Assembly (NCBI GenBank): GCA_040218535.1
Contig: JAVJRG010000008.1
Coordinates: 124,001 to 188,000, forward strand
DNA: 64,000 nt
Direction: 5' to 3'
DNA from: Lacipirellulaceae bacterium
GTDB lineage: Bacteria; Planctomycetota; Planctomycetia; Pirellulales; Lacipirellulaceae
This document shows positions 1-64,000 of this stretch, piece after piece (within the stretch, counting starts at the first letter, position 1; every line of letters starts with the position of its first letter). Both the position numbers and the translations under genes were made by a program. Below the pieces are notes generated by a model, which saw nothing but the letters and a program-made list of their open reading frames with translations, was not told the DNA's origin and searched no databases.

Positions 1-1
1 C

Positions 2-310
2 GCGCTAAAGTTCGAGCGTTTCATCTTCGACCTGTTGCCGCAAGCGAAACGTCCCATTGTCGTTGAGTTTGAAGAACGCGAGGTCTTCGCTCCCTTGAAG
101 AACGCGTCGGGTGCGCCCAAAGACACGCCAGAGTACGTCCGCTCCTTCATGCTCGACCAGCATCGTCGCTGGCTCGAGTCCGCAGGTGCAAAGGTTGCTG
201 ACGGCGTAAACATCGAAATCAGCCCGTTGGCCGGTTACGATGCTCAGGCGGTTGCGGAGTTCGTTAAGCCGGGGCAGGAGTTCACCGAGTCGCAGTACCT
301 CACCAAGTAG
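2..310 (+). CDS. UDP-N-acetylhexosamine pyrophosphorylase, C-terminal part (5' end outside window)
   Basis: This is the last 102 codons of a UDPGP-family nucleotidyltransferase, which makes UDP-sugar from UTP and a sugar-1-phosphate, typically UDP-GlcNAc for peptidoglycan and LPS. The reading frame is open from base 2, so the start lies outside the window. Visible family signatures are KFERFIFD near the left edge, then EFEEREVFAPLKN, then the RSFMLDQHRRWLESAG helix and EISPLAGYD. The order FE(K/R)F-FD, EF-PLKNA, HH/QH-RW, EISPL matches the C-terminal third of eukaryotic AGX/UAP1-type enzymes, so UDP-N-acetylhexosamine is the likelier product. UTP-glucose-1-phosphate activity cannot be excluded from this fragment. 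Confidence 0.8.
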   Translation, partial: ALKFERFIFDLLPQAKRPIVVEFEEREVFAPLKNASGAPKDTPEYVRSFMLDQHRRWLESAGAKVADGVNIEISPLAGYDAQAVAEFVKPGQEFTESQYLTK

Positions 311-533
311 GCATAACTTGCGCTGCTAACAGCCGCGAGCTAACAGCTCACCGGAAAATTGCTCGCAACGATTGCCTCCCCTCGTACTCCGGCGACTTGT
401 AAAGTCGCGGCTACTGATTGTTAAGCATGGTGAACCGAGGCTGCTGGCTCGTGTCATTCGAGTAGCTGTTACAATAGATTTTCCCGCCTTTACGAATTCG
501 CTCAGCGAATCCCGCCTGCCGAAAAGTTCACTC

Positions 534-1874
534 ATGTCGCAACTGGTCGAAGAGTCGCCTCCTCAAGAGCTCCCAGCGGCGACGCTTCCTGATGCAGTTG
601 CGGATCCCGAGTCTTCAACGACGCAAAGCACAGGAGTGGTTCGTAACTTCGCCTGCCTCGCGTTGCATCAGGTGCTGCTGCGGATCGGTTGGATTTTCAA
701 GACCGAGACGCTCATCATGCCAGCCTTCATGGACTACATCGGCGGCGGCCCGGTGTTGCGTAGCTGTCTGCCAGTGCTGAATCGATTGGGTTTCAGTGTT
801 CCGCAGGTCTTGTTTGCTCGCCGCTTGAAAGTGCTGCCGAAGAAGAAGTGGGTGGTCGCTGTCGGTTCGTTCGTCGCAGCGATTCCTTTTGCAGTTCTGT
901 CCGTTGTTTGGCTGAAGGGCTGGTGGCAACGAGCCGACGGGACGGCGGCTTCTTGGATGCCGTACTTGTTTCTGGCTCTGTACGGATTCTTCTTTGTCAC
1001 GGTGGGAATCACTCAGCTTGCTGCTCACTCACTACAAGGAAAACTGATTCGCCCCAACCTTCGTGGCCGCCTGTTCGCAACGGCAGTCTTGGTGGGTGCG
1101 CCAACTTCCATCCTTGCCGCTTGGATCTGGTTGCCCGGGTGGCTAGAGAGTGCTTCAACCGGCTTTGCTTGGATTTTCGCAATGCCTGCTCTGGCGTTTG
1201 CGCTCGGGTCAGTGGCTGTTGGTTCGACGGTTGAGGAGTCGGATGACTTCGAGGAGCAAATCACGCCCCTGGGGCAACGGTTCGTCAACGCCTGGAACAC
1301 TCGCTATGAGAACCCGAACTTTGCGAATTTAGCGTTGGTGGCTGTGCTCTTCAGTGTGACGTTTATGATGTTTCCCCACTACCAAACCCTCGGACGCGCG
1401 GAGGGTCAAGTGCCGCTGACGATCTTGATGAAATGGATCTTCGTGCAACATACCGCCGTGGCAATCTTCAGCTTGGTTGTCGGCCCAATCGCTGACTGGT
1501 TGGGGAATCGCGCGGCGTTGCGGCTTACGCTGCTGGGTGCCGCGCTCGCGCCGTTGACGGCGGTCGTGCTTACGCTGCTACCAGAGGAAGCGAGTCGAAG
1601 TTGGTTCTGGTTGATCTACGTGCCGATCGGCTTCACGCCGGTGACGATCCGCATTCTCATCAACTACACGCTTGAAGTCGCTCCCGCGGAAGAGCATCCC
1701 CGCTATGTCAGCGCGATGGGAATGTGTTTGGCACTGCCCGCGATTGTCGGTTCGGTCCCGGTCGGCTTTCTAATCGGTCAGATCGGCTACGTGCCCATTT
1801 TCGCGGTTGGTGCAGTGGTGCTGGCGCTCGCTGGGCTGCAGACTTATCGCCTGGAAGAGCCTCGGCACGAGTAG
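534..1874 (+). CDS. MFS-type membrane transporter, 446 aa
   Basis: This is a polytopic inner-membrane protein with roughly eleven to twelve hydrophobic segments from residue about 35 to the C-terminus, arranged as two halves separated by a hydrophilic loop near residues 240-265. GPIADWLGNR resembles the MFS loop motif GxxxDxxGR, here at the start of the second half. I chose ATG 534; a reading from TTG 372 would add 54 residues with no hydrophobic or family character, and that stretch crosses a 7-bp hairpin (392-408) and a TGTTACAATAG promoter-like sequence. Substrate is not evident. It lies 178 bases upstream of lpxB with a strong palindrome between them, so co-transcription is doubtful. Confidence 0.65.
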   Translation: MSQLVEESPPQELPAATLPDAVADPESSTTQSTGVVRNFACLALHQVLLRIGWIFKTETLIMPAFMDYIGGGPVLRSCLPVLNRLGFSVPQVLFARRLKVLPKKKWVVAVGSFVAAIPFAVLSVVWLKGWWQRADGTAASWMPYLFLALYGFFFVTVGITQLAAHSLQGKLIRPNLRGRLFATAVLVGAPTSILAAWIWLPGWLESASTGFAWIFAMPALAFALGSVAVGSTVEESDDFEEQITPLGQRFVNAWNTRYENPNFANLALVAVLFSVTFMMFPHYQTLGRAEGQVPLTILMKWIFVQHTAVAIFSLVVGPIADWLGNRAALRLTLLGAALAPLTAVVLTLLPEEASRSWFWLIYVPIGFTPVTIRILINYTLEVAPAEEHPRYVSAMGMCLALPAIVGSVPVGFLIGQIGYVPIFAVGAVVLALAGLQTYRLEEPRHE

Positions 1875-1881
1875 CGTCCCT

Positions 1882-1946
1882 ATTTCGCCGCGGGTGCTTG
1901 CACCGCGATCAAAGTGCCAGCGCGGTGTAAGCACCCGCGGCGAAAT
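1882..1946. repeat. 26-bp near-perfect inverted repeat (hairpin) between MFS gene and lpxB
   Basis: Arms 1882-1907 and 1921-1946 are complementary at 25 of 26 positions, the exception being a G-T wobble, with a 13-nt spacer. The core of each arm is CGCCGCGGGTGCTTG or its complement. There is no T-tract, so it is not a plain intrinsic terminator. It looks like a REP-like or MITE-derived hairpin. Confidence 0.8.
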
Positions 1947-2052
1947 GGATCTCTCGAAACGAGGTTCCAACATTCTTCCTCGTTTGTCATACTCCGCAGC
2001 CTTCAATTCTGGCGTCGCGTTTCTAAGACTTCGTGCTGCGTGAGTACCTCTG

Positions 2053-3309
2053 ATGAAAATTTTCTTCTCCGTCGGCGAGCCCTCGGGCGACCTGCACGGT
2101 GCAAATCTGATCAACTCACTCCGCGCAGAGTTACCTGACTGCAAGTTCGTCGGCTACGGCGGACCGAAGATGACCGCGGCTGGGTGTGAGCTTCACGAAG
2201 ACCTCACCAAGCTTGCCGTAATGTGGTTTGTGAAAGTTCTGCTCAACATTCATAAGTTTTTGGGTCTGCTCAAGCGGGCTGATCGCTACTTTGGAGAACA
2301 GAAGCCCGATGCCGTAGTTCTGATCGACTACCCAGGTTTTAACTGGTGGATCGCCCGTCGGGCGAAGAAGCACGACATCCCGGTGTTCTACTACGGCACG
2401 CCCCAACTGTGGGCTTGGGCGGAGTATCGCATCAAGAAGATGCGTAAGTACATTGACCATGCTCTCTGTAAGCTACCGTTTGAAGAGAAGTGGTTTCGTG
2501 AGCGCGGAGTCAATGCGACTTATGTAGGCCATCCCTACTTCGACGAGCTACGACAAAGGCCTCTCGATGCAGCTTTCGTCGAACAGCAGCGAGAAGGTGC
2601 GGTTCCGTTGGTAACGATTCTCCCCGGCTCGCGTGATCAGGAAGTCGCGGCGAATCTTGACGCATTCCTGCGAACTGCCGAGCTGATTTCGGCACAAGTC
2701 CCAGACGCACGTTTCGCGATTGCAGCGTTTAAAGAGTCGCAAGCTCAAACCGCACGAGAATGGGCCGCTCGCGACTTAGCCACAGCTCCGGGTCCGACTA
2801 ACCGACAAGTCGCGATCGAGGTGCACACCGAACGCACCGCGGAGCTCATTGAAGCGGCAGATTGTTGCTTGGCGTGCTCGGGCTCCGTTTCGCTGGAGTT
2901 GCTCTATCACGCTAAGCCAAGTGTGATTCACTACCGCGTGGGGCGATTCGCTTTCTGGCTACAGAAGTTCGTTCGCCGGGTCAGGTACATTACGTTGGTG
3001 AACTTGATCACCGCGGAGAATCCGTTCGACACTCGCCCCGTCGGGGTCTACGATCCGCAGGACGTCCGCGATGCGCACGTGTTGCTGCCGGAGTACCTCA
3101 CCGCGGAAGATCGAACCGGCGAGATGGCGGCCCACGTGATTGAATGGCTGAGGAATCCTGAAGCGATGGAGCGGCGAGTTGAGCAGTTGCAAGAGCTCCG
3201 CGAGCGCGTAGGGCAGGGCGGTGCTTCAGAGCGAGCAGCGGATTACATTGCAAACGTTCTTAGTAGATCCCTCGAAGGCAACTCGACAAGCCTTGCTGGT
3301 GCGGCGTAA
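2053..3309 (+). CDS. lpxB: Lipid-A-disaccharide synthase LpxB, 418 aa
   Basis: LpxB is a GT19 glycosyltransferase that joins UDP-2,3-diacylglucosamine and lipid X to form the lipid A disaccharide at the cytoplasmic face of the inner membrane. The sequence has the GEPSGDLHGA N-terminus, GTPQLWAWAEYR (family SPQVWAWR), CKLPFEEKWF, YVGHPYFDELR, LPGSRDQEV and ACSGSVSLELLYH (family SGTATLE). Length is slightly longer than the usual 380-390 residues, through a Ser/Ala-rich tail after residue 395. ATG 2053 places the invariant GEPSGD eleven or so residues into the protein as expected. It supports a Gram-negative envelope with LPS. The M50 gene follows after 49 bases on the same strand. Confidence 0.93.
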   Translation: MKIFFSVGEPSGDLHGANLINSLRAELPDCKFVGYGGPKMTAAGCELHEDLTKLAVMWFVKVLLNIHKFLGLLKRADRYFGEQKPDAVVLIDYPGFNWWIARRAKKHDIPVFYYGTPQLWAWAEYRIKKMRKYIDHALCKLPFEEKWFRERGVNATYVGHPYFDELRQRPLDAAFVEQQREGAVPLVTILPGSRDQEVAANLDAFLRTAELISAQVPDARFAIAAFKESQAQTAREWAARDLATAPGPTNRQVAIEVHTERTAELIEAADCCLACSGSVSLELLYHAKPSVIHYRVGRFAFWLQKFVRRVRYITLVNLITAENPFDTRPVGVYDPQDVRDAHVLLPEYLTAEDRTGEMAAHVIEWLRNPEAMERRVEQLQELRERVGQGGASERAADYIANVLSRSLEGNSTSLAGAA

Positions 3310-3358
3310 GCTAACGCGATAGTTCTATCCACACTCTCGCTTCTAGCTTCACCAGCAC

Positions 3359-4141
3359 ATGCTCTTCGAACCGCCACGGTCGCAGTACGATCTGCACTTC
3401 CGCATCTTTGATTTTCCCGTGCGCGTCCATCCGCTGTTTTGGCTGATTGCCGTACTGCTGGGCATCAGTGGAGGAACGAAGGGAACGCCGCCAGTGAAGT
3501 TGCTCGTTTGGGTGGCGGCGGTGTTCGTGTCGATCGTCGTCCATGAGCTTGGTCACACTTTCATGCAACGCCGCTATGGAGGAAGAGCACGGATTGTCCT
3601 TCATAGTTTCGGCGGCCTTGCCATCAGTGAGGGCGAAGAACAATCTCCGCGCTCCCAGATCGAAATCGCCTTGGCGGGACCGATGGCCGGATTTCTCTTG
3701 GCGATTGTTGGTTTCCTGTTGGTGAGGCTCTCAGGGCATGCCATCGGTTGGCAGTCGGGAAGCGAGATCGATTTCGCGGCGATCAATGCCGATCAAGTAA
3801 TCGCATTCCCGATATTGTTCGGTCAGTTCTTCTGGGAACCCTACGATTCGAAGGCAGCGAATTATCTCGTGTCCTCTTTCATGCAGATCAATATCTTGTG
3901 GGGCATCTTGAACCTGCTGCCTCTCTATCCGCTCGACGGCGGCCGTGTTGCGAGGGAACTACTCACGATACAGCAGCCTCATCGCGGCATCATTCTTTCT
4001 TTGCAACTCAGCATGATCACTGGGGGAGTTGTCGCAGTCATTGGGTTGTTTAGCGGTAGCCTCTTTATGGCGTTCATGTTTGGTTATTTGGCCTATATAA
4101 ATTACCGCACGTATCAAAGTTACAGCTCAAGCCGTTGGTAG
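3359..4141 (+). CDS. Site-2-protease-like M50 family membrane metalloprotease, 260 aa
   Basis: This is an integral membrane zinc protease of the M50 (S2P) family. VHELGH at residues 61-66 supplies the two zinc histidines and catalytic glutamate, and NLLPLYPLDGGR near 185-196 supplies the third ligand, Asp193. Hydrophobic segments flank both motifs, and ALAGPMAGF (105-112) is the conserved GPxxN/G region. There is no PDZ or CBS domain, so it is a minimal version like the SpoIVFB/Rip3 core. Its substrate is unknown; anti-sigma factors are the usual targets of this family. It follows lpxB by 49 bases, so the two may be co-transcribed. Confidence 0.85.
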   Translation: MLFEPPRSQYDLHFRIFDFPVRVHPLFWLIAVLLGISGGTKGTPPVKLLVWVAAVFVSIVVHELGHTFMQRRYGGRARIVLHSFGGLAISEGEEQSPRSQIEIALAGPMAGFLLAIVGFLLVRLSGHAIGWQSGSEIDFAAINADQVIAFPILFGQFFWEPYDSKAANYLVSSFMQINILWGILNLLPLYPLDGGRVARELLTIQQPHRGIILSLQLSMITGGVVAVIGLFSGSLFMAFMFGYLAYINYRTYQSYSSSRW

Positions 4142-5421
4142 CCATCAACAGCTTGTCGCGTATTTGGAACACAAGATATTGATCTCTTGCATCTCACATT
4201 GAGACTTCGTTCGAGTGTGTCTGACTCAACGCAATAAAATGCGAAGCGATATCAGAGCAGTGTGAAAAGTCTTCTCGCTCAAACAGTGTTGAAACTAAAT
4301 CCTTGATTGCGAATCGCAACTCGTTACCGCGCCGTGCAAAACATCTCACGGTCTGAATTTGCGATTCAAATTCCGTTTAAGGCATTCGAAACATCGATTT
4401 CAGAAAAAAAGTTCAAAAAAATTGAAAAATTTTTTCGTGCCATTCTGCGTTCAACACGCGTGGAAAAACTTGTTGCACGCAGCGCCGTTATCAACCACTT
4501 TTTGACGCCAACTAGATCGGCTTAGGAGTTCATTGGCTGCTGCTCGGTGCCCAGTCCTCATCATTCAAACGAACTTTCATTGTAATCTTCTCGGCAAGTT
4601 CGTTGGCAGGGAAGTGTTGGGGTTTGTCGAAGGCGATTGGGACGACATTCTCCTCGGGCTTCGTTGTTTTGATCGCATGTTAGGTAGCGGTCTTGTAGTC
4701 GGGCCCAACGCGGTACGAGTTCCATTGAGAGTGTTAATGTGCTGCAAATAAAGTGTTTTGCGACCAAGTTCGCCTTCCCGAATGCTGATTAGCTGCGGTG
4801 TCGAGGGAGTTGTTTTCGTTTCACATCGAAGTAAGCCAGTGAACGCTTCGTAGCGAGTCGCGAGTCGTTTCATGGCACCTAGCTTGGTCCCTCAGGATCG
4901 ATGATCGACTCTCCTTCATTGCTCGAGCGCTATCTCAATGCGGCTGCAAAAGGAAGCGCGGACTGTTGTACTTCGAGTTGCGTGCTGTGTCACGAATTTC
5001 ATGCGTCGTAGTCATTGAAAAGAGTTGAAGTGTTCCCTCATGCTGCGTCTCTTGAACCTATTGGACGGCTCTCTCCAATATTTTTTTGTTGAAAAAGTGT
5101 TGCAGAAATTTCGATGATGCGTACAAATACGGCGAACTGATGCATGCACTCGTTTTGTGATCAGTCTTCAACCCTTGTTGATGCTTCTCACAAAACAAGA
5201 GCAAGTCTCACGATGCCAACGAAACATGTGACCTGGCGACTGCTTAGCTGGGAAGGATTCGTCAGGCGAGACGGAGACGAGCGGCTTGCTCCGGATGAGC
5301 GGTCGTATTGATTAGTTAGTGTGATGCGAGATTTTGTAGCCTGGCCTCAAGAGAACCCTTGAGAGGGTTGCCCGAGGTCGAGAGGCACGCATCGCCAAAA
5401 CTTTTTTTAGGAGGATTGATT
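4142..5421. other. 1.28-kb stretch without a convincing gene
   Basis: No open frame here has recognisable protein character. The region is AT-richer than its surroundings: 28% GC in bases 4381-4440, with A- and T-tracts, and 40% in 5041-5100. A single TTATCAACC occurs near 4489 but no cluster of DnaA boxes. A possible promoter is TTGCAG (5100-5105), 16 nt, TACAAA (5122-5127), about 295 bases before the histone-like gene. It may hold regulatory sequence, an undetected RNA or a decayed gene. I see nothing firmer. Confidence 0.5.
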
Positions 5422-5733
5422 GTGGCCAAGAAGAAGCGAGCTGCTAAAAAGAAAAAAGCAGCACCAAAACGGAAAAAGGCGAAACGTAAGGTCGCCAAGA
5501 AGAAGTCGGCTAAGAAGAAGGTAGCCAAGAAGAAGACAAAGAAGAAAGCAGCCAAGAAGAAAAAGGCCGCTAAGAAGAAGACGAAGAAGAAAAAGGCCGC
5601 CAAGAAGAAGACGGCTAAGCGCAAGACCAAGAAGAAAGCCGCCAAGAAGAAGACGGCTAAGCGCAAAACCAAGAAGAAAAAAGCCGCTAAGAAGAAGACG
5701 GCCAAGCGTAAGACTCGTAAGAAGAAACGCTAG
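5422..5733 (+). CDS. Histone H1-like lysine/alanine-rich DNA-binding protein, 103 aa
   Basis: The protein is composed of only seven residue types (K, A, R, T, V, S, P), with no acidic or aromatic residue. It resembles the C-terminal tail of histone H1 and bacterial H1-like proteins such as chlamydial Hc2 and is expected to coat and condense DNA. Spaced AAKKK units fill the protein; residues 59-72, 73-87 and 88-103 are three tandem copies of a 14-16 residue unit AAKKKTAKRKTKKK. I chose GTG 5422 because AGGAGG (5409-5414) lies seven bases before it; an ATG start at 5359 would add 21 residues of unlike composition and has no such site. A strong terminator follows, so it is probably a single-gene unit with high expression. 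Confidence 0.85.
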   Translation: MAKKKRAAKKKKAAPKRKKAKRKVAKKKSAKKKVAKKKTKKKAAKKKKAAKKKTKKKKAAKKKTAKRKTKKKAAKKKTAKRKTKKKKAAKKKTAKRKTRKKKR

Positions 5734-5759
5734 ACCGTAGTTTTCTCGGCAACACTATC

Positions 5760-5798
5760 GAAAAGGGCCGCTGCCTCGCGACGCAGCGGCCCTTTTTC
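5760..5798 (+). terminator. Intrinsic terminator of the histone-like gene
   Basis: Arms 5765-5774 (GGGCCGCTGC) and 5783-5792 pair perfectly over 10 bp with an 8-nt loop, extended by A/T pairs, and five T follow (5793-5797). The preceding run of four A makes it potentially bidirectional, serving the convergent mrp gene too. Confidence 0.9.
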
Positions 5799-5812
5799 GT
5801 AGCCGTCCTAGC

Positions 5813-5841
5813 CTCGTTCCCACACTCAGCGTGGGAACGAG
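5813..5841. repeat. Perfect 11-bp palindrome between convergent genes
   Basis: CTCGTTCCCAC (5813-5823) and its exact complement (5831-5841) flank a 7-nt loop. It lies 18 bases before the mrp stop codon, between two convergent genes. There is no T-tract. It resembles the short intergenic palindromes that recur in this window. Confidence 0.75.
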
Positions 5842-5859
5842 AGCAATGGATTGGTGGGA

Positions 5860-6942
5860 CTATAACACCGAGAGCGTTGGCATCGGTGGTGCTTCGACGC
5901 GGGCACTAGTGATGAAGTCCACTAAGTTGAAGCAGATGCGCTCGTAGTAAGGTCCCGACTGAGCGTCAGTGAGGTTTCCAGAAGTCTCACCTGAGTCGCC
6001 ACGCTCGCGGATCGGCAGTTGGATTGGAACTTCTCCCAGGAACGGCACCTCAAGTTCTTCCGCCTTGGTGCGTGCGCCGCCACTGCCAAAGATGTCGTAC
6101 TGTTTGCCGTTGTCGGGGCAAAGGAAGTAGCTCATGTTCTCGACCATCCCGAGAACAGGGATGTTAACCTTACGGAACATGGCGATTGCCTTCACAGCGT
6201 CCAGCAGGGCCACTTCTTGGGGCGTGCAGACGACGACGCTTCCAGTGAGCGGCAGGAGTTGCGAGAGCGTAAGGGCGATGTCACCAGTGCCCGGGGGCAT
6301 GTCGATGATCAGGTAGTCGAGGTCGCCCCAGGCTGTGTCCCGCAGGAACTGAGTCACGGCTCCGTGGAGCATTGGGCCACGCCAAACGACCGCCTCGCCG
6401 GGGGGGACGAGGAAGCCCATGCTCATCACCTTCATCCCGTCAGTCTCGATCGGCTCAAGCTGCTTGTTTTCAGCAGTCAGTTTCTCGTCAGGGATGCCCA
6501 GTAGGTGAGGGATACTCGGTCCGTAGACGTCGGCGTCCATAATGCCCACTTTGCAGCCGCTCTTGCTTAAGCCGTAAGCGATCGACGCGGCGACGGTGCT
6601 CTTACCCACGCCACCCTTACCCGAGCCCACGGCAATTACGCTTTTGGCCCTAAGGCCGATGCTGCCAATCGGTTCAGCAGGTCGATCATGTGGGACAATT
6701 TCGACTTTGACTTGAGGAGAACCTGGCAACTTCTCCTTCAGCCGATCTTCAATCGTTTGCTGCGTCTGCTCCCAAAGGGGCGCAGAATAGGTGGTGAGGC
6801 CGATCTTGACGGCCACTTGTTGACCATCGATTTTCACGTCGGCAATCTGTTCCATGACTTTTAGGCCACGCCCGGTCTCGGGGTCAGGAAAGTCTGCAAG
6901 TAAGTTCTCTACAAGTTGCGGGTCGATGGCCTCGTCTGACAT
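5860..6942 (-). CDS. mrp: Mrp/ApbC-family P-loop ATPase (iron-sulfur cluster carrier type), 360 aa
   Basis: Mrp/ApbC/Nbp35 proteins are cytoplasmic deviant-Walker ATPases that deliver Fe-S clusters. An N-terminal DUF59/MIP18-like domain (about 1-80) precedes the P-loop GKGGVGKST (108-116), then DADVYGPSIPHLLG (136-149) and DMPPGTGD (214-221). The cluster-bridging CxxC motif of ApbC is only half present: C275-P-D-N278, so the second cysteine is Asn. Several bacterial Mrp proteins vary here, so carrier function is likely but not proved. I chose ATG 6942, which has GGAG about nine bases upstream and an Asp/Glu-rich start; an upstream in-frame start at 7041 adds 33 residues that look non-family. 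It stands alone on the minus strand. Confidence 0.88.
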   Translation of the reverse strand: MSDEAIDPQLVENLLADFPDPETGRGLKVMEQIADVKIDGQQVAVKIGLTTYSAPLWEQTQQTIEDRLKEKLPGSPQVKVEIVPHDRPAEPIGSIGLRAKSVIAVGSGKGGVGKSTVAASIAYGLSKSGCKVGIMDADVYGPSIPHLLGIPDEKLTAENKQLEPIETDGMKVMSMGFLVPPGEAVVWRGPMLHGAVTQFLRDTAWGDLDYLIIDMPPGTGDIALTLSQLLPLTGSVVVCTPQEVALLDAVKAIAMFRKVNIPVLGMVENMSYFLCPDNGKQYDIFGSGGARTKAEELEVPFLGEVPIQLPIRERGDSGETSGNLTDAQSGPYYERICFNLVDFITSARVEAPPMPTLSVL

Positions 6943-7226
6943 CAAACAATCTCCAATCAGTACCGCTCCGCGGAGCAGAAAGCTGTGTCTTCTGTGGAAT
7001 ATGATAGGAAACTCGCGCGCATCCCGATGCTCAACGAGCAACCCTCTACAATACTGCTACCGCATAAGAATCCAAGGCGTAATGCAGTGTAAACAAGCGA
7101 GAGGCCGTGGCTGTGGCTTCCAGCCGCGCTTGCACGGCAATTGGGTAGCATTACTGGGGCAGGATGCCCCAGCCACTGAAGAGCCAGCACAGCGAGCTAG
7201 ACCTAGCAAGAGAGATCAGCGCATAT

Positions 7227-7264
7227 AAAAACCCTTCGCGGATGGGGCAGCAACCCGCGAAGGG
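7227..7264 (-). terminator. Intrinsic terminator on the minus strand with no annotated gene upstream of it
   Basis: Arms 7232-7241 (CCCTTCGCGG) and 7255-7264 pair perfectly over 10 bp with a 13-nt loop. On the minus strand the stem is followed by five T (7231-7227) and ATATG. On the plus strand no T-tract follows. The only minus-strand sequence entering it from the right is the gap up to the M20 gene. Confidence 0.75.
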
Positions 7265-7303
7265 CAAGTTCTGCGTCAGACGAGCCAACGCATGTTAACG
7301 ATG

Positions 7304-7402
7304 TTAATGAACGAAATTGGAATTTGCAAGAACTTGGTGATAAATATGCTCTAATTCACGAATAATTCCGTCCAGATTTGTATGCAATTCGACGTAAGCC
7401 AT
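7304..7402 (-). CDS. Possible 32-aa peptide ending just before an intrinsic terminator
   Basis: From ATG 7402 the frame reads MAYVELHTNLDGIIRELEHI and ends FVH at 7304, an amphipathic helix-like peptide. Its support is only positional: a same-strand intrinsic terminator begins about 40 bases after the stop, and no other gene explains that terminator. There is no clear ribosome binding site before the ATG, and its start would be 16 bases from the divergent M20 start. The frame stays open to 7600 antisense to the M20 gene, which weakens the case. A non-coding RNA ending at the same terminator is an equal alternative. Confidence 0.22.
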   Translation of the reverse strand: MAYVELHTNLDGIIRELEHIYHQVLANSNFVH

Positions 7403-7418
7403 TCTAGCAACAAGCGAT

Positions 7419-8696
7419 ATGTCGCCCGATCCCTTAGACCTCCTGAAGCAGCTTATCGCCCTGCCGAGCGTGAATCCGCGGTTAACCGCTAACACGGACC
7501 CAAACGCAGGAGAGAGCCGCGTAACAGCCTTTCTGCAGGCTTTTGCGGAGGAGCAAGGCTGGCCTTGGCTTCGGCAGAAAGTGCACGACGGTCGTGACAA
7601 TTTCCTGGCCTTGGTGGGGCTCGCTCAGGAAGACTTGCACGATGCGGCGATACAGGCACATGAAACGGGGAATACTTCGGTAATACTCTTCGAAGCCCAT
7701 CAAGATACCGTTGCCACAGAGGGGATGACAGTTCCTCCATTCGAGCCACAAGAGCGTAATGGCCGCATTTACGGTCGTGGAGCCTGTGACGTGAAGGGTG
7801 GTCTAGCCGCGATTCTGGCCGCGCTCAGCACGATACGGTCTGTCGCCTATCGCAAACCCATTTTGTTGGCCTCTACGATTAACGAAGAGTGCGGTTTCAG
7901 TGGAATTCGCGCTCTGAACAAACTTTGGAGCGACGACGAAGGTGAGGTTGTTGAGGCATGGAAGGAAGCGAAGGGCCCACTTCGACCGACTTTGCTAACG
8001 TCAACTTTTCGACCAAATGTAGCAATCGTTGCCGAGCCGACCGAGCTAAACGTGGTTGTCTCCCATCGTGGCGTCGTTCGCTGGCAGGTTACAACACACG
8101 GTCGAGCGGCTCACTCTTCTCAACCCGAGCAGGGCGAGAACGCGATTTACGCAATGGCCTCCGTCATCGAGTGCGTCAGAAGCTACGAGCGAGAGGTTTT
8201 GGCCCAGCGACCAAAAGACCAACGCTGCGGCGGTCCGACGGTTAGTGTTACGACGGTCCAGGGCGGAACCGGAGCGAACACTGTCCCCGAATCGGCAAAG
8301 GTGAACATCGACCGTCGCCTCTCTCCTGATGAAACACCGACAGAGGCTTGGCAGGAGATGATTGATTGGATCAACAGCCGGGCTGTTCTAGATGGTTGCC
8401 GGATCGAGCACGAAACGCCCTGGATGGAGAGCCACGGTCTGGCTGAGGGAGAGAATCTCGAACTTGCCAATCAAGTTGCAGAGATTGCTACCGAGGTCTG
8501 CGGCTCGAGCGAGCTGACTGGAGTACCCTATGGCGCCAACGCCGCCACGTTGGCAGCCGCAGGGATTCCGAGCGTGGTGTTTGGCCCTGGGTCGATTGAC
8601 CAAGCCCACACCGCTGATGAGTGGATTAATGTGGAGCAGCTCCAGCAAGCGACTGAGGTTTACCGGCGACTAGCGCTCGACTCTCAAAGTGGCTAA
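7419..8696 (+). CDS. M20-family zinc deacylase/peptidase (ArgE/DapE type), 425 aa
   Basis: This is a cytoplasmic di-zinc amidohydrolase of the acetylornithine deacetylase / succinyl-diaminopimelate desuccinylase group. The metal ligands are visible: FEAHQDTV (H94, D96), GRGACDVKGG (D124 bridging), NEECGF (E156 catalytic, E157) and EPTELNVVVSHRG. The dimerisation domain occupies roughly residues 210-330, and the final ligand region is near GPGSIDQAHTADEW. Length is somewhat above the family norm of 375-400 through an insertion around 165-195 (WSDDEGEVVEAWKEAKG). The substrate cannot be fixed from sequence; no arg or dap gene is adjacent. The gene appears monocistronic, followed by a long palindrome before a convergent gene. 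Confidence 0.85.
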   Translation: MSPDPLDLLKQLIALPSVNPRLTANTDPNAGESRVTAFLQAFAEEQGWPWLRQKVHDGRDNFLALVGLAQEDLHDAAIQAHETGNTSVILFEAHQDTVATEGMTVPPFEPQERNGRIYGRGACDVKGGLAAILAALSTIRSVAYRKPILLASTINEECGFSGIRALNKLWSDDEGEVVEAWKEAKGPLRPTLLTSTFRPNVAIVAEPTELNVVVSHRGVVRWQVTTHGRAAHSSQPEQGENAIYAMASVIECVRSYEREVLAQRPKDQRCGGPTVSVTTVQGGTGANTVPESAKVNIDRRLSPDETPTEAWQEMIDWINSRAVLDGCRIEHETPWMESHGLAEGENLELANQVAEIATEVCGSSELTGVPYGANAATLAAAGIPSVVFGPGSIDQAHTADEWINVEQLQQATEVYRRLALDSQSG

Positions 8697-8707
8697 TTGT
8701 CACACCG

Positions 8708-8780
8708 CGAGCCGACTAGCGTAAGCTGTCTGGTTGGACTCTCTCGCGCTACTGCCCGACCGCTCACGCTAGTCGGCTCG
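8708..8780. repeat. 19-bp inverted repeat between convergent genes
   Basis: Arms 8708-8726 (core GAGCCGACTAGCGTAAGC) and 8762-8780 match at 18 of 19 positions with a 35-nt spacer. It lies between the convergent M20 gene and the small exported protein, where it could act as a bidirectional transcript end. No T-tract is present. Confidence 0.75.
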
Positions 8781-8792
8781 AGAGCTCATGCA

Positions 8793-9119
8793 TCAAAACA
8801 CATCAAGATGGAAGTGATGCCCGGTGTGGTACTTCCGACGATTCGGATAGTAGTTATGCCAGTGCCGGTTATAAACCGGGATACGCATTTCGGGCGGGTA
8901 ACGGTGATAGAGGCTATCAGCGCTGCGATAGTACTCATCGCCCCAGAAGTTTTGCGGATAGTACACGTACGGGTAGTGGTAGAACCGATTCCAGTCCTGG
9001 GTGGTGTACGTTGAATTCCAGTGGCGGCCGTAGGCTTGTTGGGCGCTGGCTTCTTCTTGCGAGTTGACGCAAGCAAATGCAGCGCAGGCAAGACTTGCCA
9101 GGCAGATCCGACGGATCAT
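8793..9119 (-). CDS. Small exported Tyr/His-rich protein, 108 aa
   Basis: Residues 1-27 form a signal peptide (MIRRICLASLACAAFACV, cleavage near ASAQQ). The mature part is strikingly rich in Tyr, His, Trp, Asn and Arg (RFYHYPYVYYPQNFWGDEYY, then NRHWHNYYPNRRKYHTGHHF) and has few aliphatic residues. I recall similar short planctomycete proteins carrying the label calmodulin-binding protein, but that label has no visible support in this sequence. Function is unknown; metal binding by the histidines or a structural envelope role are guesses. It appears monocistronic, with the palindrome at 8708-8780 just downstream. Confidence 0.75.
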   Translation of the reverse strand: MIRRICLASLACAAFACVNSQEEASAQQAYGRHWNSTYTTQDWNRFYHYPYVYYPQNFWGDEYYRSADSLYHRYPPEMRIPVYNRHWHNYYPNRRKYHTGHHFHLDVF

Positions 9120-9264
9120 GATTGCTCCCCTTCGATCAGTTCGCCCTCCGCACTCGATGCGCGGACGCGGGCAGATAAGCTCTTAGAAAGGGAATCGGCC
9201 CAAGGAGGGGCTCGGGTTGAGGGAATAACCGCTACGATCGGGAAAAGTTACCAGCTCTGAATGA

Positions 9265-9339
9265 CCAATGACCAAGTCGAAATGACCAATTGCAAGCGAC
9301 TGGACAGCGTGTCATTGGTCATTTGGACTTGGTCATTGG
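9265..9339. repeat. 26-bp near-perfect inverted repeat built on TGACCAATGACCAA-type units
   Basis: Arms 9265-9290 and 9314-9339 match at 25 of 26 positions with a 23-nt loop. Each arm contains two ATGACCAA-like units. It lies between two minus-strand genes, just downstream of the metallo-hydrolase stop (9347). No T-tract. Confidence 0.8.
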
Positions 9340-9346
9340 GTATTCT

Positions 9347-10129
9347 TTACTCGGGCATTTTCCCTTCAACCAAGTCCTTCTCCCACTGATCCATCAGAGG
9401 CCAGTCGATCGCACAGGTGCCGAAGTCGGCCATGTGCAGGTAGGTCTCCAGGCGTGCTAGCGTTTTGTCGATCAGTGCGTTGTCCTTGCGGAAAACGGGG
9501 CCGTGGCTGGGGAGGAGCCACTGCACATCGCTTGCCTTGATGCGTTCTAGCGAGGTAATAAAATCGGGGATGCTGCTACCGTGATGGGCGTCGATCGCCC
9601 CCACGCAGCCATCGGCAAAGATATTGTCGCCAGAGAACAGCAGATCGCCCATTCTGAAGCTCAATTGGCCGTCGGTGTGCCCCGGAGTGTGCCAAACTTC
9701 AAGTTCCAGGCTGCCGATTTTCAGCACGTCACCATCTTTCACTTGGTTCTCGACTTCCACGGGAGGCATTTCCAAATGGATATCCTGGGCAGCAATCTCC
9801 GCGAACGTAGCAATCGCATCGCCCGCCTCTAGGTGCTTCGCAGCCAAGGGATGTGCCATGACCGTGGTTTTAAGGAGCTGCTTGGCACTCGCGAGCCCCT
9901 GGATGTGATCGACGTCGGCGTGCGAAGCGATCAGCGTCTTGCATTTGCTGAACGGGAAGTCAAGCTCGCGAATCAAGTCAATGCAGTCTTCGACTGCGTC
10001 TTCGTAGCCAATGTCGATCAGGGCCCACTCAGCGTCGTCGTAAATCAGATAAACGCTGCAAGTGATGCGGCGCTGGGCCTGATGATTCAGTTCGATAACG
10101 TGCGGGAAAAGTGGAGTCCGTTCGAGCAT
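9347..10129 (-). CDS. Metallo-beta-lactamase-fold hydrolase, 260 aa
   Basis: The MBL-fold core is recognised from [10 protein letters not shown] (H70, D72, D74, H75), the [13 protein letters not shown] strand supplying the next histidine, SGDNIFADG carrying the bridging aspartate, and LLPSHGP near 215-221 with the last histidine. The first motif is HxDxDH rather than canonical HxHxDH, so one zinc ligand is replaced by Asp; similar replacements occur in some MBL subfamilies and may mean one metal site or iron. The substrate is unknown; glyoxalase-II-like thioester hydrolysis is a family possibility. ATG 10129 is the only sensible start. It is separated from the upstream SDR gene by a 239-bp gap with a palindrome. 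Confidence 0.82.
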
Positions 10130-10278
10130 GGCGTCGGGTTTGGCTTAGTCGATTTACAGTAGGTCGTGCTTGAGCAACCGCAATTCTAAAGAGCGCAGCC
10201 ACACACTGGCAACGGTGACGATTGTTTTCGGGCTTAGAATCGAGCAATCGAGAACAATTCTCAATAGGAGAATCGTCC

Positions 10279-10354
10279 CTGAGCCGAGATGCGTAAGCAC
10301 TCGGGTTGTGCTCGAACCAGCATAGACCCGAGAGCTGACGCTCCTCGGCTCGGG
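10279..10354. repeat. Imperfect 27-bp inverted repeat downstream of the SDR gene
   Basis: Arms 10279-10305 and about 10327-10353 match at 22 of 27 positions around GAGCCGAG/CTCGGCTC and ACTCGGG/CCCGAG cores, with a 21-nt spacer. It lies 15 bases past the SDR stop codon (10369) and could end the five-gene minus-strand run. Confidence 0.65.
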
Positions 10355-10368
10355 TTGATTTGCAAGCC

Positions 10369-11244
10369 TTACTTGAGAATCGCCGCCAAGCCTTCACGAT
10401 AGCTGGGGTACTTCAGGTTCACCTCGATAGTTTCCATGAGCTTCGAGTTGCTAATACGCTTGTTAGAAGCTGCCCGGGCAGCGGCGGGCGAGTCCGCGTC
10501 GGGCTCAGCGAACTTTGGTTCTGGGGCTCCGATCAAGCGGGCCACTTCGCGATAGTAATCGCCGCGGATTACTGGGGAGCCGTCACTGACGTTGAAGGTT
10601 TCAAGCCGGGCCGCTGAAGCGGCACGGCCAGAGAGCCAATGATCGACCGCGACGACGACTCGTGCCGCATCGTCCACGTGTGTGAGGTTGAGCCAACCTT
10701 CACTTGGGGCAGCAATCGGTTCGCCCGCTTGAAGCTTCTCGAGGTAGGGAATTCGCCCAGGCCCATAGATTCCCGCCAGCCTCAACACAGCCGCTTGCCG
10801 GCTTAGCCGCGAACTGGCTAGGTGATTCTCAGCCGCCAACGATGCCTTCCCGCCAGCCCGCTGAGGATCTGGCGGTGTCGTTTCGTCCACGATTTCTCCG
10901 CCTGCGTCGCCATAAACCCCAGTCGTGCTGATATAGACGAATTGCTCGACGCTTGCAGGTAAAGCAGCGAGAACATTCGCAACACCCTGGCTGTAAACTT
11001 TATCGATCGAGTGATCAGAGGTCCGATCATATCCCACGGCAAACAAGACGCTCTCGACTTCTGGCAGCTCGCCAAAGCTTTCCGGCTCTGTCACGTCCGC
11101 GACGATCGTCTCGTAGCCAAACTCGCGGTAAGCGACCGCCGATTCCATCGAACGAGTAACGACGTAAACGGTATCGCCAGCTTCACGCCACAGGGCAGCG
11201 ACTCTTTCGCCAAGGTAACCACAACCGAAAACGAGACGGTCCAT
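10369..11244 (-). CDS. NAD-dependent epimerase/dehydratase-like SDR protein, 291 aa
   Basis: The N-terminal LVFGCGYLGERVA is a GxGxxG Rossmann fingerprint, followed by an acidic/basic cofactor loop VVTRS. FVYISTTGVYGD (about 105-116) carries the catalytic Ser/Thr region and LRLAGIYGPGR (about 157-167) is the extended-SDR substrate segment. The canonical YxxxK is not clear: a YGD follows but Lys lies elsewhere, which is common in atypical SDRs of the YeeZ type. Substrate is unknown, perhaps a nucleotide sugar given the mannose-1-phosphate guanylyltransferase in the same run. It starts 5 bases after the preceding gene's stop, so it is almost certainly co-transcribed. Confidence 0.8.
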   Translation of the reverse strand: MDRLVFGCGYLGERVAALWREAGDTVYVVTRSMESAVAYREFGYETIVADVTEPESFGELPEVESVLFAVGYDRTSDHSIDKVYSQGVANVLAALPASVEQFVYISTTGVYGDAGGEIVDETTPPDPQRAGGKASLAAENHLASSRLSRQAAVLRLAGIYGPGRIPYLEKLQAGEPIAAPSEGWLNLTHVDDAARVVVAVDHWLSGRAASAARLETFNVSDGSPVIRGDYYREVARLIGAPEPKFAEPDADSPAAARAASNKRISNSKLMETIEVNLKYPSYREGLAAILK

Positions 11245-11249
11245 TTGGT

Positions 11250-11822
11250 CTAATCTCCGCTATTCTCTAGGCCGGCCAAGTCCAGGGCTTGTTGAAAGCA
11301 ACGATCCAAGTCATCTGGAAGTTGCATATATCGGAAAACGCTATGATACACGCCCGATTTGACGCCTTCGATGTGGTAGCTGCTTGGAGATAAAGGGCCC
11401 TCGTAAGCCAATTCTCTTTTGAGATTCCAAAAGTCAGCACGCTCAAAGCTGCTTGCTAAATTTCGGAATTCGCTCTGACTAATTCGCTTTTCGCAATGCA
11501 GCTTCCAGGGTTTGATATCCCACTTCGCTGGGTGACAAGTTTTTGCTGTCAGAAGGAAATCGCCATCAAGGCATTCGATTCTAATGAGCTGATTGACGGC
11601 GTCGGGGTACAGGTGCGGTTTGTACGGCTTGTGATAGAACCGGTAAGCTTCATAGCCAGCATCAGACTGGCGTTCTAGCAACAACGGTTCTTGGGCAAGT
11701 TTCAAGAGGTACTCGGGCTCGAGGACTCCAAGCTTTCTCGCAACCTGATTGAGCGTATCGGCTGATGTTTCAATTGATTCGTCGTTGAGAGGTTGCTGGT
11801 CATCTTTCTCTTTATGACTCAT
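11250..11822 (-). CDS. Uncharacterised cytoplasmic protein, 190 aa
   Basis: I do not recognise a named family. There is no signal peptide or membrane segment. The C-terminal half has the pattern FWNLKRE...SSYHIEGVKSGVYHSVFRYMQ...LDLAGLE; I recall proteins with a similar W-E-G-x-YH-x-V-R layout of unknown function in many bacteria, but cannot verify that here. The start ATG 11822 overlaps the ruvX stop by four bases (11819-11822), showing translational coupling. The gene looks AT-richer than manC upstream. It sits in a run with ruvX and an SDR, which gives no functional clue. Confidence 0.7.
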   Translation of the reverse strand: MSHKEKDDQQPLNDESIETSADTLNQVARKLGVLEPEYLLKLAQEPLLLERQSDAGYEAYRFYHKPYKPHLYPDAVNQLIRIECLDGDFLLTAKTCHPAKWDIKPWKLHCEKRISQSEFRNLASSFERADFWNLKRELAYEGPLSPSSYHIEGVKSGVYHSVFRYMQLPDDLDRCFQQALDLAGLENSGD

Positions 11823-12268
11823 TCAATTCCCCCCGGATCACTCTGCCCCTTTGCCCCGGCTTCGAGATAGGCCGTGAGCATAATCTGCGCCGCGAGTTGA
11901 TCGAGCCGTGCCTTACGTTTTTTCTTGGTGAGATTCGCCTCACCTAGAATCGCCTCCGCTTCGGAGGAAGTGTAACGCTCGTCGAAGTATTCAATGGGCA
12001 CGCCAGTCAGTTCCCCGAGCCACTTGCCGAACTGTCGTGCTTCATGCGACTTCTGACTCTCCTCACCGCTGAGGTGGACGGGGAGACCGACGACGAATCG
12101 CACGGGGCGTTCTTCTTTAGCGAGTCGAGTGAAGTACTCCTTGTCGAGTCTCTCACTGCGACGTGTGTAGGTTTCGAAAGGACCTGCCATGCCCAGTTCG
12201 AGATCCGCTGTGGCAAGACCGATGCGGACGGTGCCGTAGTCGATGCCGATGATGCGAGTTGAAGGCAT
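11819..12268 (-). CDS. ruvX: Putative pre-16S rRNA nuclease / Holliday junction resolvase-like RuvX (YqgF), 149 aa
   Basis: RuvX/YqgF is an RNase H-fold nuclease implicated in 16S rRNA 5' maturation. The motifs are all present: IIGIDYGTVRIGLA (catalytic Asp in residues 8-10), FVVGLPVHLSGEESQKSHEARQF (VGLP strand), YFDERYTSSEAE (DER catalytic Glu) and KKRKARLDQLAAQIMLTAYLE with the last catalytic Asp. Length is typical. It starts 2 bases after the preceding unknown gene's stop and its own end overlaps the next gene by 4 bases, so it is in the middle of a tightly packed operon. Confidence 0.9.
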   Translation of the reverse strand: MPSTRIIGIDYGTVRIGLATADLELGMAGPFETYTRRSERLDKEYFTRLAKEERPVRFVVGLPVHLSGEESQKSHEARQFGKWLGELTGVPIEYFDERYTSSEAEAILGEANLTKKKRKARLDQLAAQIMLTAYLEAGAKGQSDPGGIE

Positions 12269-12270
12269 GC

Positions 12271-12684
12271 TTACTTTAGGGCATCCTCGATAATTGCTTT
12301 GGTGTCATTGAGGAATTGATCGAGATTTGAATAGGGCTCTTCGCCTTCATAGCTGACTGTAGCGCCAAAGTCTTTAGCGAGCGCATAAGAGGCTATCATT
12401 GCTGATGCACATTCGATCATCTCACCACCCCAAGTAAATTCAATAGAGCACGTCGCCGAAGGCGCAATAGAATTAAACTCAGCTAAAGCTTCGGCAGATG
12501 TTTCATAATAGATTTCAAAGCCCGCTTCTCTGTCACGCAGTTTACACGGCAAGAAACCAGAATCTTCGAAAGGCTTTAGATCTGGATCAAGCTTGAAATC
12601 AAAACCGCACTCGTCAATGGATTTTTGCCAATCGCTTTGGCTGGGAACTCGATCTTTCGCAAGCAGTGCGTATTGACTGTTCAT
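12271..12684 (-). CDS. Uncharacterised protein, 137 aa
   Basis: I do not recognise a family. There is no signal peptide or transmembrane helix; the protein is acidic, with MNSQYALLAKDRVPSQSDWQ at the start, a central FEIYYETSAEAL segment and an EFTWGGEMIECASAMIASYALA stretch that is likely a strand-helix unit. The layout is reminiscent of small immunity-type proteins, which is only an impression. Base composition is 45-47% GC in 60-base stretches counted at 12301 and 12421, against 62% at 13441 in the next gene, so it may be a later insertion in the operon. It is 30 bases after manC and 2 bases before ruvX. Confidence 0.65.
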   Translation of the reverse strand: MNSQYALLAKDRVPSQSDWQKSIDECGFDFKLDPDLKPFEDSGFLPCKLRDREAGFEIYYETSAEALAEFNSIAPSATCSIEFTWGGEMIECASAMIASYALAKDFGATVSYEGEEPYSNLDQFLNDTKAIIEDALK

Positions 12685-12714
12685 ATTCGTTCCTCAATTC
12701 ATCAGACATGATTG

Positions 12715-13797
12715 CTATAAATACTCAGTCCAACCTCGCGACTCAAGCTCTTTCACAACTTGGCGAATCGACTCCTCATCATCCTTATTCGCGACGAGTG
12801 TCGCGTTCTCGGTGTGAACAACGAGGCAATTCTTGAGTCCCAGGGTGACAATCAGGTGGTCGTCTTCACTACGGATGATCGAGCCACTCGTGTTCAAGCC
12901 CAAGTGCTTGCCCACCACGGTGTTGTTGTCTTTATCCGTTCCGACGAGCCGTTCCAGCGACTTCCAGCCACCCAGATCGTCCCAATCGTAAGGGGCTTCG
13001 ATCACGGCGACGTTCTTGGCGTGTTCCATGACGGCATAGTCAATCGAGATGCCGTTGATTGCGGTGAACTCTTTCTCAAACGTTTGCTCCTGCTGATCGG
13101 TGCCCCAGGCTTCGACGATTTTCTCTAGATGGGCGAGCATCTCCGGCTGGCGTTTCTTGAGCGCATCGAGAATGGTCTTCGCCTTCCAGATGAAGATCCC
13201 TGAGTTCCAGTAGAAGTCTCCCTCAGCGACGTACTGTGTCGCGGTCGCTGCGTCGGGTTTCTCGCGAAACTGTTTGACGACGAACGCGGGTGCCTCGCCA
13301 TCGTGCGTTTCAATGTGGGCTCCCCGCTGGATGTAGCCGAAGATTTCCGCCGGATAAGTCGGGCGGATGCCAAACGTGACGATCCGATCGGGTTGGTCGT
13401 CCACCAGCGAAGCCGCTTGGCGAACGGCCTCTTGAAATCGGCCTTCTGAGCGAATGACGTGATCCGCCGGCATGACCGCCATTGTCGCATCGGGGTCGTT
13501 CTTGCTGACGAGCAAAGCCGCGAGCCCGATGCAGGGGGCCGTATCCCGTTTGCAAGGCTCGCCGACGAGCGAGGCGGGGGGAAGCTCGGGTAGCTGCTCG
13601 CTGATCGTATCCAACAGTCGTCGATTGGTGACGATCAGTGTTTGCTCCGGCGTCACCAAGTCTCCTAAGCGACTTACGGTTTGACGAATCATTGATTCAT
13701 CGCCGACGAGGTTCAGTAGTTGCTTGGGACGCTGGGCAGTACTTGCCGGCCAAAAACGCGTGCCGGTTCCTCCGGCCATGATGATTGCGTGAAGCAT
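12715..13797 (-). CDS. manC: Mannose-1-phosphate guanylyltransferase, 360 aa
   Basis: The enzyme makes GDP-mannose from mannose-1-phosphate and GTP for exopolysaccharide, LPS or glycosylation. The nucleotidyl signature is IIMAGGTGTRFWPAS...RPKQLL (residues 5-27), with MPADHVI near 111-117, FGIRPTYPAEIFGYIQRG, QFREKPD and GDFYWNSGIFIW following in the expected order. It has only the transferase domain plus a short beta-helix-like end (about 360 residues), without the C-terminal isomerase domain of bifunctional ManC/AlgA. It is the first gene of the minus-strand run ending with the SDR. ATG 13797 is the natural start, two residues before the signature strand. Confidence 0.9.
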   Translation of the reverse strand: MLHAIIMAGGTGTRFWPASTAQRPKQLLNLVGDESMIRQTVSRLGDLVTPEQTLIVTNRRLLDTISEQLPELPPASLVGEPCKRDTAPCIGLAALLVSKNDPDATMAVMPADHVIRSEGRFQEAVRQAASLVDDQPDRIVTFGIRPTYPAEIFGYIQRGAHIETHDGEAPAFVVKQFREKPDAATATQYVAEGDFYWNSGIFIWKAKTILDALKKRQPEMLAHLEKIVEAWGTDQQEQTFEKEFTAINGISIDYAVMEHAKNVAVIEAPYDWDDLGGWKSLERLVGTDKDNNTVVGKHLGLNTSGSIIRSEDDHLIVTLGLKNCLVVHTENATLVANKDDEESIRQVVKELESRGWTEYL

Positions 13798-13873
13798 AGA
13801 TGGAAACGTTGAATGCGACTTTGGGGAGTTCTTATGGAAAGCCAGTATGATAACGCGTTGCGACCGACCTTCG

Positions 13874-13984
13874 TAGCCGCGTTGCTACGCAACGCCGGGA
13901 GCCCAGGTTTCAGGGCTGTTTACTTTGTACAGATTTCTACTGCCTTGTGGCCCAGGCTACCGGCAATGCGTAGCACTGCGGCTA
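13874..13984. repeat. Imperfect 31-bp inverted repeat between thiE and manC
   Basis: Arms near 13874-13904 and 13954-13984 match at about 25 of 31 positions around TAGCCGCG/CGCGGCTA, TGCTACGCA/TGCGTAGCA and GCCGG/CCGGC cores, with a spacer of about 49 nt. It fills most of the gap upstream of manC and ends 7 bases from the thiE stop. Confidence 0.65.
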
Positions 13985-13990
13985 GGCACG

Positions 13991-15031
13991 TCATTTAAGC
14001 TTGCTTAGCAGGTTTTCCGCCAACTTGCCTGGTTCCTGAGAGCTTGCCACTGCCCCGCTCAATGCGATGCGTTCAATCCCCGCCTCGATCACTTGGTCGA
14101 GGTTCTCTGCGTCGATCCCGCCTATAGCGAACGTCGGCAGAGTGATTTCAGTGGCGACTTCTTTCAGATACTCAAGCCCAGAGAACTTGTCGAACTTTTT
14201 CGTCTTGGATGGAAACGTCGGTCCCGCTCCTAAATAGTTCGCCCCGTCGATCACGGCTTGCCGTGCTTGGTCAATCGAATGTGTGGAGATACCAATGAGT
14301 CGATCAGGACCAATGATCTTTCTTGCAGCAGCGGGTGCGAGGTCTTCCTGACCGAGATGAACCCCGTCGGCACTTGCGGAGGCAGCGATATCGGCCCGAT
14401 CGTTGATGATTGCCAGAGTTGGTTTGTCGCGGGTCAGCGTGGCAAGTCGTTTGGCCCGCTCAACGAGATCTCGATCATCGAGTTTCTTGTCGCGGAGTTG
14501 GATCATACCCACACCCGCTTCGACCAACTGTCCAACGAGCGTAGTAAAAGCGTCTTCGTTTTTGCAGCCATCGATCAGGACGCAGAGCTTGATGTCACGC
14601 AGGCGTTCCCGCGAGTTGAGTGTCCGGCCTAGTGCTGCTTCGAACTCGTAAAACCGATAGCGAAGTTGTTCGAACTGAGCCGCCAAATCGCCATCGAAGA
14701 CTTTCGAGAATTCTTCGAGGCTCCGGAGCGACTGCTTGGTACGCTGGCAACTTGCCTGGCAAACGGCAACAGTGTCCTCCCGATTCGTTTCGCTGTCGGT
14801 GGTGATGCTCGCCCCAACATCTCCGGCCATGTTCCGCGTCGCGTGTCGCTGCTCGGAGAGAATCACATTGGACGTCGTTGCCAGATCGTGCCTGAGTTGC
14901 TTCACCAAGCCGGTGAGATGCGAGTCGTCTAGGATAAACCGCACGAAGTCGTCCACGACCCTCAGGCCCTCGGTTGCCCGATTGAGCGAGGCATCAAGAA
15001 GTCGGATGGTTGAAGAATCAGGTGCTGGCAT
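13991..15031 (-). CDS. thiE: Thiamine-phosphate synthase with extra N-terminal domain, 346 aa
   Basis: ThiE couples HMP-pyrophosphate and thiazole phosphate to form thiamine phosphate in the cytoplasm. The C-terminal 200 residues form the TIM barrel with MIQLRDK, IINDRADIA, GVHLGQEDL, GISTHS, YLGAGPTFPSKTK and FAIGGI. The first about 140 residues are a separate helical domain (RLLDASLNRATEGLRVVDDFVRF start) seen in cyanobacterial and planctomycete ThiE. I chose ATG 15031; a TTG at 15061 would add ten residues encoded by the adjacent intergenic repeat. No TPP-riboswitch-like CUGAGA element is seen upstream. It appears monocistronic. Confidence 0.88.
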   Translation of the reverse strand: MPAPDSSTIRLLDASLNRATEGLRVVDDFVRFILDDSHLTGLVKQLRHDLATTSNVILSEQRHATRNMAGDVGASITTDSETNREDTVAVCQASCQRTKQSLRSLEEFSKVFDGDLAAQFEQLRYRFYEFEAALGRTLNSRERLRDIKLCVLIDGCKNEDAFTTLVGQLVEAGVGMIQLRDKKLDDRDLVERAKRLATLTRDKPTLAIINDRADIAASASADGVHLGQEDLAPAAARKIIGPDRLIGISTHSIDQARQAVIDGANYLGAGPTFPSKTKKFDKFSGLEYLKEVATEITLPTFAIGGIDAENLDQVIEAGIERIALSGAVASSQEPGKLAENLLSKLK

Positions 15032-15056
15032 GAACTTGAGTGGGCAGTAGTCAGGG

Positions 15057-15117
15057 GGCAAGGGGCAGTTTCGACTGATTCACCAACAAGACTGCCGACT
15101 TAGAACTGCCCCCTGCC
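15057..15117. repeat. 14-bp inverted repeat upstream of thiE
   Basis: Arms 15057-15070 (GGCAAGGGGCAGTT) and 15104-15117 match at 13 of 14 positions; GGCAGTAGTC and ACTGCCGAC nearby extend the symmetry weakly. It lies 26 bases before the thiE start, in its leader, so it may affect thiE expression. Confidence 0.6.
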
Positions 15118-15319
15118 GACTTTCTCGCTGCAAACCGATCTCGCCCGAACTCGTTATTATCGCTATCTTTAGACTGTTCCCACAACGGGCAAACGGTTCG
15201 TCGGCGTCATTTGCTGCGCGGCGAGCGATGGCTTGAAACCTACCCCTAGCGGGCTACACTTCCCCAACCGCTGATTTAGTCGTCATCGTCGCGACTGGGT
15301 CGCATGAGGACCGGCAACT

Positions 15320-16000
15320 GTGAAGCAGCCGAAACTCCACTGGACCGCCTATTTATGGCCAGGACTCCCGCATCTGTGGAATCGGGGGTCTTGGGCAGGT
15401 TTGGCGCTGGCGGTAGGATTTACGGTACTGCTGAACGTGTGGTTGGTTTCCACGCTTGTTTGGAACGAGTGGTTACCCGCGAGAGTGAAACCTGCTGGTG
15501 CGGTTGTGCTGGCGGTCATTTGGTTGCTCGCATGGGTCGAGGCTCGAGCCGACTGGCGACGGTACTTGGTGGAGTTCGCGGAGAAGGATGGCCTCGACCA
15601 CGATCAGCGTAGTGAGTTGAGATTCAAAGAGGCTCAGCAGAAGTATCTGGCCGGTGATTGGGTTGGTGCTGAGAAGATGCTGCTGAAGATTCTTAAGAGT
15701 GAGAAACAAGATGTCGCGTCGCGTTTGATGCTGGCAACCCTATGGCGCCGCCTTGATCGCACTGAGGATGCTTGCCAGGAGCTAGAACGAATCGAAAAAT
15801 TGGAAGCCGCGAGTCAGTGGCAAGCAGAAATCGCTGCCGAGCGACGGCTGCTTCAAGAAGAACCTGACGAGATCGAGACACTCGAAGAAGTAACCATTGA
15901 AGTCGAAGAAGACCCTCCGGTAATCCTTCCGATTACCAACGAAACCACCGACAATAAGAACGACGAAGAAGACAAACAAGACCAGCGACGAGTCGCTTAA
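15320..16000 (+). CDS. Membrane-anchored TPR-like protein, 226 aa
   Basis: Two hydrophobic segments (about residues 25-47 and 58-74) anchor the N-terminus. A helical region from about 95 to 175 follows a TPR-like layout: FKEAQQKYLAGDWVGAEKML, then ASRLMLATLWRRLDRTEDAC. The last 45 residues are very acidic and low-complexity (EEVTIEVEEDPP, then NDEEDKQDQRR). I chose GTG 15320, the start of the frame with MKQPKLHW. No enzyme motif is seen; it may scaffold a protein complex. It ends 44 bases before clpC on the same strand, suggesting co-transcription with this chaperone. Confidence 0.7.
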   Translation: MKQPKLHWTAYLWPGLPHLWNRGSWAGLALAVGFTVLLNVWLVSTLVWNEWLPARVKPAGAVVLAVIWLLAWVEARADWRRYLVEFAEKDGLDHDQRSELRFKEAQQKYLAGDWVGAEKMLLKILKSEKQDVASRLMLATLWRRLDRTEDACQELERIEKLEAASQWQAEIAAERRLLQEEPDEIETLEEVTIEVEEDPPVILPITNETTDNKNDEEDKQDQRRVA

Positions 16001-16044
16001 CCGTCACGATTGCTGACGGCCCGCCCCGAAGGGAGAAGAGGAAT

Positions 16045-18609
16045 ATGTACGAACGCTTTACTGATCGCGCCCGCAAGGTCATGCAACTTGCTAACCAAGA
16101 GGCGCAGCGTTTCAATCACGAATACATTGGCACGGAGCATGTGCTGCTGGGACTGATCAAAGAAGGCTCCGGAGTTGCAGCCAACGTGCTGAAGAACTTA
16201 GACGTCGATCTTCGCAAGATCCGCCTAGAAGTCGAGAAGCTCGTCCAAAGCGGACCGGACATGGTCACGATGGGCAAGCTCCCGCAAACGCCACGCGCGA
16301 AGAAGGTCATCGAATACTCGATGGAGGAAGCGCGGCACTTGAATCACAACTATGTTGGCACCGAGCACATTTTGCTTGGCTTGCTCCGCGAGCAAGAAGG
16401 CGTTGCCGCTCAGGTGCTCATGAATCTTGGGCTCAAGCTTGAGGATGTACGCGAAGAAGTTCTCAATCTTCTTGGCCACGGCATAGAAGGTGAGGAGAGC
16501 GTCAGCAGCCGCGGCGGTCGAGGTGGCGGCGAAGGTGAGGAGCGTGAAAGTCGCAAGGGTGGCAAAAGCAAGACACCAGCGCTGGATAGCTTCGGTCGCG
16601 ATCTGACGGAACTTGCCAAGCAAGGCAAGCTCGACCCCGTGATCGGTCGCGAGAAAGAGATTGAACGTGCTATTCAAGTCCTCTGCCGTCGCACGAAGAA
16701 CAACCCTGTCCTGCTCGGCGAGGCGGGCGTTGGTAAGACGGCCATCGTTGAGGGTTTTGCACAACGCGTGGTAGATGGCAATGTCCCTGAGATTTTGCTT
16801 GAACGCCGCATTGTCGTTCTCGACTTGGCGATGATGGTCGCGGGCACGAAGTATCGCGGTCAGTTTGAGGAACGCATTAAAGCCGTGATGAACGAAGTGC
16901 GTCGTGCGAAAAATACGATCCTGTTCATCGACGAGCTGCACACGCTTGTTGGTGCCGGTGGTGCTGAAGGTGCGATTGATGCCTCCAACGTCCTGAAGCC
17001 AGCCCTCGCACGCGGCGAGATCCAGTGCATCGGTGCGACGACGCTCGATGAGTATCGCAAATACATTGAGAAGGACTCAGCTCTCGCACGTCGTTTCCAG
17101 GAAGTGCTGGTCGAACCGACCTCGGCCGAGGACACGATCAAGATTCTCGAAGGTCTTCGCGATCGCTACGAAGAGCATCACCGTGTGCAAATCACCGACG
17201 ATGCCACCAAGGCGGCTGTTGAGCTTTCCGACCGTTACATCACCGGTCGTTGCCTGCCGGACAAAGCGATTGATGTGATCGACGAAGCGGGCGCTCGTGT
17301 CCGTCTGAAGACCATGAGCAAACCGCCCAATCTCAAAGAGATTGACGAAGAGGTCGAGCAGCTCAACGTCGAGAAAGAGGAAGCGGTCGCCAATCAAGAT
17401 TTTGAGAAGGCTGCCGCGCTACGCGATCAAGCTGACAAGCTCAAGAAGAAGAAGAAAGACATCACCGCCCAATGGCGTGAAAAGTCACGCGAGAATGGTG
17501 GCGTTGTTGATGAAGACGTGATCGCGGAAGTTGTCTCGAAGATGACCGGCATTCCGCTAACGCGTATGAGCACCGAGGACACAATTCGTCTGATGAACAT
17601 GGAGGATGAACTTCACGAGAAGGTCATTAGCCAAGACGAAGCCATCAAGGCGATCGCCAAAGCCGTCCGTCGAAGCCGTAGCGGTTTGCAAGATCCCAAG
17701 CGTCCAACAGGTACGTTTGTGTTTGCCGGTCCGACCGGTGTCGGTAAGACATTGCTCGCCAAGGCACTCGCTGAGTTCATGTTCGGCGATGAGGAAGCCC
17801 TCATCCAGATCGACATGAGCGAATATATGGAGAAGCACAACGTCAGCCGTCTGATCGGTGCCCCTCCGGGATACGTTGGCTACGAAGAGGGTGGCCAGCT
17901 CACCGAACAAATCCGCCGTCGTCCCTATGCAGTTGTTCTGCTGGACGAAATCGAGAAGGCACACCCCGAAGTCTTCAACATGCTGTTACAGTTGATGGAA
18001 GAAGGCCGCCTGACCGACAGCTTCGGTCGGAATGTCGATTTCCGCAACGTGATCCTCATTATGACGACCAACGCCGGTGCGGACGCCATCAAGAACGAAG
18101 GAGGCTTTGGCTTTAAGAAGCCGGACGCCGACGCGGACTACGACAGCATGAAGGGCCGCGTGGTCGAGGAGATCGAAAAGGTCTTCCGCCCTGAGTTTAT
18201 CAACCGCGTGAACGACATCATTGTGTTCCGTCACCTCACGGAGACCGACTTGAAAGAGGTTGTCGAGCTGGAACTCTCGAAGGTACGGCAACGTTTGGCA
18301 GAGAAGGGTCTCGCCATCGAGCTTTCCGACGAGGCGAAACAGTTCCTCATCAAGAAGGGTTCAAACACGGACTATGGTGCACGTCCGCTGCGTCGGTCCA
18401 TTGAATCCTTCATCGAGGATCCACTGGCCGAGGAATTGCTCAAGGGCGAGTTCAACGGCAAAGACCTTATCAAGGTCGAGGCGAAGAAGGTGGGCGACAA
18501 GAAACAGCTCATCTTTGAGGGCCTTAAGACCAAAGAGGACGAGCCGGAGCCGGTTGGTGCTGGTGTTGGCGAAGGTGATGACGCACCCGCTGAAGACGTT
18601 AGCGAGTAG
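16045..18609 (+). CDS. clpC: ATP-dependent Clp protease ATP-binding subunit ClpC, 854 aa
   Basis: ClpC is a hexameric AAA+ unfoldase that feeds proteins to ClpP. Domains in order: double Clp-N repeat (1-150), first AAA module with Walker A GEAGVGKT and Walker B FIDELH, a middle domain containing a UVR motif ([18 protein letters not shown] near 450), and a second AAA module with Walker [22 protein letters not shown] and the C-terminal D2-small domain. The candidate ClpP-binding loop is around GGFGFKK. The UVR motif separates it from ClpA and ClpB. The Gly/Glu/Ser-rich linker after residue 150 and an acidic tail are typical. GAAGAGGAAT before ATG 16045 supplies the ribosome site. A terminator follows. 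Confidence 0.96.
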
Positions 18610-18636
18610 TTTCTCAATCTGACACTGTGATTCCTC

Positions 18637-18667
18637 AAGCCGCAAGCTTTGCTTGCGGCTTTTTTTG
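18637..18667 (+). terminator. Intrinsic terminator after clpC
   Basis: AAGCCGCAAGC (18637-18647) and GCTTGCGGCTT (18651-18661) form a perfect 11-bp stem with a 3-nt TTT loop, followed by an eight-T run ending at 18667. Confidence 0.95.
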
Positions 18668-18819
18668 TGGATTGCATATTTGCAAAGTGTGTCTAACTTA
18701 ACGGCTAGGCGGCAATCCTGAAGGTATGATGTTCCAAACCAAAATTCCGAGCAGCGTTTAGGCGTTTTCATTTCCCTTCAAGCTTTCTGCTGCCGTCCTA
18801 GCTTTTCATGTTGTAATCA

Positions 18820-21033
18820 ATGAGCATCGTTGCCAAGCCTGATAAGGCCAACAAAAAGTCAAAGCCTGGCTATCTCTCGACGGTCCCTCCCCAGGAAATC
18901 TTGCCGATTATTGACGGCAACTTCGAGTCCACCGTCCGTGGGTTGTACGTCATTGGCGATGTCACCGGCATTCCTTTGGTGAAGATCGCCGCCAATCATG
19001 GTGTCGAACTGATCGAGCGGATGGAGAAGCAGGGAGTTTTCAAGACCTCTGGCGGCGACGGTGAGGGTCTTGATCTGGTCATCGTCGGCGGCGGCCCGGC
19101 GGGGCTTTCTGCCGCATTGGAAGCTCAGAAAAAAGGCCTGAAGTACGTCGTTCTGGAGCGCTCGCACATCGCCAACACGGTGCGTGGCTTTCCGCCAGGC
19201 AAGAAGGTTTACTCCGAACCGCGCTACCTGAAGAACAAGAGCGAACTAGCCGTCGAGGGGGATCGCGAAAAGAGCGAGTTCTTAGAAATGGTCCGCGAGG
19301 CGGTGGACTCCAACGATCTCAAAGTGAAAGAAGGCTGTGAAGTTCAAAGGATTGTGAAGCGCGGCGAGCATGACTTCCAGGTGGAAGTGAAAGAGGGCCA
19401 GCCTTTTGAAGCACGCAACGTCGTGATTGCGATGGGACGTCAGGGGGAAGCTCGCAAGCTGGGTGTGCCAGGTGAAGAGAAAGCGGAGAAGGTCGTTTAC
19501 CGACTACACACACCCGAGGATTATCAAGATCAAGACGTACTGATCGTTGGTGGCGGCAACTCGGCCGTCGAAGCGGCGCTCACTTTGATGGATCACAACC
19601 GGGTGACCCTCTCCTACCGTCGCGACGAGTTTTTTAGACTGAAGCAAGATAATCGCGAGGCGATCGACGCGGCCATCGCGGCTGGGAAGCTTGAGGTCCT
19701 TTTCGAATCGAATGTCACGGAGATTCGTGATGACGCGGTCGACATCGAAGTCGGCGGTGAGCAGCGAACGATCAAGAACGACTACGTCCTCGTGTTGATC
19801 GGCACATTGCCTCCCGTCGACTTTTTGCTCGACACAGGCATGGAACTGGACGGCGTCTGGACACTCAAGCGAGGCATCTATTGTGCGATTGGCATCCTGA
19901 TTGGTTACTTCACTTATTTCCAGGCGAAGCACTATACGTTTATGAAGCCTGCTGAAGGGTCGGAGCAAACGCAGATTCCTGGCTTCGCTTGGCTGTTCGA
20001 CATGATTCCGGCGAGGTTTTCGAATCTCTACTCGTTCTATTACCTGCTTTATTTCGTCGGGATCGCCGGGTTTGGTATTTATTGGGGATGGCGGTACAAG
20101 CACCGCCTCGTCTGGCGGAGGAATCTGTCAAACATTTTCTTCAACTGGACGCTCTGGTGGGGACTGCCCACGCTGTTGGTCGTCGTGCTGGGCAAGAACC
20201 CTTGGACGCCACTGTTGACGCGCTCGCTGAATGCTTGGCCGTTGAACATGACGGCTTTTGATTTGGAGCCGATCGCAGGGCAGGGCGAGCCGCCTTGGTG
20301 GACAGCGGTAGCGGTGTTTGGCGTGGTATGGGCTGTTTTTCTGACCTTTGTGATCCTGCCGGTCTTCACCCTTTTCTTTGGCAAATACTACTGCTCGCAC
20401 GTTTGTTCTTGTGGAGCACTCGCTGAGACGGTTGGCAGTGCGTTCCGGCACCGCGGACCCAAGGGGGACACGCCTCGCTGGTTGGAACGCTTTGGCTACG
20501 TGGTAATTCCGCTGGCGGTAATCGTAACGGTGCTCCACCTCTATGGCATCGAGAGTCCGTTCGGTTACTACAACACGCTGGTAGGGACGTTCTTTGCCGG
20601 GGCGCTGGCCATTGGTGTTTATCCCTTTCTAGGCCAGCGCGTTTGGTGCCGTTTTTGGTGTCCGCTGGCTTTCTGGATGAACTTCTGGGGCCGTTGGTCG
20701 CGATTTAAGATCTCCGCGGAGCCGGGCAAATGCATCGACTGCAACATCTGCAACCAGTACTGCCAGATGGGAATTGACATCAAGTCGAAAGCCCTGCAAG
20801 GGAAAGCGGTGACGTTGAAAGATTCGCCCTGCGTGGGCTGTGCTGAATGCGTGGTGCGATGCCCGATGGAGATTCTTCACCTGGGGGACGTTCCTGCAGA
20901 AAAGCCTTACCCAGGGGGAACTGATGCAGGGCCGGGGAATACCACGTTCGTTTCAATTCATGATTCACTCGACTTGCCAATTTTGAATAACACGACTTTG
21001 AAGAATCGAGGGTGTGGAAACTGTAATGAGTAA
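18820..21033 (+). CDS. Permuted thioredoxin-reductase-like flavoprotein fused to a NapH/CcoG-like 4Fe-4S membrane module, 737 aa
   Basis: Residues 33-68 (STVRGLYVIGDVTG, then AANHG) are the FAD-binding motif that normally ends a thioredoxin-reductase-like protein, yet here they come first. The usual start follows: IVGGGPAGLSAAL (88-100, FAD) and LIVGGGNSAVEAAL (241-254, NAD(P)); the expected C-terminal motif is absent after residue 348. No redox CxxC lies between the domains, as in YpdA/ferredoxin-NADP-reductase relatives. From about 350 there are six or so membrane segments with CSHVCSC (525-531) and CRFWC (610-614), then two 4Fe-4S motifs: C638/641/644/648 and C671/674/677/681, and a final CGNC. 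It probably moves electrons between NAD(P)H and a membrane or iron-sulfur partner; the physiological reaction is unknown. ATG 18820 lacks a clear ribosome site. Confidence 0.8.
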   Translation: MSIVAKPDKANKKSKPGYLSTVPPQEILPIIDGNFESTVRGLYVIGDVTGIPLVKIAANHGVELIERMEKQGVFKTSGGDGEGLDLVIVGGGPAGLSAALEAQKKGLKYVVLERSHIANTVRGFPPGKKVYSEPRYLKNKSELAVEGDREKSEFLEMVREAVDSNDLKVKEGCEVQRIVKRGEHDFQVEVKEGQPFEARNVVIAMGRQGEARKLGVPGEEKAEKVVYRLHTPEDYQDQDVLIVGGGNSAVEAALTLMDHNRVTLSYRRDEFFRLKQDNREAIDAAIAAGKLEVLFESNVTEIRDDAVDIEVGGEQRTIKNDYVLVLIGTLPPVDFLLDTGMELDGVWTLKRGIYCAIGILIGYFTYFQAKHYTFMKPAEGSEQTQIPGFAWLFDMIPARFSNLYSFYYLLYFVGIAGFGIYWGWRYKHRLVWRRNLSNIFFNWTLWWGLPTLLVVVLGKNPWTPLLTRSLNAWPLNMTAFDLEPIAGQGEPPWWTAVAVFGVVWAVFLTFVILPVFTLFFGKYYCSHVCSCGALAETVGSAFRHRGPKGDTPRWLERFGYVVIPLAVIVTVLHLYGIESPFGYYNTLVGTFFAGALAIGVYPFLGQRVWCRFWCPLAFWMNFWGRWSRFKISAEPGKCIDCNICNQYCQMGIDIKSKALQGKAVTLKDSPCVGCAECVVRCPMEILHLGDVPAEKPYPGGTDAGPGNTTFVSIHDSLDLPILNNTTLKNRGCGNCNE

Positions 21034-21037
21034 TCGA

Positions 21038-21234
21038 TTGTCCCACGCAGAGGCGCAGAGATCGCAGAGTGAGTAGAGGCCGTTTCAGAACATCAACCGT
21101 CCCGTCATGTCGGGATAAGCGTCCAGTTCTCAGGGCAACCGGGGGCTAATGCCCGGCGGCTGATATGTTTTTTACGCTGCTTCTAGGTATCCTGAAAAGC
21201 AACTCCGCGTCCTCCGCGCCTCTGCGTGGGACAA
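21038..21234. repeat. 32-bp inverted repeat flanking a 133-nt spacer
   Basis: Arms 21038-21069 and 21203-21234 match at 28 of 32 positions; the outer parts share TTGTCCCACGCAGAGGCGC and its complement exactly. It starts 5 bases after the flavoprotein stop codon and ends about 24 bases before the DUF547 start, so it fills the whole gap. The spacer carries GC-rich GGGGGCTAATGCCCGG. Confidence 0.8.
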
Positions 21235-21257
21235 AACTTGCGAGAAAGAGATCAATC

Positions 21258-22181
21258 ATGGACAAGAAAAAAGAATATTCAGGCGCGTACCTGTGGTTGG
21301 CTGTCGCTTGCTTCGTGATGCCCGTGGCTGTTGCGGTGGCGGCATTCCGCAGTCTTCCCAAGCCTTACACCTACGCGGAGATCAAGCCGGACTCCTCGGG
21401 CGTTGACAATCAGCTTTGGGATCAACTCCTTCGGAATTATGTGGCCAATGGACTGGTCGACTACGACGGTCTGAAGCGCGATCATCATTTTGAAATCTAC
21501 CTCAAGCAACTCGCAAAAGCCCAGCCTGAAAAGCTCGCCAGTGACGCGGAGCGTCTCGCTCTGCACTGTAATGCTTACAACGCCTTCGTGATCAACGGCG
21601 TGATCATTCACAAGGTGAAGAATAACGTGCTGACCGACGTGGTGGATCAGCAGGACCTGGACGGCGATGGAGATCGCGAAGAAGACAACGTGTTTTTCGA
21701 TCTCCAGGAACACATTTTCGGTGGCAAGACGATCTCGTTGAATCATTTAGAGCACGACGTCATTCGCCCAACCTATAACGAGCCACGAATCCATGTTGCG
21801 CTAGTCTGCGCTGCCAAGAGTTGCCCGGAGATCCGCCCGGAAGCGTACCTGGGTGAACGTATCGATGAGCAGTTGGAAGATCAGGCTACACTGTTTGCGA
21901 ACAACCCCAAACATGTCCGCTACGATGAGAAAGAGGGGAAGTTGTACCTAAGCGCGATCCTCAATTGGTACAGCGAGGATTTCGACGCCAGTGGAGGAGT
22001 CGTCGGGTTCCTCGAGAAACGTGCGAAGGGCGAGACGCTGCTTGCAGGACTAATGAAAGCTGACCAGGGCGAAGTCGAAATCGTCTATAACGATTACAAC
22101 TGGTCGCTCAACACGCAGGGCAAGACAAAGACAAGCGGCGGGGGCAAAAGCTTCGGCTCAGGCTCGATTCCCAACGAGTAA
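21258..22181 (+). CDS. DUF547 domain protein with N-terminal membrane anchor, 307 aa
   Basis: A hydrophobic segment at about residues 8-28 acts as a signal anchor or signal peptide. The rest is a DUF547 domain, whose family contains the conserved CNAYNAFVINGVI (110-122) and IHVALVCAAKSCPEIR (about 178-193) seen here. A D-x-D-x-D loop (DLDGDGDRED) inserted near residue 133 looks like a calcium-binding site. DUF547 proteins have a papain-like fold and are sometimes predicted hydrolases; function is unproved. I chose ATG 21258; the frame extends 31 codons upstream, but through the repeat arm. It may be co-expressed with the flavoprotein, although the palindrome lies between. Confidence 0.75.
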   Translation: MDKKKEYSGAYLWLAVACFVMPVAVAVAAFRSLPKPYTYAEIKPDSSGVDNQLWDQLLRNYVANGLVDYDGLKRDHHFEIYLKQLAKAQPEKLASDAERLALHCNAYNAFVINGVIIHKVKNNVLTDVVDQQDLDGDGDREEDNVFFDLQEHIFGGKTISLNHLEHDVIRPTYNEPRIHVALVCAAKSCPEIRPEAYLGERIDEQLEDQATLFANNPKHVRYDEKEGKLYLSAILNWYSEDFDASGGVVGFLEKRAKGETLLAGLMKADQGEVEIVYNDYNWSLNTQGKTKTSGGGKSFGSGSIPNE

Positions 22182-22268
22182 AGTAAAAGCAACCCAAATA
22201 GCCGTGGAGCTACGCCTCCACCGGAACTTATAGAGCAAAGTTTGAAGCAGTTTGAATTCGGCAACCAA

Positions 22269-22344
22269 GGGTGGCTGGGGACAGCTTGAGGCTGCCCCCA
22301 GTCTTGGATAACTGGGGGCTCGCTCAACTCGTCCCCAGCCACCC
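22269..22344. repeat. 76-bp hairpin element with perfect 14-bp outer arms (shared core with 62452-62483)
   Basis: GGGTGGCTGGGGAC (22269-22282) and its exact complement (22331-22344) enclose a second inner inverted repeat (about 22286-22302 with 22312-22328, 14 of 17). On the minus strand the right half reads almost as the element at 62452-62483: 31 of 34 bases are the same. It lies between convergent DUF547 and the proline-rich exported protein genes. Confidence 0.82.
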
Positions 22345-22375
22345 GAGGAAGCCACTTGAGCCAACTCACAACGAC

Positions 22376-23134
22376 TCAGCGGCAATTCCAGACCCTCGGC
22401 CCACGAGCCTGGTCGGTCCTCGGCGTGTCGTCCTTCGATTCAGGTTGAGGCAGTGGTTCAGCTTCCGGCATGAGGGGATCGTCCACGTCGAGTTCATCAT
22501 CGAGGTCATCGCCGAAGTCTCCCTCGAGATCGCCGGCCTCAAGGTCATCTTCGCCAAGTAGGTCTTCGTCCTCTGGTTCGTCGACGGGCGACGGCACGGG
22601 CAAGGCTTCGTTCTTCTTTACAGGCTTGGTTTCCTCAGCTTGCGGAGTAGCCGCTGGCTTCGCCTGAGCTGGCGTGGTCGCTCGTTCAAGCTGAGGCTGG
22701 GTAGGAGTTGGTGTCATCGCAGGTAGAGGTTGCATCTGAGCTGGGTGCGGGGCAGGGTACGCGTGTTGAGGGTAAGGATGAGGGTACGGCATAGCTTGTG
22801 GCAGCGAGTGCATCGGCGCCGACATGGCGTCCAAGGCCCATAGGTCAGCGTCGATCGGTAGCGATTGATAGCCGCCACCCATCGAGCAGTTGCCTGTATT
22901 GCAGAACGGCCCCTGCTTGGCCGGAATGAATCTCAGTCGCTGCACGTGCGGAGGTTGATACCCCGGAGAGCGAATCATCGGTGCATGGTGCCCAGGTCCA
23001 TAGCCGTAGCCGAAGTATTGAGGCGTCGAGCTTGGCAGCCGCCACAGTCCCGACTCTCTGGCGTTCGCGGGGCTGAGAAGGCTGTTGCTCAGCAGAAGAA
23101 CGAGGACAAGCTCGAAGGGCCGACGCAAGGACAT
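22376..23134 (-). CDS. Exported proline-rich, acidic-tailed protein, 252 aa
   Basis: A signal peptide (residues 1-25, ending SPANA) precedes a low-complexity mature protein. Residues 35-75 are Gly/Tyr/Pro-rich (YFGYGYGPGHH). Residues 110-175 repeat Pro with Ala, Gln, His and Thr. Residues 180-235 are strongly acidic (DLLGEDDLEAGDLEGD). I recognise no domain. Such composition suggests an extended, possibly wall-associated or calcium-binding region, which is inference. The gene is isolated and its leader lacks a good ribosome site. Confidence 0.65.
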   Translation of the reverse strand: MSLRRPFELVLVLLLSNSLLSPANARESGLWRLPSSTPQYFGYGYGPGHHAPMIRSPGYQPPHVQRLRFIPAKQGPFCNTGNCSMGGGYQSLPIDADLWALDAMSAPMHSLPQAMPYPHPYPQHAYPAPHPAQMQPLPAMTPTPTQPQLERATTPAQAKPAATPQAEETKPVKKNEALPVPSPVDEPEDEDLLGEDDLEAGDLEGDFGDDLDDELDVDDPLMPEAEPLPQPESKDDTPRTDQARGPRVWNCR

Positions 23135-23482
23135 GGCAAGTTACCGAAGGTTAAGTTCTGATCATTTCGGAAAAAGGGCTTTTCTTTTGATCGAAATCGT
23201 TCGCCCACGGGCATCACTGGCAAACTTCGCTGAGGTGCGGATAAACGTGTGCTAGCAGCGCTCTGCTGCTGACGATCGTTGCAACGCTTTCGATGCTAGC
23301 GACCGTTAAGGTTTGCCACGATTCACTAACAGGAATAGCAAGTCGGATTTCCTGTTAGAACTGTCAAATCCCGCTCGATGCATCTCTTTTCTCAGGCCGA
23401 TGAGAGGCTCGTAAAGCGGCTTCTTTCCCCGCTGGTGGTTGTTCCTCACTGCCTGTTCGGCCCCTCCTTCGACTCATTCGAT
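23135..23482. other. 348-bp divergent promoter region with a small inverted repeat
   Basis: This gap separates divergent genes and contains a 10-bp perfect inverted repeat, CTAACAGGAA (23326-23335) with complement at 23349-23358, 13-nt loop, followed by no T-tract. It lies in the DUF1207 leader and may be regulatory. No gene is seen. Confidence 0.55.
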
Positions 23483-24586
23483 ATGTCAACAAAGCTCTCC
23501 CTTGCGATAGCCCTCGGTACGGTCACTCTGCTAGGTGCTTTATCACCTTCAGCAATTGCGAAAGCGCCCCCGTTTACCAGTAGAACAGCGGAGGAGGCAC
23601 AGGCGAGTAGCGACTTGGGATCAAAGGCTCAACTATCGCTAGGACCTCAACAGAATGAGGAGAATGCCTCACTTGCCGATCAAATTATTCTCGAAGGCGA
23701 AGGTAAGGACACTATCGTCGATGGAAAAGCACAGCAGGTGCAGTATCAGCAAGCATTGTCTGGGTGTGATTTCCGCAGCGAAGGCTGCGGCTGTGGCGAC
23801 TGCAACTACCAATGGCGCTTGCTTCCTCAAGGTGTTATCTACCGCAGCTATCTTGCCGGCGTGAACGAGTCGCGGTTTCGCTCCGTCTGGAACGACCAGG
23901 ACAATGACGGAGACAACTGGGACATCTCGCTCGGAGGCCGTGCGACGATTCTGCGTTATGGAACTGGGGGTGACGTTCGGCCCGAAGGCTTCGAGATCGG
24001 CATCGAAGGCGCTGGCCTCACACGGCTCGATCCCGAGGAGGACCACGACGTTTCGGCGACCGACTATCGCTTCGGCATCCCTGTCACGTGGGGCGATGCG
24101 CGTCGCCAGTTTAAGGTCGCCTACTATCACCTCAGTTCGCACGTGGGCGATGAGTTTCTGATTAAGAACCCCGGGTTCACACGGCTGAATTATAGCCGCG
24201 ATGTGCTCGTCCTTGGCTACTCAGTCTACCCAGACGAGAACTCGTTCATTCCTGGCAACGGAAACTTGCGATTTTACGGTGAAATGGGCTACGCCTTCGT
24301 CAACGATGTCTCCGAGCCGTGGGAGTTCCAGTTCGGCATCGACTACGCACCGACCCAAGGAACCGGCTTCCGCGGGGCACCGTTTGTGGCGTTCAACGGC
24401 CATCTGCGTGAAGAGGTCGACTTCGGCGGTAACTTCGTCGCGCAGGCCGGTTGGGCCTGGCGACGCAGCGCGGCCAGCGGACTTCTGCGTTTCGGCTTCG
24501 AATACTACAACGGCAAAGACGACCAGTTCTCGTTCTTCGACAACAGTGTACAGAAGACCGGCTTCGGGATCTGGTACGACTATTAA
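23483..24586 (+). CDS. DUF1207 outer-membrane protein, 367 aa
   Basis: A signal peptide (residues 1-24, ending SAIA) is followed by a low-complexity stretch and then a DUF1207 barrel-like domain: WRLLPQGVIYRSYLAG near residue 115 is the family opening. After it come regular beta-strand patterns (ISLGGRATILRYG, FQFGIDYAPT, GLLRFGFEYYNG) and a C-terminal aromatic residue in IWYDY, as in outer-membrane beta barrels. A Cys pair cluster CDFRSEGCGCGDC (about 93-105) precedes the domain and may form disulfides or bind metal. ATG 23483 was chosen because it gives a proper signal peptide; the frame extends upstream without one. Function is unknown. Confidence 0.75.
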   Translation: MSTKLSLAIALGTVTLLGALSPSAIAKAPPFTSRTAEEAQASSDLGSKAQLSLGPQQNEENASLADQIILEGEGKDTIVDGKAQQVQYQQALSGCDFRSEGCGCGDCNYQWRLLPQGVIYRSYLAGVNESRFRSVWNDQDNDGDNWDISLGGRATILRYGTGGDVRPEGFEIGIEGAGLTRLDPEEDHDVSATDYRFGIPVTWGDARRQFKVAYYHLSSHVGDEFLIKNPGFTRLNYSRDVLVLGYSVYPDENSFIPGNGNLRFYGEMGYAFVNDVSEPWEFQFGIDYAPTQGTGFRGAPFVAFNGHLREEVDFGGNFVAQAGWAWRRSAASGLLRFGFEYYNGKDDQFSFFDNSVQKTGFGIWYDY

Positions 24587-24618
24587 GCCGCTCGCGACTT
24601 AGCCGTAAGCGTAGTGAA

Positions 24619-27126
24619 CTACTGCGGTGCTGGAACAACGACCGCCGCCGGCGCTACATCGACGGCTTCCACCGCCCTTTGCTCTGGTGGCTGATTGCGA
24701 GCCTCCCAATCGACGACCTCACCACCGGCGCGTGTCGCGAAGGCGACCATCGCATCTTTCGCAATGCCGTTGCTGATCCGACTGACACTGCCATCGACAA
24801 ACGCCCCGAGGAACATCCCCTGCTCGTTCAGCAGCCCCTTGAAGGGACGCTCCGGGTTGAAAGGCAAGTCATCGGGTTTCATCCAATCGACGGCCACGTC
24901 CTTGTTCGCATGGACGAAACTGAGCGTGTTGGAAGTTCCGTCGGTGACGTGTCGGAAACCGATTTCCTCATCGCCGTCCCTCATGGTCCCTTCACCAGCG
25001 AGTGCCAAATAGCGAGTCTTCCCCTCGGCAGCCATTCCACTGGGGGATTTGAAGACCTCCGGCATTTGAGCGAGGAACTGTTTGTTGTGGTCGCTGTCCC
25101 AAGGCTCATCCATCCGAATGTTGTCGTGAATCCAACCGGCCTCCAAGTAGGGCAAGATCACGACTCTCCAACTGAGTATCGCATTACCCTCGTCGTCATA
25201 AACATTGTTGGGGAGTTTTCCCATGGCTGACTCATAATTGAGAATGGCGAGTTGAATCTGCCGCATATTATTCGTTTCTTGAGCCGTCTGCGCAGCCAAT
25301 CGAGCCGAGCTCACCGCAGGAATAATCATCGCTACGCCCAAGGGTGCCGCAGCCATCAGATTTCCGCTGCCGGGTAGCGAGTGATGCGACGTGAAATGGA
25401 AACCGTCGCTCTTGTGTGTCCAGGTCGAAACCCCTGGGCGGAGGTGCTTGGCGATTACTTCCACCGACGGCAACACCGTCGTATCAATATTGATGCCCTC
25501 GCGGCGCATTTCGCCCGACATCGCTTGCACGCCCATTTGCACCCACGGGTAGATCGATCGTACGAGTCGAGGTGTATCTACATAGAACATCACCGAAGGA
25601 GCATCGCTTGCTGAGAGCGGTTCGCGAACCACCTCGTTGTCTGCCAGCGAATCCTCGGCACTCCGCTCCAGCACATCGCGGACGGTCTGTGGCATAAGGC
25701 CGAAGACCATCCATTCGTCACTGACGCACCAGGCTGGGGAGAAGGGGAAGGCTTCGCCAACGATTTGTAATGAATAGATCGTATTATCACCAATCTTGGA
25801 TTCCTGAATCGTTGCCCCGCGACGACCGCCGCTGTTTTGGAATTCGCGGTCCATCTCTGCTTTGGCGAGCTGCATCAGCTTATCGATGGACTGGCTGAGC
25901 TTGCTTTGATCTTTCACTTTGACGGCAAGTGCCGAACCGAGCCACGAGCTCATCAGATCGCCACCGGGAAGATAAGCGATCCAAACGTCGTCAAGACTCT
26001 TCAGGATATCATCTCGAAGGTTCACGCCTGTCTGGCTCTCGACTTGCCACAAGCCCTGATCGAACTGTTCACGGGCTCGTGGTTCAAAGTCGCTGACGAT
26101 TCGCAGAGCCGTCTCGATGACTTCATCAACGTCGATCCGTTTTGCAACGGCTAGTAGCGGATCGATGGGGATCGCTTGGAGATCACGCTTCGAGAGTGGT
26201 TTGTAGGGCATCAGACCCAACACGCCGGTCCGCTGGCCGTCAGTTTTGAGATGCATCGTGGTCTTGCAAGCCGTCGCGTCGTAGCCGCTACGGGAGTGGA
26301 CCGCTTTGATGCTCATGAGACCAAGCTTTTCAGCAATGGCCCAGCCTTGTTCTTGTTCAGCAAACGGGCGGACTTTTTCCAAGACTGCCGTTACGTTGAG
26401 GTAGCCTAGTGCCAGTTCTCGTTCGATCGGATGCTCGTTACGAAGCTCGGTGAGCCAAGCGGGCGTTTTTCCCGCTTTCATTCGGTCGATGACTGTCTGA
26501 GGGGTTTTCTCACCGAGAGCAAGAATAAAGTACTCGTCTTTCCAACCCATCCGTACTGCGGGAGCCTCCGGCGGAGTTTGGGCTCGTTGCCAAGTAATGC
26601 CTAGCAGGTTCTCTTCACGGAACGCACGAGGCTCAAGAGCCATCAGGTTTTGAATGGCTTTTTCGATCTCCGCCTTCTTCTCGCCCGCATTGAGGATGAA
26701 AGCGGCGGAACCATCCAGCTTCTGCCCCTCTGGGCCGTTGTCGGAGAATTCAACATCTTCGATGTAAAGCACGAAGGGACGCAGCATCAGCCCTTTGATA
26801 ATCGGAGGCAAACTGCGGGCAAGTGCTTGCTCCTCGCGACCTCCTCGCATCGTTGCCATTCCAACGACTCGCATGATCTGCGATTCGACCTCCTCGGCCA
26901 GTCGTTGGATCTGAGGCTCTGCATAGAGTTGTTCGGTTTCGTTTTCGCTCTCAGGGTCGGGAGCTTGCTGGCCGGAGGAGGCCCCAAACCAGAGGCATTT
27001 CTCTGGAGCAACCGCCGACAGCGCTGGGTCTGGCGGCAGCGGGGCCCCGCCCAGTGGCATGGCACTTACGGTGCCGGCGAGAAGCAAGGTAATCCAGGTA
27101 AAACCAACAGCGGCTGTAGAGGCCAT
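24619..27126 (-). CDS. Large exported protein with C-terminal DUF1559 domain, 835 aa
   Basis: A signal peptide (MASTAAVGF to about residue 22) opens the protein, unlike typical DUF1559 proteins, which begin with a prepilin helix. The long first 600 residues are helical with repeated lipoprotein-like charge patterns (RAFREENLLGITWQR, EQGWAIAEKLGLMSIK). The DUF1559 module is C-terminal: AQETNNMRQIQLAILNYES (about 605-625), LSWRVVILPYLEAG, a glycine-rich core and the ending FVDGSVSRISNGIAKD. There is a P/A-rich tail. I chose ATG 27126, preceded by GGAG and giving the signal peptide; a 63-codon upstream extension has no such feature. DUF1559 proteins are abundant in Planctomycetes with unknown function. 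Confidence 0.78.
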   Translation of the reverse strand: MASTAAVGFTWITLLLAGTVSAMPLGGAPLPPDPALSAVAPEKCLWFGASSGQQAPDPESENETEQLYAEPQIQRLAEEVESQIMRVVGMATMRGGREEQALARSLPPIIKGLMLRPFVLYIEDVEFSDNGPEGQKLDGSAAFILNAGEKKAEIEKAIQNLMALEPRAFREENLLGITWQRAQTPPEAPAVRMGWKDEYFILALGEKTPQTVIDRMKAGKTPAWLTELRNEHPIERELALGYLNVTAVLEKVRPFAEQEQGWAIAEKLGLMSIKAVHSRSGYDATACKTTMHLKTDGQRTGVLGLMPYKPLSKRDLQAIPIDPLLAVAKRIDVDEVIETALRIVSDFEPRAREQFDQGLWQVESQTGVNLRDDILKSLDDVWIAYLPGGDLMSSWLGSALAVKVKDQSKLSQSIDKLMQLAKAEMDREFQNSGGRRGATIQESKIGDNTIYSLQIVGEAFPFSPAWCVSDEWMVFGLMPQTVRDVLERSAEDSLADNEVVREPLSASDAPSVMFYVDTPRLVRSIYPWVQMGVQAMSGEMRREGINIDTTVLPSVEVIAKHLRPGVSTWTHKSDGFHFTSHHSLPGSGNLMAAAPLGVAMIIPAVSSARLAAQTAQETNNMRQIQLAILNYESAMGKLPNNVYDDEGNAILSWRVVILPYLEAGWIHDNIRMDEPWDSDHNKQFLAQMPEVFKSPSGMAAEGKTRYLALAGEGTMRDGDEEIGFRHVTDGTSNTLSFVHANKDVAVDWMKPDDLPFNPERPFKGLLNEQGMFLGAFVDGSVSRISNGIAKDAMVAFATRAGGEVVDWEARNQPPEQRAVEAVDVAPAAVVVPAPQ

Positions 27127-27551
27127 TTTCTTTCTCCGATTTGAGTGGAAACTCGCTGAGCGATGAGAACCAGGTAGGCGGTCGATGGAAAGCATCCTCA
27201 AAACGTAGCAGAACGCCGTAAGAGGCTTCGTCCGAGAAGCGAAATACTTGCACACGAAATGGCAAACACCTCTGCGGTGATCCGCGAGCGACTTCCGTAA
27301 GTTTCTCCCTAACAAGCACTAATGTCAATTAGCGGAGGAAGCGATCGTCTCTAAATCATTTCTTAACGCAAGCTTCACCACTTCGCAGGTTTCTCTTAAC
27401 CGTGCGTTCACATAACCCTCTTAATCTCTCCGGCATCGCTTTTTGTCGCTTGAGGAGGGTTCTTAGGCGAAAGCGATTGGACGCCGCCAGATAGCACTTG
27501 CTTTTTTATCCCACCCGGCGTCTACCCCGCCTTTTTTGGAGAGATGGACTA
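27127..27551. other. 425-bp divergent intergenic region
   Basis: It separates the divergent DUF1559 and PEP-CTERM genes and carries both promoters. The only structure seen is a short inverted repeat, AACCCTC (27414-27420) with GAGGGTT (27455-27461). I see no gene or RNA signature. Confidence 0.5.
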
Positions 27552-28226
27552 ATGAAGAAGTTTGTATTTGCGATTTTCGCAAGCCTTGCTGTTCTGGCCG
27601 GTCAAGCTCAGGCAGCCTTCGACCTTCAGGTCACTGAGCTGTGGGCTGGTAACGATCCGAATCCAGATCTCACGGACGATTGGTTTGAGATAACAAATGT
27701 AGGCGATATGCCTTGGACGGCTGCCGTGGATGGGCCCATTTTTTATGATGACGATTCACAAGCAGCGGCTAGCGCTGCTGCCATCGAAGGTATCCCTTCA
27801 ATCGCCGCTGGTGAGTCGGTCATTGTTACCATCGGAACACTGATTGGTCCAATCGATTGGAACAGTGTTTGGGCCGGTTTAGCTCCCGCAGGAACTCAAG
27901 TTGGTTACGCTGATGGTAGTGGCCTTGGTGGTGGAAACGACGGTGCTACGATCTTTTTGGACGCTAACATGAACGGCCCTGAAGCAGGTGAAATCGTAGA
28001 CTTTGAAGGCTATATTGACGCCGACGGATCAGCCGGCCAATCTTACGACCCAGTCTTAGGTGCCTACAGCGTAATGGGTCAATTTGGCGCCGTTGGAGCT
28101 GGACCGAACAGCAACGGTCAGTTTGCCGTAGGTACGCCCGGTTCGGTACCAACGATCCCCGAGCCAGCTAGCCTGCTACTTGCTGCGATGGCATTCGCTG
28201 GAACGGCAATTCGTCGACGCAAGTAA
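27552..28226 (+). CDS. PEP-CTERM surface protein with lamin-tail-like domain, 224 aa
   Basis: The signal peptide is MKKFVFAIFASLAVLAGQAQA (1-21). The domain starting VTELWAGNDPNPDLTDDWFE has the lamin-tail (LTD) pattern of a short beta sandwich: DWFEITNVGD, then ESVIVTIG. The C-terminus has the PEP-CTERM sorting tag: IPEPASLLLAAMAFAGTAI followed by RRRK, the signal for exosortase cleavage and surface attachment. GGAGA sits before ATG 27552. A wobble-rich terminator follows at 28275. Role is probably an envelope or matrix component; ligand is unknown. Confidence 0.85.
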   Translation: MKKFVFAIFASLAVLAGQAQAAFDLQVTELWAGNDPNPDLTDDWFEITNVGDMPWTAAVDGPIFYDDDSQAAASAAAIEGIPSIAAGESVIVTIGTLIGPIDWNSVWAGLAPAGTQVGYADGSGLGGGNDGATIFLDANMNGPEAGEIVDFEGYIDADGSAGQSYDPVLGAYSVMGQFGAVGAGPNSNGQFAVGTPGSVPTIPEPASLLLAAMAFAGTAIRRRK

Positions 28227-28274
28227 ACGACTCCAATGATCGAGGGGACGAGAGCCACTCGTTTCAATAGCGAT

Positions 28275-28315
28275 GCCCTGGGTCCGGCGGCAAGCCGTCG
28301 GGCTCAGGGCATTTT
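28275..28315 (+). terminator. Intrinsic terminator with a 16-bp stem containing G-U pairs
   Basis: Left arm 28275-28290 and right arm 28295-28310 pair over 16 bp with a 4-nt CAAG loop. All three mismatches in the DNA palindrome are G-U wobbles in the plus-strand RNA, which favours a structure used on this strand. ATTTTC follows. Confidence 0.7.
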
Positions 28316-28362
28316 CTATAGCCATTGCTTCCAACAATAAGTCAATGCAAAAGGGTAAGATC

Positions 28363-29139
28363 ATGCTTGGTCTATCTCCGAATCGTCTTGCGACTCAACC
28401 ATTCTTGATTGTGGTCTTCGGTATGCTTGTCTCTTCGCAAGAGGCGGCTGCTGAGGATCTCCTCTTCGGCTTCAATTCGAATGGTCTAACAGGCTTGTCT
28501 ACGGCAGAGATTCCACTACAGGAGTCACAACTGAGCGTTTCGGCATTACCGCTTGGCACCGTTTTTAATGAGGTCGACAACTCGGGGCTTGGTATCGACT
28601 CGCGGAGTCTTTCCAGCGATGGCGACATCACCAAGCTGAATCGAATTGGTGGCGTCAACTCGCCCGATTTCGAAGCAATGACCTTCTCTTTCAGCCGATC
28701 TGGGGTCCTAGAGAGTATCAACCTTGACGGTTTGAAGGATGAGACGTTGGAGTATTTCTCGCTTGAGCTGCCGAATGGTGTTGCCTTGTCCTTGTTCGAT
28801 TTCGAAGTCGAGCTTCGGCTCAATCAACAAGGATTTCAACTATCGGATCTTGGTGTCCCCAATCCAACTCTTGCTGACGGATCGAGGGACGACTTTGTGG
28901 GATTGGATATCCCGTTTCTTGCAGGAGAAATCTTCACCCTAACCTATAGGGAAATCGACTATGACAACGCCGTGCTGCCGGGCTATCGTCCCGAAGATGA
29001 CTTTGGTAGGCCGACCGGCGACTTGCCAAATGGGGCTCGTCTGCAAGGACTTGGATTTACGACGGTACCGGAACCACATGCTTGCTGGTTGATCCTCGGT
29101 TTGGCGCTTTCGTCAATCGTGTTTAGATCAAGCGAGTAG
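28363..29139 (+). CDS. Exported PEP-CTERM-like protein, 258 aa
   Basis: A signal-like hydrophobic segment (residues about 10-26, PFLIVVFGMLVSSQEAAA) and a C-terminal tag VPEPHACWLILGLALSSIVF suggest an exported, PEP-CTERM-sorted protein. The tag is degenerate: it ends FRSSE instead of an Arg/Lys-rich run. The central part is probably a beta sandwich (FSLELPNGVALSLFDFEVEL, then FLAGEIFTLTY). No named family is recognised. I chose ATG 28363, with AGGG 8 bases before it; the frame opens earlier inside the preceding terminator. It lies close to the other PEP-CTERM genes. Confidence 0.7.
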   Translation: MLGLSPNRLATQPFLIVVFGMLVSSQEAAAEDLLFGFNSNGLTGLSTAEIPLQESQLSVSALPLGTVFNEVDNSGLGIDSRSLSSDGDITKLNRIGGVNSPDFEAMTFSFSRSGVLESINLDGLKDETLEYFSLELPNGVALSLFDFEVELRLNQQGFQLSDLGVPNPTLADGSRDDFVGLDIPFLAGEIFTLTYREIDYDNAVLPGYRPEDDFGRPTGDLPNGARLQGLGFTTVPEPHACWLILGLALSSIVFRSSE

Positions 29140-29187
29140 CCAGCAGATGCCATCGATGCCTGGCGGTTACAGTCTAGGCGTTCTCGG

Positions 29188-30270
29188 CTATAGGTCGTCG
29201 ACTGACGCGAGCTCAGCTCCGTCGCGGCTGGAGAGAGCGATGTAAACCTCGAATGGGGTATCGTCGCTCAGGAAGTGAACGGAGCCGTCACACATAAGAA
29301 TGTTGACGCCCCCTGGATGGTCTGAGAACATCTCTTCTTTGGCGAAATGAACTTTTTCAGAGGGGTTGATCGCGGAGGTGTCACCGAGAGCGGGAGTTTG
29401 TGGAGTAACATCGATTCCGCTGATGTTCTTCTCGCTAGCCCATGCTCCTGAAAGTTCTTTGGTAGGAGTTTTGTTGGGCTGGCCCAGTGCGGTTAGTTCT
29501 TCTTCACATCCCTTGCCGGTCGATTCCACGACGATAAAGGTGTTGCTCAGACCATCGGTAATTTGACGTGCAGAAACGACATCTGCTGAGCATTCCTTTT
29601 GTGGGTTAAAGATGCAGTCGAAGTTCCCATCGTCCTGGCCGGACTCAATATCGAGCAGCACGCCGCGAAAAATCTCGAAGAACGAGCTGTCGGTTCTTGT
29701 GTACTCGACGCCATTAACTGGATTTTGAATCTCGGTTCCAGGCCCTTTGTTGCCCATGTAATCCATGCAGGCTAGGCCGTCACCACCAACGAGCGATCCG
29801 ATTCCTTCGATTCTGTCGTCCTCGCCACGAAAGACTTGCCGCCGTCCGGTACTAGGGCAGATGTAGGCAGGAATGACAGTATTCACAGGTCCCGTGAAAT
29901 CGGCCATGTTGTTGGGTTGCTGTCGCAGATCAACGGTGAAGTCGATCCGATCATAGAGCGGTTGCTGCTCCATGTAGGAAAGATGCCAGACGGGCCAAGC
30001 TAGGGCAGCGTTTTCTTTCAAGCCAGCCGGTTTGAATTGACCTGGGGGGAAGTTTCTGTTGGTGGACTCATAGTTTAGTAGTCCGAGGCCGATTTGTTTG
30101 AGGTTGTTCGTACACTGCGATCGTCGAGCGGACTCTCTCGCTGCCTGTACTGCTGGGAGTAGCAGCCCAACGAGAACGCCAATAATGGCAATTACGACCA
30201 GCAATTCAACGAGGGTAAATCCTCGTACAACTTGCGAACGAGACACGTTGGTTTTGCTTCGAAGAATCAC
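29188..30270 (-). CDS. DUF1559 protein with prepilin-type N-terminus, 360 aa
   Basis: Residues 16-36 are a type-II/IV pilin-like signal: GFTLVELLVVIAIIGVLVGL, with the G-F-x-x-x-E processing site. The rest is DUF1559: AARESARRSQCTNNLKQIGLGLLNYES, then FPPGQF, and the ending ILMCDGSVHFLSDDTP typical of the family. Many planctomycetes have dozens of such genes; they are thought to be pseudopilin-like surface proteins, but role is unknown. It starts about 60 bases after the LTD PEP-CTERM gene's stop on the minus strand, so the two are likely co-transcribed. Confidence 0.92.
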   Translation of the reverse strand: MILRSKTNVSRSQVVRGFTLVELLVVIAIIGVLVGLLLPAVQAARESARRSQCTNNLKQIGLGLLNYESTNRNFPPGQFKPAGLKENAALAWPVWHLSYMEQQPLYDRIDFTVDLRQQPNNMADFTGPVNTVIPAYICPSTGRRQVFRGEDDRIEGIGSLVGGDGLACMDYMGNKGPGTEIQNPVNGVEYTRTDSSFFEIFRGVLLDIESGQDDGNFDCIFNPQKECSADVVSARQITDGLSNTFIVVESTGKGCEEELTALGQPNKTPTKELSGAWASEKNISGIDVTPQTPALGDTSAINPSEKVHFAKEEMFSDHPGGVNILMCDGSVHFLSDDTPFEVYIALSSRDGAELASVDDL

Positions 30271-30332
30271 AGTGACTTCCTTCCTATGGAATTCTCTTGG
30301 GACAATTCGCTTCGAACGAATAATCAGAAGCG

Positions 30333-31628
30333 CTAAAGTGCACTTCTCTTGGGGCGAGATAGGCTGAGAGAGATGCTACAGAGCAATCCCAACAAGCAGG
30401 CAGTTGGCTCTGGCACTGCGTTCAAAGAGGCTGTGCCGGCCGGTGAGAAGGTTTCGCCGTAGTTGGCGGCCCATACGTCCAGGTCCTGGCGATCAACGAT
30501 TCGGTCGAAGAGCCCGTCCTCATCGGGAGTATCCCCGTGACGGCGGGTCGCATCATTGGCGACACCGTCGCGCTCGATCTGCTCGAAGCCGAAATTTTGC
30601 TGCCACATCAGGAAATCGCCACCGTCCACATCATTGTCAAATGAATTCGTGCTTTCGTCGTATTCAAAGTCACCATCAAGGACAAAGAGATTGGAAGCTC
30701 CTCGGGTGTTGACCATGGGGATTCCATAGGGTGCCCCCTGTGTGGTCTCGACAAAGTTGTCTGTCCCGATTGGCGGATCATGGAATGTACCGGCCTGACG
30801 ATAGTCACCCGACCCTGTTGATCCAGTTTGCCCGTCAGCAGTGAGATTCGAAGCGTGCCAGTCTCGCACTCCTGATCCGGTGCTATCGCCCCAACGCCCG
30901 ACATACTCGATTTCAAAGCCGGTATCGACGAAGACTGCTCCTGGCTCTCCGTTACCGCCGTTTCCAGGCAGCCCGTTACTGAAATTGATCGGTGCGTAAA
31001 GCCTTCCGTCTGACTCGCTTGCTTCGCTGTTCACGCCGATCGAGTCGAGGACAGTCCACCCGGTTGGGAATGTGTCGTCGCTCATGCCGTCGTCACCGTT
31101 GTCGAGGTCTTGATCGAGAACTGGTGCGGCCCCTGTGCCGATATCAATGAGCATGGCCGTGAAGCCGCTGTTTTCTATTTCTCCTTCTCCCCCGAGATCG
31201 GAGTGACCAATTGTGCTCGTGGGCCCAGATCCGAAATTCAACGCGGTTCCAGTATTCACCAAGACATTGGTTCCCGCCGGCTCGGGATCGTAGAACATGT
31301 CGCTGGCAGCCTGACGCAAGACGAGAAATCCGTTGCTGCCAAGCGACTGAGTGGTCAGATCGAAAATGTTTTCGATCACACCCGCATTCGAGGTCGCACT
31401 GCTCTCGTTCTCGAGAAAGATCAGGTATTGCCCGGCCAGCGAAGCACTATTGCTACCACGCAGTTCGATGTACTCGAAGACTTTGTCACCGGAGCTTCCC
31501 GGGGGATCAAAGTAAATCTCATTGATGTAGGTCTGTGCAGATAATTGCGCCCCATAGGAAGCAAAAGTAAGGACAGCAAATAAGAGCCAGCAAGTACCGT
31601 GACGAGGAGAGCCACCTAATTTCTTCAT
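30333..31628 (-). CDS. PEP-CTERM protein with lamin-tail domain and dockerin-like segment, 431 aa
   Basis: The signal peptide runs to about residue 32 (SYGAQLSAQ). A lamin-tail domain (TYINEIYFDPPGSSGDKVFE onward, 33-200) follows, the same fold proposed for the plus-strand gene at 27552. A planctomycete dockerin-like stretch occurs near 330-405: GGDFLMWQQNFG and DRQDLDVWAANYG, both with D-rich Ca-binding character. The tag VPEPTACLLGLLCSISLSL ends with RPKRSAL. I chose ATG 31628; the 17-codon longer form lacks a signal-like start. Probable cell-surface protein; function unknown. Confidence 0.85.
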   Translation of the reverse strand: MKKLGGSPRHGTCWLLFAVLTFASYGAQLSAQTYINEIYFDPPGSSGDKVFEYIELRGSNSASLAGQYLIFLENESSATSNAGVIENIFDLTTQSLGSNGFLVLRQAASDMFYDPEPAGTNVLVNTGTALNFGSGPTSTIGHSDLGGEGEIENSGFTAMLIDIGTGAAPVLDQDLDNGDDGMSDDTFPTGWTVLDSIGVNSEASESDGRLYAPINFSNGLPGNGGNGEPGAVFVDTGFEIEYVGRWGDSTGSGVRDWHASNLTADGQTGSTGSGDYRQAGTFHDPPIGTDNFVETTQGAPYGIPMVNTRGASNLFVLDGDFEYDESTNSFDNDVDGGDFLMWQQNFGFEQIERDGVANDATRRHGDTPDEDGLFDRIVDRQDLDVWAANYGETFSPAGTASLNAVPEPTACLLGLLCSISLSLSRPKRSAL

Positions 31629-31884
31629 GAAACAACGCCTGTGGGGTTGGAGACCTTGCGGAGGGCGACAACTGTACAACGTTCGTACCGTCTACAGCTT
31701 GAAGCCGAGCAACATAGGCATCGTTTGCGAGGTTTTGGTTAAGACAGAATGAATTTTTCATGCAGGAAAAGCAGCCAGTTTCGTCCTCATCTCATCTTCA
31801 TCATTTGTTCACAAACTTTTGGTTTAATCCTCATATTGGAGTTCTCCTCACATCGCTTCCCTTACGCAGAGCTGACCTACCGTG

Positions 31885-33483
31885 ATGGCATCCGTTCGCG
31901 TCTGTTGTGTCACCGCTTTCTGGTGTTTGACATTGTTGGGTTCCCAGCAGAGTCATGCCGACGCACTTGAGGCGAGACTTGCCTGGCGTATGCGGCCTCA
32001 GGTTGAGACCGTCGAGATCGCCGCGATTGACCAGTCGTCACAGCGTCTGTTCGTTACCACGGAGCAGGGGATCGTGAATCTCCGTTTGTCCGATGGGCAA
32101 CTGGCAAACGAGCGCCTTCCCGTGCCCGCCGGTTACCACGCCACGAGTGTTGCCGCCAGCGGAGGGCGGATCGCCCTGGCGTTGGCCGCTGAAGATAAGA
32201 GGCAAGCCGGGCGAATCGATCTGTTTGAATCCGCCACAGGTGAGTATCTCACTACCTTCCCTGCAGGCTCGCACCCCGACATGGTTTGCTTCACGCCTAA
32301 TGGCCGTTATCTGCTGTGCGCTAACGAAGGCGAGCCGACCGACGCTTACGACTACGATGGCGAAGGAAGCGTCACCGTGGTTGACTTGGCAGGTTCGCAC
32401 GACCTTGCGGCGGCAAAGGTCTCGCTGTGTGAGTTTACGGAGTTTAACTCGCAAGCCGAACAACTTCGGCAACGTGGCGTTCGCCTCTTCGGCCCCAGCC
32501 AGTCACGCCCGGATGGACATGCCACAGTTGCTGAAGACCTGGAGCCAGAATACATCACCTGTTCGCCTGACAGTCGACGTGCCTGGGTAACGCTGCAAGA
32601 GAACAATGCGATCGCGGAAATCGATCTCGCAACGGCTCGCGTGACAGCGATTCATCCTCTCGGTGAGAAAGACTTTCGGCACGTTCCGGTTGGATTGGCT
32701 GGCAACCCCGCCTACGCAACGACCGGGCTTGATGCGAGTGATGCGGACGAGCATCTCCAGGTGCAGCTCTGGCCAGTGAAAGCCAGCTACGAGCCCGATG
32801 CAATTGCCTCGTTCCAGCACGAGGGGCAGAATTATCTTGTCACTGCCAACGAGGGAGATCCCCGCGAATATGCGGCGTATCATGAAGCTGCACCTGCGTG
32901 CGAGCTGATCAAGCTCAAGCAGAAGTGGGATGATCGTGCCGCAGCACGGCACCTGATGCAGCCTGAGTACTTAGGGCGGCTGCAAGTTTGCATCGACCAG
33001 TGTGACCCGGATGGGGACGGCGACATCGATGAGCTTCACGCGTTCGGCACACGGAGTTTCTCGGTTTGGCGAGCTTCTGAGGGCAAACTCGAATTAGTGT
33101 TCGACAGCGGTAGCGATTTTGAACGCGTTCTCGCCATGCGAGCCATCCACGATGCCCTGCCGACGGAACTCGTTGACAATCGGAGTCATGTACGCGGACC
33201 AGAGCCTGAGGGAGTCGTGCTTGGTGAAATAGCCGGTCGGCGTTACGCCTTTATCGGATTGGAACGCGCCAGCGGAGTGATGGTGTACGACCTGACGGAG
33301 CCGCTCAGCCCAACCTTTTGCTGTTACATTCCTCCCGCGGAGGAGAAGGGTCTCAAGGACATTTCTCCCGAAGGCTTGGTGTTCGTACCAGCGGACGAGA
33401 GTCCCACAAGAGGTGCGATGCTTGTTGTTGCCAACGAGTTTAGCGCGACAGTCACAGCCTATGACTTGCGGTTGTCTAAATAG
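31885..33483 (+). CDS. Choice-of-anchor I domain protein, exported, 532 aa
   Basis: A signal peptide covers residues 1-27 (ending SQQSHADA). The rest looks like a beta-propeller: VTTEQGIVNLRL, MVCFTPNGRYLLCANEGE, LVTANEGDPREY, YAFIGLERASGVMVYDLTEP; the NEGEP/NEGDPREY pairs are signatures of the choice-of-anchor I family, often found next to phytase or alkaline-phosphatase domains. No PEP-CTERM tag is present here. Its ending NEFSATVTAYDL is the usual last blade. I chose ATG 31885; GTG 31882 is an alternative. It is convergent with the ABC ATPase gene, stop codons six bases apart. Confidence 0.8.
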   Translation: MASVRVCCVTAFWCLTLLGSQQSHADALEARLAWRMRPQVETVEIAAIDQSSQRLFVTTEQGIVNLRLSDGQLANERLPVPAGYHATSVAASGGRIALALAAEDKRQAGRIDLFESATGEYLTTFPAGSHPDMVCFTPNGRYLLCANEGEPTDAYDYDGEGSVTVVDLAGSHDLAAAKVSLCEFTEFNSQAEQLRQRGVRLFGPSQSRPDGHATVAEDLEPEYITCSPDSRRAWVTLQENNAIAEIDLATARVTAIHPLGEKDFRHVPVGLAGNPAYATTGLDASDADEHLQVQLWPVKASYEPDAIASFQHEGQNYLVTANEGDPREYAAYHEAAPACELIKLKQKWDDRAAARHLMQPEYLGRLQVCIDQCDPDGDGDIDELHAFGTRSFSVWRASEGKLELVFDSGSDFERVLAMRAIHDALPTELVDNRSHVRGPEPEGVVLGEIAGRRYAFIGLERASGVMVYDLTEPLSPTFCCYIPPAEEKGLKDISPEGLVFVPADESPTRGAMLVVANEFSATVTAYDLRLSK

Positions 33484-33489
33484 CTTCAG

Positions 33490-34194
33490 TCACGCCAATT
33501 CTTCGAGCCGACCTAAGTCCAACTGACAGCGTCGGCCCATCCGCTCCGCTAGTCGCTCGCTGTGGGTGACGACCACGAGCATTTTGCTCTTCTCACGTTG
33601 TAGCTCAAGTAGGAGCTCTGAGATCGAATCGGCGGTCGATTGATCAAGGCTGCCGGTTGGTTCGTCGGCTAGTAATAGAACAGGGTCGCGAACCAGAGCC
33701 CGGGCAAGTGCGACGCGTTGGCGCTCTCCTCCAGAGAGTTCTGCCGGGCGATGGGAAAGTCGTTGCTCAAGGCCGACTTGTGAGAGTAAGTCCTTGGCAA
33801 TTTCGACTTCTCTTTCTTCGGCAGTTCCCGTTGCCAGGAAGGAAATCAGTACGTTTTCCAGAACCGTGCATTGAGGCAACAGGTGATGCTCTTGAAAGAC
33901 GAAGCCAATTTTTTCCGAACGGTACTTGGCAAGTTCAGTGTCGCTCAATGAATTCGGGTCCACCCCGTCAACCGAAAGGCTGCCAGAGGTGGGCTCGTCG
34001 AGCGAGCCGAGCAACGCAAGCAATGTACTTTTGCCGCAACCGCTGGGACCAAGGATAGCGAGGTTCTCGCCCGGTGTGAGTGTCAGGGAGACGTCCCGCA
34101 GAACCTCTAAGGGCTCGGCAGATGTTGGGTAGCTCTTTGAGAGATTCTTTGCGATCAGTCCGCTCATGGCGACTATTGTGGCCTGCTCGTTCAT
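33490..34194 (-). CDS. ABC transporter ATP-binding protein, LolD/MacB-like, 234 aa
   Basis: This is the nucleotide-binding subunit of a lipoprotein-release or MacB-type exporter. It has Walker A GPSGCGKST (about 50-58), Q-loop FQEHHLLPQCT, signature LSGGERQRVALARAL and Walker B VLLLADEPTGSLD. LolD-type length and sequence fit. No FtsX/LolC-type permease is adjacent, unlike the efflux operon at 43-45 kb, so the partner is unknown. ATG 34194 or ATG 34167 (nine residues shorter) are both possible; neither has a convincing ribosome site. Confidence 0.88.
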   Translation of the reverse strand: MNEQATIVAMSGLIAKNLSKSYPTSAEPLEVLRDVSLTLTPGENLAILGPSGCGKSTLLALLGSLDEPTSGSLSVDGVDPNSLSDTELAKYRSEKIGFVFQEHHLLPQCTVLENVLISFLATGTAEEREVEIAKDLLSQVGLEQRLSHRPAELSGGERQRVALARALVRDPVLLLADEPTGSLDQSTADSISELLLELQREKSKMLVVVTHSERLAERMGRRCQLDLGRLEELA

Positions 34195-34357
34195 GAACGT
34201 CTACGTGCCTCGTACCCCTAGAATCTCTAAAAAAACGTAGGGCTATCTGTTGTCACTCTATTACGTTTGTGAGCGTTTCCTCTTTACAGTGAAAGCTGTT
34301 CGCTGTCTCCTAGCGTAGTCTCATACTTATTCAGCTTGTGCAGAAGAGGAGTGCCAC

Positions 34358-36007
34358 ATGAATTTAAGGCCTGTTGCTTGCCTCGTGGCTCTTGGATTCT
34401 ATGCGAGTTGCCTAGGGGGCATGTCATTTGCCAAGACGCTACGGACAATCGTTCTCAAAGGCGACAGAGCGCCCGGAACCCCAACTGGACTAAACTTTTC
34501 CGCTTTCAGTAGCCCTTTTCTAAACAATAATGGTTGCGTGACATTGCAGGCCACGATCTCGGGCCCAGGGGTTTTTAGTAGCAATAGATTTGGAATTTGG
34601 TCCGAGGGGACCACGGGTGATTTGGCGTTAGTTGCACGCAAGAACGACGCGCTACCTGGAGCAATTACAGGCAGGTTTCTTGGGTTCCAGAACCCCGTTT
34701 TGACTGAAGATGGTCGAACGGCATTCCTGGGTTCATTCTCTAGCCCAAGCATGACTGACAGCAGTGCCCTGGGTATTTGGGCGGAAGATTCTTTTGGGGT
34801 TGTTGGGCTTGCTGCTTATGAGGGAGCACAAGCTCCAGGCACTACGGTAGGTACTACTTTTGACCGAATAGATAGCGTACTTCACAATTCAGCCGGGCAA
34901 ACAGCATTTCGTTCTTACGCAAGAGGAGACAGTTCTGGCAGGGGCATCTGGTCCGAGGGTGGCGGCTCGGGGCTGCGGCTCATAGCACGAACTAGAAGTA
35001 CTCACGCCCCTGGCACACCCACGGGGACGCAGTTCTCTTCGATCAGCCCGATCTCGTTTAATGGCGCAGGGCAGACCGCTTTCTCTGGCTCGCTCATTGG
35101 TTCTGGAGTGATAGGCCTCAATAATCGTGGCGTCTGGTCTGAGGGCTCTGGCAAAGGTCTGCAACTTGTGGTTCGGTCTAGTAATCAAGCACCTGGAACG
35201 CGCAGCGGAGTGAGATTTTCTGGTTTCTTTACCGACGTGCGAATTAATGATGCTGGTCTCGCCTCTTTTATCGGGTACATCAGAGGACCCGGAGTGACCG
35301 GTGGCAATGATCAGGGGATATGGTCAGAGGCTGCAGGTTCAGGAGTTCAACTTGTTGTACGCAGTCGTGATCCTGCGCCTGGTGCTCCTGTGGGTGTCGA
35401 GTTCGAGAGTTTCGAAAATCAAGTCATAAATGGTGCTGGCCAGACAGCTTTCATCGGCGAACTTTTGGGGACAGGGGTCGACTCAACGAACGATCGGGGA
35501 TTGTGGGCGCAATCAAGCGGCGGAGAACTGGAGTTAGTTGCCCGAACTGGCGACGCTGCACCGGGAACACCAGCGGGGGTAAACTTTGCCAGACTTGGCA
35601 CCTACGTTTTCAACAGCTCGGGCCAAGTTGCATTCAGCGGCTTTCTCACTGGAACAGGCGTTGATAGCACAAACGACGTTGGAATCTGGGCGCTAGATTC
35701 CTCTGGCACCCTTGCCTTAATTGCCCGCGAAGGTGACGCGCTGGATGTGGGCAATGGCACCGCGATTGACTTGCGCGTGATCAACGATATTTACTTTGCT
35801 GGAGGCTCTGGTAACGAGGATGGTTATCAAAGTGGATTCAATGAAACCGGTCAACTGGCTTTCACTGCTTCCTTCACGGACGGAACCTGGGGAGCCTTTG
35901 TTTCTAACCAAGTAGCCATTCCAGAATCAGCCTCGGTGATATTGATCAGCGTGATGTCGATGGTTGGGTTGTTCACTCGACATCGAAGATTCTCGCTAGA
36001 AAAATGA
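34358..36007 (+). CDS. Exported repeat protein of DUF7453/choice-of-anchor type with PEP-CTERM-like end, 549 aa
   Basis: The signal peptide occupies residues 1-25. The mature protein is made of about eight repeats of roughly 60 residues. The common pattern is LALVARxGDxAPGTPxG, then NxxGQTAFxG, then GVxxxNDxGIWSEG; the last repeat diverges with an insertion. The count and strand layout suggest a beta-propeller. The C-terminus is IPESASVILISVMSMVGLF and RHRRFSLEK, a PEP-CTERM-like tag with PES in place of PEP. The start has AGAGGAG about eight bases before ATG 34358. It lies convergent with the prenyltransferase-like gene, 13 bases apart. Probable surface protein. Confidence 0.78.
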   Translation: MNLRPVACLVALGFYASCLGGMSFAKTLRTIVLKGDRAPGTPTGLNFSAFSSPFLNNNGCVTLQATISGPGVFSSNRFGIWSEGTTGDLALVARKNDALPGAITGRFLGFQNPVLTEDGRTAFLGSFSSPSMTDSSALGIWAEDSFGVVGLAAYEGAQAPGTTVGTTFDRIDSVLHNSAGQTAFRSYARGDSSGRGIWSEGGGSGLRLIARTRSTHAPGTPTGTQFSSISPISFNGAGQTAFSGSLIGSGVIGLNNRGVWSEGSGKGLQLVVRSSNQAPGTRSGVRFSGFFTDVRINDAGLASFIGYIRGPGVTGGNDQGIWSEAAGSGVQLVVRSRDPAPGAPVGVEFESFENQVINGAGQTAFIGELLGTGVDSTNDRGLWAQSSGGELELVARTGDAAPGTPAGVNFARLGTYVFNSSGQVAFSGFLTGTGVDSTNDVGIWALDSSGTLALIAREGDALDVGNGTAIDLRVINDIYFAGGSGNEDGYQSGFNETGQLAFTASFTDGTWGAFVSNQVAIPESASVILISVMSMVGLFTRHRRFSLEK

Positions 36008-36020
36008 AGTGATTTGCTGC

Positions 36021-36989
36021 TTAGGAATTAAAGCCGGGATCATCGGGACTTCGGGCTGAAAGCCCCAAAACACCCAGTCCATAAAAGGTGTACTCAACGT
36101 CTGCCACTTGATCCCAGGCTGCGGCAAGGAAGCCTCCCGCCGGTTGCTCGACGCCTAGAGCGAATCTCCGTGCTGCCTCGCGGTCAAATTCATCCAGCCT
36201 TCCTAGGGTGTCCAGCGTTTGCATCGCGGTGAACGTGCTCAGCAGGTCGGCGATCGGGATGCGTGTGTTCGCGGCGACTCCGCCCTCTTCGTTCTGCATT
36301 TCGAGTAAGAACTCAGCTGCGGGCTCTCTGATATGCTCGGTTATCTGAGGTTGCCCGGCGATTTCATGAAGGATCCGCAGCCCCGCGATGGCTGCTGCTG
36401 TAGGATTTACACCGCTGCGTCGCATGGCTCGGATTTCGACGAAACCCCCTTCTTCGCGTCGTTGGGAAAGAAGGAATTCACGAAGATGCTCAGGCATTGG
36501 CGGAGTCTGCTCAAGAAGTTGGTAGACGAGCAATGAGAGGAAGCTCTGGTAGGTGCTGCCGGCAGCGCCTTCGAGGGTCTTTGCGTAACCGCCATCTTCG
36601 GTACGGAGCTCTTCGAGCAAAGCAAGGACCTTCACTTGCCAGTTGCTATCAGTTCCATCAAGTGGATCAATTCCGCTGGAGAGCTCGATTTGCTTTGCTG
36701 AAAGAACCAGGGAGATGAGGTCAATGATTGAGGTGTTTGCACTGAGTTGCCCCTGAAGAAATACGGCTGCAGATTCAGCCAACTCTCCATTTAGCTCGCC
36801 CAAGACGGCTAAGCTGCGTAGGGCGAACGCTGTGTAGTAGAGATCGCTCGAGCCATCGCGTCCTGTGAAGCCTCCGTCCGGTTGCTGTTGGGAGCGCAGC
36901 CAGGCCGCGTGTCGGCGACGTGTCTCAGGATGCTCTTCCAGGCCTTCGGCAATCGAGACGACCAATTGCAGAAGGTAGGAGGGGACCAC
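36021..36989 (-). CDS. Prenyltransferase/squalene-cyclase-like repeat protein, 322 aa
   Basis: The protein consists of about five helical-hairpin repeats with the QxxxGGF(x)G motif typical of alpha-alpha toroids: QQPDGGFTGRDGSSDLYYT (35-53), EDGGYAKTLEGAAGSTYQ, RREEGGFVEIR, NEEGGVAANTRIP and EQPAGGFLAAAWDQ. This fold is shared by prenyltransferase beta subunits and terpene cyclases. The zinc-binding Asp/Cys/His set of farnesyltransferases and the DXDD of cyclases are not evident, so enzyme activity is doubtful. GTG 36989 is used as start. It is 40 bases before a thioesterase gene's stop codon, same strand, thus possibly in one transcript. Confidence 0.72.
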   Translation of the reverse strand: MVPSYLLQLVVSIAEGLEEHPETRRRHAAWLRSQQQPDGGFTGRDGSSDLYYTAFALRSLAVLGELNGELAESAAVFLQGQLSANTSIIDLISLVLSAKQIELSSGIDPLDGTDSNWQVKVLALLEELRTEDGGYAKTLEGAAGSTYQSFLSLLVYQLLEQTPPMPEHLREFLLSQRREEGGFVEIRAMRRSGVNPTAAAIAGLRILHEIAGQPQITEHIREPAAEFLLEMQNEEGGVAANTRIPIADLLSTFTAMQTLDTLGRLDEFDREAARRFALGVEQPAGGFLAAAWDQVADVEYTFYGLGVLGLSARSPDDPGFNS

Positions 36990-37029
36990 GGTGAATTCGA
37001 TTCTCTGCCGGAAGCTTACGCTCCGGGCT

Positions 37030-37449
37030 TTAGGCCGCGTGGGTTTGCAGCTTTTCGATAATCTCGTCCGGCAGCGGCACGGCGGCGATTGGCTCGCCGG
37101 GAGTCACTCGGCAGCAAACACACGTTACTGACCCGGTCGCAACTTTTTGGTTTTCGTGCGTAAAGGTGAAATCGTAAGTCACGCTACTCTTGCCAATCTT
37201 CACCACGGAAACGGCGATGTCGAGGACATCTTCGCTACGGGCGGGAGATTGATAATCGCAGGTCGCACTCACGCGAGGGAAGCTGAGCTTTTGGCCCTCG
37301 TGCTCCATGTGGACGCTAAAGCCTAGGGAGCGAATCATCTCATGCTCTGCCGATTCCATATAATGGAAAAACGAGGCAAAGTGCATGATGCCTGCCATGT
37401 CGGTATCGTGAAACTCGACAAGGCGTTGTGTCTTGAAAGGCTCTGCCAT
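37030..37449 (-). CDS. Hotdog-fold acyl-CoA thioesterase (YbgC/4HBT type), 139 aa
   Basis: Short hotdog enzyme that hydrolyses acyl-CoA. The family opening is clear: RLVEFHDTDMAGIMHFASFF (10-29) with the catalytic Asp of the DxDxxG(I/H)xxHxxxY motif, followed by the ESAEHEMIRSLG helix and beta strands LDIAVSVVKIGKSSVTYDF. Length is typical. The natural substrate is not determined; acyl-CoA, acyl-ACP or hydroxybenzoyl-CoA are family options. It lies about 40 bases upstream of the prenyltransferase-like gene and 65 bases downstream of rpsR on the same strand. Confidence 0.85.
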   Translation of the reverse strand: MAEPFKTQRLVEFHDTDMAGIMHFASFFHYMESAEHEMIRSLGFSVHMEHEGQKLSFPRVSATCDYQSPARSEDVLDIAVSVVKIGKSSVTYDFTFTHENQKVATGSVTCVCCRVTPGEPIAAVPLPDEIIEKLQTHAA

Positions 37450-37514
37450 GATGGTTGGAGCCCCGGAGAGAATTGAAGAGAGAGAATCGAGAACTCTCTC
37501 TGTCTAGAGCGAAG

Positions 37515-37748
37515 CTAACTGCCTACGTAAGGAAGCAGTGCCATGAAGCGAGCCCGTTTGATTGCCTTCGAAACGGCGTGCTGGCTAGCAGCGTGACAAC
37601 CCGTCTTACGTCGGCTCACGATTCGGCCGTGACGATTGGTTAGCTTGCCCAGCAAATCGAGATCTTTGTAATCAACGAACATCGGTCGAGGGCGTACACC
37701 ATCAACACAGACAGGGTCCTTGCGAGCAGCACGAGCGCGTTTTGCCAT
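37515..37748 (-). CDS. rpsR: 30S ribosomal protein S18, 77 aa
   Basis: S18 is a small-subunit component near the platform. The sequence shows the family core: VDYKDLDLLGKLTNRHGRI (26-44), RRKTG, and the helix VSKAIKRARFMALLPYV at the end. ATG 37748 gives the expected length; the longer frame to 37901 adds 51 codons through a T-rich leader and terminator. AGAAG lies before the ATG. It is not next to rpsF, ssb or rplI, its usual partners. A terminator for the regulator gene upstream (37876-37912) isolates its transcription. Confidence 0.93.
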   Translation of the reverse strand: MAKRARAARKDPVCVDGVRPRPMFVDYKDLDLLGKLTNRHGRIVSRRKTGCHAASQHAVSKAIKRARFMALLPYVGS

Positions 37749-37875
37749 GGTTTCTTCTTGGGGTATCGAATTAGAAAATCGTTGGTAGCACCGAATTTTA
37801 GCCGAAAAAGCCCTCTTCACAAGTCGAAATAAGTGCTTCACAGCCCTTAATCCGGCAGAGAGAGAGTCTCTGCAA

Positions 37876-37912
37876 GAAAAAGGCCGGTCGACAGCTTTCA
37901 CTGGCGACCGGC
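37876..37912 (-). terminator. Intrinsic terminator of the FixJ-like regulator gene
   Basis: On the minus strand, GCCGGTCG (complement of 37905-37912) pairs with CGACCGGC (complement of 37883-37890) through a 14-nt loop and is followed by CTTTTTC (complement of 37876-37882). It lies about 40 bases after the regulator stop codon at 37953. Confidence 0.85.
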
Positions 37913-37952
37913 GCGTTTTGCCTCTTCGTTGATTTCAACGCGATTTTTCAAG

Positions 37953-38639
37953 CTAAGCTACTCGCTCAAATGGAAGCGCCAGCCAAGCCTCGTTGGAATT
38001 CTTCTTGGGTAGAAGATTATGCTCGAATTCAACCACCATGCGGGTTAATTGAGCCACTGAATCGGCCTCCATCACGTCAAAAACACGGCGGCGGCGGTTT
38101 TCGACCGTTCTGAGGCTCACGTCCAGACGTTTCGCGATCGTGCGGTTCTTCTGGCCATCGAGCATTAACTGCAGCACGGCTCGATCTTGCGGTGAGAGCT
38201 TCCGGAGTCGCTCCTCAAGCGAGGCTTGGTGTTGGCTGCGACGCAGTTCTTTTTCACTCTTGCAGATCGCTTCCTGAACAAAAGTCCAGAGGTCGTCATC
38301 CGCGTAGGGCTTGTCGAGCACAGAAACTGCGCCGTTTCGTAGCGATTTTACCGTTACGGAAGTCTCCGCGTAGGCTGTGATAATCACCACCGGGAGGTTC
38401 AGGCCCCGTTCCATAAGGCGACGATTCAGCTCTAAGCCGTCGATCTTTGGCATCCTCAAGTCGAGGACAACACAGCCGGGACGGTCGTTGGAGACGTTCG
38501 CCAGAAAATCTTCGGGAGACTCGTAAGACCGGACTTGGTAGCCAAAGCTGTGGACGAGCTCCGAGACCGCTCGGCATGCTTGGGGGTCGTCGTCGACAAC
38601 GTAAACAATTGCTTCTTTGCTTATAGTTTTTTCAGACAT
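37953..38639 (-). CDS. FixJ/NarL-type two-component response regulator, 228 aa
   Basis: The receiver domain (residues about 8-125) shows YVVDDDPQ with the acidic pair, VVLDLRMPKIDG with the phosphoacceptor Asp, the IITAYAE Thr switch and DKPY with the Lys. The C-terminal LuxR-type helix-turn-helix is in RKLSPQDRAVLQLMLDG, KNRTIAKRLDVSLRTVENRR. FixJ-like transcription regulators of this layout are paired with a PAS histidine kinase, present just upstream. ATG 38639 follows GGAGG by about eight bases; an 11-codon longer form from 38672 is less likely. It ends at a clean terminator. Confidence 0.9.
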   Translation of the reverse strand: MSEKTISKEAIVYVVDDDPQACRAVSELVHSFGYQVRSYESPEDFLANVSNDRPGCVVLDLRMPKIDGLELNRRLMERGLNLPVVIITAYAETSVTVKSLRNGAVSVLDKPYADDDLWTFVQEAICKSEKELRRSQHQASLEERLRKLSPQDRAVLQLMLDGQKNRTIAKRLDVSLRTVENRRRRVFDVMEADSVAQLTRMVVEFEHNLLPKKNSNEAWLALPFERVA

Positions 38640-38957
38640 TTCAGGTACCTCCTCAAACCGATCCGCTATCACGCTGCGTGCGTAACCAGGATCGCTCGCT
38701 AGAATGCGAAAAACATCGAAAAAAGGAAGTCGCTTCCATCCGCGACGAGTTCCGGTTCGTCAGCGGGGCGAGTATGAGAATGATAGAAGCGAGAGATGCG
38801 GTTAGTATCCGCACTTCCCGAAAAAGAATGGTGGTCAGCCGCAGTAGCCGTCCGTGAATGAGCGTAACTTCATATATTGCAGTGGTTTATAAATTGATCG
38901 ATTCTCGGCGATAATGACCCCAAAGAGGTGCCGATTGCTACGATCTTCGTGTCAGGC
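38640..38957. other. 318-bp gap between the two FixJ-like regulator genes
   Basis: Both flanking genes are on the minus strand, so this should contain the promoter of the 37953 regulator. I see no terminator after the 38958 gene and no gene. A weak pair, CGGC near 38904-38936, is not convincing. Confidence 0.4.
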
Positions 38958-39566
38958 CTACTGCAGGTCGAGAGTGAGTCGTACGAGTTCGGCCACCGAA
39001 TCGGCTTGCATCTTGTCAAAAACCCGACTGCGGTGGTTTTCGACCGTACGGATGCTGACATCCATTTTGCGGGCGATGACCTTGTTGGCCTCGCCTGCTA
39101 CTACTCCGTCTAATACACATCGCTCTTTCTCGGTGAGGCTTGCCAGGCGATCACGTAATGCTTGCTTCCTGAGCTCGTCTTGGTAGACCTCCGCGTCAAC
39201 TTGGAGGCCCCTGCGTGCCGCGTTCCAGAGGGCATCTTCGTCGCACGGTTTCTCTAACAGCGTGAAGGCACCATTGCGGATGGCTTTAACAGTTAGCGGC
39301 GTTGTGGCGTGGGCGGTTATCACCACGACGGAGATAGTGATCCCCATTTGTTTGAGGTGTTCCTGAAGCTCGATACCGCTCATGCCAAGCATGCGAACAT
39401 CAGTCACCAAACAGGCCGGACGGCGACCATCGTAACTTTCGAGAAAAGACTCTGCCGATTCGAAATCTGCAACCTCGGCATCTAGCGTTTCCAGAAGGGC
39501 CCTCACGCCACGACGTGCTTGCTCGTCGTCGTCGACAATGTAAATGATTCCTCGAGGATTGCTCAC
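38958..39566 (-). CDS. FixJ-like response regulator translationally coupled to PAS kinase, 202 aa
   Basis: The receiver has YIVDDDEQ, VTDVRMLGMSG (phosphoacceptor Asp), VITAHATT and LEKPCD (Lys), and the C-terminal LuxR-type DNA-binding domain is KERCVLDGVVAGEANKVIAR, DVSIRTVENHRSRVFDKM. GTG 39566 is the start: it overlaps the upstream kinase stop (TGA 39565-39563) as GTGA, a classic coupling signal. The frame stays open further but antisense-like. It is close in sequence to the regulator at 37953, so the two may be paralogues sharing a promoter set or kinase. Confidence 0.9.
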   Translation of the reverse strand: MSNPRGIIYIVDDDEQARRGVRALLETLDAEVADFESAESFLESYDGRRPACLVTDVRMLGMSGIELQEHLKQMGITISVVVITAHATTPLTVKAIRNGAFTLLEKPCDEDALWNAARRGLQVDAEVYQDELRKQALRDRLASLTEKERCVLDGVVAGEANKVIARKMDVSIRTVENHRSRVFDKMQADSVAELVRLTLDLQ

Positions 39567-41626
39567 GACAGATTCTCCGCATCGGGTGACGATGGTGATT
39601 CTGTTACGTCGATCGTTGCTTGAAGAGTTTGTTCTTGACGATGAAGTGTGTGGTTGCGATAAGGCAGCTCGATCACAAAACAGGCGCCATCCTGATCCTG
39701 TGCGTGCTGAACGTAGAGCTTGCCGCGATGCGCCTGGACGATGCTTTTGCAAATACTCAGTCCGATCCCAGTTCCATTGTCCTTCGTGGTGACGAAAGCA
39801 TCGAAGATCTGCTCCTCTTGATCCTTCGCAATTCCCGGCCCTGTATCTTCAAACTCGATTCGAACAGACTTCCCTTGCAGAAAAGTACGAACTGTCAGTG
39901 TCCGCCCAGCGGTGGGAATCTCAGACATTGCCTCGTAAGCGTTGGTAATGAGATTCACAAAAACTTGTTGTAGTTGGATTCGATCTCCCGAAATCTCTGG
40001 GAGATCCTCAGCGAGTTGGGTTACTGAGTAAACGTGCGTTCTCCGCGTCTCATAGGCGAGGATGCTGAGCGACTCACGAATGAGTTCATTGACGGAGAGT
40101 AACTCTACGTAAATCTCACTTCGTTTCGTAAAATCACGGAGTCGGTGGATAATCTTGCCTGTGCGATTGATCGCCAAGGTAATCTCACGCATACATTCAA
40201 CAGCTCGCTCTGCGGCATCTTCTCTACCGCTTTCTAGGTGCCGCCGCGCGGCTTCAGCAAAAGCACTGGCCGCATGCAAAGGTTGATTCACTTCGTGAGC
40301 GATCCCCGCAACGAGTTCGCCCATGGTCGCGAGTCGAGAGACGTGGGCAATCAGCAGCTCCTTCTGGCGTAGCTCGTCCTCAGCTTCCTTAAGCGCAGTG
40401 ACATCGCGCCCCACAGAAAGATAGGCTGTCGGCTGACCCTCTTCGTCGAAAAAAGCGCGATCCGTCCATTGAGCCCAGCAAAGTTTACCATCGGGGCGCA
40501 AAACACGGTGTTCGTAAGTCACCGAGTTGTTTTGAGGCGTGAGCTGGTGCATCGCGTTCGTGAAATTCTCGACGTCGTCTTTGAAAATCACGGGCATAAA
40601 GGGCTGGTTGACGAGCTCTTCAGCGGGCTTCCCTAAGTAGCGAGCATAGGCTTCATTTACAAAAGTGCGACGCAAGTCGGGTGTCCAATGAACAATGAAT
40701 TCAACTTGGTTTTCGACGACGCTCCGATAACGCTCTTCACTTTCGACGAGTTTCTCATTGATCGCTACCAGTTCGGAAGTGCGTTCGGCAACTCGCTCCT
40801 CTAAGTTCTCTTTAAGTTGCTTCAGCTCATTGGTCGTATTGGTAATCTCAGTGATATCGCGGGCAATGCCTTCAAGCGAAGTGAACTCACCGTCTGGGCC
40901 GTAAAGCTGTCGCACTTGTAGTTCGAGCAGACGCGTGCCTTTATCGGCATGATCCATTTCGACGACAAGGCGATGGAACTTCTTGCCCGCATAGATGTCT
41001 TGACGGACATTTTCAGCCCGTTGGCGACCTTGATACTCTTCTTTGACGAGTTCGCGCCAATTTCGACCAAGGACATCCTCCGGGTTGTAGCCCATGACGT
41101 TCTTCACCGAAGGGCTGACGTAAGTGATGACGCCCTGGTTGTCATGGGTGTAAATAAAGTAGTCGCCTCGTATCCCTTCCACCAAACGACGATATCGCCG
41201 TTCGCTCTGCCGTAACGAGAGCTCCGCTTGCACGCGGTGCGTATCGTCGTGAGCCATGCGCTCTGTTGCGACATGAACCTCAGCGTCGTCGAAGATCTTT
41301 CTTTCTCTTGCGGCAAGATAAAGCTCCTCGCCGTTGCGTTTTCTCGCGACGCAACGGTGCATCGGAATCTCTCCGGGCCAGAGCCGATCAGAGAGATCTT
41401 GAATCAGAGCGTGGACGGGATGATTCATGACTAGAAAGTCATTCACATGTCGCCCGATCATTTCTTCGGGCTCGTACCCCAAGATTTCCCGCACACTCGG
41501 CGACATGTAGAGAATCACGCCGTCAGGTGTAAGCCGATAAAGAAGGTACTCTCGTTGCCACGCGTTGAACCAAGATGCGTAGTCAAATTCTGTCGCTGTC
41601 GGATTGTGCGTTGAGTCGCTTGGCAT
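39563..41626 (-). CDS. Soluble multi-PAS sensor histidine kinase, 687 aa
   Basis: No membrane segment is seen, so the sensor is cytoplasmic. Domains: three PAS modules (about 20-130, 145-265 and 310-430), joined by a coiled segment rich in Glu/Arg (ELKQLKENLEERVAERTSEL), then HisKA with MGELVAGIAHEVNQPLHAAS (His phosphoacceptor) and HATPase with VNLITNAYEAM (N-box), DTGPGIAKDQEEQIFDAF (G1) and GTGIGLSICKS (G2). It follows the FixL/DctB-like scheme: AHEVNQPL is typical. ATG 41626 is used; the 4-residue longer form starts at TTG. Stop overlaps the next regulator's start by 4 bases. Signal unknown. Confidence 0.92.
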   Translation of the reverse strand: MPSDSTHNPTATEFDYASWFNAWQREYLLYRLTPDGVILYMSPSVREILGYEPEEMIGRHVNDFLVMNHPVHALIQDLSDRLWPGEIPMHRCVARKRNGEELYLAARERKIFDDAEVHVATERMAHDDTHRVQAELSLRQSERRYRRLVEGIRGDYFIYTHDNQGVITYVSPSVKNVMGYNPEDVLGRNWRELVKEEYQGRQRAENVRQDIYAGKKFHRLVVEMDHADKGTRLLELQVRQLYGPDGEFTSLEGIARDITEITNTTNELKQLKENLEERVAERTSELVAINEKLVESEERYRSVVENQVEFIVHWTPDLRRTFVNEAYARYLGKPAEELVNQPFMPVIFKDDVENFTNAMHQLTPQNNSVTYEHRVLRPDGKLCWAQWTDRAFFDEEGQPTAYLSVGRDVTALKEAEDELRQKELLIAHVSRLATMGELVAGIAHEVNQPLHAASAFAEAARRHLESGREDAAERAVECMREITLAINRTGKIIHRLRDFTKRSEIYVELLSVNELIRESLSILAYETRRTHVYSVTQLAEDLPEISGDRIQLQQVFVNLITNAYEAMSEIPTAGRTLTVRTFLQGKSVRIEFEDTGPGIAKDQEEQIFDAFVTTKDNGTGIGLSICKSIVQAHRGKLYVQHAQDQDGACFVIELPYRNHTLHRQEQTLQATIDVTESPSSPDAENLS

Positions 41627-41710
41627 GGGCAGCGTCAAGGGAACGGGAAAAACGCGAAGTCGTTCACACGTAATTCATTCTAGTCGAACTTTGCTTGCGA
41701 TGACCAGCAA

Positions 41711-43009
41711 CTACTTATGAGCAAGCTTCCTGTAGAGTTCTAGCGTTTGCTCCGCCATCGTCTGAGCATGAAAGTGTTCTCGAACAGCCGCGTGGCCGGC
41801 TTCGCCCAACCGTTGTCTCTGCTGATGATCGGTGAGGAGCTCACGCAGCCTTGCTGCTAGTTCACCGGTATCAAGAGGGGTATGTAGCAAGCCTCCACCG
41901 GTACGATCAACAAGCTCAGGGAAAGTTCCATGCGCTGGAACGACCACAGGCGTCCCGTTGGCAAGTGATTCTAAGACCGGTAGTCCTTTGCTCTCAACGT
42001 AGACCGTGGGGGTGCTCATAATGTCCAGGGATTGCAGGTACTCGATCTTTTCCTCGCGGGTGAGTTCCCCACGGTAAGTAAATCGCCCCGAGAGGGGACC
42101 TTTTGCAATTCGCTTTTCCAACTCCGACAAGTAGCGACGATCGCCCGCCCCTAGGTAGCCTGCGGCGTGGAGTTCGAAAGAAAGAGCTGGTGTCTCGGTT
42201 GCTAACTTTTCGCAGGCCTCGACGAGCAGGTGCAGTCCCTTCTCATGACAGATGCGGGCCAAGTATCCGATGCGATAGGTTTGACGCTTGTCGATTAGTT
42301 CTTTTGGCGTTGCAGCATGTCCCTCTAGGTCGAGCCCATGTGGAATCACTTCGATCCGCTCCCGCGGCACAGAGAGATACTCCGACATGTAGTCCGCATA
42401 ATATCCGTTGAGTGCCGTGAACGCGGCAACCTCGGCGGCGCGTTCCCGGAGCAGTTCGCGTGCTTGCTCGTAGTACGGCGGTGTCAGTTCTTCGAGAAAG
42501 ATATCTTCGCCAGACAGTGCGCAGACAACAGGCGGCCCGCACCGCTCGTTGATCATTCGCGCCAGGCCGAGCATCATTGAGTTTGACAGATGGACCACGT
42601 CGGGCTTCACGTCGTCGATAAGCCAATCAACGAGCTTCACAAGCTCCTTGCGCTGATTTCCTTGCTCGCCACGTAGCATGGAAACAGTCATCGGCCCCAG
42701 CTTTGCAGGGTCGACGCTCGCACCACGTCCGGCAAGCAAGCGGAGCAGGGCAGGGTGGTCGAGACAACGATCCAACCAACGGGGCGTGTGACGAAAGATC
42801 GGAATCTTTTGTTGCAGGTAGGCGTTAATGCCTCCGAAGAAAACCTTCTGCTCACTGACATCCTGTTCGTCCGTGCGAATTGGTGTGTAGATTGGGGCGA
42901 GGATAACGTCTTCACCCCGCTTCAACAGAGCCGCTGCTAGGGTGTTGTCGTGTAGACAACTTCCGCAATACATTCCGGCGGCACCAGCGGCGAGATAGGC
43001 GATCTTCAT
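41711..43009 (-). CDS. GT4-family glycosyltransferase, 432 aa
   Basis: This is a GT-B fold enzyme of glycosyltransferase family 4. The C-terminal domain shows RIGYLARICHEKGLHLLVEA (about 240-260), then DIMSTPTVYVESKGLPVLESLANGTPVV with the E-x7-E motif and donor loop, near 345-370. The N-terminal acceptor domain starts MKIAYLAAGAAGMYCGSC. Donor and acceptor are unknown. It starts two bases after the MacB-like permease stop (43012), so it is part of the efflux operon, hinting that a glycosylated or glycan product is exported. Confidence 0.85.
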   Translation of the reverse strand: MKIAYLAAGAAGMYCGSCLHDNTLAAALLKRGEDVILAPIYTPIRTDEQDVSEQKVFFGGINAYLQQKIPIFRHTPRWLDRCLDHPALLRLLAGRGASVDPAKLGPMTVSMLRGEQGNQRKELVKLVDWLIDDVKPDVVHLSNSMMLGLARMINERCGPPVVCALSGEDIFLEELTPPYYEQARELLRERAAEVAAFTALNGYYADYMSEYLSVPRERIEVIPHGLDLEGHAATPKELIDKRQTYRIGYLARICHEKGLHLLVEACEKLATETPALSFELHAAGYLGAGDRRYLSELEKRIAKGPLSGRFTYRGELTREEKIEYLQSLDIMSTPTVYVESKGLPVLESLANGTPVVVPAHGTFPELVDRTGGGLLHTPLDTGELAARLRELLTDHQQRQRLGEAGHAAVREHFHAQTMAEQTLELYRKLAHK

Positions 43010-43011
43010 GT

Positions 43012-44318
43012 TTATTCGTGGCGCAGTGCCTCGATCGGATCAAGCTTGGCCGCGCGGACTGCTGGGTACACGCCAAACAGGACGCCCACAAGAACCGAGA
43101 TTGAGAACGCCACTGGAATCGACCAGCCAACGACGGTCGGTTCGACTTCACGAATAATGTCAGGCAAGCCGTTCATTTGTTCGGGGAACCGATACTCAAG
43201 CAGGGTTCGGATCTCTGTGGTAAGCAATGTGCAAAGCAGGCCTCCGCCGATCCCTAGCAAGCCACCTACGACGGAAAGCATCACGCTCTCGGCGAGGAAT
43301 TGTCGTGTGATGTCGCTCCGCTTGGCACCCAAGGCACGGCGGATACCGATCTCTCTCGTGCGTTCCGTAACAGTGGCGAGCATGATATTCATGATGCCGA
43401 TGCCTCCGACAATCAAGGAGACAGCAGCAATCATCCCGAGAAAGATCACAAACATCAGCCGTGTGGTTTCCGCCTGCTTGAGTAACTCGAGGGGGACGGT
43501 AATCGAAAAGTCCGGCAGCGTGTGGTCGCGCTCGATCGTGTCGCGCACAACGTCGGCAGTCGGTAAGACGGCTTCACGAGTTTCGACTTCAAGATTGAAC
43601 CGACTCACTTCAACCAAGTCGCGTTGAAATGAACCAGGTTTGGTGACAACGATCATGTCGCCGAGACGTCTCCAAAGCGACTCGATCGGGATGTAAACGT
43701 CATTGGAAAAGTCTTCCGTCGCGGTTGATCCGCCCACTGCCGAGGAGGAGTTCCGTTTCTTCATCGTGCCCACAACGATGTAGAACTCCTCGTCGATCAT
43801 GATGCGTTTGCCGATGGGATTCCCAAAAGGAAAAAGCTGACGGGTGCTCCCCTCTGCCAGCACGCAGTAGTTGCGCTCCGTTCGGCCATCTTCCTCGGAG
43901 ATAAAGCGCCCTTGGTCGATCTCCATGCGAGAGACCTCGGCATACTCAGGGGTGCAGCCGATGAGCCGCCCCTCAAATTTCCGAGTCAGATAGCGAAATT
44001 CTTTGGACAGAATGCGGATCGGTAGAGCGCGTTTCAACGTGGGAATCGTGTCGCGGACCCGCTCATAATCAGCTCGCGTTAAGCCGTAACCCCCGTCCTG
44101 AACTTCATCGCTCGAGGGTTTGACGGTGCTGACGATGATGTTTCGTGCGCCGAGTTCGGCGATTTGTTCTTCGGCTTTGCGACCGATTCCGTCGCCGATG
44201 GCCAACAGCCAAATGACGCCTGCGATACCAATAAAAATACCAAGCACCGTCAGCCCGGAGCGCAACGGATGCAGCAGCAGGCTCTTGATGCTCAGTCGCA
44301 AAGTGCGGAGAAGTCGAA

Positions 44319-44322
<4 letters not shown>
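43012..44322 (-). CDS. MacB-type ABC transporter permease (FtsX domain), 436 aa
   Basis: A first membrane helix (residues about 20-42, SGLTVLGIFIGIAGVIWLLAIG) precedes the large periplasmic MacB core domain (45-290) and the FtsX domain with three more helices from about 300 to 425: FVIFLGMIAAVSLIVGGIGIMN, VLGLLGIGGG, and VAFSISVLVGVLFGVYPA. The motif TERTREIGIRRALGAKRSDI is the cytoplasmic signature of these permeases. It acts with the ATPase to drive export through the adaptor and TolC. ATG overlaps the ATPase stop by 4 bases. Confidence 0.93.
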
Positions 44323-45029
<707 letters not shown>

Positions 45030-45051
45030 AGGCGTGTACTCGAAAAATGGG

Positions 45052-45214
45052 ACGCGGATGAACGCAGATCGGGCGGATTGACGCGGATGTAAACAAGATT
45101 GATTCGAGGATTGTCACGGAAGTCGTATCCGACCGATCAAACGTCAAATCGCTTCTTAAGAATTAACCTCTTCGAAGATCAGCGATCATCCGCCAAATCC
45201 GCGTTCATCCGCGT
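45052..45214. repeat. 27-bp inverted repeat inside the efflux operon
   Basis: Arms 45052-45078 (core ACGCGGATGAACGC) and 45188-45214 match at 24 of 27 positions with a 109-nt spacer. It fills the gap between the HlyD adaptor and the ATPase genes, in a non-convergent setting, so if transcribed it would form a long mRNA stem loop. Confidence 0.75.
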
Positions 45215-45225
45215 GCTATTCTCAT

Positions 45226-46734
45226 TCAGCCACCCTTTGTCTCGGCGTTCGCTTCGACCGTTTCAACGGCGACCTTGGGTAGCATCCCTTGCGGTTCTTT
45301 TGTCTCTTTGACTTCTGGAAGCGGCGGAAGATTGACTTCGGCGAGCAGGCTCTTTGGGTTCATCGCTACCGTATCAGATTCCTTCAGGCCTTCGCGGATG
45401 ACGAAGAACTTATCGTTGGTTGGCCCCACTTCGACTTGCTTGGCGACCCACTTGTTCGCATCGCGTATAAAGCAGAAGAAATCTTTCCCGTGGGAGTAAA
45501 CACTTTGCACGGGAGCTTGGATAACGTCGTCCTCCTCCAGGCACTTGATCGTTACGGAGGCGGTCATGCCCGAGCGCAGCTTTTCATCGGGTGAATCGAT
45601 CGTGACGAACGCCTTGTACTCTTTCACATTCGCCTTGCGCCAGCTTGAAGGTTCCGCATAGCGATTCACGCTCTCAACTTCTCCGGTGAACGTGCGATCT
45701 CCCAGACCGACAGGGCTGATTTTCGCAGGCATCCCCGGCTTGACGAATTGAATGAGCGACTCGTTCACGGTCAGTTCGACGCGCATCGAGGAGGGGTCGG
45801 GCAGCTTGATGATGGTTTGCCGTTCGCGAATAACGGCACCCTCTTCAACGACAAATTCTTCGCCGCCAAAGCGATTTCGATTATGAGCGTAAGTCACGAC
45901 GCCGTCCTCGGGGGCGACGATCATGCACTTGGCGATCTGATCTTCGATCTCTTTCAGTTTCGCCAATTCCAGCTCGTGACTCTTCTTGTCAGACTCCCAC
46001 TTGGTCTTGGCAATGATGATGTCGCTTTCCAACTGCTTGAGCATCTTTGCTTTGGTAAAGTCTTCCAGCACGCGAAGCTTGGTCTTGGCGGCTTCTAATT
46101 CCTTGCTCGACTTCTCAACGGCGAAACGGTCCGCTTCCAGTTGCAAGTCATTCACATAGCCTTTAGCGGCCAGTTTCTTGCTATACTCGAAATACTCCTT
46201 CGCTCGGTTAAGGTTCTCCTCGGCGACGAAGATCTCGCTTTCGATCGTTTGTTTCTCTTGGACAAACGTGCCCTCGAGGTATTCCGTCTTGGCAATGACT
46301 GCTGTTTCGTAAGTATTCTTGGCCTCGACAACCACTGAAAGGTTTGTGTTGGCTGTGATCTGCCGTGAGGTACGCTCCGTATCTAAAGCAGAAGAGTCGA
46401 GCTCGACGAGGAAGTCGCCTTTCTTGACTTTCGTCCCCTCTTCAACGATCCGTAGGATCGCCAAACCGGGCGTATTTTGAGTCTTCACGGCAGAACGAAC
46501 TTCGACAACGCCAGCAGATTCAATCTCGCCACGCTCAGTGACCGTCAGCTTGAAGTCATCTCGTTTGACCTGGAACGTCACCGCGACCGTGTCCTCGCTG
46601 GTGTCAGACCGATTCTGCCACCAGTAGTAGCCACCACCGCCAGCAGCAGCGAGCAATAGCAAAGCAACCAAGATGCCTGTCAGGCTGCTGCCGTGCCGTC
46701 GAACTCTTTGGCGTGGTTGTCGAAGAAAGCTCAT
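45226..46734 (-). CDS. HlyD/MacA-type periplasmic adaptor of efflux system, 502 aa
   Basis: A membrane anchor lies at about residues 19-42 (LTGILVALLLLAAAGGGG). Then come the barrel-sandwich/lipoyl half (SAVKTQNTPGLAILRIVEEGTKVKKGDFLVELD, 80-115), a long coiled coil (about 130-265), the second lipoyl half with VVTYAHNRNRFGG and the beta-barrel domain (ELTVNESLIQFVKPGMPAKI). The Pro/Glu-rich tail is variable. The adaptor links the MacB-like pump and the TolC channel. Its gene follows TolC by about 90 bases and precedes the ATPase gene. Confidence 0.88.
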   Translation of the reverse strand: MSFLRQPRQRVRRHGSSLTGILVALLLLAAAGGGGYYWWQNRSDTSEDTVAVTFQVKRDDFKLTVTERGEIESAGVVEVRSAVKTQNTPGLAILRIVEEGTKVKKGDFLVELDSSALDTERTSRQITANTNLSVVVEAKNTYETAVIAKTEYLEGTFVQEKQTIESEIFVAEENLNRAKEYFEYSKKLAAKGYVNDLQLEADRFAVEKSSKELEAAKTKLRVLEDFTKAKMLKQLESDIIIAKTKWESDKKSHELELAKLKEIEDQIAKCMIVAPEDGVVTYAHNRNRFGGEEFVVEEGAVIRERQTIIKLPDPSSMRVELTVNESLIQFVKPGMPAKISPVGLGDRTFTGEVESVNRYAEPSSWRKANVKEYKAFVTIDSPDEKLRSGMTASVTIKCLEEDDVIQAPVQSVYSHGKDFFCFIRDANKWVAKQVEVGPTNDKFFVIREGLKESDTVAMNPKSLLAEVNLPPLPEVKETKEPQGMLPKVAVETVEANAETKGG

Positions 46735-46825
46735 AGAACCGATCGTGTCGAGAAAGTCTGCGGTTGCGTATTTCGATTATACGCTAATCGCTTAGGCGAT
46801 GTATTCCCTGCGTTCCTTTTCCCAG

Positions 46826-49606
46826 CTATTCCACCGGAGGCAAGCGGTACAGCTCAACCGCTCGAACCGGTTCCCAATAACCCACTGGCTGGACCCAACT
46901 GGCCCCGTCGATTGACCCGTCGAGCGATCCCTCGAGTGCTTCAGGCTGATCGAGCTCGGGACCCGCAGGCGGTTTGGGCAACGGTTCTGCAGGTGGGGCG
47001 ATGCTTTCGGGAAGTTCCAACGGATCGACCAGTTCGCCATCGAAGGACGTTTCCGGTGGTTCCGCGGGTAGGCAGAGGTCAGCAAGCAACGCCTTGTAGG
47101 GAATCTCCTGTTCGATTCGCAGGCCGGCCGGATCGAGTTCCATGAGGCCAAGATCGTGTTCCAAATTCAATCGTTGAACTTCGTAGTTGACCCAGACACT
47201 CAGGAAGTCGTTCTGGACGTTCAATAGATCAGAGAGAGATTGCACAAGGTCGCGGGCGGTTGTCGCTCCGAACTGTTCTTCGACTTCCGGCTTAGGAGGC
47301 TGGGAGAGTCGCAGTTGGGTGAGATCGACCTGCGAGATAGCAACCAGCACAGCCGCTCGACGGAGTTCGAAGTTGACTTCGTTGAGGCGAAGTTGGCGAA
47401 GCGTATTTCGTAGTCCCAGTGAAACCCCGTCGCGGAATTGATAGTAGTTGCGGCGTGCTTGTTGGTACTCAATCAGCGCTTGTCGATAAATGTTTCGCTC
47501 AGCGATACGAGTAATCGGCGGATCGAATTGTAGGCCGACTTGTAATCGCCCACGTGTATCACGCAACCGGAAAGGGTTATCACCGACGTTGCCGATGTCG
47601 CCATTGAACACCAGGCCAAAGTCGCTCTTGAGATCGTTGGCATTGAAGTAGATCAGCCGCCAGGAATCGACTAGTTGGGCACGTGCATTGGCCCAATCGC
47701 GACGATAGGCACTGGCGATTTGCAACGCCTGCGCTGAAGTCAACTCGGTTGGCTCAATTGAGACAGACTCGAGTCGGGTTGCCGCTTGGACCAACGACAA
47801 TTCAAGCAGCGTGCTGGAGAGTTTGGTGAATCCTTCCACCATTCGGTTCAACTGTTCGGAGTTGTCCGTTTCCTTGCCAGCAATCTCTGCGAGTTCTGTC
47901 CAAAGCGACTCCAGTCTCCGCTGGAGCAGAAGATACTCCGCCTGTCGCTTTTGCGCCCGGGCTTCTAGCTGGCTGACCTCGAACAGCGCCGGGTCAATGT
48001 TCGCCTCTCTCGCCTCGTCTCGCTGAGAAAGACTTTCCAGCGACTCTTTTCTTGCAGGTAGTTCCTTCTCAAACGTGAGGAAGTCTTCCTCGACCGCTGC
48101 TAGTTGCTGCTCAACGAGTCCTCGCAGTCGGACAAGCTCGATTGACCAATCCATGTCTTCGAGAATCGGCCCAGCGTTTTCGTCAGCTTCGGCTAACTCG
48201 GCTCGAAGCCCGCGCAGCTCGTCGAGCAATTCGCTGACTTCGGACTGAACCTTGTCAAGTTCTGGATCGACCAGTTGGAAGCGGTCGAGCAATGGATCCT
48301 GCACTCTCAGCGGCAAGTCAGGTGGTAGGCCGAGTGAAAACTTAAATCCATCAAGTGACGCCTGATAGAAGGTTTCTGCCGTCAGCAGTTGGCTCTGTGC
48401 ATTGAAGAGTGCTTGTTGTGCGAGTTCCACTTGGAAACGATCGATGCGGCCAGCATCATACGAGGCTTGTAATTGCTCGTAACTCTCACGCAATGCAGCG
48501 ACGTTCGCTCTCTGATTGCGAATCTGTTGAGCACTCTGCAAAAGTCCCAGGAATCCACCCGCGCCTTGCGCACCCGCACCGCCTGTGAAACCGCCTCCGG
48601 CACCACCGCCGCCCCCGCCGAAATTGTTGAATCCAAAGTTTCCGACGTTTCCGAAACCACCACCGCCGACACCGGTAAACCCTTCCAGGCCGCTGCCGCC
48701 AAAGAAGCCGCCGCGTCGCGAGGCACCTTGACCTGGATCGCGTCCGGTGAGGATGTTCAAGTAGAAACCACGCCGGAAGCGTTCCATGCTACGCACGTTT
48801 GCCAACAGTGCACGCTCGGAGATTGTCAACGTCTCTAGAACGCGGGCACGTCCCGCTCCACGGAGCAGTGGTTGGACGAGTGAAAAGTTGAGCAAGGTGT
48901 TGCTGGAGTAATCATCAGGACCGGCGAACTGCCAGACGAGTGAGTTCGCCAACCCGACGACCAATTGCCCGCCAGTCGCTGTGAGACGCTGCGCGCGAAA
49001 CTGATTGCCCGGTCGGGATGGGGCTACAACGAGCTGGCTTGAAGAGTCGCCCGTCCCGCTTCGGTCTCGCCCGTCAGCCGTAAACAACACCTCTGAGCCG
49101 CCAAAGAATTGCGTGTCGAATCGGAATCGCTCGAAGGAGACGTCGAGCGCTGAGAGATACAACTCCTCGAGCTCGCGCTGATATCGTGTCGAGTGCAGCA
49201 ACGCCGTGCTAACTGCATCGCGCGAGTCGAGCGTCAGAAAGCCTTCTTCATCCTGCGGAACGAAGGTCAACCACTCTGGATTCTCAACGAAGGGGGTCTC
49301 CGGCAAGCAACGCCAACATTTCGAGCCTTTTTTGCAATCCACACAGTCCATGTAGCGGTGCGAAAACGGATCGTCAGGCGGCATTGGCTCGCAATCAGGA
49401 TCGAACGGGTCGAACATTCGCGAACGTGGATCGATCGTGATGTGGAAGTCTTCGGGCAGCGAGCCGAGCGTATTGGCTTTTTGGGCGGTCAAACATTCAG
49501 CCTCAGCGTCGGCTTGCTGCCGATACTTGGGCAGTGCCCCGCACTTGAAGCAAGCGCAGCCCGAGGAAAGTAGGGCGAGAAGCAAAAGGATCGAGGAGCT
49601 ACGCAT
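46826..49606 (-). CDS. Unusually large TolC-family outer-membrane channel, 926 aa
   Basis: TolC proteins normally have 420-550 residues; this one has 926. The signal region is MRSSSILLLLALLSSGC; a degenerate lipobox (SSGC) may give a lipoprotein N-terminus. Recognisable outer-membrane efflux helices are in the C-terminal part: ANARAQLVDSWRLIYFNAND to the final SDLLNVQNDFLSVWVNYEVQRLNLEHDLG. A Cys-rich stretch (CVDCKKGSKCWRC) lies near residue 90. Between the halves are a Gly/Phe-rich insert (about 292-349, GGGGG and NFGFNN types) and a long charged helical insert (about 430-600). ATG 49606 is used, overlapping the MarR-like gene stop TGA by 1 base. It probably forms the channel for the MacB/HlyD system. 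Confidence 0.82.
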   Translation of the reverse strand: MRSSSILLLLALLSSGCACFKCGALPKYRQQADAEAECLTAQKANTLGSLPEDFHITIDPRSRMFDPFDPDCEPMPPDDPFSHRYMDCVDCKKGSKCWRCLPETPFVENPEWLTFVPQDEEGFLTLDSRDAVSTALLHSTRYQRELEELYLSALDVSFERFRFDTQFFGGSEVLFTADGRDRSGTGDSSSQLVVAPSRPGNQFRAQRLTATGGQLVVGLANSLVWQFAGPDDYSSNTLLNFSLVQPLLRGAGRARVLETLTISERALLANVRSMERFRRGFYLNILTGRDPGQGASRRGGFFGGSGLEGFTGVGGGGFGNVGNFGFNNFGGGGGGAGGGFTGGAGAQGAGGFLGLLQSAQQIRNQRANVAALRESYEQLQASYDAGRIDRFQVELAQQALFNAQSQLLTAETFYQASLDGFKFSLGLPPDLPLRVQDPLLDRFQLVDPELDKVQSEVSELLDELRGLRAELAEADENAGPILEDMDWSIELVRLRGLVEQQLAAVEEDFLTFEKELPARKESLESLSQRDEAREANIDPALFEVSQLEARAQKRQAEYLLLQRRLESLWTELAEIAGKETDNSEQLNRMVEGFTKLSSTLLELSLVQAATRLESVSIEPTELTSAQALQIASAYRRDWANARAQLVDSWRLIYFNANDLKSDFGLVFNGDIGNVGDNPFRLRDTRGRLQVGLQFDPPITRIAERNIYRQALIEYQQARRNYYQFRDGVSLGLRNTLRQLRLNEVNFELRRAAVLVAISQVDLTQLRLSQPPKPEVEEQFGATTARDLVQSLSDLLNVQNDFLSVWVNYEVQRLNLEHDLGLMELDPAGLRIEQEIPYKALLADLCLPAEPPETSFDGELVDPLELPESIAPPAEPLPKPPAGPELDQPEALEGSLDGSIDGASWVQPVGYWEPVRAVELYRLPPVE

Positions 49607-49992
49607 CAGGCGGCTCCTTTCATCCAGGTAATTCCCCCGGTCGTGAGGCTGGTCAAGAGTGTCACGCCGCCGATGGCCAGTTGCCAAGTCTGTCGCCGCC
49701 GATCTTGTCGATCTTTGCTACAAGCGATCAACCGTCGCTTTCGCATGGCTTCAACGGAGGCACTGACTTGAGCTGTGGAGACGCCGAGTGCTTCTGCGAG
49801 TGACTTCTGGTCGACTTTTTTCCCGGAGCGCAAGTGCCACAACAGGCGGAACTCGACTTCGGAGATTTCTCTTGAGCCGATCAGTTGTTTCAGTCTTCGC
49901 GTCGCCTCGCGGCCCGTCGCGATTTGGTCGCAGAGAGAGTCGATTTCTTCGACGCTGATGCATATCGGCTGCGGTGATTTTGAATCGTTCAT
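49606..49992 (-). CDS. MarR-like winged-helix regulator with hydrophobic C-terminus, 128 aa
   Basis: A winged helix is visible: KVDQKSLAEALGVSTAQVSA (59-78) as helix-turn-helix, then MRKRRLIACSKDRQDRRRQT as the wing. The end is WQLAIGGVTLLTSLTTGGIT; this aligns with the usual LTxxGxxLL strand-helix of MarR proteins, but has no charged residue across 20 positions and could also insert into the membrane. It is shorter than most MarR proteins (about 140-150), so the final dimer helix is reduced. ATG 49992 was chosen over TTG 50010. It is the first gene of the efflux operon and presumably its repressor; the ATG lies inside an inverted repeat array. Confidence 0.75.
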   Translation of the reverse strand: MNDSKSPQPICISVEEIDSLCDQIATGREATRRLKQLIGSREISEVEFRLLWHLRSGKKVDQKSLAEALGVSTAQVSASVEAMRKRRLIACSKDRQDRRRQTWQLAIGGVTLLTSLTTGGITWMKGAA

Positions 49993-50066
49993 CTTTGAAC
50001 GATTCGGCAACGCAGCAGCTCAGCCTTGAAAGATTCGGAGACGGATGATTCAGAACTGAACGATTC
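49982..50066. promoter_or_regulatory. Operator-like array: TGAA(C/A)GATTC repeats spaced 30-31 bases
   Basis: Copies of TGAACGATTC occur at 49996-50005, 50027-50036 (one mismatch, TGAAAGATTC) and 50057-50066, with spacing 31 and 30 bases, close to three helical turns. An inverted exact copy (GAATCGTTCA, 49982-49991) together with the first forms a 10-bp perfect palindrome with a 4-base gap. It overlaps the MarR-like start codon (49990-49992). Interpretation as the MarR-like protein's autoregulatory operator is inference. Confidence 0.55.
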
Positions 50067-50208
50067 AGCAGTGCTAGCACAGTAACACCACGCTCCGCGT
50101 GGTTGGAATTGCCAGTGGACGACAAATGAAAGTTGACAGTTTGCTGGCGAGTCACCGTCAAAGCATCATCTAGGGACTAGCGAGGGGCTAACCACGGGGA
50201 CCGTGGTT

Positions 50209-51234
50209 TTACTGTAGTTGCACGCGACACAGCCGCTGGTGATTCGTCATATACAGTCGCTTGCCGTTTTCGCCGAACGCACAGTTGGCGACCTTCCCCC
50301 CGGGCCGGATTGTGCCCAGGTGCTTGCCCTCAGGACTAATAATCAAGACTCCGCCTGGTCCTGTAGCGAAGAGATTACCCGCGGGATCGACTTTCATTCC
50401 GTCGGGCATCCCAGGTCGGTCCTTTGCAAGCTCACTGGCGTCGAAGAAAACGCGTCCCTTGCCGATTGTGCCGTCTTCTTGGATCGGATAAGCGATGATT
50501 ACCGGCTTTCGTGGGTCGGATTGAGCCACGTACAACGTCTTCTCATCCGGTGAGAGCGCGATGCCGTTGGGGGCGTGCAATTCCTTTGTCAGTAGCGTGA
50601 CTTTGCCGTCCGTACCCAGTCGATAAACGCCTTGAAAGTCGAGTTCCTTCCGAGGGTCGTCCCACTTGCCATGCAGACCGTAGGGTGGGTCTGTGAAATA
50701 GATGGCACCGCTGGAATGAACCGCCAGGTCGTTAGGGCTGTTGAAGCGTTTACCCTCATAGTTATCGATAAGAGTTTTGTACGCGGGCTTTGCTTCGCTG
50801 ATCGGAACGTCGAGCAACGCCAAGCGACGATCACCATGCTGGCAAAGCAGTAGCCCTCCCTCTCCGTCCAGTGAGAGGCCATTCGAGCCAGACTCTGGGC
50901 TGTTGGTCGCTTCGCCCGTGAAACCCGAGGGCTTCAGGAAGTCGGACAGTCCCTTCTGTTCATCCCACCGGTGGACTACGTTATTCGGCACATCAGAGAA
51001 GAGCAAAAAACCATCGCTGATCGCGTCCTTTTGAGGAATCCAAACGGGTCCCTCGCTCCAAGTGAAGCCTTCAGCAAGGACTTCGATCTTCGCGTCAGGC
51101 GGCACGAGCGCGTCCATGGCCGAGTCAAGCCGTTCAATCTCCCCGGTGGCCTTATATTCCTTTGCGAAAGTCGTAGAGCAAAAGAAAGCCAGAACGTTGA
51201 CCAAGACGAGAGACAAAAATCGAAAGTTTTTCAC
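50209..51234 (-). CDS. Exported SMP-30/gluconolactonase-like beta-propeller, 341 aa
   Basis: A signal peptide covers about residues 1-23 (FRFLSLVLVNVLAFFCSTTFA). The rest is a six-bladed propeller: EGFTWSEGPVWIPQ (metal-ligand Glu), LLFSDVPNNVVHRWD, NGLSLDGEGGLLLCQHG, FNSPNDLAVHSSGAIYFTDPPYG (metal-ligand Asn) and GMPDGMKVDPAGNLFATG (Asp), matching the Ca-binding site of SMP-30/luciferase-like lactonases. The enzyme likely hydrolyses sugar lactones outside the cytoplasm. GTG 51234 was chosen since it gives the signal peptide; AGGAAT lies before it. A small hairpin (AACCACGG 50190-50197 with 50201-50208) just follows its stop but lacks a T-tract. Confidence 0.85.
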   Translation of the reverse strand: MKNFRFLSLVLVNVLAFFCSTTFAKEYKATGEIERLDSAMDALVPPDAKIEVLAEGFTWSEGPVWIPQKDAISDGFLLFSDVPNNVVHRWDEQKGLSDFLKPSGFTGEATNSPESGSNGLSLDGEGGLLLCQHGDRRLALLDVPISEAKPAYKTLIDNYEGKRFNSPNDLAVHSSGAIYFTDPPYGLHGKWDDPRKELDFQGVYRLGTDGKVTLLTKELHAPNGIALSPDEKTLYVAQSDPRKPVIIAYPIQEDGTIGKGRVFFDASELAKDRPGMPDGMKVDPAGNLFATGPGGVLIISPEGKHLGTIRPGGKVANCAFGENGKRLYMTNHQRLCRVQLQ

Positions 51235-51314
51235 GAGAGATTCCTGGGTTAGGACACGGATTGCACGGTGAGACGGATCAAAATAAATCCGTGTTCGAAT
51301 ACAAACGTTACCAC

Positions 51315-52340
51315 TCAACCAAGCTCAATCATCGCCTTCAGCACGCCCGTTTCTGGTTTGGTAAGCGAATCGAACTCGTCCACGACGCGCTCAAAGGGTG
51401 TCCGATGCGTAATCCACGGGTCGGTGTCGATCGTTCCTTCTTCGATCAGACTGATGATACGCGTAAAGTCTTGCGGCAACGCGTTGCGTGTTCCTTTGAG
51501 GGTCATCTCCGGGCGATGCAAGGCAGGGTGGGGGAACGTGATGTCTTCCGTCGTCACCCCTAGATACACCAGGGTGCCGCTTTGGGCGACGTAGCCTAGA
51601 GCACCGGCCATTGAGTGTTTGTTGCCCGTCGCGTCACAAACCAGAGCGTACTTATCGCCGCCAGTGATCGCTTGCATCTGCTCGACTTCGCTGCCATCCG
51701 CTTTGAAAACAATCGTGTGAGCCACGTCGTAAGTCTTCTTGCAGAATTCCAAGCGCGACTCGACCATGTCCATGATCGTGACAATGGCACCAGTGAGCCG
51801 GGTGAACTCGAGCATCGCCAGCCCAATCGGCCCGGCACCAATGATCAGCACGTGTTCGTCCTGCTCCGGCTGGCCACGCTCCGCCGCATGGCAGCCGATG
51901 GCTAGCGTTTCAACGAGTGCGAGTTGCTCGTAAGAGAGCTTGTCCGATTTGTGAAGTTTCTCGGCCTTCAGCTTGAAGCGTTCGCATAGCCCGCCATCGA
52001 ACATGACGCCAAGCACTTGCATGTTCGCACAACAGTTGCCACGGCCCTTACGGCAAGCGTAACAATTGCCGCAGTTCATGTAGGGTTCCACGCTGCATCG
52101 ATCACCTACCTTCACGTTGGTTACGCCTTCGCCGACAGCCAGCACTTCAACGCCAAGTTCGTGGCCGGGGGTGCGTGGGAAATCAAAGAAGGGGAACTTC
52201 CCCAAATAAGCGCTCGTATCCGTACCGCAGACACCCATCCGATGCGTGGCCACCAACGCCTCTCCAGGACCTGGTTGGCCTGGGTCTTCAACGTCAACTT
52301 CGGCAAGTTTCTTCGGTCCTTGGAACTGAACGGCTTTCAT
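51315..52340 (-). CDS. Zinc-dependent alcohol dehydrogenase (MDR family), 341 aa
   Basis: A medium-chain dehydrogenase with catalytic zinc motif MGVCGTDTSAYLG (Cys near 36-38) and GHELGVEV (His/Glu), and structural zinc cysteines in PYMNCGNCYACRKGRGNCC (about 88-106). The Rossmann motif is HVLIIGAGPIGLAMLEF (about 160-176). It oxidises an alcohol or sugar with NAD(P). Such enzymes often act on L-fucose, L-rhamnose or threonine; neighbours suggest a sugar. ATG 52340 (MKAVQFQGPKK) is the family-like start; the frame extends further upstream without support. It is 80 bases upstream of the lactonase gene, same strand, so the pair may be co-transcribed. Confidence 0.87.
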   Translation of the reverse strand: MKAVQFQGPKKLAEVDVEDPGQPGPGEALVATHRMGVCGTDTSAYLGKFPFFDFPRTPGHELGVEVLAVGEGVTNVKVGDRCSVEPYMNCGNCYACRKGRGNCCANMQVLGVMFDGGLCERFKLKAEKLHKSDKLSYEQLALVETLAIGCHAAERGQPEQDEHVLIIGAGPIGLAMLEFTRLTGAIVTIMDMVESRLEFCKKTYDVAHTIVFKADGSEVEQMQAITGGDKYALVCDATGNKHSMAGALGYVAQSGTLVYLGVTTEDITFPHPALHRPEMTLKGTRNALPQDFTRIISLIEEGTIDTDPWITHRTPFERVVDEFDSLTKPETGVLKAMIELG

Positions 52341-52509
52341 GGGATATAGTCTGCTGATAGGTTGTGAAAAACTTAAAGCGGCTAGATTATGTTGGTAATA
52401 AATTGACTGCAAGTCGATGCTGAGTTTTCTTCTCTAGTTATAATTCGTTTTGTCTATCGTATTGGAAACAAATTGTACCAGTACAATTACCGTGTTTTAG
52501 AGGGCTGTT

Positions 52510-53343
52510 ATGAGTATTGAGGGAAATCAGTCACAAGAGGGCTGGTATATCCTGCAGATTACTGGAGGTCCGTACACAGACTCACAACTGAAACAGCTGA
52601 TGAGCGAAGCAGAAATCGAGCAGAACACACTCCTGACACATACATCTAAAACTAAGAATCGTATCATAGAAGCCAAGCAGATACGCGAATTGCGAGAGTT
52701 AGCGAAAAGTAAAGCACACATCGCACCTACTCCCGGAGTTGAAGTTTGCGAATTCAAGGGAGAAATACTAGGCATGACAACTCTTGAAGACTACACCCTG
52801 CGTCATCATAGAACACTCACCGAACACAACGAGCCAACTCCACAACGAACCGATCTCATGTGTCCTTCGGCAGTTGAATCCGTGTTCGCTGAGACTTGGT
52901 ATAAAGAGGCTGGTATCGTCCACGCCCGCATAGCCTTTCCCTTTGAGTCAATTCAATCTGCCTACGATGAAAGTCGTTGGTTTGCTGTTGCAGGTAAAAT
53001 TGAAACGGTCGCCGGCGCGCAACTGAAAGATTTGATACATGGTTTTATTGATGGAGTGCTATTCAAGGTGTTTGGCTACTTCGATTCGGCAGAGTTTTCA
53101 TCTGTGAAGAGAGCGTTTCTCACTAAGTATGGTGAACCGACTGAATCTTCCATGATGGCCCATCAAAAATCGTATGGAGCCGTATTCAACGGTGAGAGAA
53201 TCGTTTGGAATTTTGGTGATTGCACAGTGTTGCTCAATCAGTTTTCTTATGATTTAGATACTGCCGACTTTCATATACTTCACGATGCACTGACCAACGA
53301 ATTCGCATCTAGGGATCCGGGGCCTCAAGTTGATGATTTCTAG
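52510..53343 (+). CDS. GYF_2-like domain protein of unknown function, 277 aa
   Basis: Residues 9-50 (GWYILQITGGPYTDSQLKQL, then IEQNTLLTH) fit the GYF_2 domain, found in many planctomycete proteins as a binding module. The rest has no recognised domain: residues about 120-265 contain ESVFAETWYKEAGIVHARIA and a beta-like FSSVKRAFLTKYGEPTESS segment. There is no signal or membrane segment. AGAGGG before ATG 52510 is a decent ribosome site. Base composition is lower than neighbours: 50, 40 and 42% GC in 60-base lines at 52561, 52621 and 53041, against 57% at 54061 in the next gene. It may be acquired. It sits between the ADH and UxaE genes. Confidence 0.7.
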   Translation: MSIEGNQSQEGWYILQITGGPYTDSQLKQLMSEAEIEQNTLLTHTSKTKNRIIEAKQIRELRELAKSKAHIAPTPGVEVCEFKGEILGMTTLEDYTLRHHRTLTEHNEPTPQRTDLMCPSAVESVFAETWYKEAGIVHARIAFPFESIQSAYDESRWFAVAGKIETVAGAQLKDLIHGFIDGVLFKVFGYFDSAEFSSVKRAFLTKYGEPTESSMMAHQKSYGAVFNGERIVWNFGDCTVLLNQFSYDLDTADFHILHDALTNEFASRDPGPQVDDF

Positions 53344-53463
53344 AAATCTACGATGAAATGATTGCGCCTTTTGGATGTCTCATTCTGATTCGCCCTGCCA
53401 AGTAAAATAAAATCCTGCATCACAAAAGAATGAATATGAATTTCTAAATCAGCAAGGAATCTA

Positions 53464-54744
53464 ATGGCAACCACAGAAACAGTCACGCAAGAAACTACTG
53501 TCCTGGGACTCACCCCTTCCTTCGGATTTGGCGACCGGATTGGGCTCGCCACGCCCGGTCATGTCGCGGCGATGCGTGCAGCGGGCGGAAGCATCGCCCC
53601 GATGTTTGCTCAGCAGTCGATTCGCGAAATGGCCCGCACCAACCGCACGCCAGAGGGCGTCATGAGCGACGCTCTCCAAGCCGCGGCGTCGGCAGGCTGG
53701 GACAAGCCTCAAGGCTCGGACGCAGACCATTTGAAAACGCCCGAAGATGTCGATCGCACAGCAGCCGTTGGCTTCAAGTTTTTCACGATCGACCCTTCCG
53801 ACCACGTGGATCAGCAGGCGGACGACTACGACGCGCAGGCAGTCAAGGAAAAGTTTGCTGCAATTGCTGACAGCGTCACGTGGCTCGGCGGATACGAAGG
53901 CAAGGAAGTGACGCTCCCTTCGGGGACAAAACTCACCTTTGATCAGCAATCGCTGCAACGTGCCGGCGTGAAGTACGGTAAGGCTCTTGAGGAAGCGATC
54001 AAGCTGGCGGACTACATCAAGAGCGTCCAGGAAGCTGCTGGTCGAGACTACGAGATCGAACTGAGCGTCGACGAAACGGAGCAGCCAACAACGCTTGTCG
54101 AGCATTGGATCATCGCCGAACAATGTCTCACCCGCGGCGTGAAGCTCGTTTCCCTTGCGCCGCGATTTATCGGTGAGATGGAGAAGGGTGTCGACTACAT
54201 CGGCGATGTCGAGGCTCTCGAAGCCTCCATGAACGACCATGCCGCGGTTGCCGCCGAGCTGGGTCCCTACAAGCTGAGCCTGCATTCAGGCAGCGATAAA
54301 GTTTCGATGTATCCGTCGCTTGCTCGTGCGACGAAGGGGCAGTTCCACGTGAAGACTGCCGGAACCTCTTACTTGGAGGCACTTCGAGTCGTCGCGTTGT
54401 GCGACAAGCCGCTGTTTCGAGAAATGTGCGAGTTTGCCCGCGGTCGATACGAAACTGACCGGGCGACCTACCACGTTCACGCGACGTTGGAGAATGTGCC
54501 GGCACCGGCTGACTTAAGCGATGACCAGCTGCTCAAGGAATACCTCGAACGCTGGGAAGATGTTCCTGCAGGCAAAGGTTTCACCAATGCGGGACGACAG
54601 ATTTTGCACTGCACTTTCGGTTCGACGCTGACTGACGAGCGTTTCGGCCCCGCCCTGCGTGAATGCCTCGAAGCCAATCAACAGGTTTATAACGACGTGC
54701 TTGAAGAACACTTCGTGAAACACCTCGAAGCGTTGCAGGTTTAG
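53464..54744 (+). CDS. uxaE: Tagaturonate epimerase-like protein (UxaE family), 426 aa
   Basis: UxaE epimerises D-tagaturonate to D-fructuronate in galacturonate use. The sequence opens GLTPSFGFGDRIGLATPGHV (14-33), typical of the family, then KFFTIDPSDHVD, EIELSVDETEQPTT, KLSLHSGSDKVSMY with likely metal-ligand His and Asp, and FHVKTAGTSYLEALRV. Length fits. AAGGA precedes ATG 53464. It is followed by RbsD/FucU-like and lactonase genes in tight order, so this plus-strand set is probably an operon for sugar acids. Confidence 0.78.
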   Translation: MATTETVTQETTVLGLTPSFGFGDRIGLATPGHVAAMRAAGGSIAPMFAQQSIREMARTNRTPEGVMSDALQAAASAGWDKPQGSDADHLKTPEDVDRTAAVGFKFFTIDPSDHVDQQADDYDAQAVKEKFAAIADSVTWLGGYEGKEVTLPSGTKLTFDQQSLQRAGVKYGKALEEAIKLADYIKSVQEAAGRDYEIELSVDETEQPTTLVEHWIIAEQCLTRGVKLVSLAPRFIGEMEKGVDYIGDVEALEASMNDHAAVAAELGPYKLSLHSGSDKVSMYPSLARATKGQFHVKTAGTSYLEALRVVALCDKPLFREMCEFARGRYETDRATYHVHATLENVPAPADLSDDQLLKEYLERWEDVPAGKGFTNAGRQILHCTFGSTLTDERFGPALRECLEANQQVYNDVLEEHFVKHLEALQV

Positions 54745-54816
54745 ATACTTGGTGTGCCACTGCTGGCTTGCCCAGCAGTGGCACCTGTCCACTAACCGAC
54801 TTATCTCAGAACCATC

Positions 54817-55206
54817 ATGCTCGACACCGGCATCCTCAACCCGCACGTTAATCATCTCCTCAGCCGCGTTCGGCATACCAATACGTTGGTGATTGCTGAC
54901 CGCGGATTTCCTTTCTGGCCGCAGATTGAGACGGTCGACATCTCACTCGTCGACGATGTTCCGTCGGTCTTGCAGGTACTCAATGCTATTCGCAAGAACT
55001 TCGTCTTTGGTAAGGCATGGATGGCTCAAGAGTTCCTCGATAATAACGACGAGGCGACGACTGACGCCTTTGCGAAAGCACTCGATGGCATTCCGCTTGC
55101 TCATGAGCAGCACGACACGTTCAAGTTGCGGGTGCAAAGTGCCATCGGCCTCATTCGAACTGGTGATACCGTGCAATACGCCAACATGGTTTTGGAGTCC
55201 GCTTGA
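54817..55206 (+). CDS. RbsD/FucU-family sugar mutarotase, 129 aa
   Basis: RbsD (D-ribose pyranase) and FucU (L-fucose mutarotase) speed the change of sugar anomers or ring form. Family features are NPHVNHLLSRVRHTNTLVIADRG (early His and DRG motif), FPFWP, VDISLVDDVPSVL and the C-terminal IRTGDTVQYANMVL with the conserved Tyr/Asn. Substrate is unclear; the adjacent COG3618 lactonase favours a fucose-like sugar. Its stop TGA shares one base with the next gene's ATG (TGATG). Confidence 0.83.
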   Translation: MLDTGILNPHVNHLLSRVRHTNTLVIADRGFPFWPQIETVDISLVDDVPSVLQVLNAIRKNFVFGKAWMAQEFLDNNDEATTDAFAKALDGIPLAHEQHDTFKLRVQSAIGLIRTGDTVQYANMVLESA

Positions 55207-56066
55207 TGGCTGACTCGGAAGCCAACAGCGTCAGGATCATTGATTCGCACCACCACTTCTGGCACTACACGCTGGAAGACTACGGCTGGATGGACGACTC
55301 GATGGTGGCGATCCGCCGCGACTTTCTGCCAACGGATCTCCAGACAGAAATCAGCAACGCGGGGGTCGAAGGAGTCGTCTCCGTCCAAGCACGGCAGAGC
55401 CTTGAAGAAACCCGTATGCTCTGCGATTTCGCCGGGCAGCACGACTTCATCAAAGGAGTTGTTGGTTGGGTGCCGCTTCTGACCGACGAGCTTCCCGCGG
55501 CACTGGAGGAGTTTTCCAGCGAGACGAAACTCAAAGCCGTGCGTCATGTCGTTCAGGATGAGCCCGATGACTTCCTTCTGCGAGACGATTTCAACGAAGG
55601 CGTAGCCCTGCTTGCTGCCAACGGTCTTGTCTACGACGTGTTGATCTTCGAACGTCAACTGCCCGCAGCGATTGAGTTCGTCGACAAGCATACCGATCAA
55701 TCGTTCGTCCTCGATCACATTGCCAAGCCGAAGATTGGAGCAGACGAACTCGAACCCTGGCGCACAAACCTCCTCAAACTGGCCGAGCGAGAGAACATCG
55801 TTTGCAAGCTCTCTGGCATGGTCACCGAGGCGGACTATCAGTCTTGGACGCCTCAGCAGTTGCAGCCTTACTTGGAGACGGTTTTGGAAGCGTTCGGCCC
55901 AAAGCGACTTATGTTCGGTACTGACTGGCCGGTTTGCACACTTGCTTGTGAGTACCAAGAATGGGTTCGCATCATCCGAGAATTCGCCGCTCCCCTTACT
56001 GAAACGGAACGTCATGCGTTGTTCTTCGAAACGGCAAACCAAGCTTACCACTTGCAGCTCGATTGA
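55206..56066 (+). CDS. Amidohydrolase-2/COG3618 sugar lactonase-like TIM barrel, 286 aa
   Basis: The family start IIDSHHHFWHYTLEDYGWMD (HxH metal site) opens a TIM barrel, followed by VVSVQARQSLEETRML, SFVLDHIAKPKIG (His ligand), CKLSGMVTEADY and FGTDWPVC (catalytic Asp). COG3618 includes L-fucono-1,5-lactonase and L-rhamnono-lactonase, which open sugar lactones. Combined with the upstream FucU-like mutarotase and the nearby dehydrogenase, it fits an oxidative sugar pathway, though no dehydratase or aldolase is seen here. ATG 55206 overlaps the previous stop by one base. Confidence 0.83.
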   Translation: MADSEANSVRIIDSHHHFWHYTLEDYGWMDDSMVAIRRDFLPTDLQTEISNAGVEGVVSVQARQSLEETRMLCDFAGQHDFIKGVVGWVPLLTDELPAALEEFSSETKLKAVRHVVQDEPDDFLLRDDFNEGVALLAANGLVYDVLIFERQLPAAIEFVDKHTDQSFVLDHIAKPKIGADELEPWRTNLLKLAERENIVCKLSGMVTEADYQSWTPQQLQPYLETVLEAFGPKRLMFGTDWPVCTLACEYQEWVRIIREFAAPLTETERHALFFETANQAYHLQLD

Positions 56067-56103
56067 AAACGTTCAATCAAGATTCGTCACTAGCCCGCGA
56101 CCT

Positions 56104-57222
56104 ATGCGTCGCGCGGTGCGTCTGGCGACGGTAGCTACGTACTTGCTAGTAGTCGTCGCAGGCTCGAACGTGATTTCTGCAAAGGAGAATTACACCATCG
56201 AGTGGAAGCCACTCTTCAACGGCAAGAACCTCGACGGTTGGGACACATGGCTCCGCGCTCCACAGGAAGAAGGCGCAGAAAAGGGCGAGCCGCTGGGGCT
56301 GAACAACGATCCGCGGAAAGTCTTTACCGTAGTCGATGGGAAGCTTCGAGTTTCAGGAGAAGTTTTCGGTTGTATCTCCTCCAAAGAGGAATACGCAGAC
56401 TACGAAATCCGTTGGAAGTACCGTTGGGGCGAGAAGAAATGGCCACCTCGGCTCAATCAATTGCGAGACAGTGGCTTCCTTTATCATTGCTACGGCAAGC
56501 ACGGTGCTTTCTGGAATGCTTGGAAGGCCTGCGTCGAGTATCAGGTGCAAGAAGGTGATTCAGGAGACTACTACTTTCTTGCTGGTCCTCGAGGAGAAGT
56601 CCGCGTGGCGGATCCCAAGAAGGAAGGCTACGGCAAAGATTACTCCGCGACGGGTGAGCTAACGACGCAGAGCCAGCGTATTGTCCACAGCGGCAGTCGC
56701 CGTCATCGCCACGGCGAGTGGGTGGACTGTCACGCCATCATTCGAGGTGACACGTCCGTTCATATTGTTGAGGGCATCGTTGTCAACCGGGCCGAAAAGT
56801 TACAGGGGAGGGTGGATGGCAAATACGTGCAGCTCAAGAAGGGGCACCTGCAGTTCCAATCTGAAGCAGCCGAGATTTTCTACAAAGACATTGAGTTGCG
56901 TGATCTCCCGCAGGGCGGATCGGGAGAGCACTCGTTAGAAACGCTTACCGTTTCGAGTAAGGGGCTAACGATCACCGTGCAAAACGGGGTCCAGCATCAG
57001 GCCTACCTTCCCGCGATTGAGTTAATCGGGAAGCACAGCAAGCACTTCGAGCTGGCGGACTCCCCCTTGCCCGTTCGACTTGGTCCTGGCGAGGTGTTGC
57101 TCTTGGAGCTGAGGGCTGCTGAGGGGTTTGAGATTGGGGATGACCTCGACCTGAAGTGCCGTCTGGAGAGCCTCAACGGGCCTGTCGAGAGCTCAATTCT
57201 CGACATTTCTGAGGGTCTGTAG
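56104..57222 (+). CDS. Exported DUF1080 (3-keto-disaccharide hydrolase) family protein, 372 aa
   Basis: The signal peptide is about residues 1-27 (ending VISA). KPLFNGKNLDGWDTW (35-49) is the characteristic DUF1080 opening, then DYEIRWKYRWGEK, SGFLYHCYGKHG and ECHAI-like WVDCHAIIRGD, KGHLQFQSEAAEIFYKDIEL near the domain end. The fold is a concanavalin-like sandwich; some members cleave 3-keto-glycosides. After about 275 the final 100 residues carry an extra domain (SLETLTVSSKGLTITVQNG) of unknown type. ATG 56104 is chosen for its signal peptide. It is 37 bases after the lactonase stop and so may belong to the same transcript. Confidence 0.85.
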   Translation: MRRAVRLATVATYLLVVVAGSNVISAKENYTIEWKPLFNGKNLDGWDTWLRAPQEEGAEKGEPLGLNNDPRKVFTVVDGKLRVSGEVFGCISSKEEYADYEIRWKYRWGEKKWPPRLNQLRDSGFLYHCYGKHGAFWNAWKACVEYQVQEGDSGDYYFLAGPRGEVRVADPKKEGYGKDYSATGELTTQSQRIVHSGSRRHRHGEWVDCHAIIRGDTSVHIVEGIVVNRAEKLQGRVDGKYVQLKKGHLQFQSEAAEIFYKDIELRDLPQGGSGEHSLETLTVSSKGLTITVQNGVQHQAYLPAIELIGKHSKHFELADSPLPVRLGPGEVLLLELRAAEGFEIGDDLDLKCRLESLNGPVESSILDISEGL

Positions 57223-57310
57223 GCCCGAAATCCTGTGCTATATTTGAGCTTAAGTCTCGCTGCCCCGGCTCGTAGGGTTGAGTCTCGGCATCTTTCGAGG
57301 CGAGGACCCA

Positions 57311-60070
57311 ATGAGCACGACCAACCTTCAACAAACGCAGTTAGAAGATACCAAAGCGGGGATTCCCAGTCTTGGGATGTGCCTGCTGCTGGTTGTCGTC
57401 TACCTGCTTCTTGCTGAATTCGGCCACGCGCTTTCCTTTGAGAGTAAAGTGGCAACGTTCTGGCCGCCCAGCGGCTTGAGCCTCGCGGCTTTACTGCTCT
57501 CGTCGAAGCGAGGATGGCCTCGTTTGATCGTTGCTATTCTTACCGCCAATCTAATTTCCGATATTGGCTTCCATGAAAAGACTCTGCCGCAATCGCTCGG
57601 CTTCGCAATCGCTAATCTAGCCGAAGCTTTGCTAGGAGCTTTTCTGTTTAAGATTTGGTATCCGAAGCGAACCACCCTGGCTTCCTTTGGTGAGGTGGCG
57701 GCCTTCGTTCTCCTGTGTTGCACATTGGCTACGGAGATCGGCGCTACGATCGGAGCGGGGGTTCTTTATTACGCTTTCGATCTCGATTACTGGGAGAGCT
57801 GGCGAGTTTGGTGGAGTGGCGATGCGATCGGGATGTTGGTCTTTGCTCCACTGTTCTTGTTATTACTGTCGAAAACCGCTCAGAGACCCAAGGATTGGCA
57901 AGAGTACGCGTTGCTGATCTCGCTGGTCGTACTTATTGGCGGAGTCACGCAGTTGGTTGTCGGTCAGCAGGACAAACCGATCGCAACCCTGATCGTACCT
58001 CTGCTGATCGTCGTCGCGTTGCGTTTCAAGATGTTTGGAGCGGCGCTGGGTGTGGCGGCGATGACGATCGTCGCCGTCTGGGATACCTCACAGGGAAGCG
58101 GGCTCTTTGCCAGCCTAGGTGAACTTGGTAACCAAGCCTTTGCGCTGCAAATTTATGTGGCGACGATGGCCATCTCTGCTCTGACGCTTGCCGCTGCTGC
58201 TTCGGAACGTGACCAACAAGCGAAGCTACTACAAGAGCAGCGAGAAGAGATGACAAAGATTATCGACACCTTGCCCGCCTACATTTGGTTCAAGGACACG
58301 AATAATCGGATGCTCAAGGTCAACCAGGCCGCAGCAGAAGCCACGGGCTTGCCGCGAGAAGAAATCGAAGGAAAAACGGCGAATGAGATCTATCCCAACC
58401 AAGCCGACAGTTATTACGACGGAGACCGCCAAGTGATGGCCTCCGGGCAATCCCTCACGGGACTGATCGAGGAACTTCCCGCGAAGGATGGCCGCCGTTG
58501 GATGAGCATCGACAAGCACCCCGTAAAAGCTGCGGATGACAAGGTCGAAGGCATTATCGTTGTTGCCACGGATATCACCGAGCGTCGCAAGGCGGAGCGT
58601 CAACTACGTCTGAATCAATTCACCACCGATCAATCCCCCAATGCCATTTACTGGGTCCGCAGCGATGGCCGTTTTGTGTACGTCAACGAAGCAGCTTGTC
58701 GGATGCTCGGCTACAGTCGCGAGGAGCTGCTGGAGCGCCGCGTCAGCGACATTGCTCCCGAGTACCCCGCGGAGACTTGGAACGACTACTGGAACATGAT
58801 CAAGGGGAAAGGGTACCACGAGATTGAAACCCAACACCAAGGTTCCGATGGAGTTCGTCATGCCGTTTCGATTCAAATTCACTTCGTCGACAACGAAGAG
58901 GAACCACTGCTCGTTGCCACTTCTCGCGATATTTCTGAGCGAAAACGACAGGAACAGGAACTTGCACGCATTCGCGAGCAACTTCAACTTGCGATGACCG
59001 GCGGAAACGTAGGACTGTGGGACTGGGATATCGTTGGTGAAGACGTTTACTACTCGCCTGAGTTCCACGATCAGCTTGGTGAGCCACGCGAAACCCTCTC
59101 GGGCCTCGAAGACTGGAGGTCGCGCCTTCATCCAGACGATCTTGAGCAGGCGCTGAAACGCGTCGAAGAGCAGTTCGAGGGGCGGTATGGAGATTCCGAA
59201 TACGAACAGACCTTCCGCATGCGTCATGCTGATGGAAACTACCGCTGGATCCGCTCGCTGGGGCAGTTATTGCGCGATTTGCAGGGGAATCCCCTACGAA
59301 TGATCGGGGTACACGTCGATGTGACGGAGAATCATGAGCTATTGGAGAGAGTGCGAAGCGCCTATCGCGAACTCGACAGCTTTACGTACATAGCCTCTCA
59401 CGACCTGAAGGCCCCCTTGAGAGCTATCGATAACTTATCAAGCTGGATCGCCGCTGATCTCGAAGATCAACTTCCAGAGAAGTCCGCTGAGCATCTCTCG
59501 ATTCTCAGGCAACGGACCCGACGCATGGAACTGTTGCTGAATGATTTACTTGAGTATTCGCGTGTGGGTCGCAGTAAGTTCCATGCGGAGGAAGTGGACA
59601 CGGACCAACTTGTAAAAGACGCTTTCGAGTTGGTGGCACCCGCAGAAGGTTTTCGGCTGACCACCAGTGAGCTACCCGTTTTCGACACGGTTCGGCCTCC
59701 GCTCGAACTTTGCTTGCGAAATCTGATCGACAATGCGATCAAACACCACGATCGGGGGGAAGGTAATATTACCGTCGGATGCGAGGTGCAAACACACTAT
59801 TATCGATTCTCGGTATCAGACGATGGGGCTGGAATCCCCGAGGAGTTTCATGACCGGATATTTGGTATGTTTCAGTCACTCAAGCCAAGGGACGAAGTCG
59901 AAGGTAGTGGTATAGGTTTAACAATGCTCAAGAAAACTGTAGAACACTATGGTGGAGAATTGAGTTTGAAGTCGAAGCCGGGGGCGGGTAGTACGTTCTC
60001 ATTCACTTGGCCGAAGACACTTCGAACCGCAAGTAAAGTGACTTCAGAGGAAGCCTACTTGCCTGGATAA
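57311..60070 (+). CDS. MASE1-PAS sensor histidine kinase, 919 aa
   Basis: The first about 290 residues have eight hydrophobic segments of the MASE1 sensor type (FWPPSGLSLAALLL and FGEVAAFVLLCCTLATEIGA). A coiled segment leads to three PAS modules: TLPAYIWFKDTNNRMLKVNQ (about 315-430), SPNAIYWVRSDGRFVYVNE (440-560) and a PAS_3 type GLWDWDIVGEDVYYSPEFH (575-680). Then come HisKA YIASHDLKAPLRAIDNLSS and the HATPase with LIDNAIKHH, DDGAGIPEEFHDRIFGMF and GSGIGLTMLKK. The phytochrome/bacteriophytochrome-like HDLKAPL kinase core matches partner Rcp1 regulators. ATG 57311 has GAGG before it. The regulator gene follows after 5 bases. Confidence 0.93.
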   Translation: MSTTNLQQTQLEDTKAGIPSLGMCLLLVVVYLLLAEFGHALSFESKVATFWPPSGLSLAALLLSSKRGWPRLIVAILTANLISDIGFHEKTLPQSLGFAIANLAEALLGAFLFKIWYPKRTTLASFGEVAAFVLLCCTLATEIGATIGAGVLYYAFDLDYWESWRVWWSGDAIGMLVFAPLFLLLLSKTAQRPKDWQEYALLISLVVLIGGVTQLVVGQQDKPIATLIVPLLIVVALRFKMFGAALGVAAMTIVAVWDTSQGSGLFASLGELGNQAFALQIYVATMAISALTLAAAASERDQQAKLLQEQREEMTKIIDTLPAYIWFKDTNNRMLKVNQAAAEATGLPREEIEGKTANEIYPNQADSYYDGDRQVMASGQSLTGLIEELPAKDGRRWMSIDKHPVKAADDKVEGIIVVATDITERRKAERQLRLNQFTTDQSPNAIYWVRSDGRFVYVNEAACRMLGYSREELLERRVSDIAPEYPAETWNDYWNMIKGKGYHEIETQHQGSDGVRHAVSIQIHFVDNEEEPLLVATSRDISERKRQEQELARIREQLQLAMTGGNVGLWDWDIVGEDVYYSPEFHDQLGEPRETLSGLEDWRSRLHPDDLEQALKRVEEQFEGRYGDSEYEQTFRMRHADGNYRWIRSLGQLLRDLQGNPLRMIGVHVDVTENHELLERVRSAYRELDSFTYIASHDLKAPLRAIDNLSSWIAADLEDQLPEKSAEHLSILRQRTRRMELLLNDLLEYSRVGRSKFHAEEVDTDQLVKDAFELVAPAEGFRLTTSELPVFDTVRPPLELCLRNLIDNAIKHHDRGEGNITVGCEVQTHYYRFSVSDDGAGIPEEFHDRIFGMFQSLKPRDEVEGSGIGLTMLKKTVEHYGGELSLKSKPGAGSTFSFTWPKTLRTASKVTSEEAYLPG

Positions 60071-60075
60071 GTACC

Positions 60076-60504
60076 ATGAAAGATCCGAAGGTATTGCTTG
60101 TCGAAGACGATCGCGTTGACGCAGAGGCCGTCAAACGCGCCTTCGAAAAGCAAAGGATCTCGAACACACTGATCATGGCGAACGACGGCATTGAGGCTTT
60201 GGAGATTCTTCGCGGAGAGCAGTCAGAACCGCTTCAGCGACCTTTCATCATTCTTCTCGACCTCAACATGCCTCGGATGAATGGGCTTGAGTTTCTCAAG
60301 CAACTCCGCGCTGACGAAATGCTTCGTGATACGATTGTCTTTGTCCTGACAACCTCTGACGATCCTCGAGACAAAGTAGCCGCTTACGAGAACCAAGTGG
60401 CTGGCTACATGGTCAAGTCACGCGTTGGGGAGGATTTCCTCAAGCTTACCGAACTGCTAAGTCAATTCTGGCGAATCGTCGAAATGCCACCGGCGCCACA
60501 TTAG
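60076..60504 (+). CDS. Rcp1-like single-domain response regulator, 142 aa
   Basis: A receiver without output domain: VEDDRVDAEAVKRAF (acidic pair), ILLDLNMPRMNGLEFL (phosphoacceptor Asp), LTTSDDPRDKV switch region and YMVKSRV with the conserved Lys. Usual members have VKP here; this one has VKS. Single-domain Rcp1-type regulators are partners of bacteriophytochrome-like kinases, and this start lies 5 bases behind the MASE1 kinase stop, so the pair is a module. Its downstream output is unknown. Confidence 0.92.
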   Translation: MKDPKVLLVEDDRVDAEAVKRAFEKQRISNTLIMANDGIEALEILRGEQSEPLQRPFIILLDLNMPRMNGLEFLKQLRADEMLRDTIVFVLTTSDDPRDKVAAYENQVAGYMVKSRVGEDFLKLTELLSQFWRIVEMPPAPH

Positions 60505-60519
60505 TGTGCTGAAAGCCGA

Positions 60520-62391
60520 TCAAAGGATTTTCTCAACGCGGACTTGGCGTTCGACCATCAAGTTTCCTCGCTTTACTGCGGTTTGGCTCAGTCTTGCAAC
60601 TGTTTCGTCAAGCGACGATTCGCTGCAAACCAGCGCTACCGAGCGAAATCCTCCCAGCCACCAACGGTCGTCGCTCACGTGAACATGGTCTCCCGGCTGA
60701 ATGGACAACTCTCGCATGGTCTCCGCGGGAAGTTGCAAGGTGGGTTCGGTTCCGGGAACGATTTCCATAGGTAGAACTTGCGAGCGACCAATCTTTTCGT
60801 AGTTCGGCTCACCGTTCTTGAATCGGCGAATCGCCTCTCCTAGCGATTGCATGACCAGTCCAATACGGGGCGTGGTCTCGCGAGCGGAGGAAAGCGTGAT
60901 GGCAATTGCCGGTACGAGTGTGGCGACTAAGCCAAACAGTGCACGAATGTAGCTGTAGCCGTTGTCGCCGGGGACCCCGTGGGAAAAGGGCCGAACCAGC
61001 ATCGGAAAGAAGTGAGAAAGGACGAGTGCGACGAAACCGATAATCACTGACCAAAAAGCAGCACGACTGGTCATCCGTGGCCACAAACATCCGAGGACGA
61101 TCGCCACAACCAACGGCGGGGCCACGGTGCTCGTGAAAGCCGACAACGCCTGGTAGATCGAGTCGAACCGTGTGAACAAAGGCAACAAAGCTACACCTAA
61201 AGCGGCAGAACCAATCGCAACGTATTTTGCCACTTTCAAATACTCATCATCGGGACGATTTGGACGCAGCGTCCGCCACACATCATTGACCGCAACGGCT
61301 GAAACGGCCGTGATCAATGTGTCGAGCGTACTCATCAACGCCGCCACGACTGTGGCGACGACCAAGCCGAACAGCCCGGGCACCCGGCAAACGCGCCGCG
61401 TTACACGGACGAAAATGTTCTCTGAGAGTTGCTTCTCCGCGGTGGTCACTTCGCCGTTCTCTTCCGGAACGTCTTCGAAGCCTTCGTTCTCTGCGGTCAT
61501 CTGTCCTGATTCGACCAGCGAGCGACCGATCCAGCCCGCGTTGCTTACCGCTACAGCAGCCAATGGCATCATGACGATGACTACCACGAGCATCGCCTTG
61601 CGGCCATCACGGACTGAGCGTGCGGACAGGAAACGCATGAGGATTCCCTGGTTGATGAAGTAAAACGCGAACGTACCGACGATCGCGTCGTTCCAAAAAT
61701 CGCCCACGAAATTCAAGTCAGCCGAATCATTGAAGTTGGCGAACGGCAATCGGTGTGACTCGGGGAGATTCTCCCAGAAAGGTGTCCAGCCTCCTAATTC
61801 CCACAGACCGAGCGCGAAAATCCCTAGTCCTACAGCCAGCAAGAGAAAACCTTGCAGGAGGTCGGTCATTAGGACGGAGGTCTGCCCGCCAGCGTGAAGA
61901 TACAGCCCCGAGACGACTGCCATCAACGCTGCGGTCATCACCACGTTCCAGCCAAACAGTCCGTAGAAGAATTGGCCAATCGTATAGAGGTTAATCGCAA
62001 CGTAACCCTCCAGGTAGAGCAGCATCAAGATCATCACGAGTAGCCGCGTTCGTCGATCAAAGCGACGCTCGAAATACTCGGGGATCGAAGCGATCCGGTT
62101 GTAGTAGACGATTGGCAGCCAACCCAGGAGAAACAAGGGAAGCACAAACCACTCGTTGGTGTAGGGCAACACCGCACACGTGCCGAAGCGGTAGCCTGTT
62201 TCCGCATACTGGACGAAGCTGTAGGAGCCGACGAGCGTGGCGATGCAGCTTACTGCGATCAGCCACCAACTAAATCGCCGCCCAGCGAAAAAGAAATCGT
62301 CGGTCGTGTTCGTGAACTTCCCGAACCACATCCCGACCGCGACGATGGCCACGAAATAAGCCACTAGCACGATCCAGTCCCCGGCAGACAT
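60520..62391 (-). CDS. Sodium:solute symporter (SSS family), 623 aa
   Basis: This is a membrane transporter with about 13 hydrophobic segments, starting DWIVLVAYFVAIVAVGMW. TDDFFFAGRRFSWW (about 30-43) is the family motif between helices 1 and 2, and further helices are LLGWLPIVYYNRIASIPEYFE, VVSGLYLHAGGQTSVLMTD and STLDTLITAVSAVAVNDVW (SSS motif). A cytosolic C-terminal tail of about 110 residues (LPAETMRELSIQPGDHVHVSD) could be regulatory. Substrate is unknown. ATG 62391 was chosen over 62430, which adds 13 residues without family likeness. Confidence 0.88.
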   Translation of the reverse strand: MSAGDWIVLVAYFVAIVAVGMWFGKFTNTTDDFFFAGRRFSWWLIAVSCIATLVGSYSFVQYAETGYRFGTCAVLPYTNEWFVLPLFLLGWLPIVYYNRIASIPEYFERRFDRRTRLLVMILMLLYLEGYVAINLYTIGQFFYGLFGWNVVMTAALMAVVSGLYLHAGGQTSVLMTDLLQGFLLLAVGLGIFALGLWELGGWTPFWENLPESHRLPFANFNDSADLNFVGDFWNDAIVGTFAFYFINQGILMRFLSARSVRDGRKAMLVVVIVMMPLAAVAVSNAGWIGRSLVESGQMTAENEGFEDVPEENGEVTTAEKQLSENIFVRVTRRVCRVPGLFGLVVATVVAALMSTLDTLITAVSAVAVNDVWRTLRPNRPDDEYLKVAKYVAIGSAALGVALLPLFTRFDSIYQALSAFTSTVAPPLVVAIVLGCLWPRMTSRAAFWSVIIGFVALVLSHFFPMLVRPFSHGVPGDNGYSYIRALFGLVATLVPAIAITLSSARETTPRIGLVMQSLGEAIRRFKNGEPNYEKIGRSQVLPMEIVPGTEPTLQLPAETMRELSIQPGDHVHVSDDRWWLGGFRSVALVCSESSLDETVARLSQTAVKRGNLMVERQVRVEKIL

Positions 62392-62451
62392 TGTGACGCC
62401 AGCGGCGAGTAGAAAGGAATCACGGAGCATTGATGCCTCTTCTCAGAGAGT

Positions 62452-62483
62452 GGGTGGCTGGGGACGAGCGTAGCGAGCCCCCA
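62452..62483. repeat. Repeat element sharing core with 22269-22344
   Basis: GGGTGGCTGGGGACGAGCG starts the element, followed by TAGCGAGCCCCCAG. About 31 of 34 bases are the same as the minus-strand right half of the 22.3 kb hairpin. Here only a half element is present, with no clear long partner arm, although GACGAGCG/TAGCGAGCCC is partly self-complementary. Confidence 0.75.
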
Positions 62484-62501
62484 GTAGCGTTGGGGCGAGT
62501 A

Positions 62502-62702
62502 TCAGCTAATCGCAATTCTTATCCAAGCAGCATGAACCGCAGCAGACAACAGTGTGCCGCAAACCAGAACGATAATCAGGCGTCGATCGGTCCAAAGCGA
62601 CCAACGGACGGCCCCGCTACGCAAACTGAGCACAAGCGACGCGACTAGCAAACAGCCACCAATGCCGTAAAAATAGAGCCAACTAATCCAAGCATCGTGC
62701 AT
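62502..62702 (-). CDS. Small two-helix membrane protein upstream of the symporter gene, 66 aa
   Basis: From ATG 62702 the protein is MHDAWISWLYFYGIGGCLLV, then a short charged loop (RSGAVRWSLWTDRR) and a second helix LIIVLVCGTLLSAAVHAAWI. Two membrane helices with a basic cytosolic loop resemble small accessory subunits known next to some SSS transporters (DUF4212-type), but I cannot show homology. The frame extends 57 codons upstream, with low hydrophobicity, so a longer protein is possible. It is on the same strand as the symporter gene, whose start lies about 110 bases downstream with the repeat in between. Ribosome site is weak. Confidence 0.55.
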   Translation of the reverse strand: MHDAWISWLYFYGIGGCLLVASLVLSLRSGAVRWSLWTDRRLIIVLVCGTLLSAAVHAAWIRIAIS

Positions 62703-62917
62703 GCGGATAATCCAACCGGGTGCTTTCTGTGTGTTCAGGGAAGTTGGCGTTATCTTAGCCGTTCGGGTTTGGTTTTGAACAGGAGAGAACGAAGGCAACC
62801 AGAGAGTAGGAATCTCTTTGATGCCTTTTCTGACTACCGAGGTAAACTGAAGTTGCCGTTTTAGCCGCGTCACTCGTGCCGCGCTCGCCTCGAACTAGCA
62901 ATCATGGTCGACCACCA

Positions 62918-64000
62918 ATGAACAATCGTCTTCTGACTCTACTCTCGACTTTCATGCTTTGCTCCTTGGAGCTTGGCGTAGCAACCCAGAGTGCTTACGC
63001 TGAGCCTATGCGATTCTACTGCGGCACCTATACAACTCGCCTAGGGCACGTCGATGGCAAGGCAAAAGCGATTGGCATTTATGAACTTGATGGCCAGTCC
63101 GATGAGATTCGCTCGCTTGGCCTGTCCCCGCCGATAACCAACAGTTCGCATCTCTGCGCATCGAAAGATGGAACCAAGCTTTACGTCAGTAGCGAAGTCG
63201 TGGAGTATGAGGGGAAGGAAGATGGCTATCTGACGGTCTTCGACGTCGATTCCGAAACGGGGGCACTGACATTTCGCCAGCGTGTGAGCTCAAGCGGTCC
63301 AGGGCCTGCTTACGTTCATCTTGATCAGTCAGGAAAGTATCTGCTGCTGGCAAACTACGTCGCGGGGAACGTCGTCGTTTATCCGATCTTCCCGGACGGC
63401 ACACTTGGAGAGCCGACTTCCAAGGTCGAACATCGCGGCAGCAGCATCAACGCCGCTCGGCAGGAAGGGCCGCACCCGCACTCGATCGTTCCCAGTCCTG
63501 ACAACCGTTTCGTTTATGTCCCCGACCTGGGAATCGACCGGATTGTCGCTTATCGCCTTGACTCGGAAACGGGTCGGCTTGAAGCAGCCTCGGAGTTCGA
63601 CGCCAAGACGCCTCCCGGCAGTGGCCCGCGGCATTTCGTATTCGGTGCGGGCGATCAGTCTGAAGGAGGCACCTTCGCTTACTGCTCGCTGGAGCTTTCT
63701 TCCGAGTTGGCCGTCTATCGAGTGACGGAGGGCAAGCTCACGGAAGTCTCTCGACAGTCTACCTTGCCTGAGGAGTTCACCGGCGAAAGCACGACAGCAG
63801 AGGTTCGCGTCAGCGCGGACGGCAGGCATGTTTATGTTGCCAATCGAGGCCACGATAGTATCGCCGTATTCGACTTGTCTAAAGATCCCGCAAAGCCGAA
63901 ACTCGTGGAAATCGTCAAGACCGCAGGGCGTACGCCGAGAAACTTTGGTCCCTCGCCCGACGGGAATTGGCTGGTCGTTGGGAATCAGGATTCGCACACG
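62918..64000 (+). CDS. Exported 7-bladed beta-propeller lactonase (6-phosphogluconolactonase-like), C-terminus outside window
   Basis: The frame runs from ATG 62918 to the last base (361 codons so far), with no stop. A signal peptide runs to about residue 28 (MNNRLLTLLSTFMLCSLELG). Blades are visible: FYCGTYTTRLGHVDGKAKAI, NSSHLCASKDGTKLYVSSE, PGPAYVHLDQSGKYLLLANY, GPHPHSIVPSPDNRFVYVPD, GPRHFVF and NFGPSPDGNWLVVGNQDS. The HPHS and ANY(x)G signatures fit the YbhE-type lactonase family (PF10282). An exported lactonase of this type is often annotated as 6-phosphogluconolactonase; substrate outside the cytoplasm is unknown. Confidence 0.88.
   Translation, partial: MNNRLLTLLSTFMLCSLELGVATQSAYAEPMRFYCGTYTTRLGHVDGKAKAIGIYELDGQSDEIRSLGLSPPITNSSHLCASKDGTKLYVSSEVVEYEGKEDGYLTVFDVDSETGALTFRQRVSSSGPGPAYVHLDQSGKYLLLANYVAGNVVVYPIFPDGTLGEPTSKVEHRGSSINAARQEGPHPHSIVPSPDNRFVYVPDLGIDRIVAYRLDSETGRLEAASEFDAKTPPGSGPRHFVFGAGDQSEGGTFAYCSLELSSELAVYRVTEGKLTEVSRQSTLPEEFTGESTTAEVRVSADGRHVYVANRGHDSIAVFDLSKDPAKPKLVEIVKTAGRTPRNFGPSPDGNWLVVGNQDSHT

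Follow-up and report, generated by a model that had tools for sequence, protein, structure and literature searches.

A stretch of 64,000 nucleotides from Lacipirellulaceae bacterium (contig JAVJRG010000008.1; "the window" throughout) contains an open reading frame in which the motif that normally closes the FAD site of a thioredoxin reductase-like flavoprotein stands in front of the nucleotide-binding core, and in which the same chain continues into a membrane domain rich in cysteines. The initial annotation took this product for a circularly permuted flavoprotein fused to a NapH-like iron-sulfur module. The question raised by the locus is therefore twofold: whether the displaced segment is a true part of the flavoprotein fold, and what such a head might do at the membrane.

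Results

Layout of the fused gene and selection on its N-terminus

The frame, its limits and the position of its motifs were as initially annotated (Table 1). The FAD motif STVRGLYVIGDVTG occupies residues 37-50, the Rossmann motifs begin at residues 85 and 239, and the cysteine motifs CSHVCSC and CRFWCP and the two CxxCxxCxxxC clusters were found in the same chain, at 525-531, 610-615, 638 and 671. An in-frame TAA lies two codons upstream of the ATG at 18820, and no clear ribosome-binding site is visible before this ATG.

Table 1. Features of the fused gene and of its downstream neighbor, in window coordinates
Feature	Residues	Coordinates	Strand	Basis
Fused ORF, permuted flavoprotein head plus NapH-like membrane iron-sulfur module	737 aa	18820..21033	+	Pfam/NCBIfam and relatives
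Displaced C-terminal FAD segment: strand with G-D motif, then helix	18-76	18871..19047	+	AF2, profile, selection
GLYVIGDVTG, equivalent of the TrxR/GR 'GD' FAD motif	41-50	18940..18969	+	Alignments to 1dxl, 7bq6, 9lc9, 5tr3, 1k4q
YpdA-like FAD/NAD(P)H core, stopping short of the expected FAD motif	84-346	19069..19857	+	Pfam/NCBIfam, PDB, VIA
Membrane module, about 6 helices in the model	347-623	19858..20688	+	AF2, Fer4_5
CSHVCSC	525-531	20392..20412	+	C525, C529, C531 invariant in 23 aligned sequences
CRFWCP, CX3CP motif as in NapH	610-615	20647..20664	+	C610, C614, P615 invariant in 23 aligned sequences
First [4Fe-4S] site, CIDCNICNQYC	638-648	20731..20763	+	Sequence motif, Pfam, alignment
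Second [4Fe-4S] site, CVGCAECVVRC	671-681	20830..20862	+	Sequence motif, Pfam, alignment
DUF547 partner gene, N-terminal membrane anchor	307 aa	21258..22181	+	PF04784; C184, C189 invariant in 25 aligned sequences

When the window was compared with relatives at 78-79% identity, dN/dS over residues 18-76 was 0.117 (L007) and 0.085 (L006), the comparison with L005 being saturated, while the core gave 0.056 and 0.059; among those relatives the segment gave 0.037 and 0.040 (one pair saturated) and the core 0.037-0.067, all of these values being rough because synonymous sites are near saturation. Residues 1-17 were near neutral (pN/pS 0.69-0.89). The displaced segment is thus under purifying selection, much like the core, and from this pattern along the N-terminus it follows that the product begins near the annotated start and that the segment matters as protein. 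Translation starting only after residue 80 is contradicted by the dN/dS values of 0.037-0.117 on the segment.

Class of the flavoprotein core

Matches to Pyr_redox_3 (E 5.9e-49) and Pyr_redox_2 (E 6.4e-34) indicate that both the FAD domain and the inserted NAD(P)H Rossmann domain are present. The YpdA/TrxR match in Pfam and NCBIfam spans residues 85-344 and ends before the C-terminus of the models: in the natural order TIGR04018 is covered over positions 1-262 of 316 (E 1.2e-52) and TIGR01292 over 2-250 of 300. Both scores lie below the curated cut-offs, with 178.7 bits against 339.9 for TIGR04018 (YpdA/Bdr) and 82.1 bits against 343.45 for TIGR01292 (thioredoxin reductase). The closest sequence relatives in the PDB are YpdA/Bdr structures, aligned over residues 85-344, and the two best alignments end some 55-65 residues before the C-termini of these structures. 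The comparison with TrxR and YpdA proposed at the outset thus placed the core nearest to YpdA, also by structure (VIA against residues 1-272 of the 323-residue chain of 7a7b: Z 21.1, rmsd 7.8, 260 aligned). VIA rows mostly cover residues ~81-347; those reaching ~648, and one starting at 14 (1hyu), were set aside as they extend into low-confidence parts of the model.

The window head has one cysteine, C173, and no CxxC, and across 141 rows cysteine occurs in at most 23% of rows at any head column. The Cys of GGGPCG is the active-site residue in YpdA/Bdr; in the window the corresponding loop reads GGGPAG. In the absence of a conserved cysteine column, and with a single cysteine in the window, the head would lack a redox dithiol, and this suits an electron-transfer enzyme. 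R267 is conserved in more than 93% of heads.

The front segment as the displaced FAD closing motif

In an alignment of 13 sequences, those of the window and of 12 relatives, 21 columns of the N-terminal segment do not vary, so that its resemblance to the closing segment of flavoproteins is not due to chance. A profile built from these 13 front segments only was searched against PDB sequences and had 96 matches at E<=5; all of the 60 listed are flavoproteins of the GR/DLD/TrxR/AhpF/FNR/MDAR kind, the closing FAD motif being hit in the five displayed alignments and the corresponding positions in the other 55 rows. The best E-value was 0.0038, and the weight therefore lies in the consistency of these matches.

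The position of the motif was then scored in 175 core-bearing proteins: it preceded the core in 152, followed it in 19, and was detected on neither side in four, three of them cut by contig ends (L010, L178, L185) and one, L003, a different, monooxygenase-like enzyme by sequence. No protein among the 175 had it on both sides, and a second FAD motif after the core was found in none (domain E<0.5). Counted as distinct cores, these are 142 with the motif before and 19 with the motif after. Every 'before' hit had E<=2.3e-7, and the 'after' hits ranged from 9.8e-7 to 0.19; the ordinary-order frames measure 328-585 aa, one of them carrying the weak hit at E 0.19. In the window, too, the 'GD' motif is absent after the NAD(P)H domain and present in front, in agreement with the claim that it is missing at the expected place.

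Moving the segment back to the end of the core (de-permuting) improved the match to conventional models. For the window chain, coverage of TIGR01292 grew from 2-250 (84.6 bits) to 2-286 of 300 (96.0) and that of TIGR04018 from 1-262 (180.3 bits) to 1-289 of 316 (187.1), and the score to the dihydrolipoyl dehydrogenase model rose from 50.8 to 66.4 bits. Against the PDB, 4gcm was aligned over residues 2-319 of the 323-residue de-permuted query; the gain with 7a7b was small (123.4 to 127.8 bits, query 3-272). With an HMM of 11 ordinary-order relatives, the window chain went from 182.3 to 198.7 bits. Over the 142 heads the mean gain with this HMM was 9.3 bits, against -0.3 for a shuffled segment, and the median end of the match moved from model position 270 to 313 of 343; the de-permuted chain scored above all five shuffles in 116 of the 142 heads and not above every shuffle in the remaining 26. 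On this evidence, which comes from sequence comparison, the fused protein is a real circular permutation, in which a YpdA/TrxR-like fold has its closing strand and helix placed ahead of its first strand; the homologues keep the same order, and the permutation claimed initially is thereby upheld.

Probable packing of the segment on the FAD domain

The AF2 model of the fused protein (mean pLDDT 64.5) places a strand at 42-46, a helix at 54-70 and the first Rossmann strand at 84-89. Foldseek and VIA-align follow the chain order and are blind to the packing of a permuted segment. Direct-coupling analysis of 141 rows (Meff 123) gave strong segment-core pairs including 66-101, 47-124, 65-86 and 44-109, with 44-109 and 44-105 within the top 40. 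The best block among the top 100 pairs joins helix 54-70 to residues 93-111 (n=10); it was first noticed in the coupling list and then tested against the best blocks of 300 random draws, which had a mean maximum of 6.5 and a largest value of 9, a control that ignores shared ancestry. Some strong pairs lie outside one simple contact patch (66-282, 51-149, and 75 to 78 with 242), and the pairing of strand 42-46 with 199-206, expected from the sheet order of such domains, is absent from the top 40 segment-core pairs of the 141 rows. Altogether, the co-variation follows the pattern of side-by-side helices at the flavin site and supports the packing of the segment against the FAD domain. The initial proposal of such packing stands as far as co-variation and predicted secondary structure carry it, and not at the level of contacts.

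The co-variation set is thin at this depth, and packing within the chain and a swap between subunits fit it alike.

A family of permuted heads

A contig scan retrieved 28 related loci, 23 of them full length. The alignment used for the invariant cysteines comprised the window and 22 loci, leaving aside those that are not full length (L010, L015, L029, L030, L032) and L019, which is close to L023. The record titles name Planctomycetota and its subgroups, Hydrogenedentota, Lentisphaerae, Nitrospiraceae and uncultured bacterium; the 'Nitrospiraceae' title of L012 is misleading, since L012 and L008 (Hydrogenedentota) fall within one phylum of 68 genomes. The same domain order is kept in 25 aligned proteins, and L015 lies at a contig end and starts within the segment. 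The fused protein comes in two forms, a short one (the window, L005-L009, L011 and L012) and a long one, which has ~80 aa inserted near residue 390. Matches at E<=1e-30 were found in 88 of 343 genomes of the window's phylum, its own included, the order having been checked in part of them, and at E<=1e-45 in 9 of 68 and 16 of 288 genomes of two other phyla, although one of the nine (G424) holds an ordinary-order relative only. The fused gene is rare closer to the window: of 38 other genomes in its genus, family and order, one (G010) has it.

Sorted by motif pattern, the 142 distinct permuted heads fall into three sets: 79 are clearly of NapH type and have two 4Fe-4S motifs, 45 carry a 4Fe-4S motif upstream (27 of these being long-tailed), and the remaining 18 are of other kinds. 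A neighboring ORF with at least three CxxCH motifs accompanies 8 of 17 short-tailed, 3 of 28 long-tailed, 2 of 11 unclassified and none of 86 NapH-type heads. The upstream 4Fe-4S motifs and the CxxCH neighbors thus indicate that the head is repeatedly combined with redox parts that are membrane-bound or extracytoplasmic. Fifty-five plasmid records match one such permuted head, two of them over at least 80%. The proteins in these two, both annotated as 'NAD(P)-binding domain-containing protein', illustrate these contexts: WP_015031197.1, on an Emticicia oligotrophica plasmid, has the permuted head of the window but with the 4Fe-4S part first, and is flanked by a CcsA-hypothetical pair on one side and by two cytochrome c3-family genes on the other, whereas WP_007378779.1 of Pseudoalteromonas sp. 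Bsw20308 shares the permuted head, is of NapH type and is located in a glycosyltransferase cluster.

A tree was built from 124 of the 142 permuted heads (similarity and length filter) and 11 of the 19 ordinary-order proteins (core score >90); the latter are under-sampled because rows were gathered with permuted profiles. Heads with an upstream 4Fe-4S motif occupy one side of a branch (SH-aLRT 87). The permutation may have had a single origin, in a tree with 53 of 132 inner branches open and one long-branch row (L097).

The membrane iron-sulfur module

In the AF2 model, helices span residues 349-371, 403-426, 429-457, 493-528, 550-574 and 582-604, the later ones with low confidence. Matches to 4Fe-4S and NapH-like models in Pfam/NCBIfam begin at about residue 503: Fer4_5 scores 38.9 bits, above the Pfam cut-off of 22, and TIGR02163 (NapH) 49.0 bits over residues 509-687, below its cut-off of 213.05. 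The NapH-style pair of CX3CP motifs is found in part, the second motif being CRFWCP and the first CSHVCSC, and both [4Fe-4S] motifs are present near the C-terminus (638-648 and 671-681). Pfam and NCBIfam gave no match to an FMN-binding domain in the fused protein, and no heme or flavin domain is predicted on the outer side. Judged by eye with the positive-inside rule for membrane topology, the clusters, both cysteine motifs and the head would all lie on the cytoplasmic face. The claimed fusion to a NapH-like module holds, given the Fer4_5 score and the domain order kept in 25 aligned relatives.

The DUF547 partner and the wider neighborhood

The product of the downstream gene matches PF04784 (DUF547) with 80.0 bits, above the cut-off of 27. 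A DUF547 partner had been expected nearby, and it lies downstream of the fused gene in 27 of 29 loci, window included; the exceptions are L017, whose contig ends ~360 bases past the fused gene, and L030, whose fused gene spans two frames. The DUF547 frame of L023 itself contains a stop. An HMM recount found DUF547 in 24 of 25 distinct members among the loci up to L033. Within a short flank, a DUF547 ORF accompanies 8 of 61 other, mostly more distant NapH-type members and none of the 45 heads with an upstream 4Fe-4S motif.

The DUF547 protein carries an N-terminal helix (9-32) after a lysine-rich start, and from its sequence, with the side read from charge, it is probably periplasmic and membrane-anchored. 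The invariance of C184 and C189 was scored in an alignment of the window and 24 loci (L017, L023, L030 and L032 excluded). Its predicted model (pLDDT 87.7) gave 22 Foldseek matches among solved structures, none at E<=0.001, the best VIA alignment had Z 4.2 and rmsd 4.3 over 136 aligned residues, and the sequence had no hit in the PDB at E<=1; the fold may be one already known that the search did not match. Judging by titles, the papers found on DUF547 are mostly work on plants and other eukaryotes.

A membrane-protein family recurs close by in seven of the 28 loci, and a GT2 family in four. The L023 copy of this membrane protein has no Pfam or NCBIfam match; by eye, it and its relatives near DUF547 resemble GT87. 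The family is distantly related to a GT87-annotated neighbor in the Pseudoalteromonas locus L105 (E ~1e-5 to 1e-10 for three), where GT2, TIGR04282-like and TIGR04283-like neighbors also occur, the last two below curated cut-offs. Elsewhere in the window's genome, a DUF547 gene is accompanied by relatives of both neighbor families and a YHS-domain gene, and the GT2 there is 64% identical to that of L023. DUF547 genes may also stand beside TVP38 and mercuric-reductase-like genes in arsenosugar clusters; in the part of the literature covered by the search, nothing was found that joins DUF547 with TVP38, mercuric reductase, arsenosugar or DUF2064. The neighbor families found here weakly suggest envelope sugar or metalloid chemistry.

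Discussion

Taken together, these results point towards a permuted NAD(P)H:flavin oxidoreductase head, with the displaced segment completing the flavin site, fused to a NapH-like membrane iron-sulfur module, a reading in which we have good, though not full, confidence. The permutation, its conservation across architectures, the selection on the segment, the fusion and the DUF547 neighbor are each backed by evidence at the sequence level. In the mechanism that we propose, the front strand and helix would return to the FAD domain and close the flavin site, and the permutation would leave the NAD(P)H-side end of the head free to enter the membrane domain at about residue 347. As expected from the families, the two Rossmann domains and the conserved R267, NAD(P)H would reduce FAD, whose electrons would then reach the pair of C-terminal [4Fe-4S] clusters on the cytoplasmic side, from these through the two cysteine motifs into the membrane, and then either to quinone or across to the membrane-anchored DUF547 partner. 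NapH-like modules are described, in the parts of PMC5928378 and PMC8238504 available, as relays that accept electrons from a donor, in many cases quinol, and hand them on. A path from NAD(P)H to the membrane in one chain is likely; of the initial claim to this effect, what stands is the anatomy, from which we infer the path as the best interpretation.

Other interpretations have to be weighed against this one. The N-terminal segment of one chain might fill the FAD site of its partner, the working unit then being a dimer; the co-variation is equally compatible with contacts between chains, and TrxRs are homodimers according to the part of PMC8564101 available, but the linker of ~13 residues from helix 54-70 to the first strand at 84 suits folding within the chain, and we consider such a domain swap unlikely. 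The nearest models being YpdA and TrxR, the protein could also be a membrane-bound disulfide reductase of the bacillithiol or thioredoxin type, with the iron-sulfur part as electron supplier or accessory. The single-cysteine head, GGGPAG in place of GGGPCG, the lack of a conserved cysteine column in 141 heads and scores far from the two curated cut-offs speak against it and make it very improbable.

The direction of flow is a separate matter. Reduction of NAD(P)+ by quinol would need energy input, and no ion pump appears among the families in the chain and its partner, so that a reverse flow, in which a quinol or a periplasmic donor reduces NAD(P)+ via the clusters, is as doubtful as the swap, even though NapH modules are thought to draw on quinol (PMC5928378 and PMC8238504, in part). 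Finally, the arrangement could be an artefact, due to a wrongly assigned start codon, an error of frame or a FAD motif duplicated by chance. Little speaks for this beyond the lack of a clear ribosome-binding site; it was ruled out by the identical order in 142 distinct proteins, the selection on the segment, the absence of a second motif and the upstream in-frame stop, and the probability left to such an artefact is negligible.

The favored reading, a permuted NAD(P)H head on a NapH-like module, bears on several systems. Among literature titles and abstracts, a source in which few subscription journals are covered, no report was found of a TrxR/GR superfamily member whose FAD domain is naturally circularly permuted. 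For most NapH-like systems the reaction catalyzed is not known, according to the part of PMC8238504 available, and in its main text, as available, 'thioredoxin reductase' and 'Planctomycet' do not occur; here a NAD(P)H donor head would be built into such a system, and the feeding of a NapH-like module becomes testable in one purified polypeptide. DUF547, a family without a matching solved structure, gains a constant neighbor. More generally, the permuted heads form a widespread family that probably delivers NAD(P)H electrons into the bacterial membrane. It is tempting to speculate further, in a scenario that we offer as tentative and on balance doubtful, that one ancient permutation of a YpdA/TrxR-like flavoprotein founded a large unrecognized family of heads that feed NAD(P)H electrons into membrane and extracytoplasmic chains (NapH-type; 4Fe-4S with multiheme cytochrome; 4Fe-4S with a histidine-containing membrane tail), the window branch being a one-chain NAD(P)H-to-periplasm reductase that drives a DUF547 partner of unsolved fold and is connected with the chemistry of lipid-linked sugars or of metalloids (GT2, GT87-like and TIGR04282/04283-like neighbors). 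If so, the rearrangement would have made the end of the NAD(P)H domain available for attachment to a membrane part.

Comparison with known systems places the protein between three groups. With the NapH, NosR and PceC (RdhC) modules (Fer4_5; TIGR02163) it shares the membrane helices and two cysteine motifs, and its two C-terminal [4Fe-4S] sites are as in NapH and NosR, which have two such sites according to the part of PMC5928378 available; it differs from these modules in that its donor head is a NAD(P)H flavoprotein and no FMN-binding domain is matched. YpdA/Bdr (TIGR04018; 7a7b, 7apr, 7a76) is the best match of the core in sequence and fold, with two Rossmann domains in common, whereas the window protein has a permuted FAD domain, a Cys-free GGGPxG loop and a fused membrane iron-sulfur module. 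The TrxR-type ferredoxin:NADP+ oxidoreductases (for example 5ygq, 3ab1, 3lzw) are likewise two-domain flavoproteins and lack the redox CxxC, and by this likeness the window head would hand its electrons to iron-sulfur carriers. In 5ygq, however, the FAD motif follows the NAD(P)H domain (268-294 of 342), while in the window protein the motif comes first and the iron-sulfur partner is carried in its own chain.

The DUF547 partner, its neighbours and its additional copies

Among the DUF547 homologues of the window's subfamily, the C-terminal tail is conserved as an FGSGSIPNE-like sequence, in which G300, S301 and G302 are invariant throughout the 25 aligned rows (the window and 24 related loci); this tail lies in a region of the predicted model that has low confidence. 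Additional DUF547 ORFs were observed at most a few kb from the pair formed by the fused flavoprotein/NapH-like gene and its DUF547 partner in L015, L018 and L021. Furthermore, the second DUF547 cluster of the window's genome (L188) comprises DUF547, GT2, membrane protein and YHS-domain genes, and its membrane protein is related to the one found near other DUF547 pairs.

With respect to other neighbours, the DUF547 gene is overlapped by or precedes a VTT gene in L009, L014 and L029, this assignment being made by Pfam in L009 and by similarity in L014 and L029. The glycosyltransferase cluster of L105 includes TIGR04282- and TIGR04283-like genes, both scoring below the curated cut-offs. In the window, the ClpC-type AAA+ gene ends 210 bp 5' of the fused gene; no match to it was found in any related locus compared, the sequence 5' of the fused gene being short in many of these loci. 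Interrupted copies were also detected: the split fused gene of L030, with no DUF547 gene 3' of it, is possibly either a decayed copy or a sequencing error.

Coordinates of the features in the window and in related loci
Feature	Locus	Coordinates	Remarks
ClpC-type AAA+ gene	window	16045-18609	same strand as fused gene
DUF547 partner	window	21258-22181
VTT (DedA/TVP38-like) gene	L009	8918-9781
VTT (DedA/TVP38-like) gene	L014	9198-10010
VTT (DedA/TVP38-like) gene	L029	2331-3212
Glycosyltransferase cluster	L105	2974-10736	around the Pseudoalteromonas permuted-head/NapH gene
Second DUF547 gene cluster	L188	5052-10570	window's genome, contig C5
Fused gene	L030	6064-7111	split over two frames
DUF547 partner	L023	8425-9351	frame broken by stop

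Permuted heads following 4Fe-4S domains

A 4Fe-4S dicluster domain followed by the permuted flavoprotein head was observed in L061, L067, L068, L069 and L070, among others, the dicluster domain being assigned by Pfam in L061 and L067-L069. Some of these 4Fe-4S/permuted-head proteins possess a long histidine-containing tail that is absent in others, and a neighbouring ORF with at least three CxxCH motifs is present in 8 of the 17 short-tailed loci, compared with 3 of the 28 long-tailed ones.
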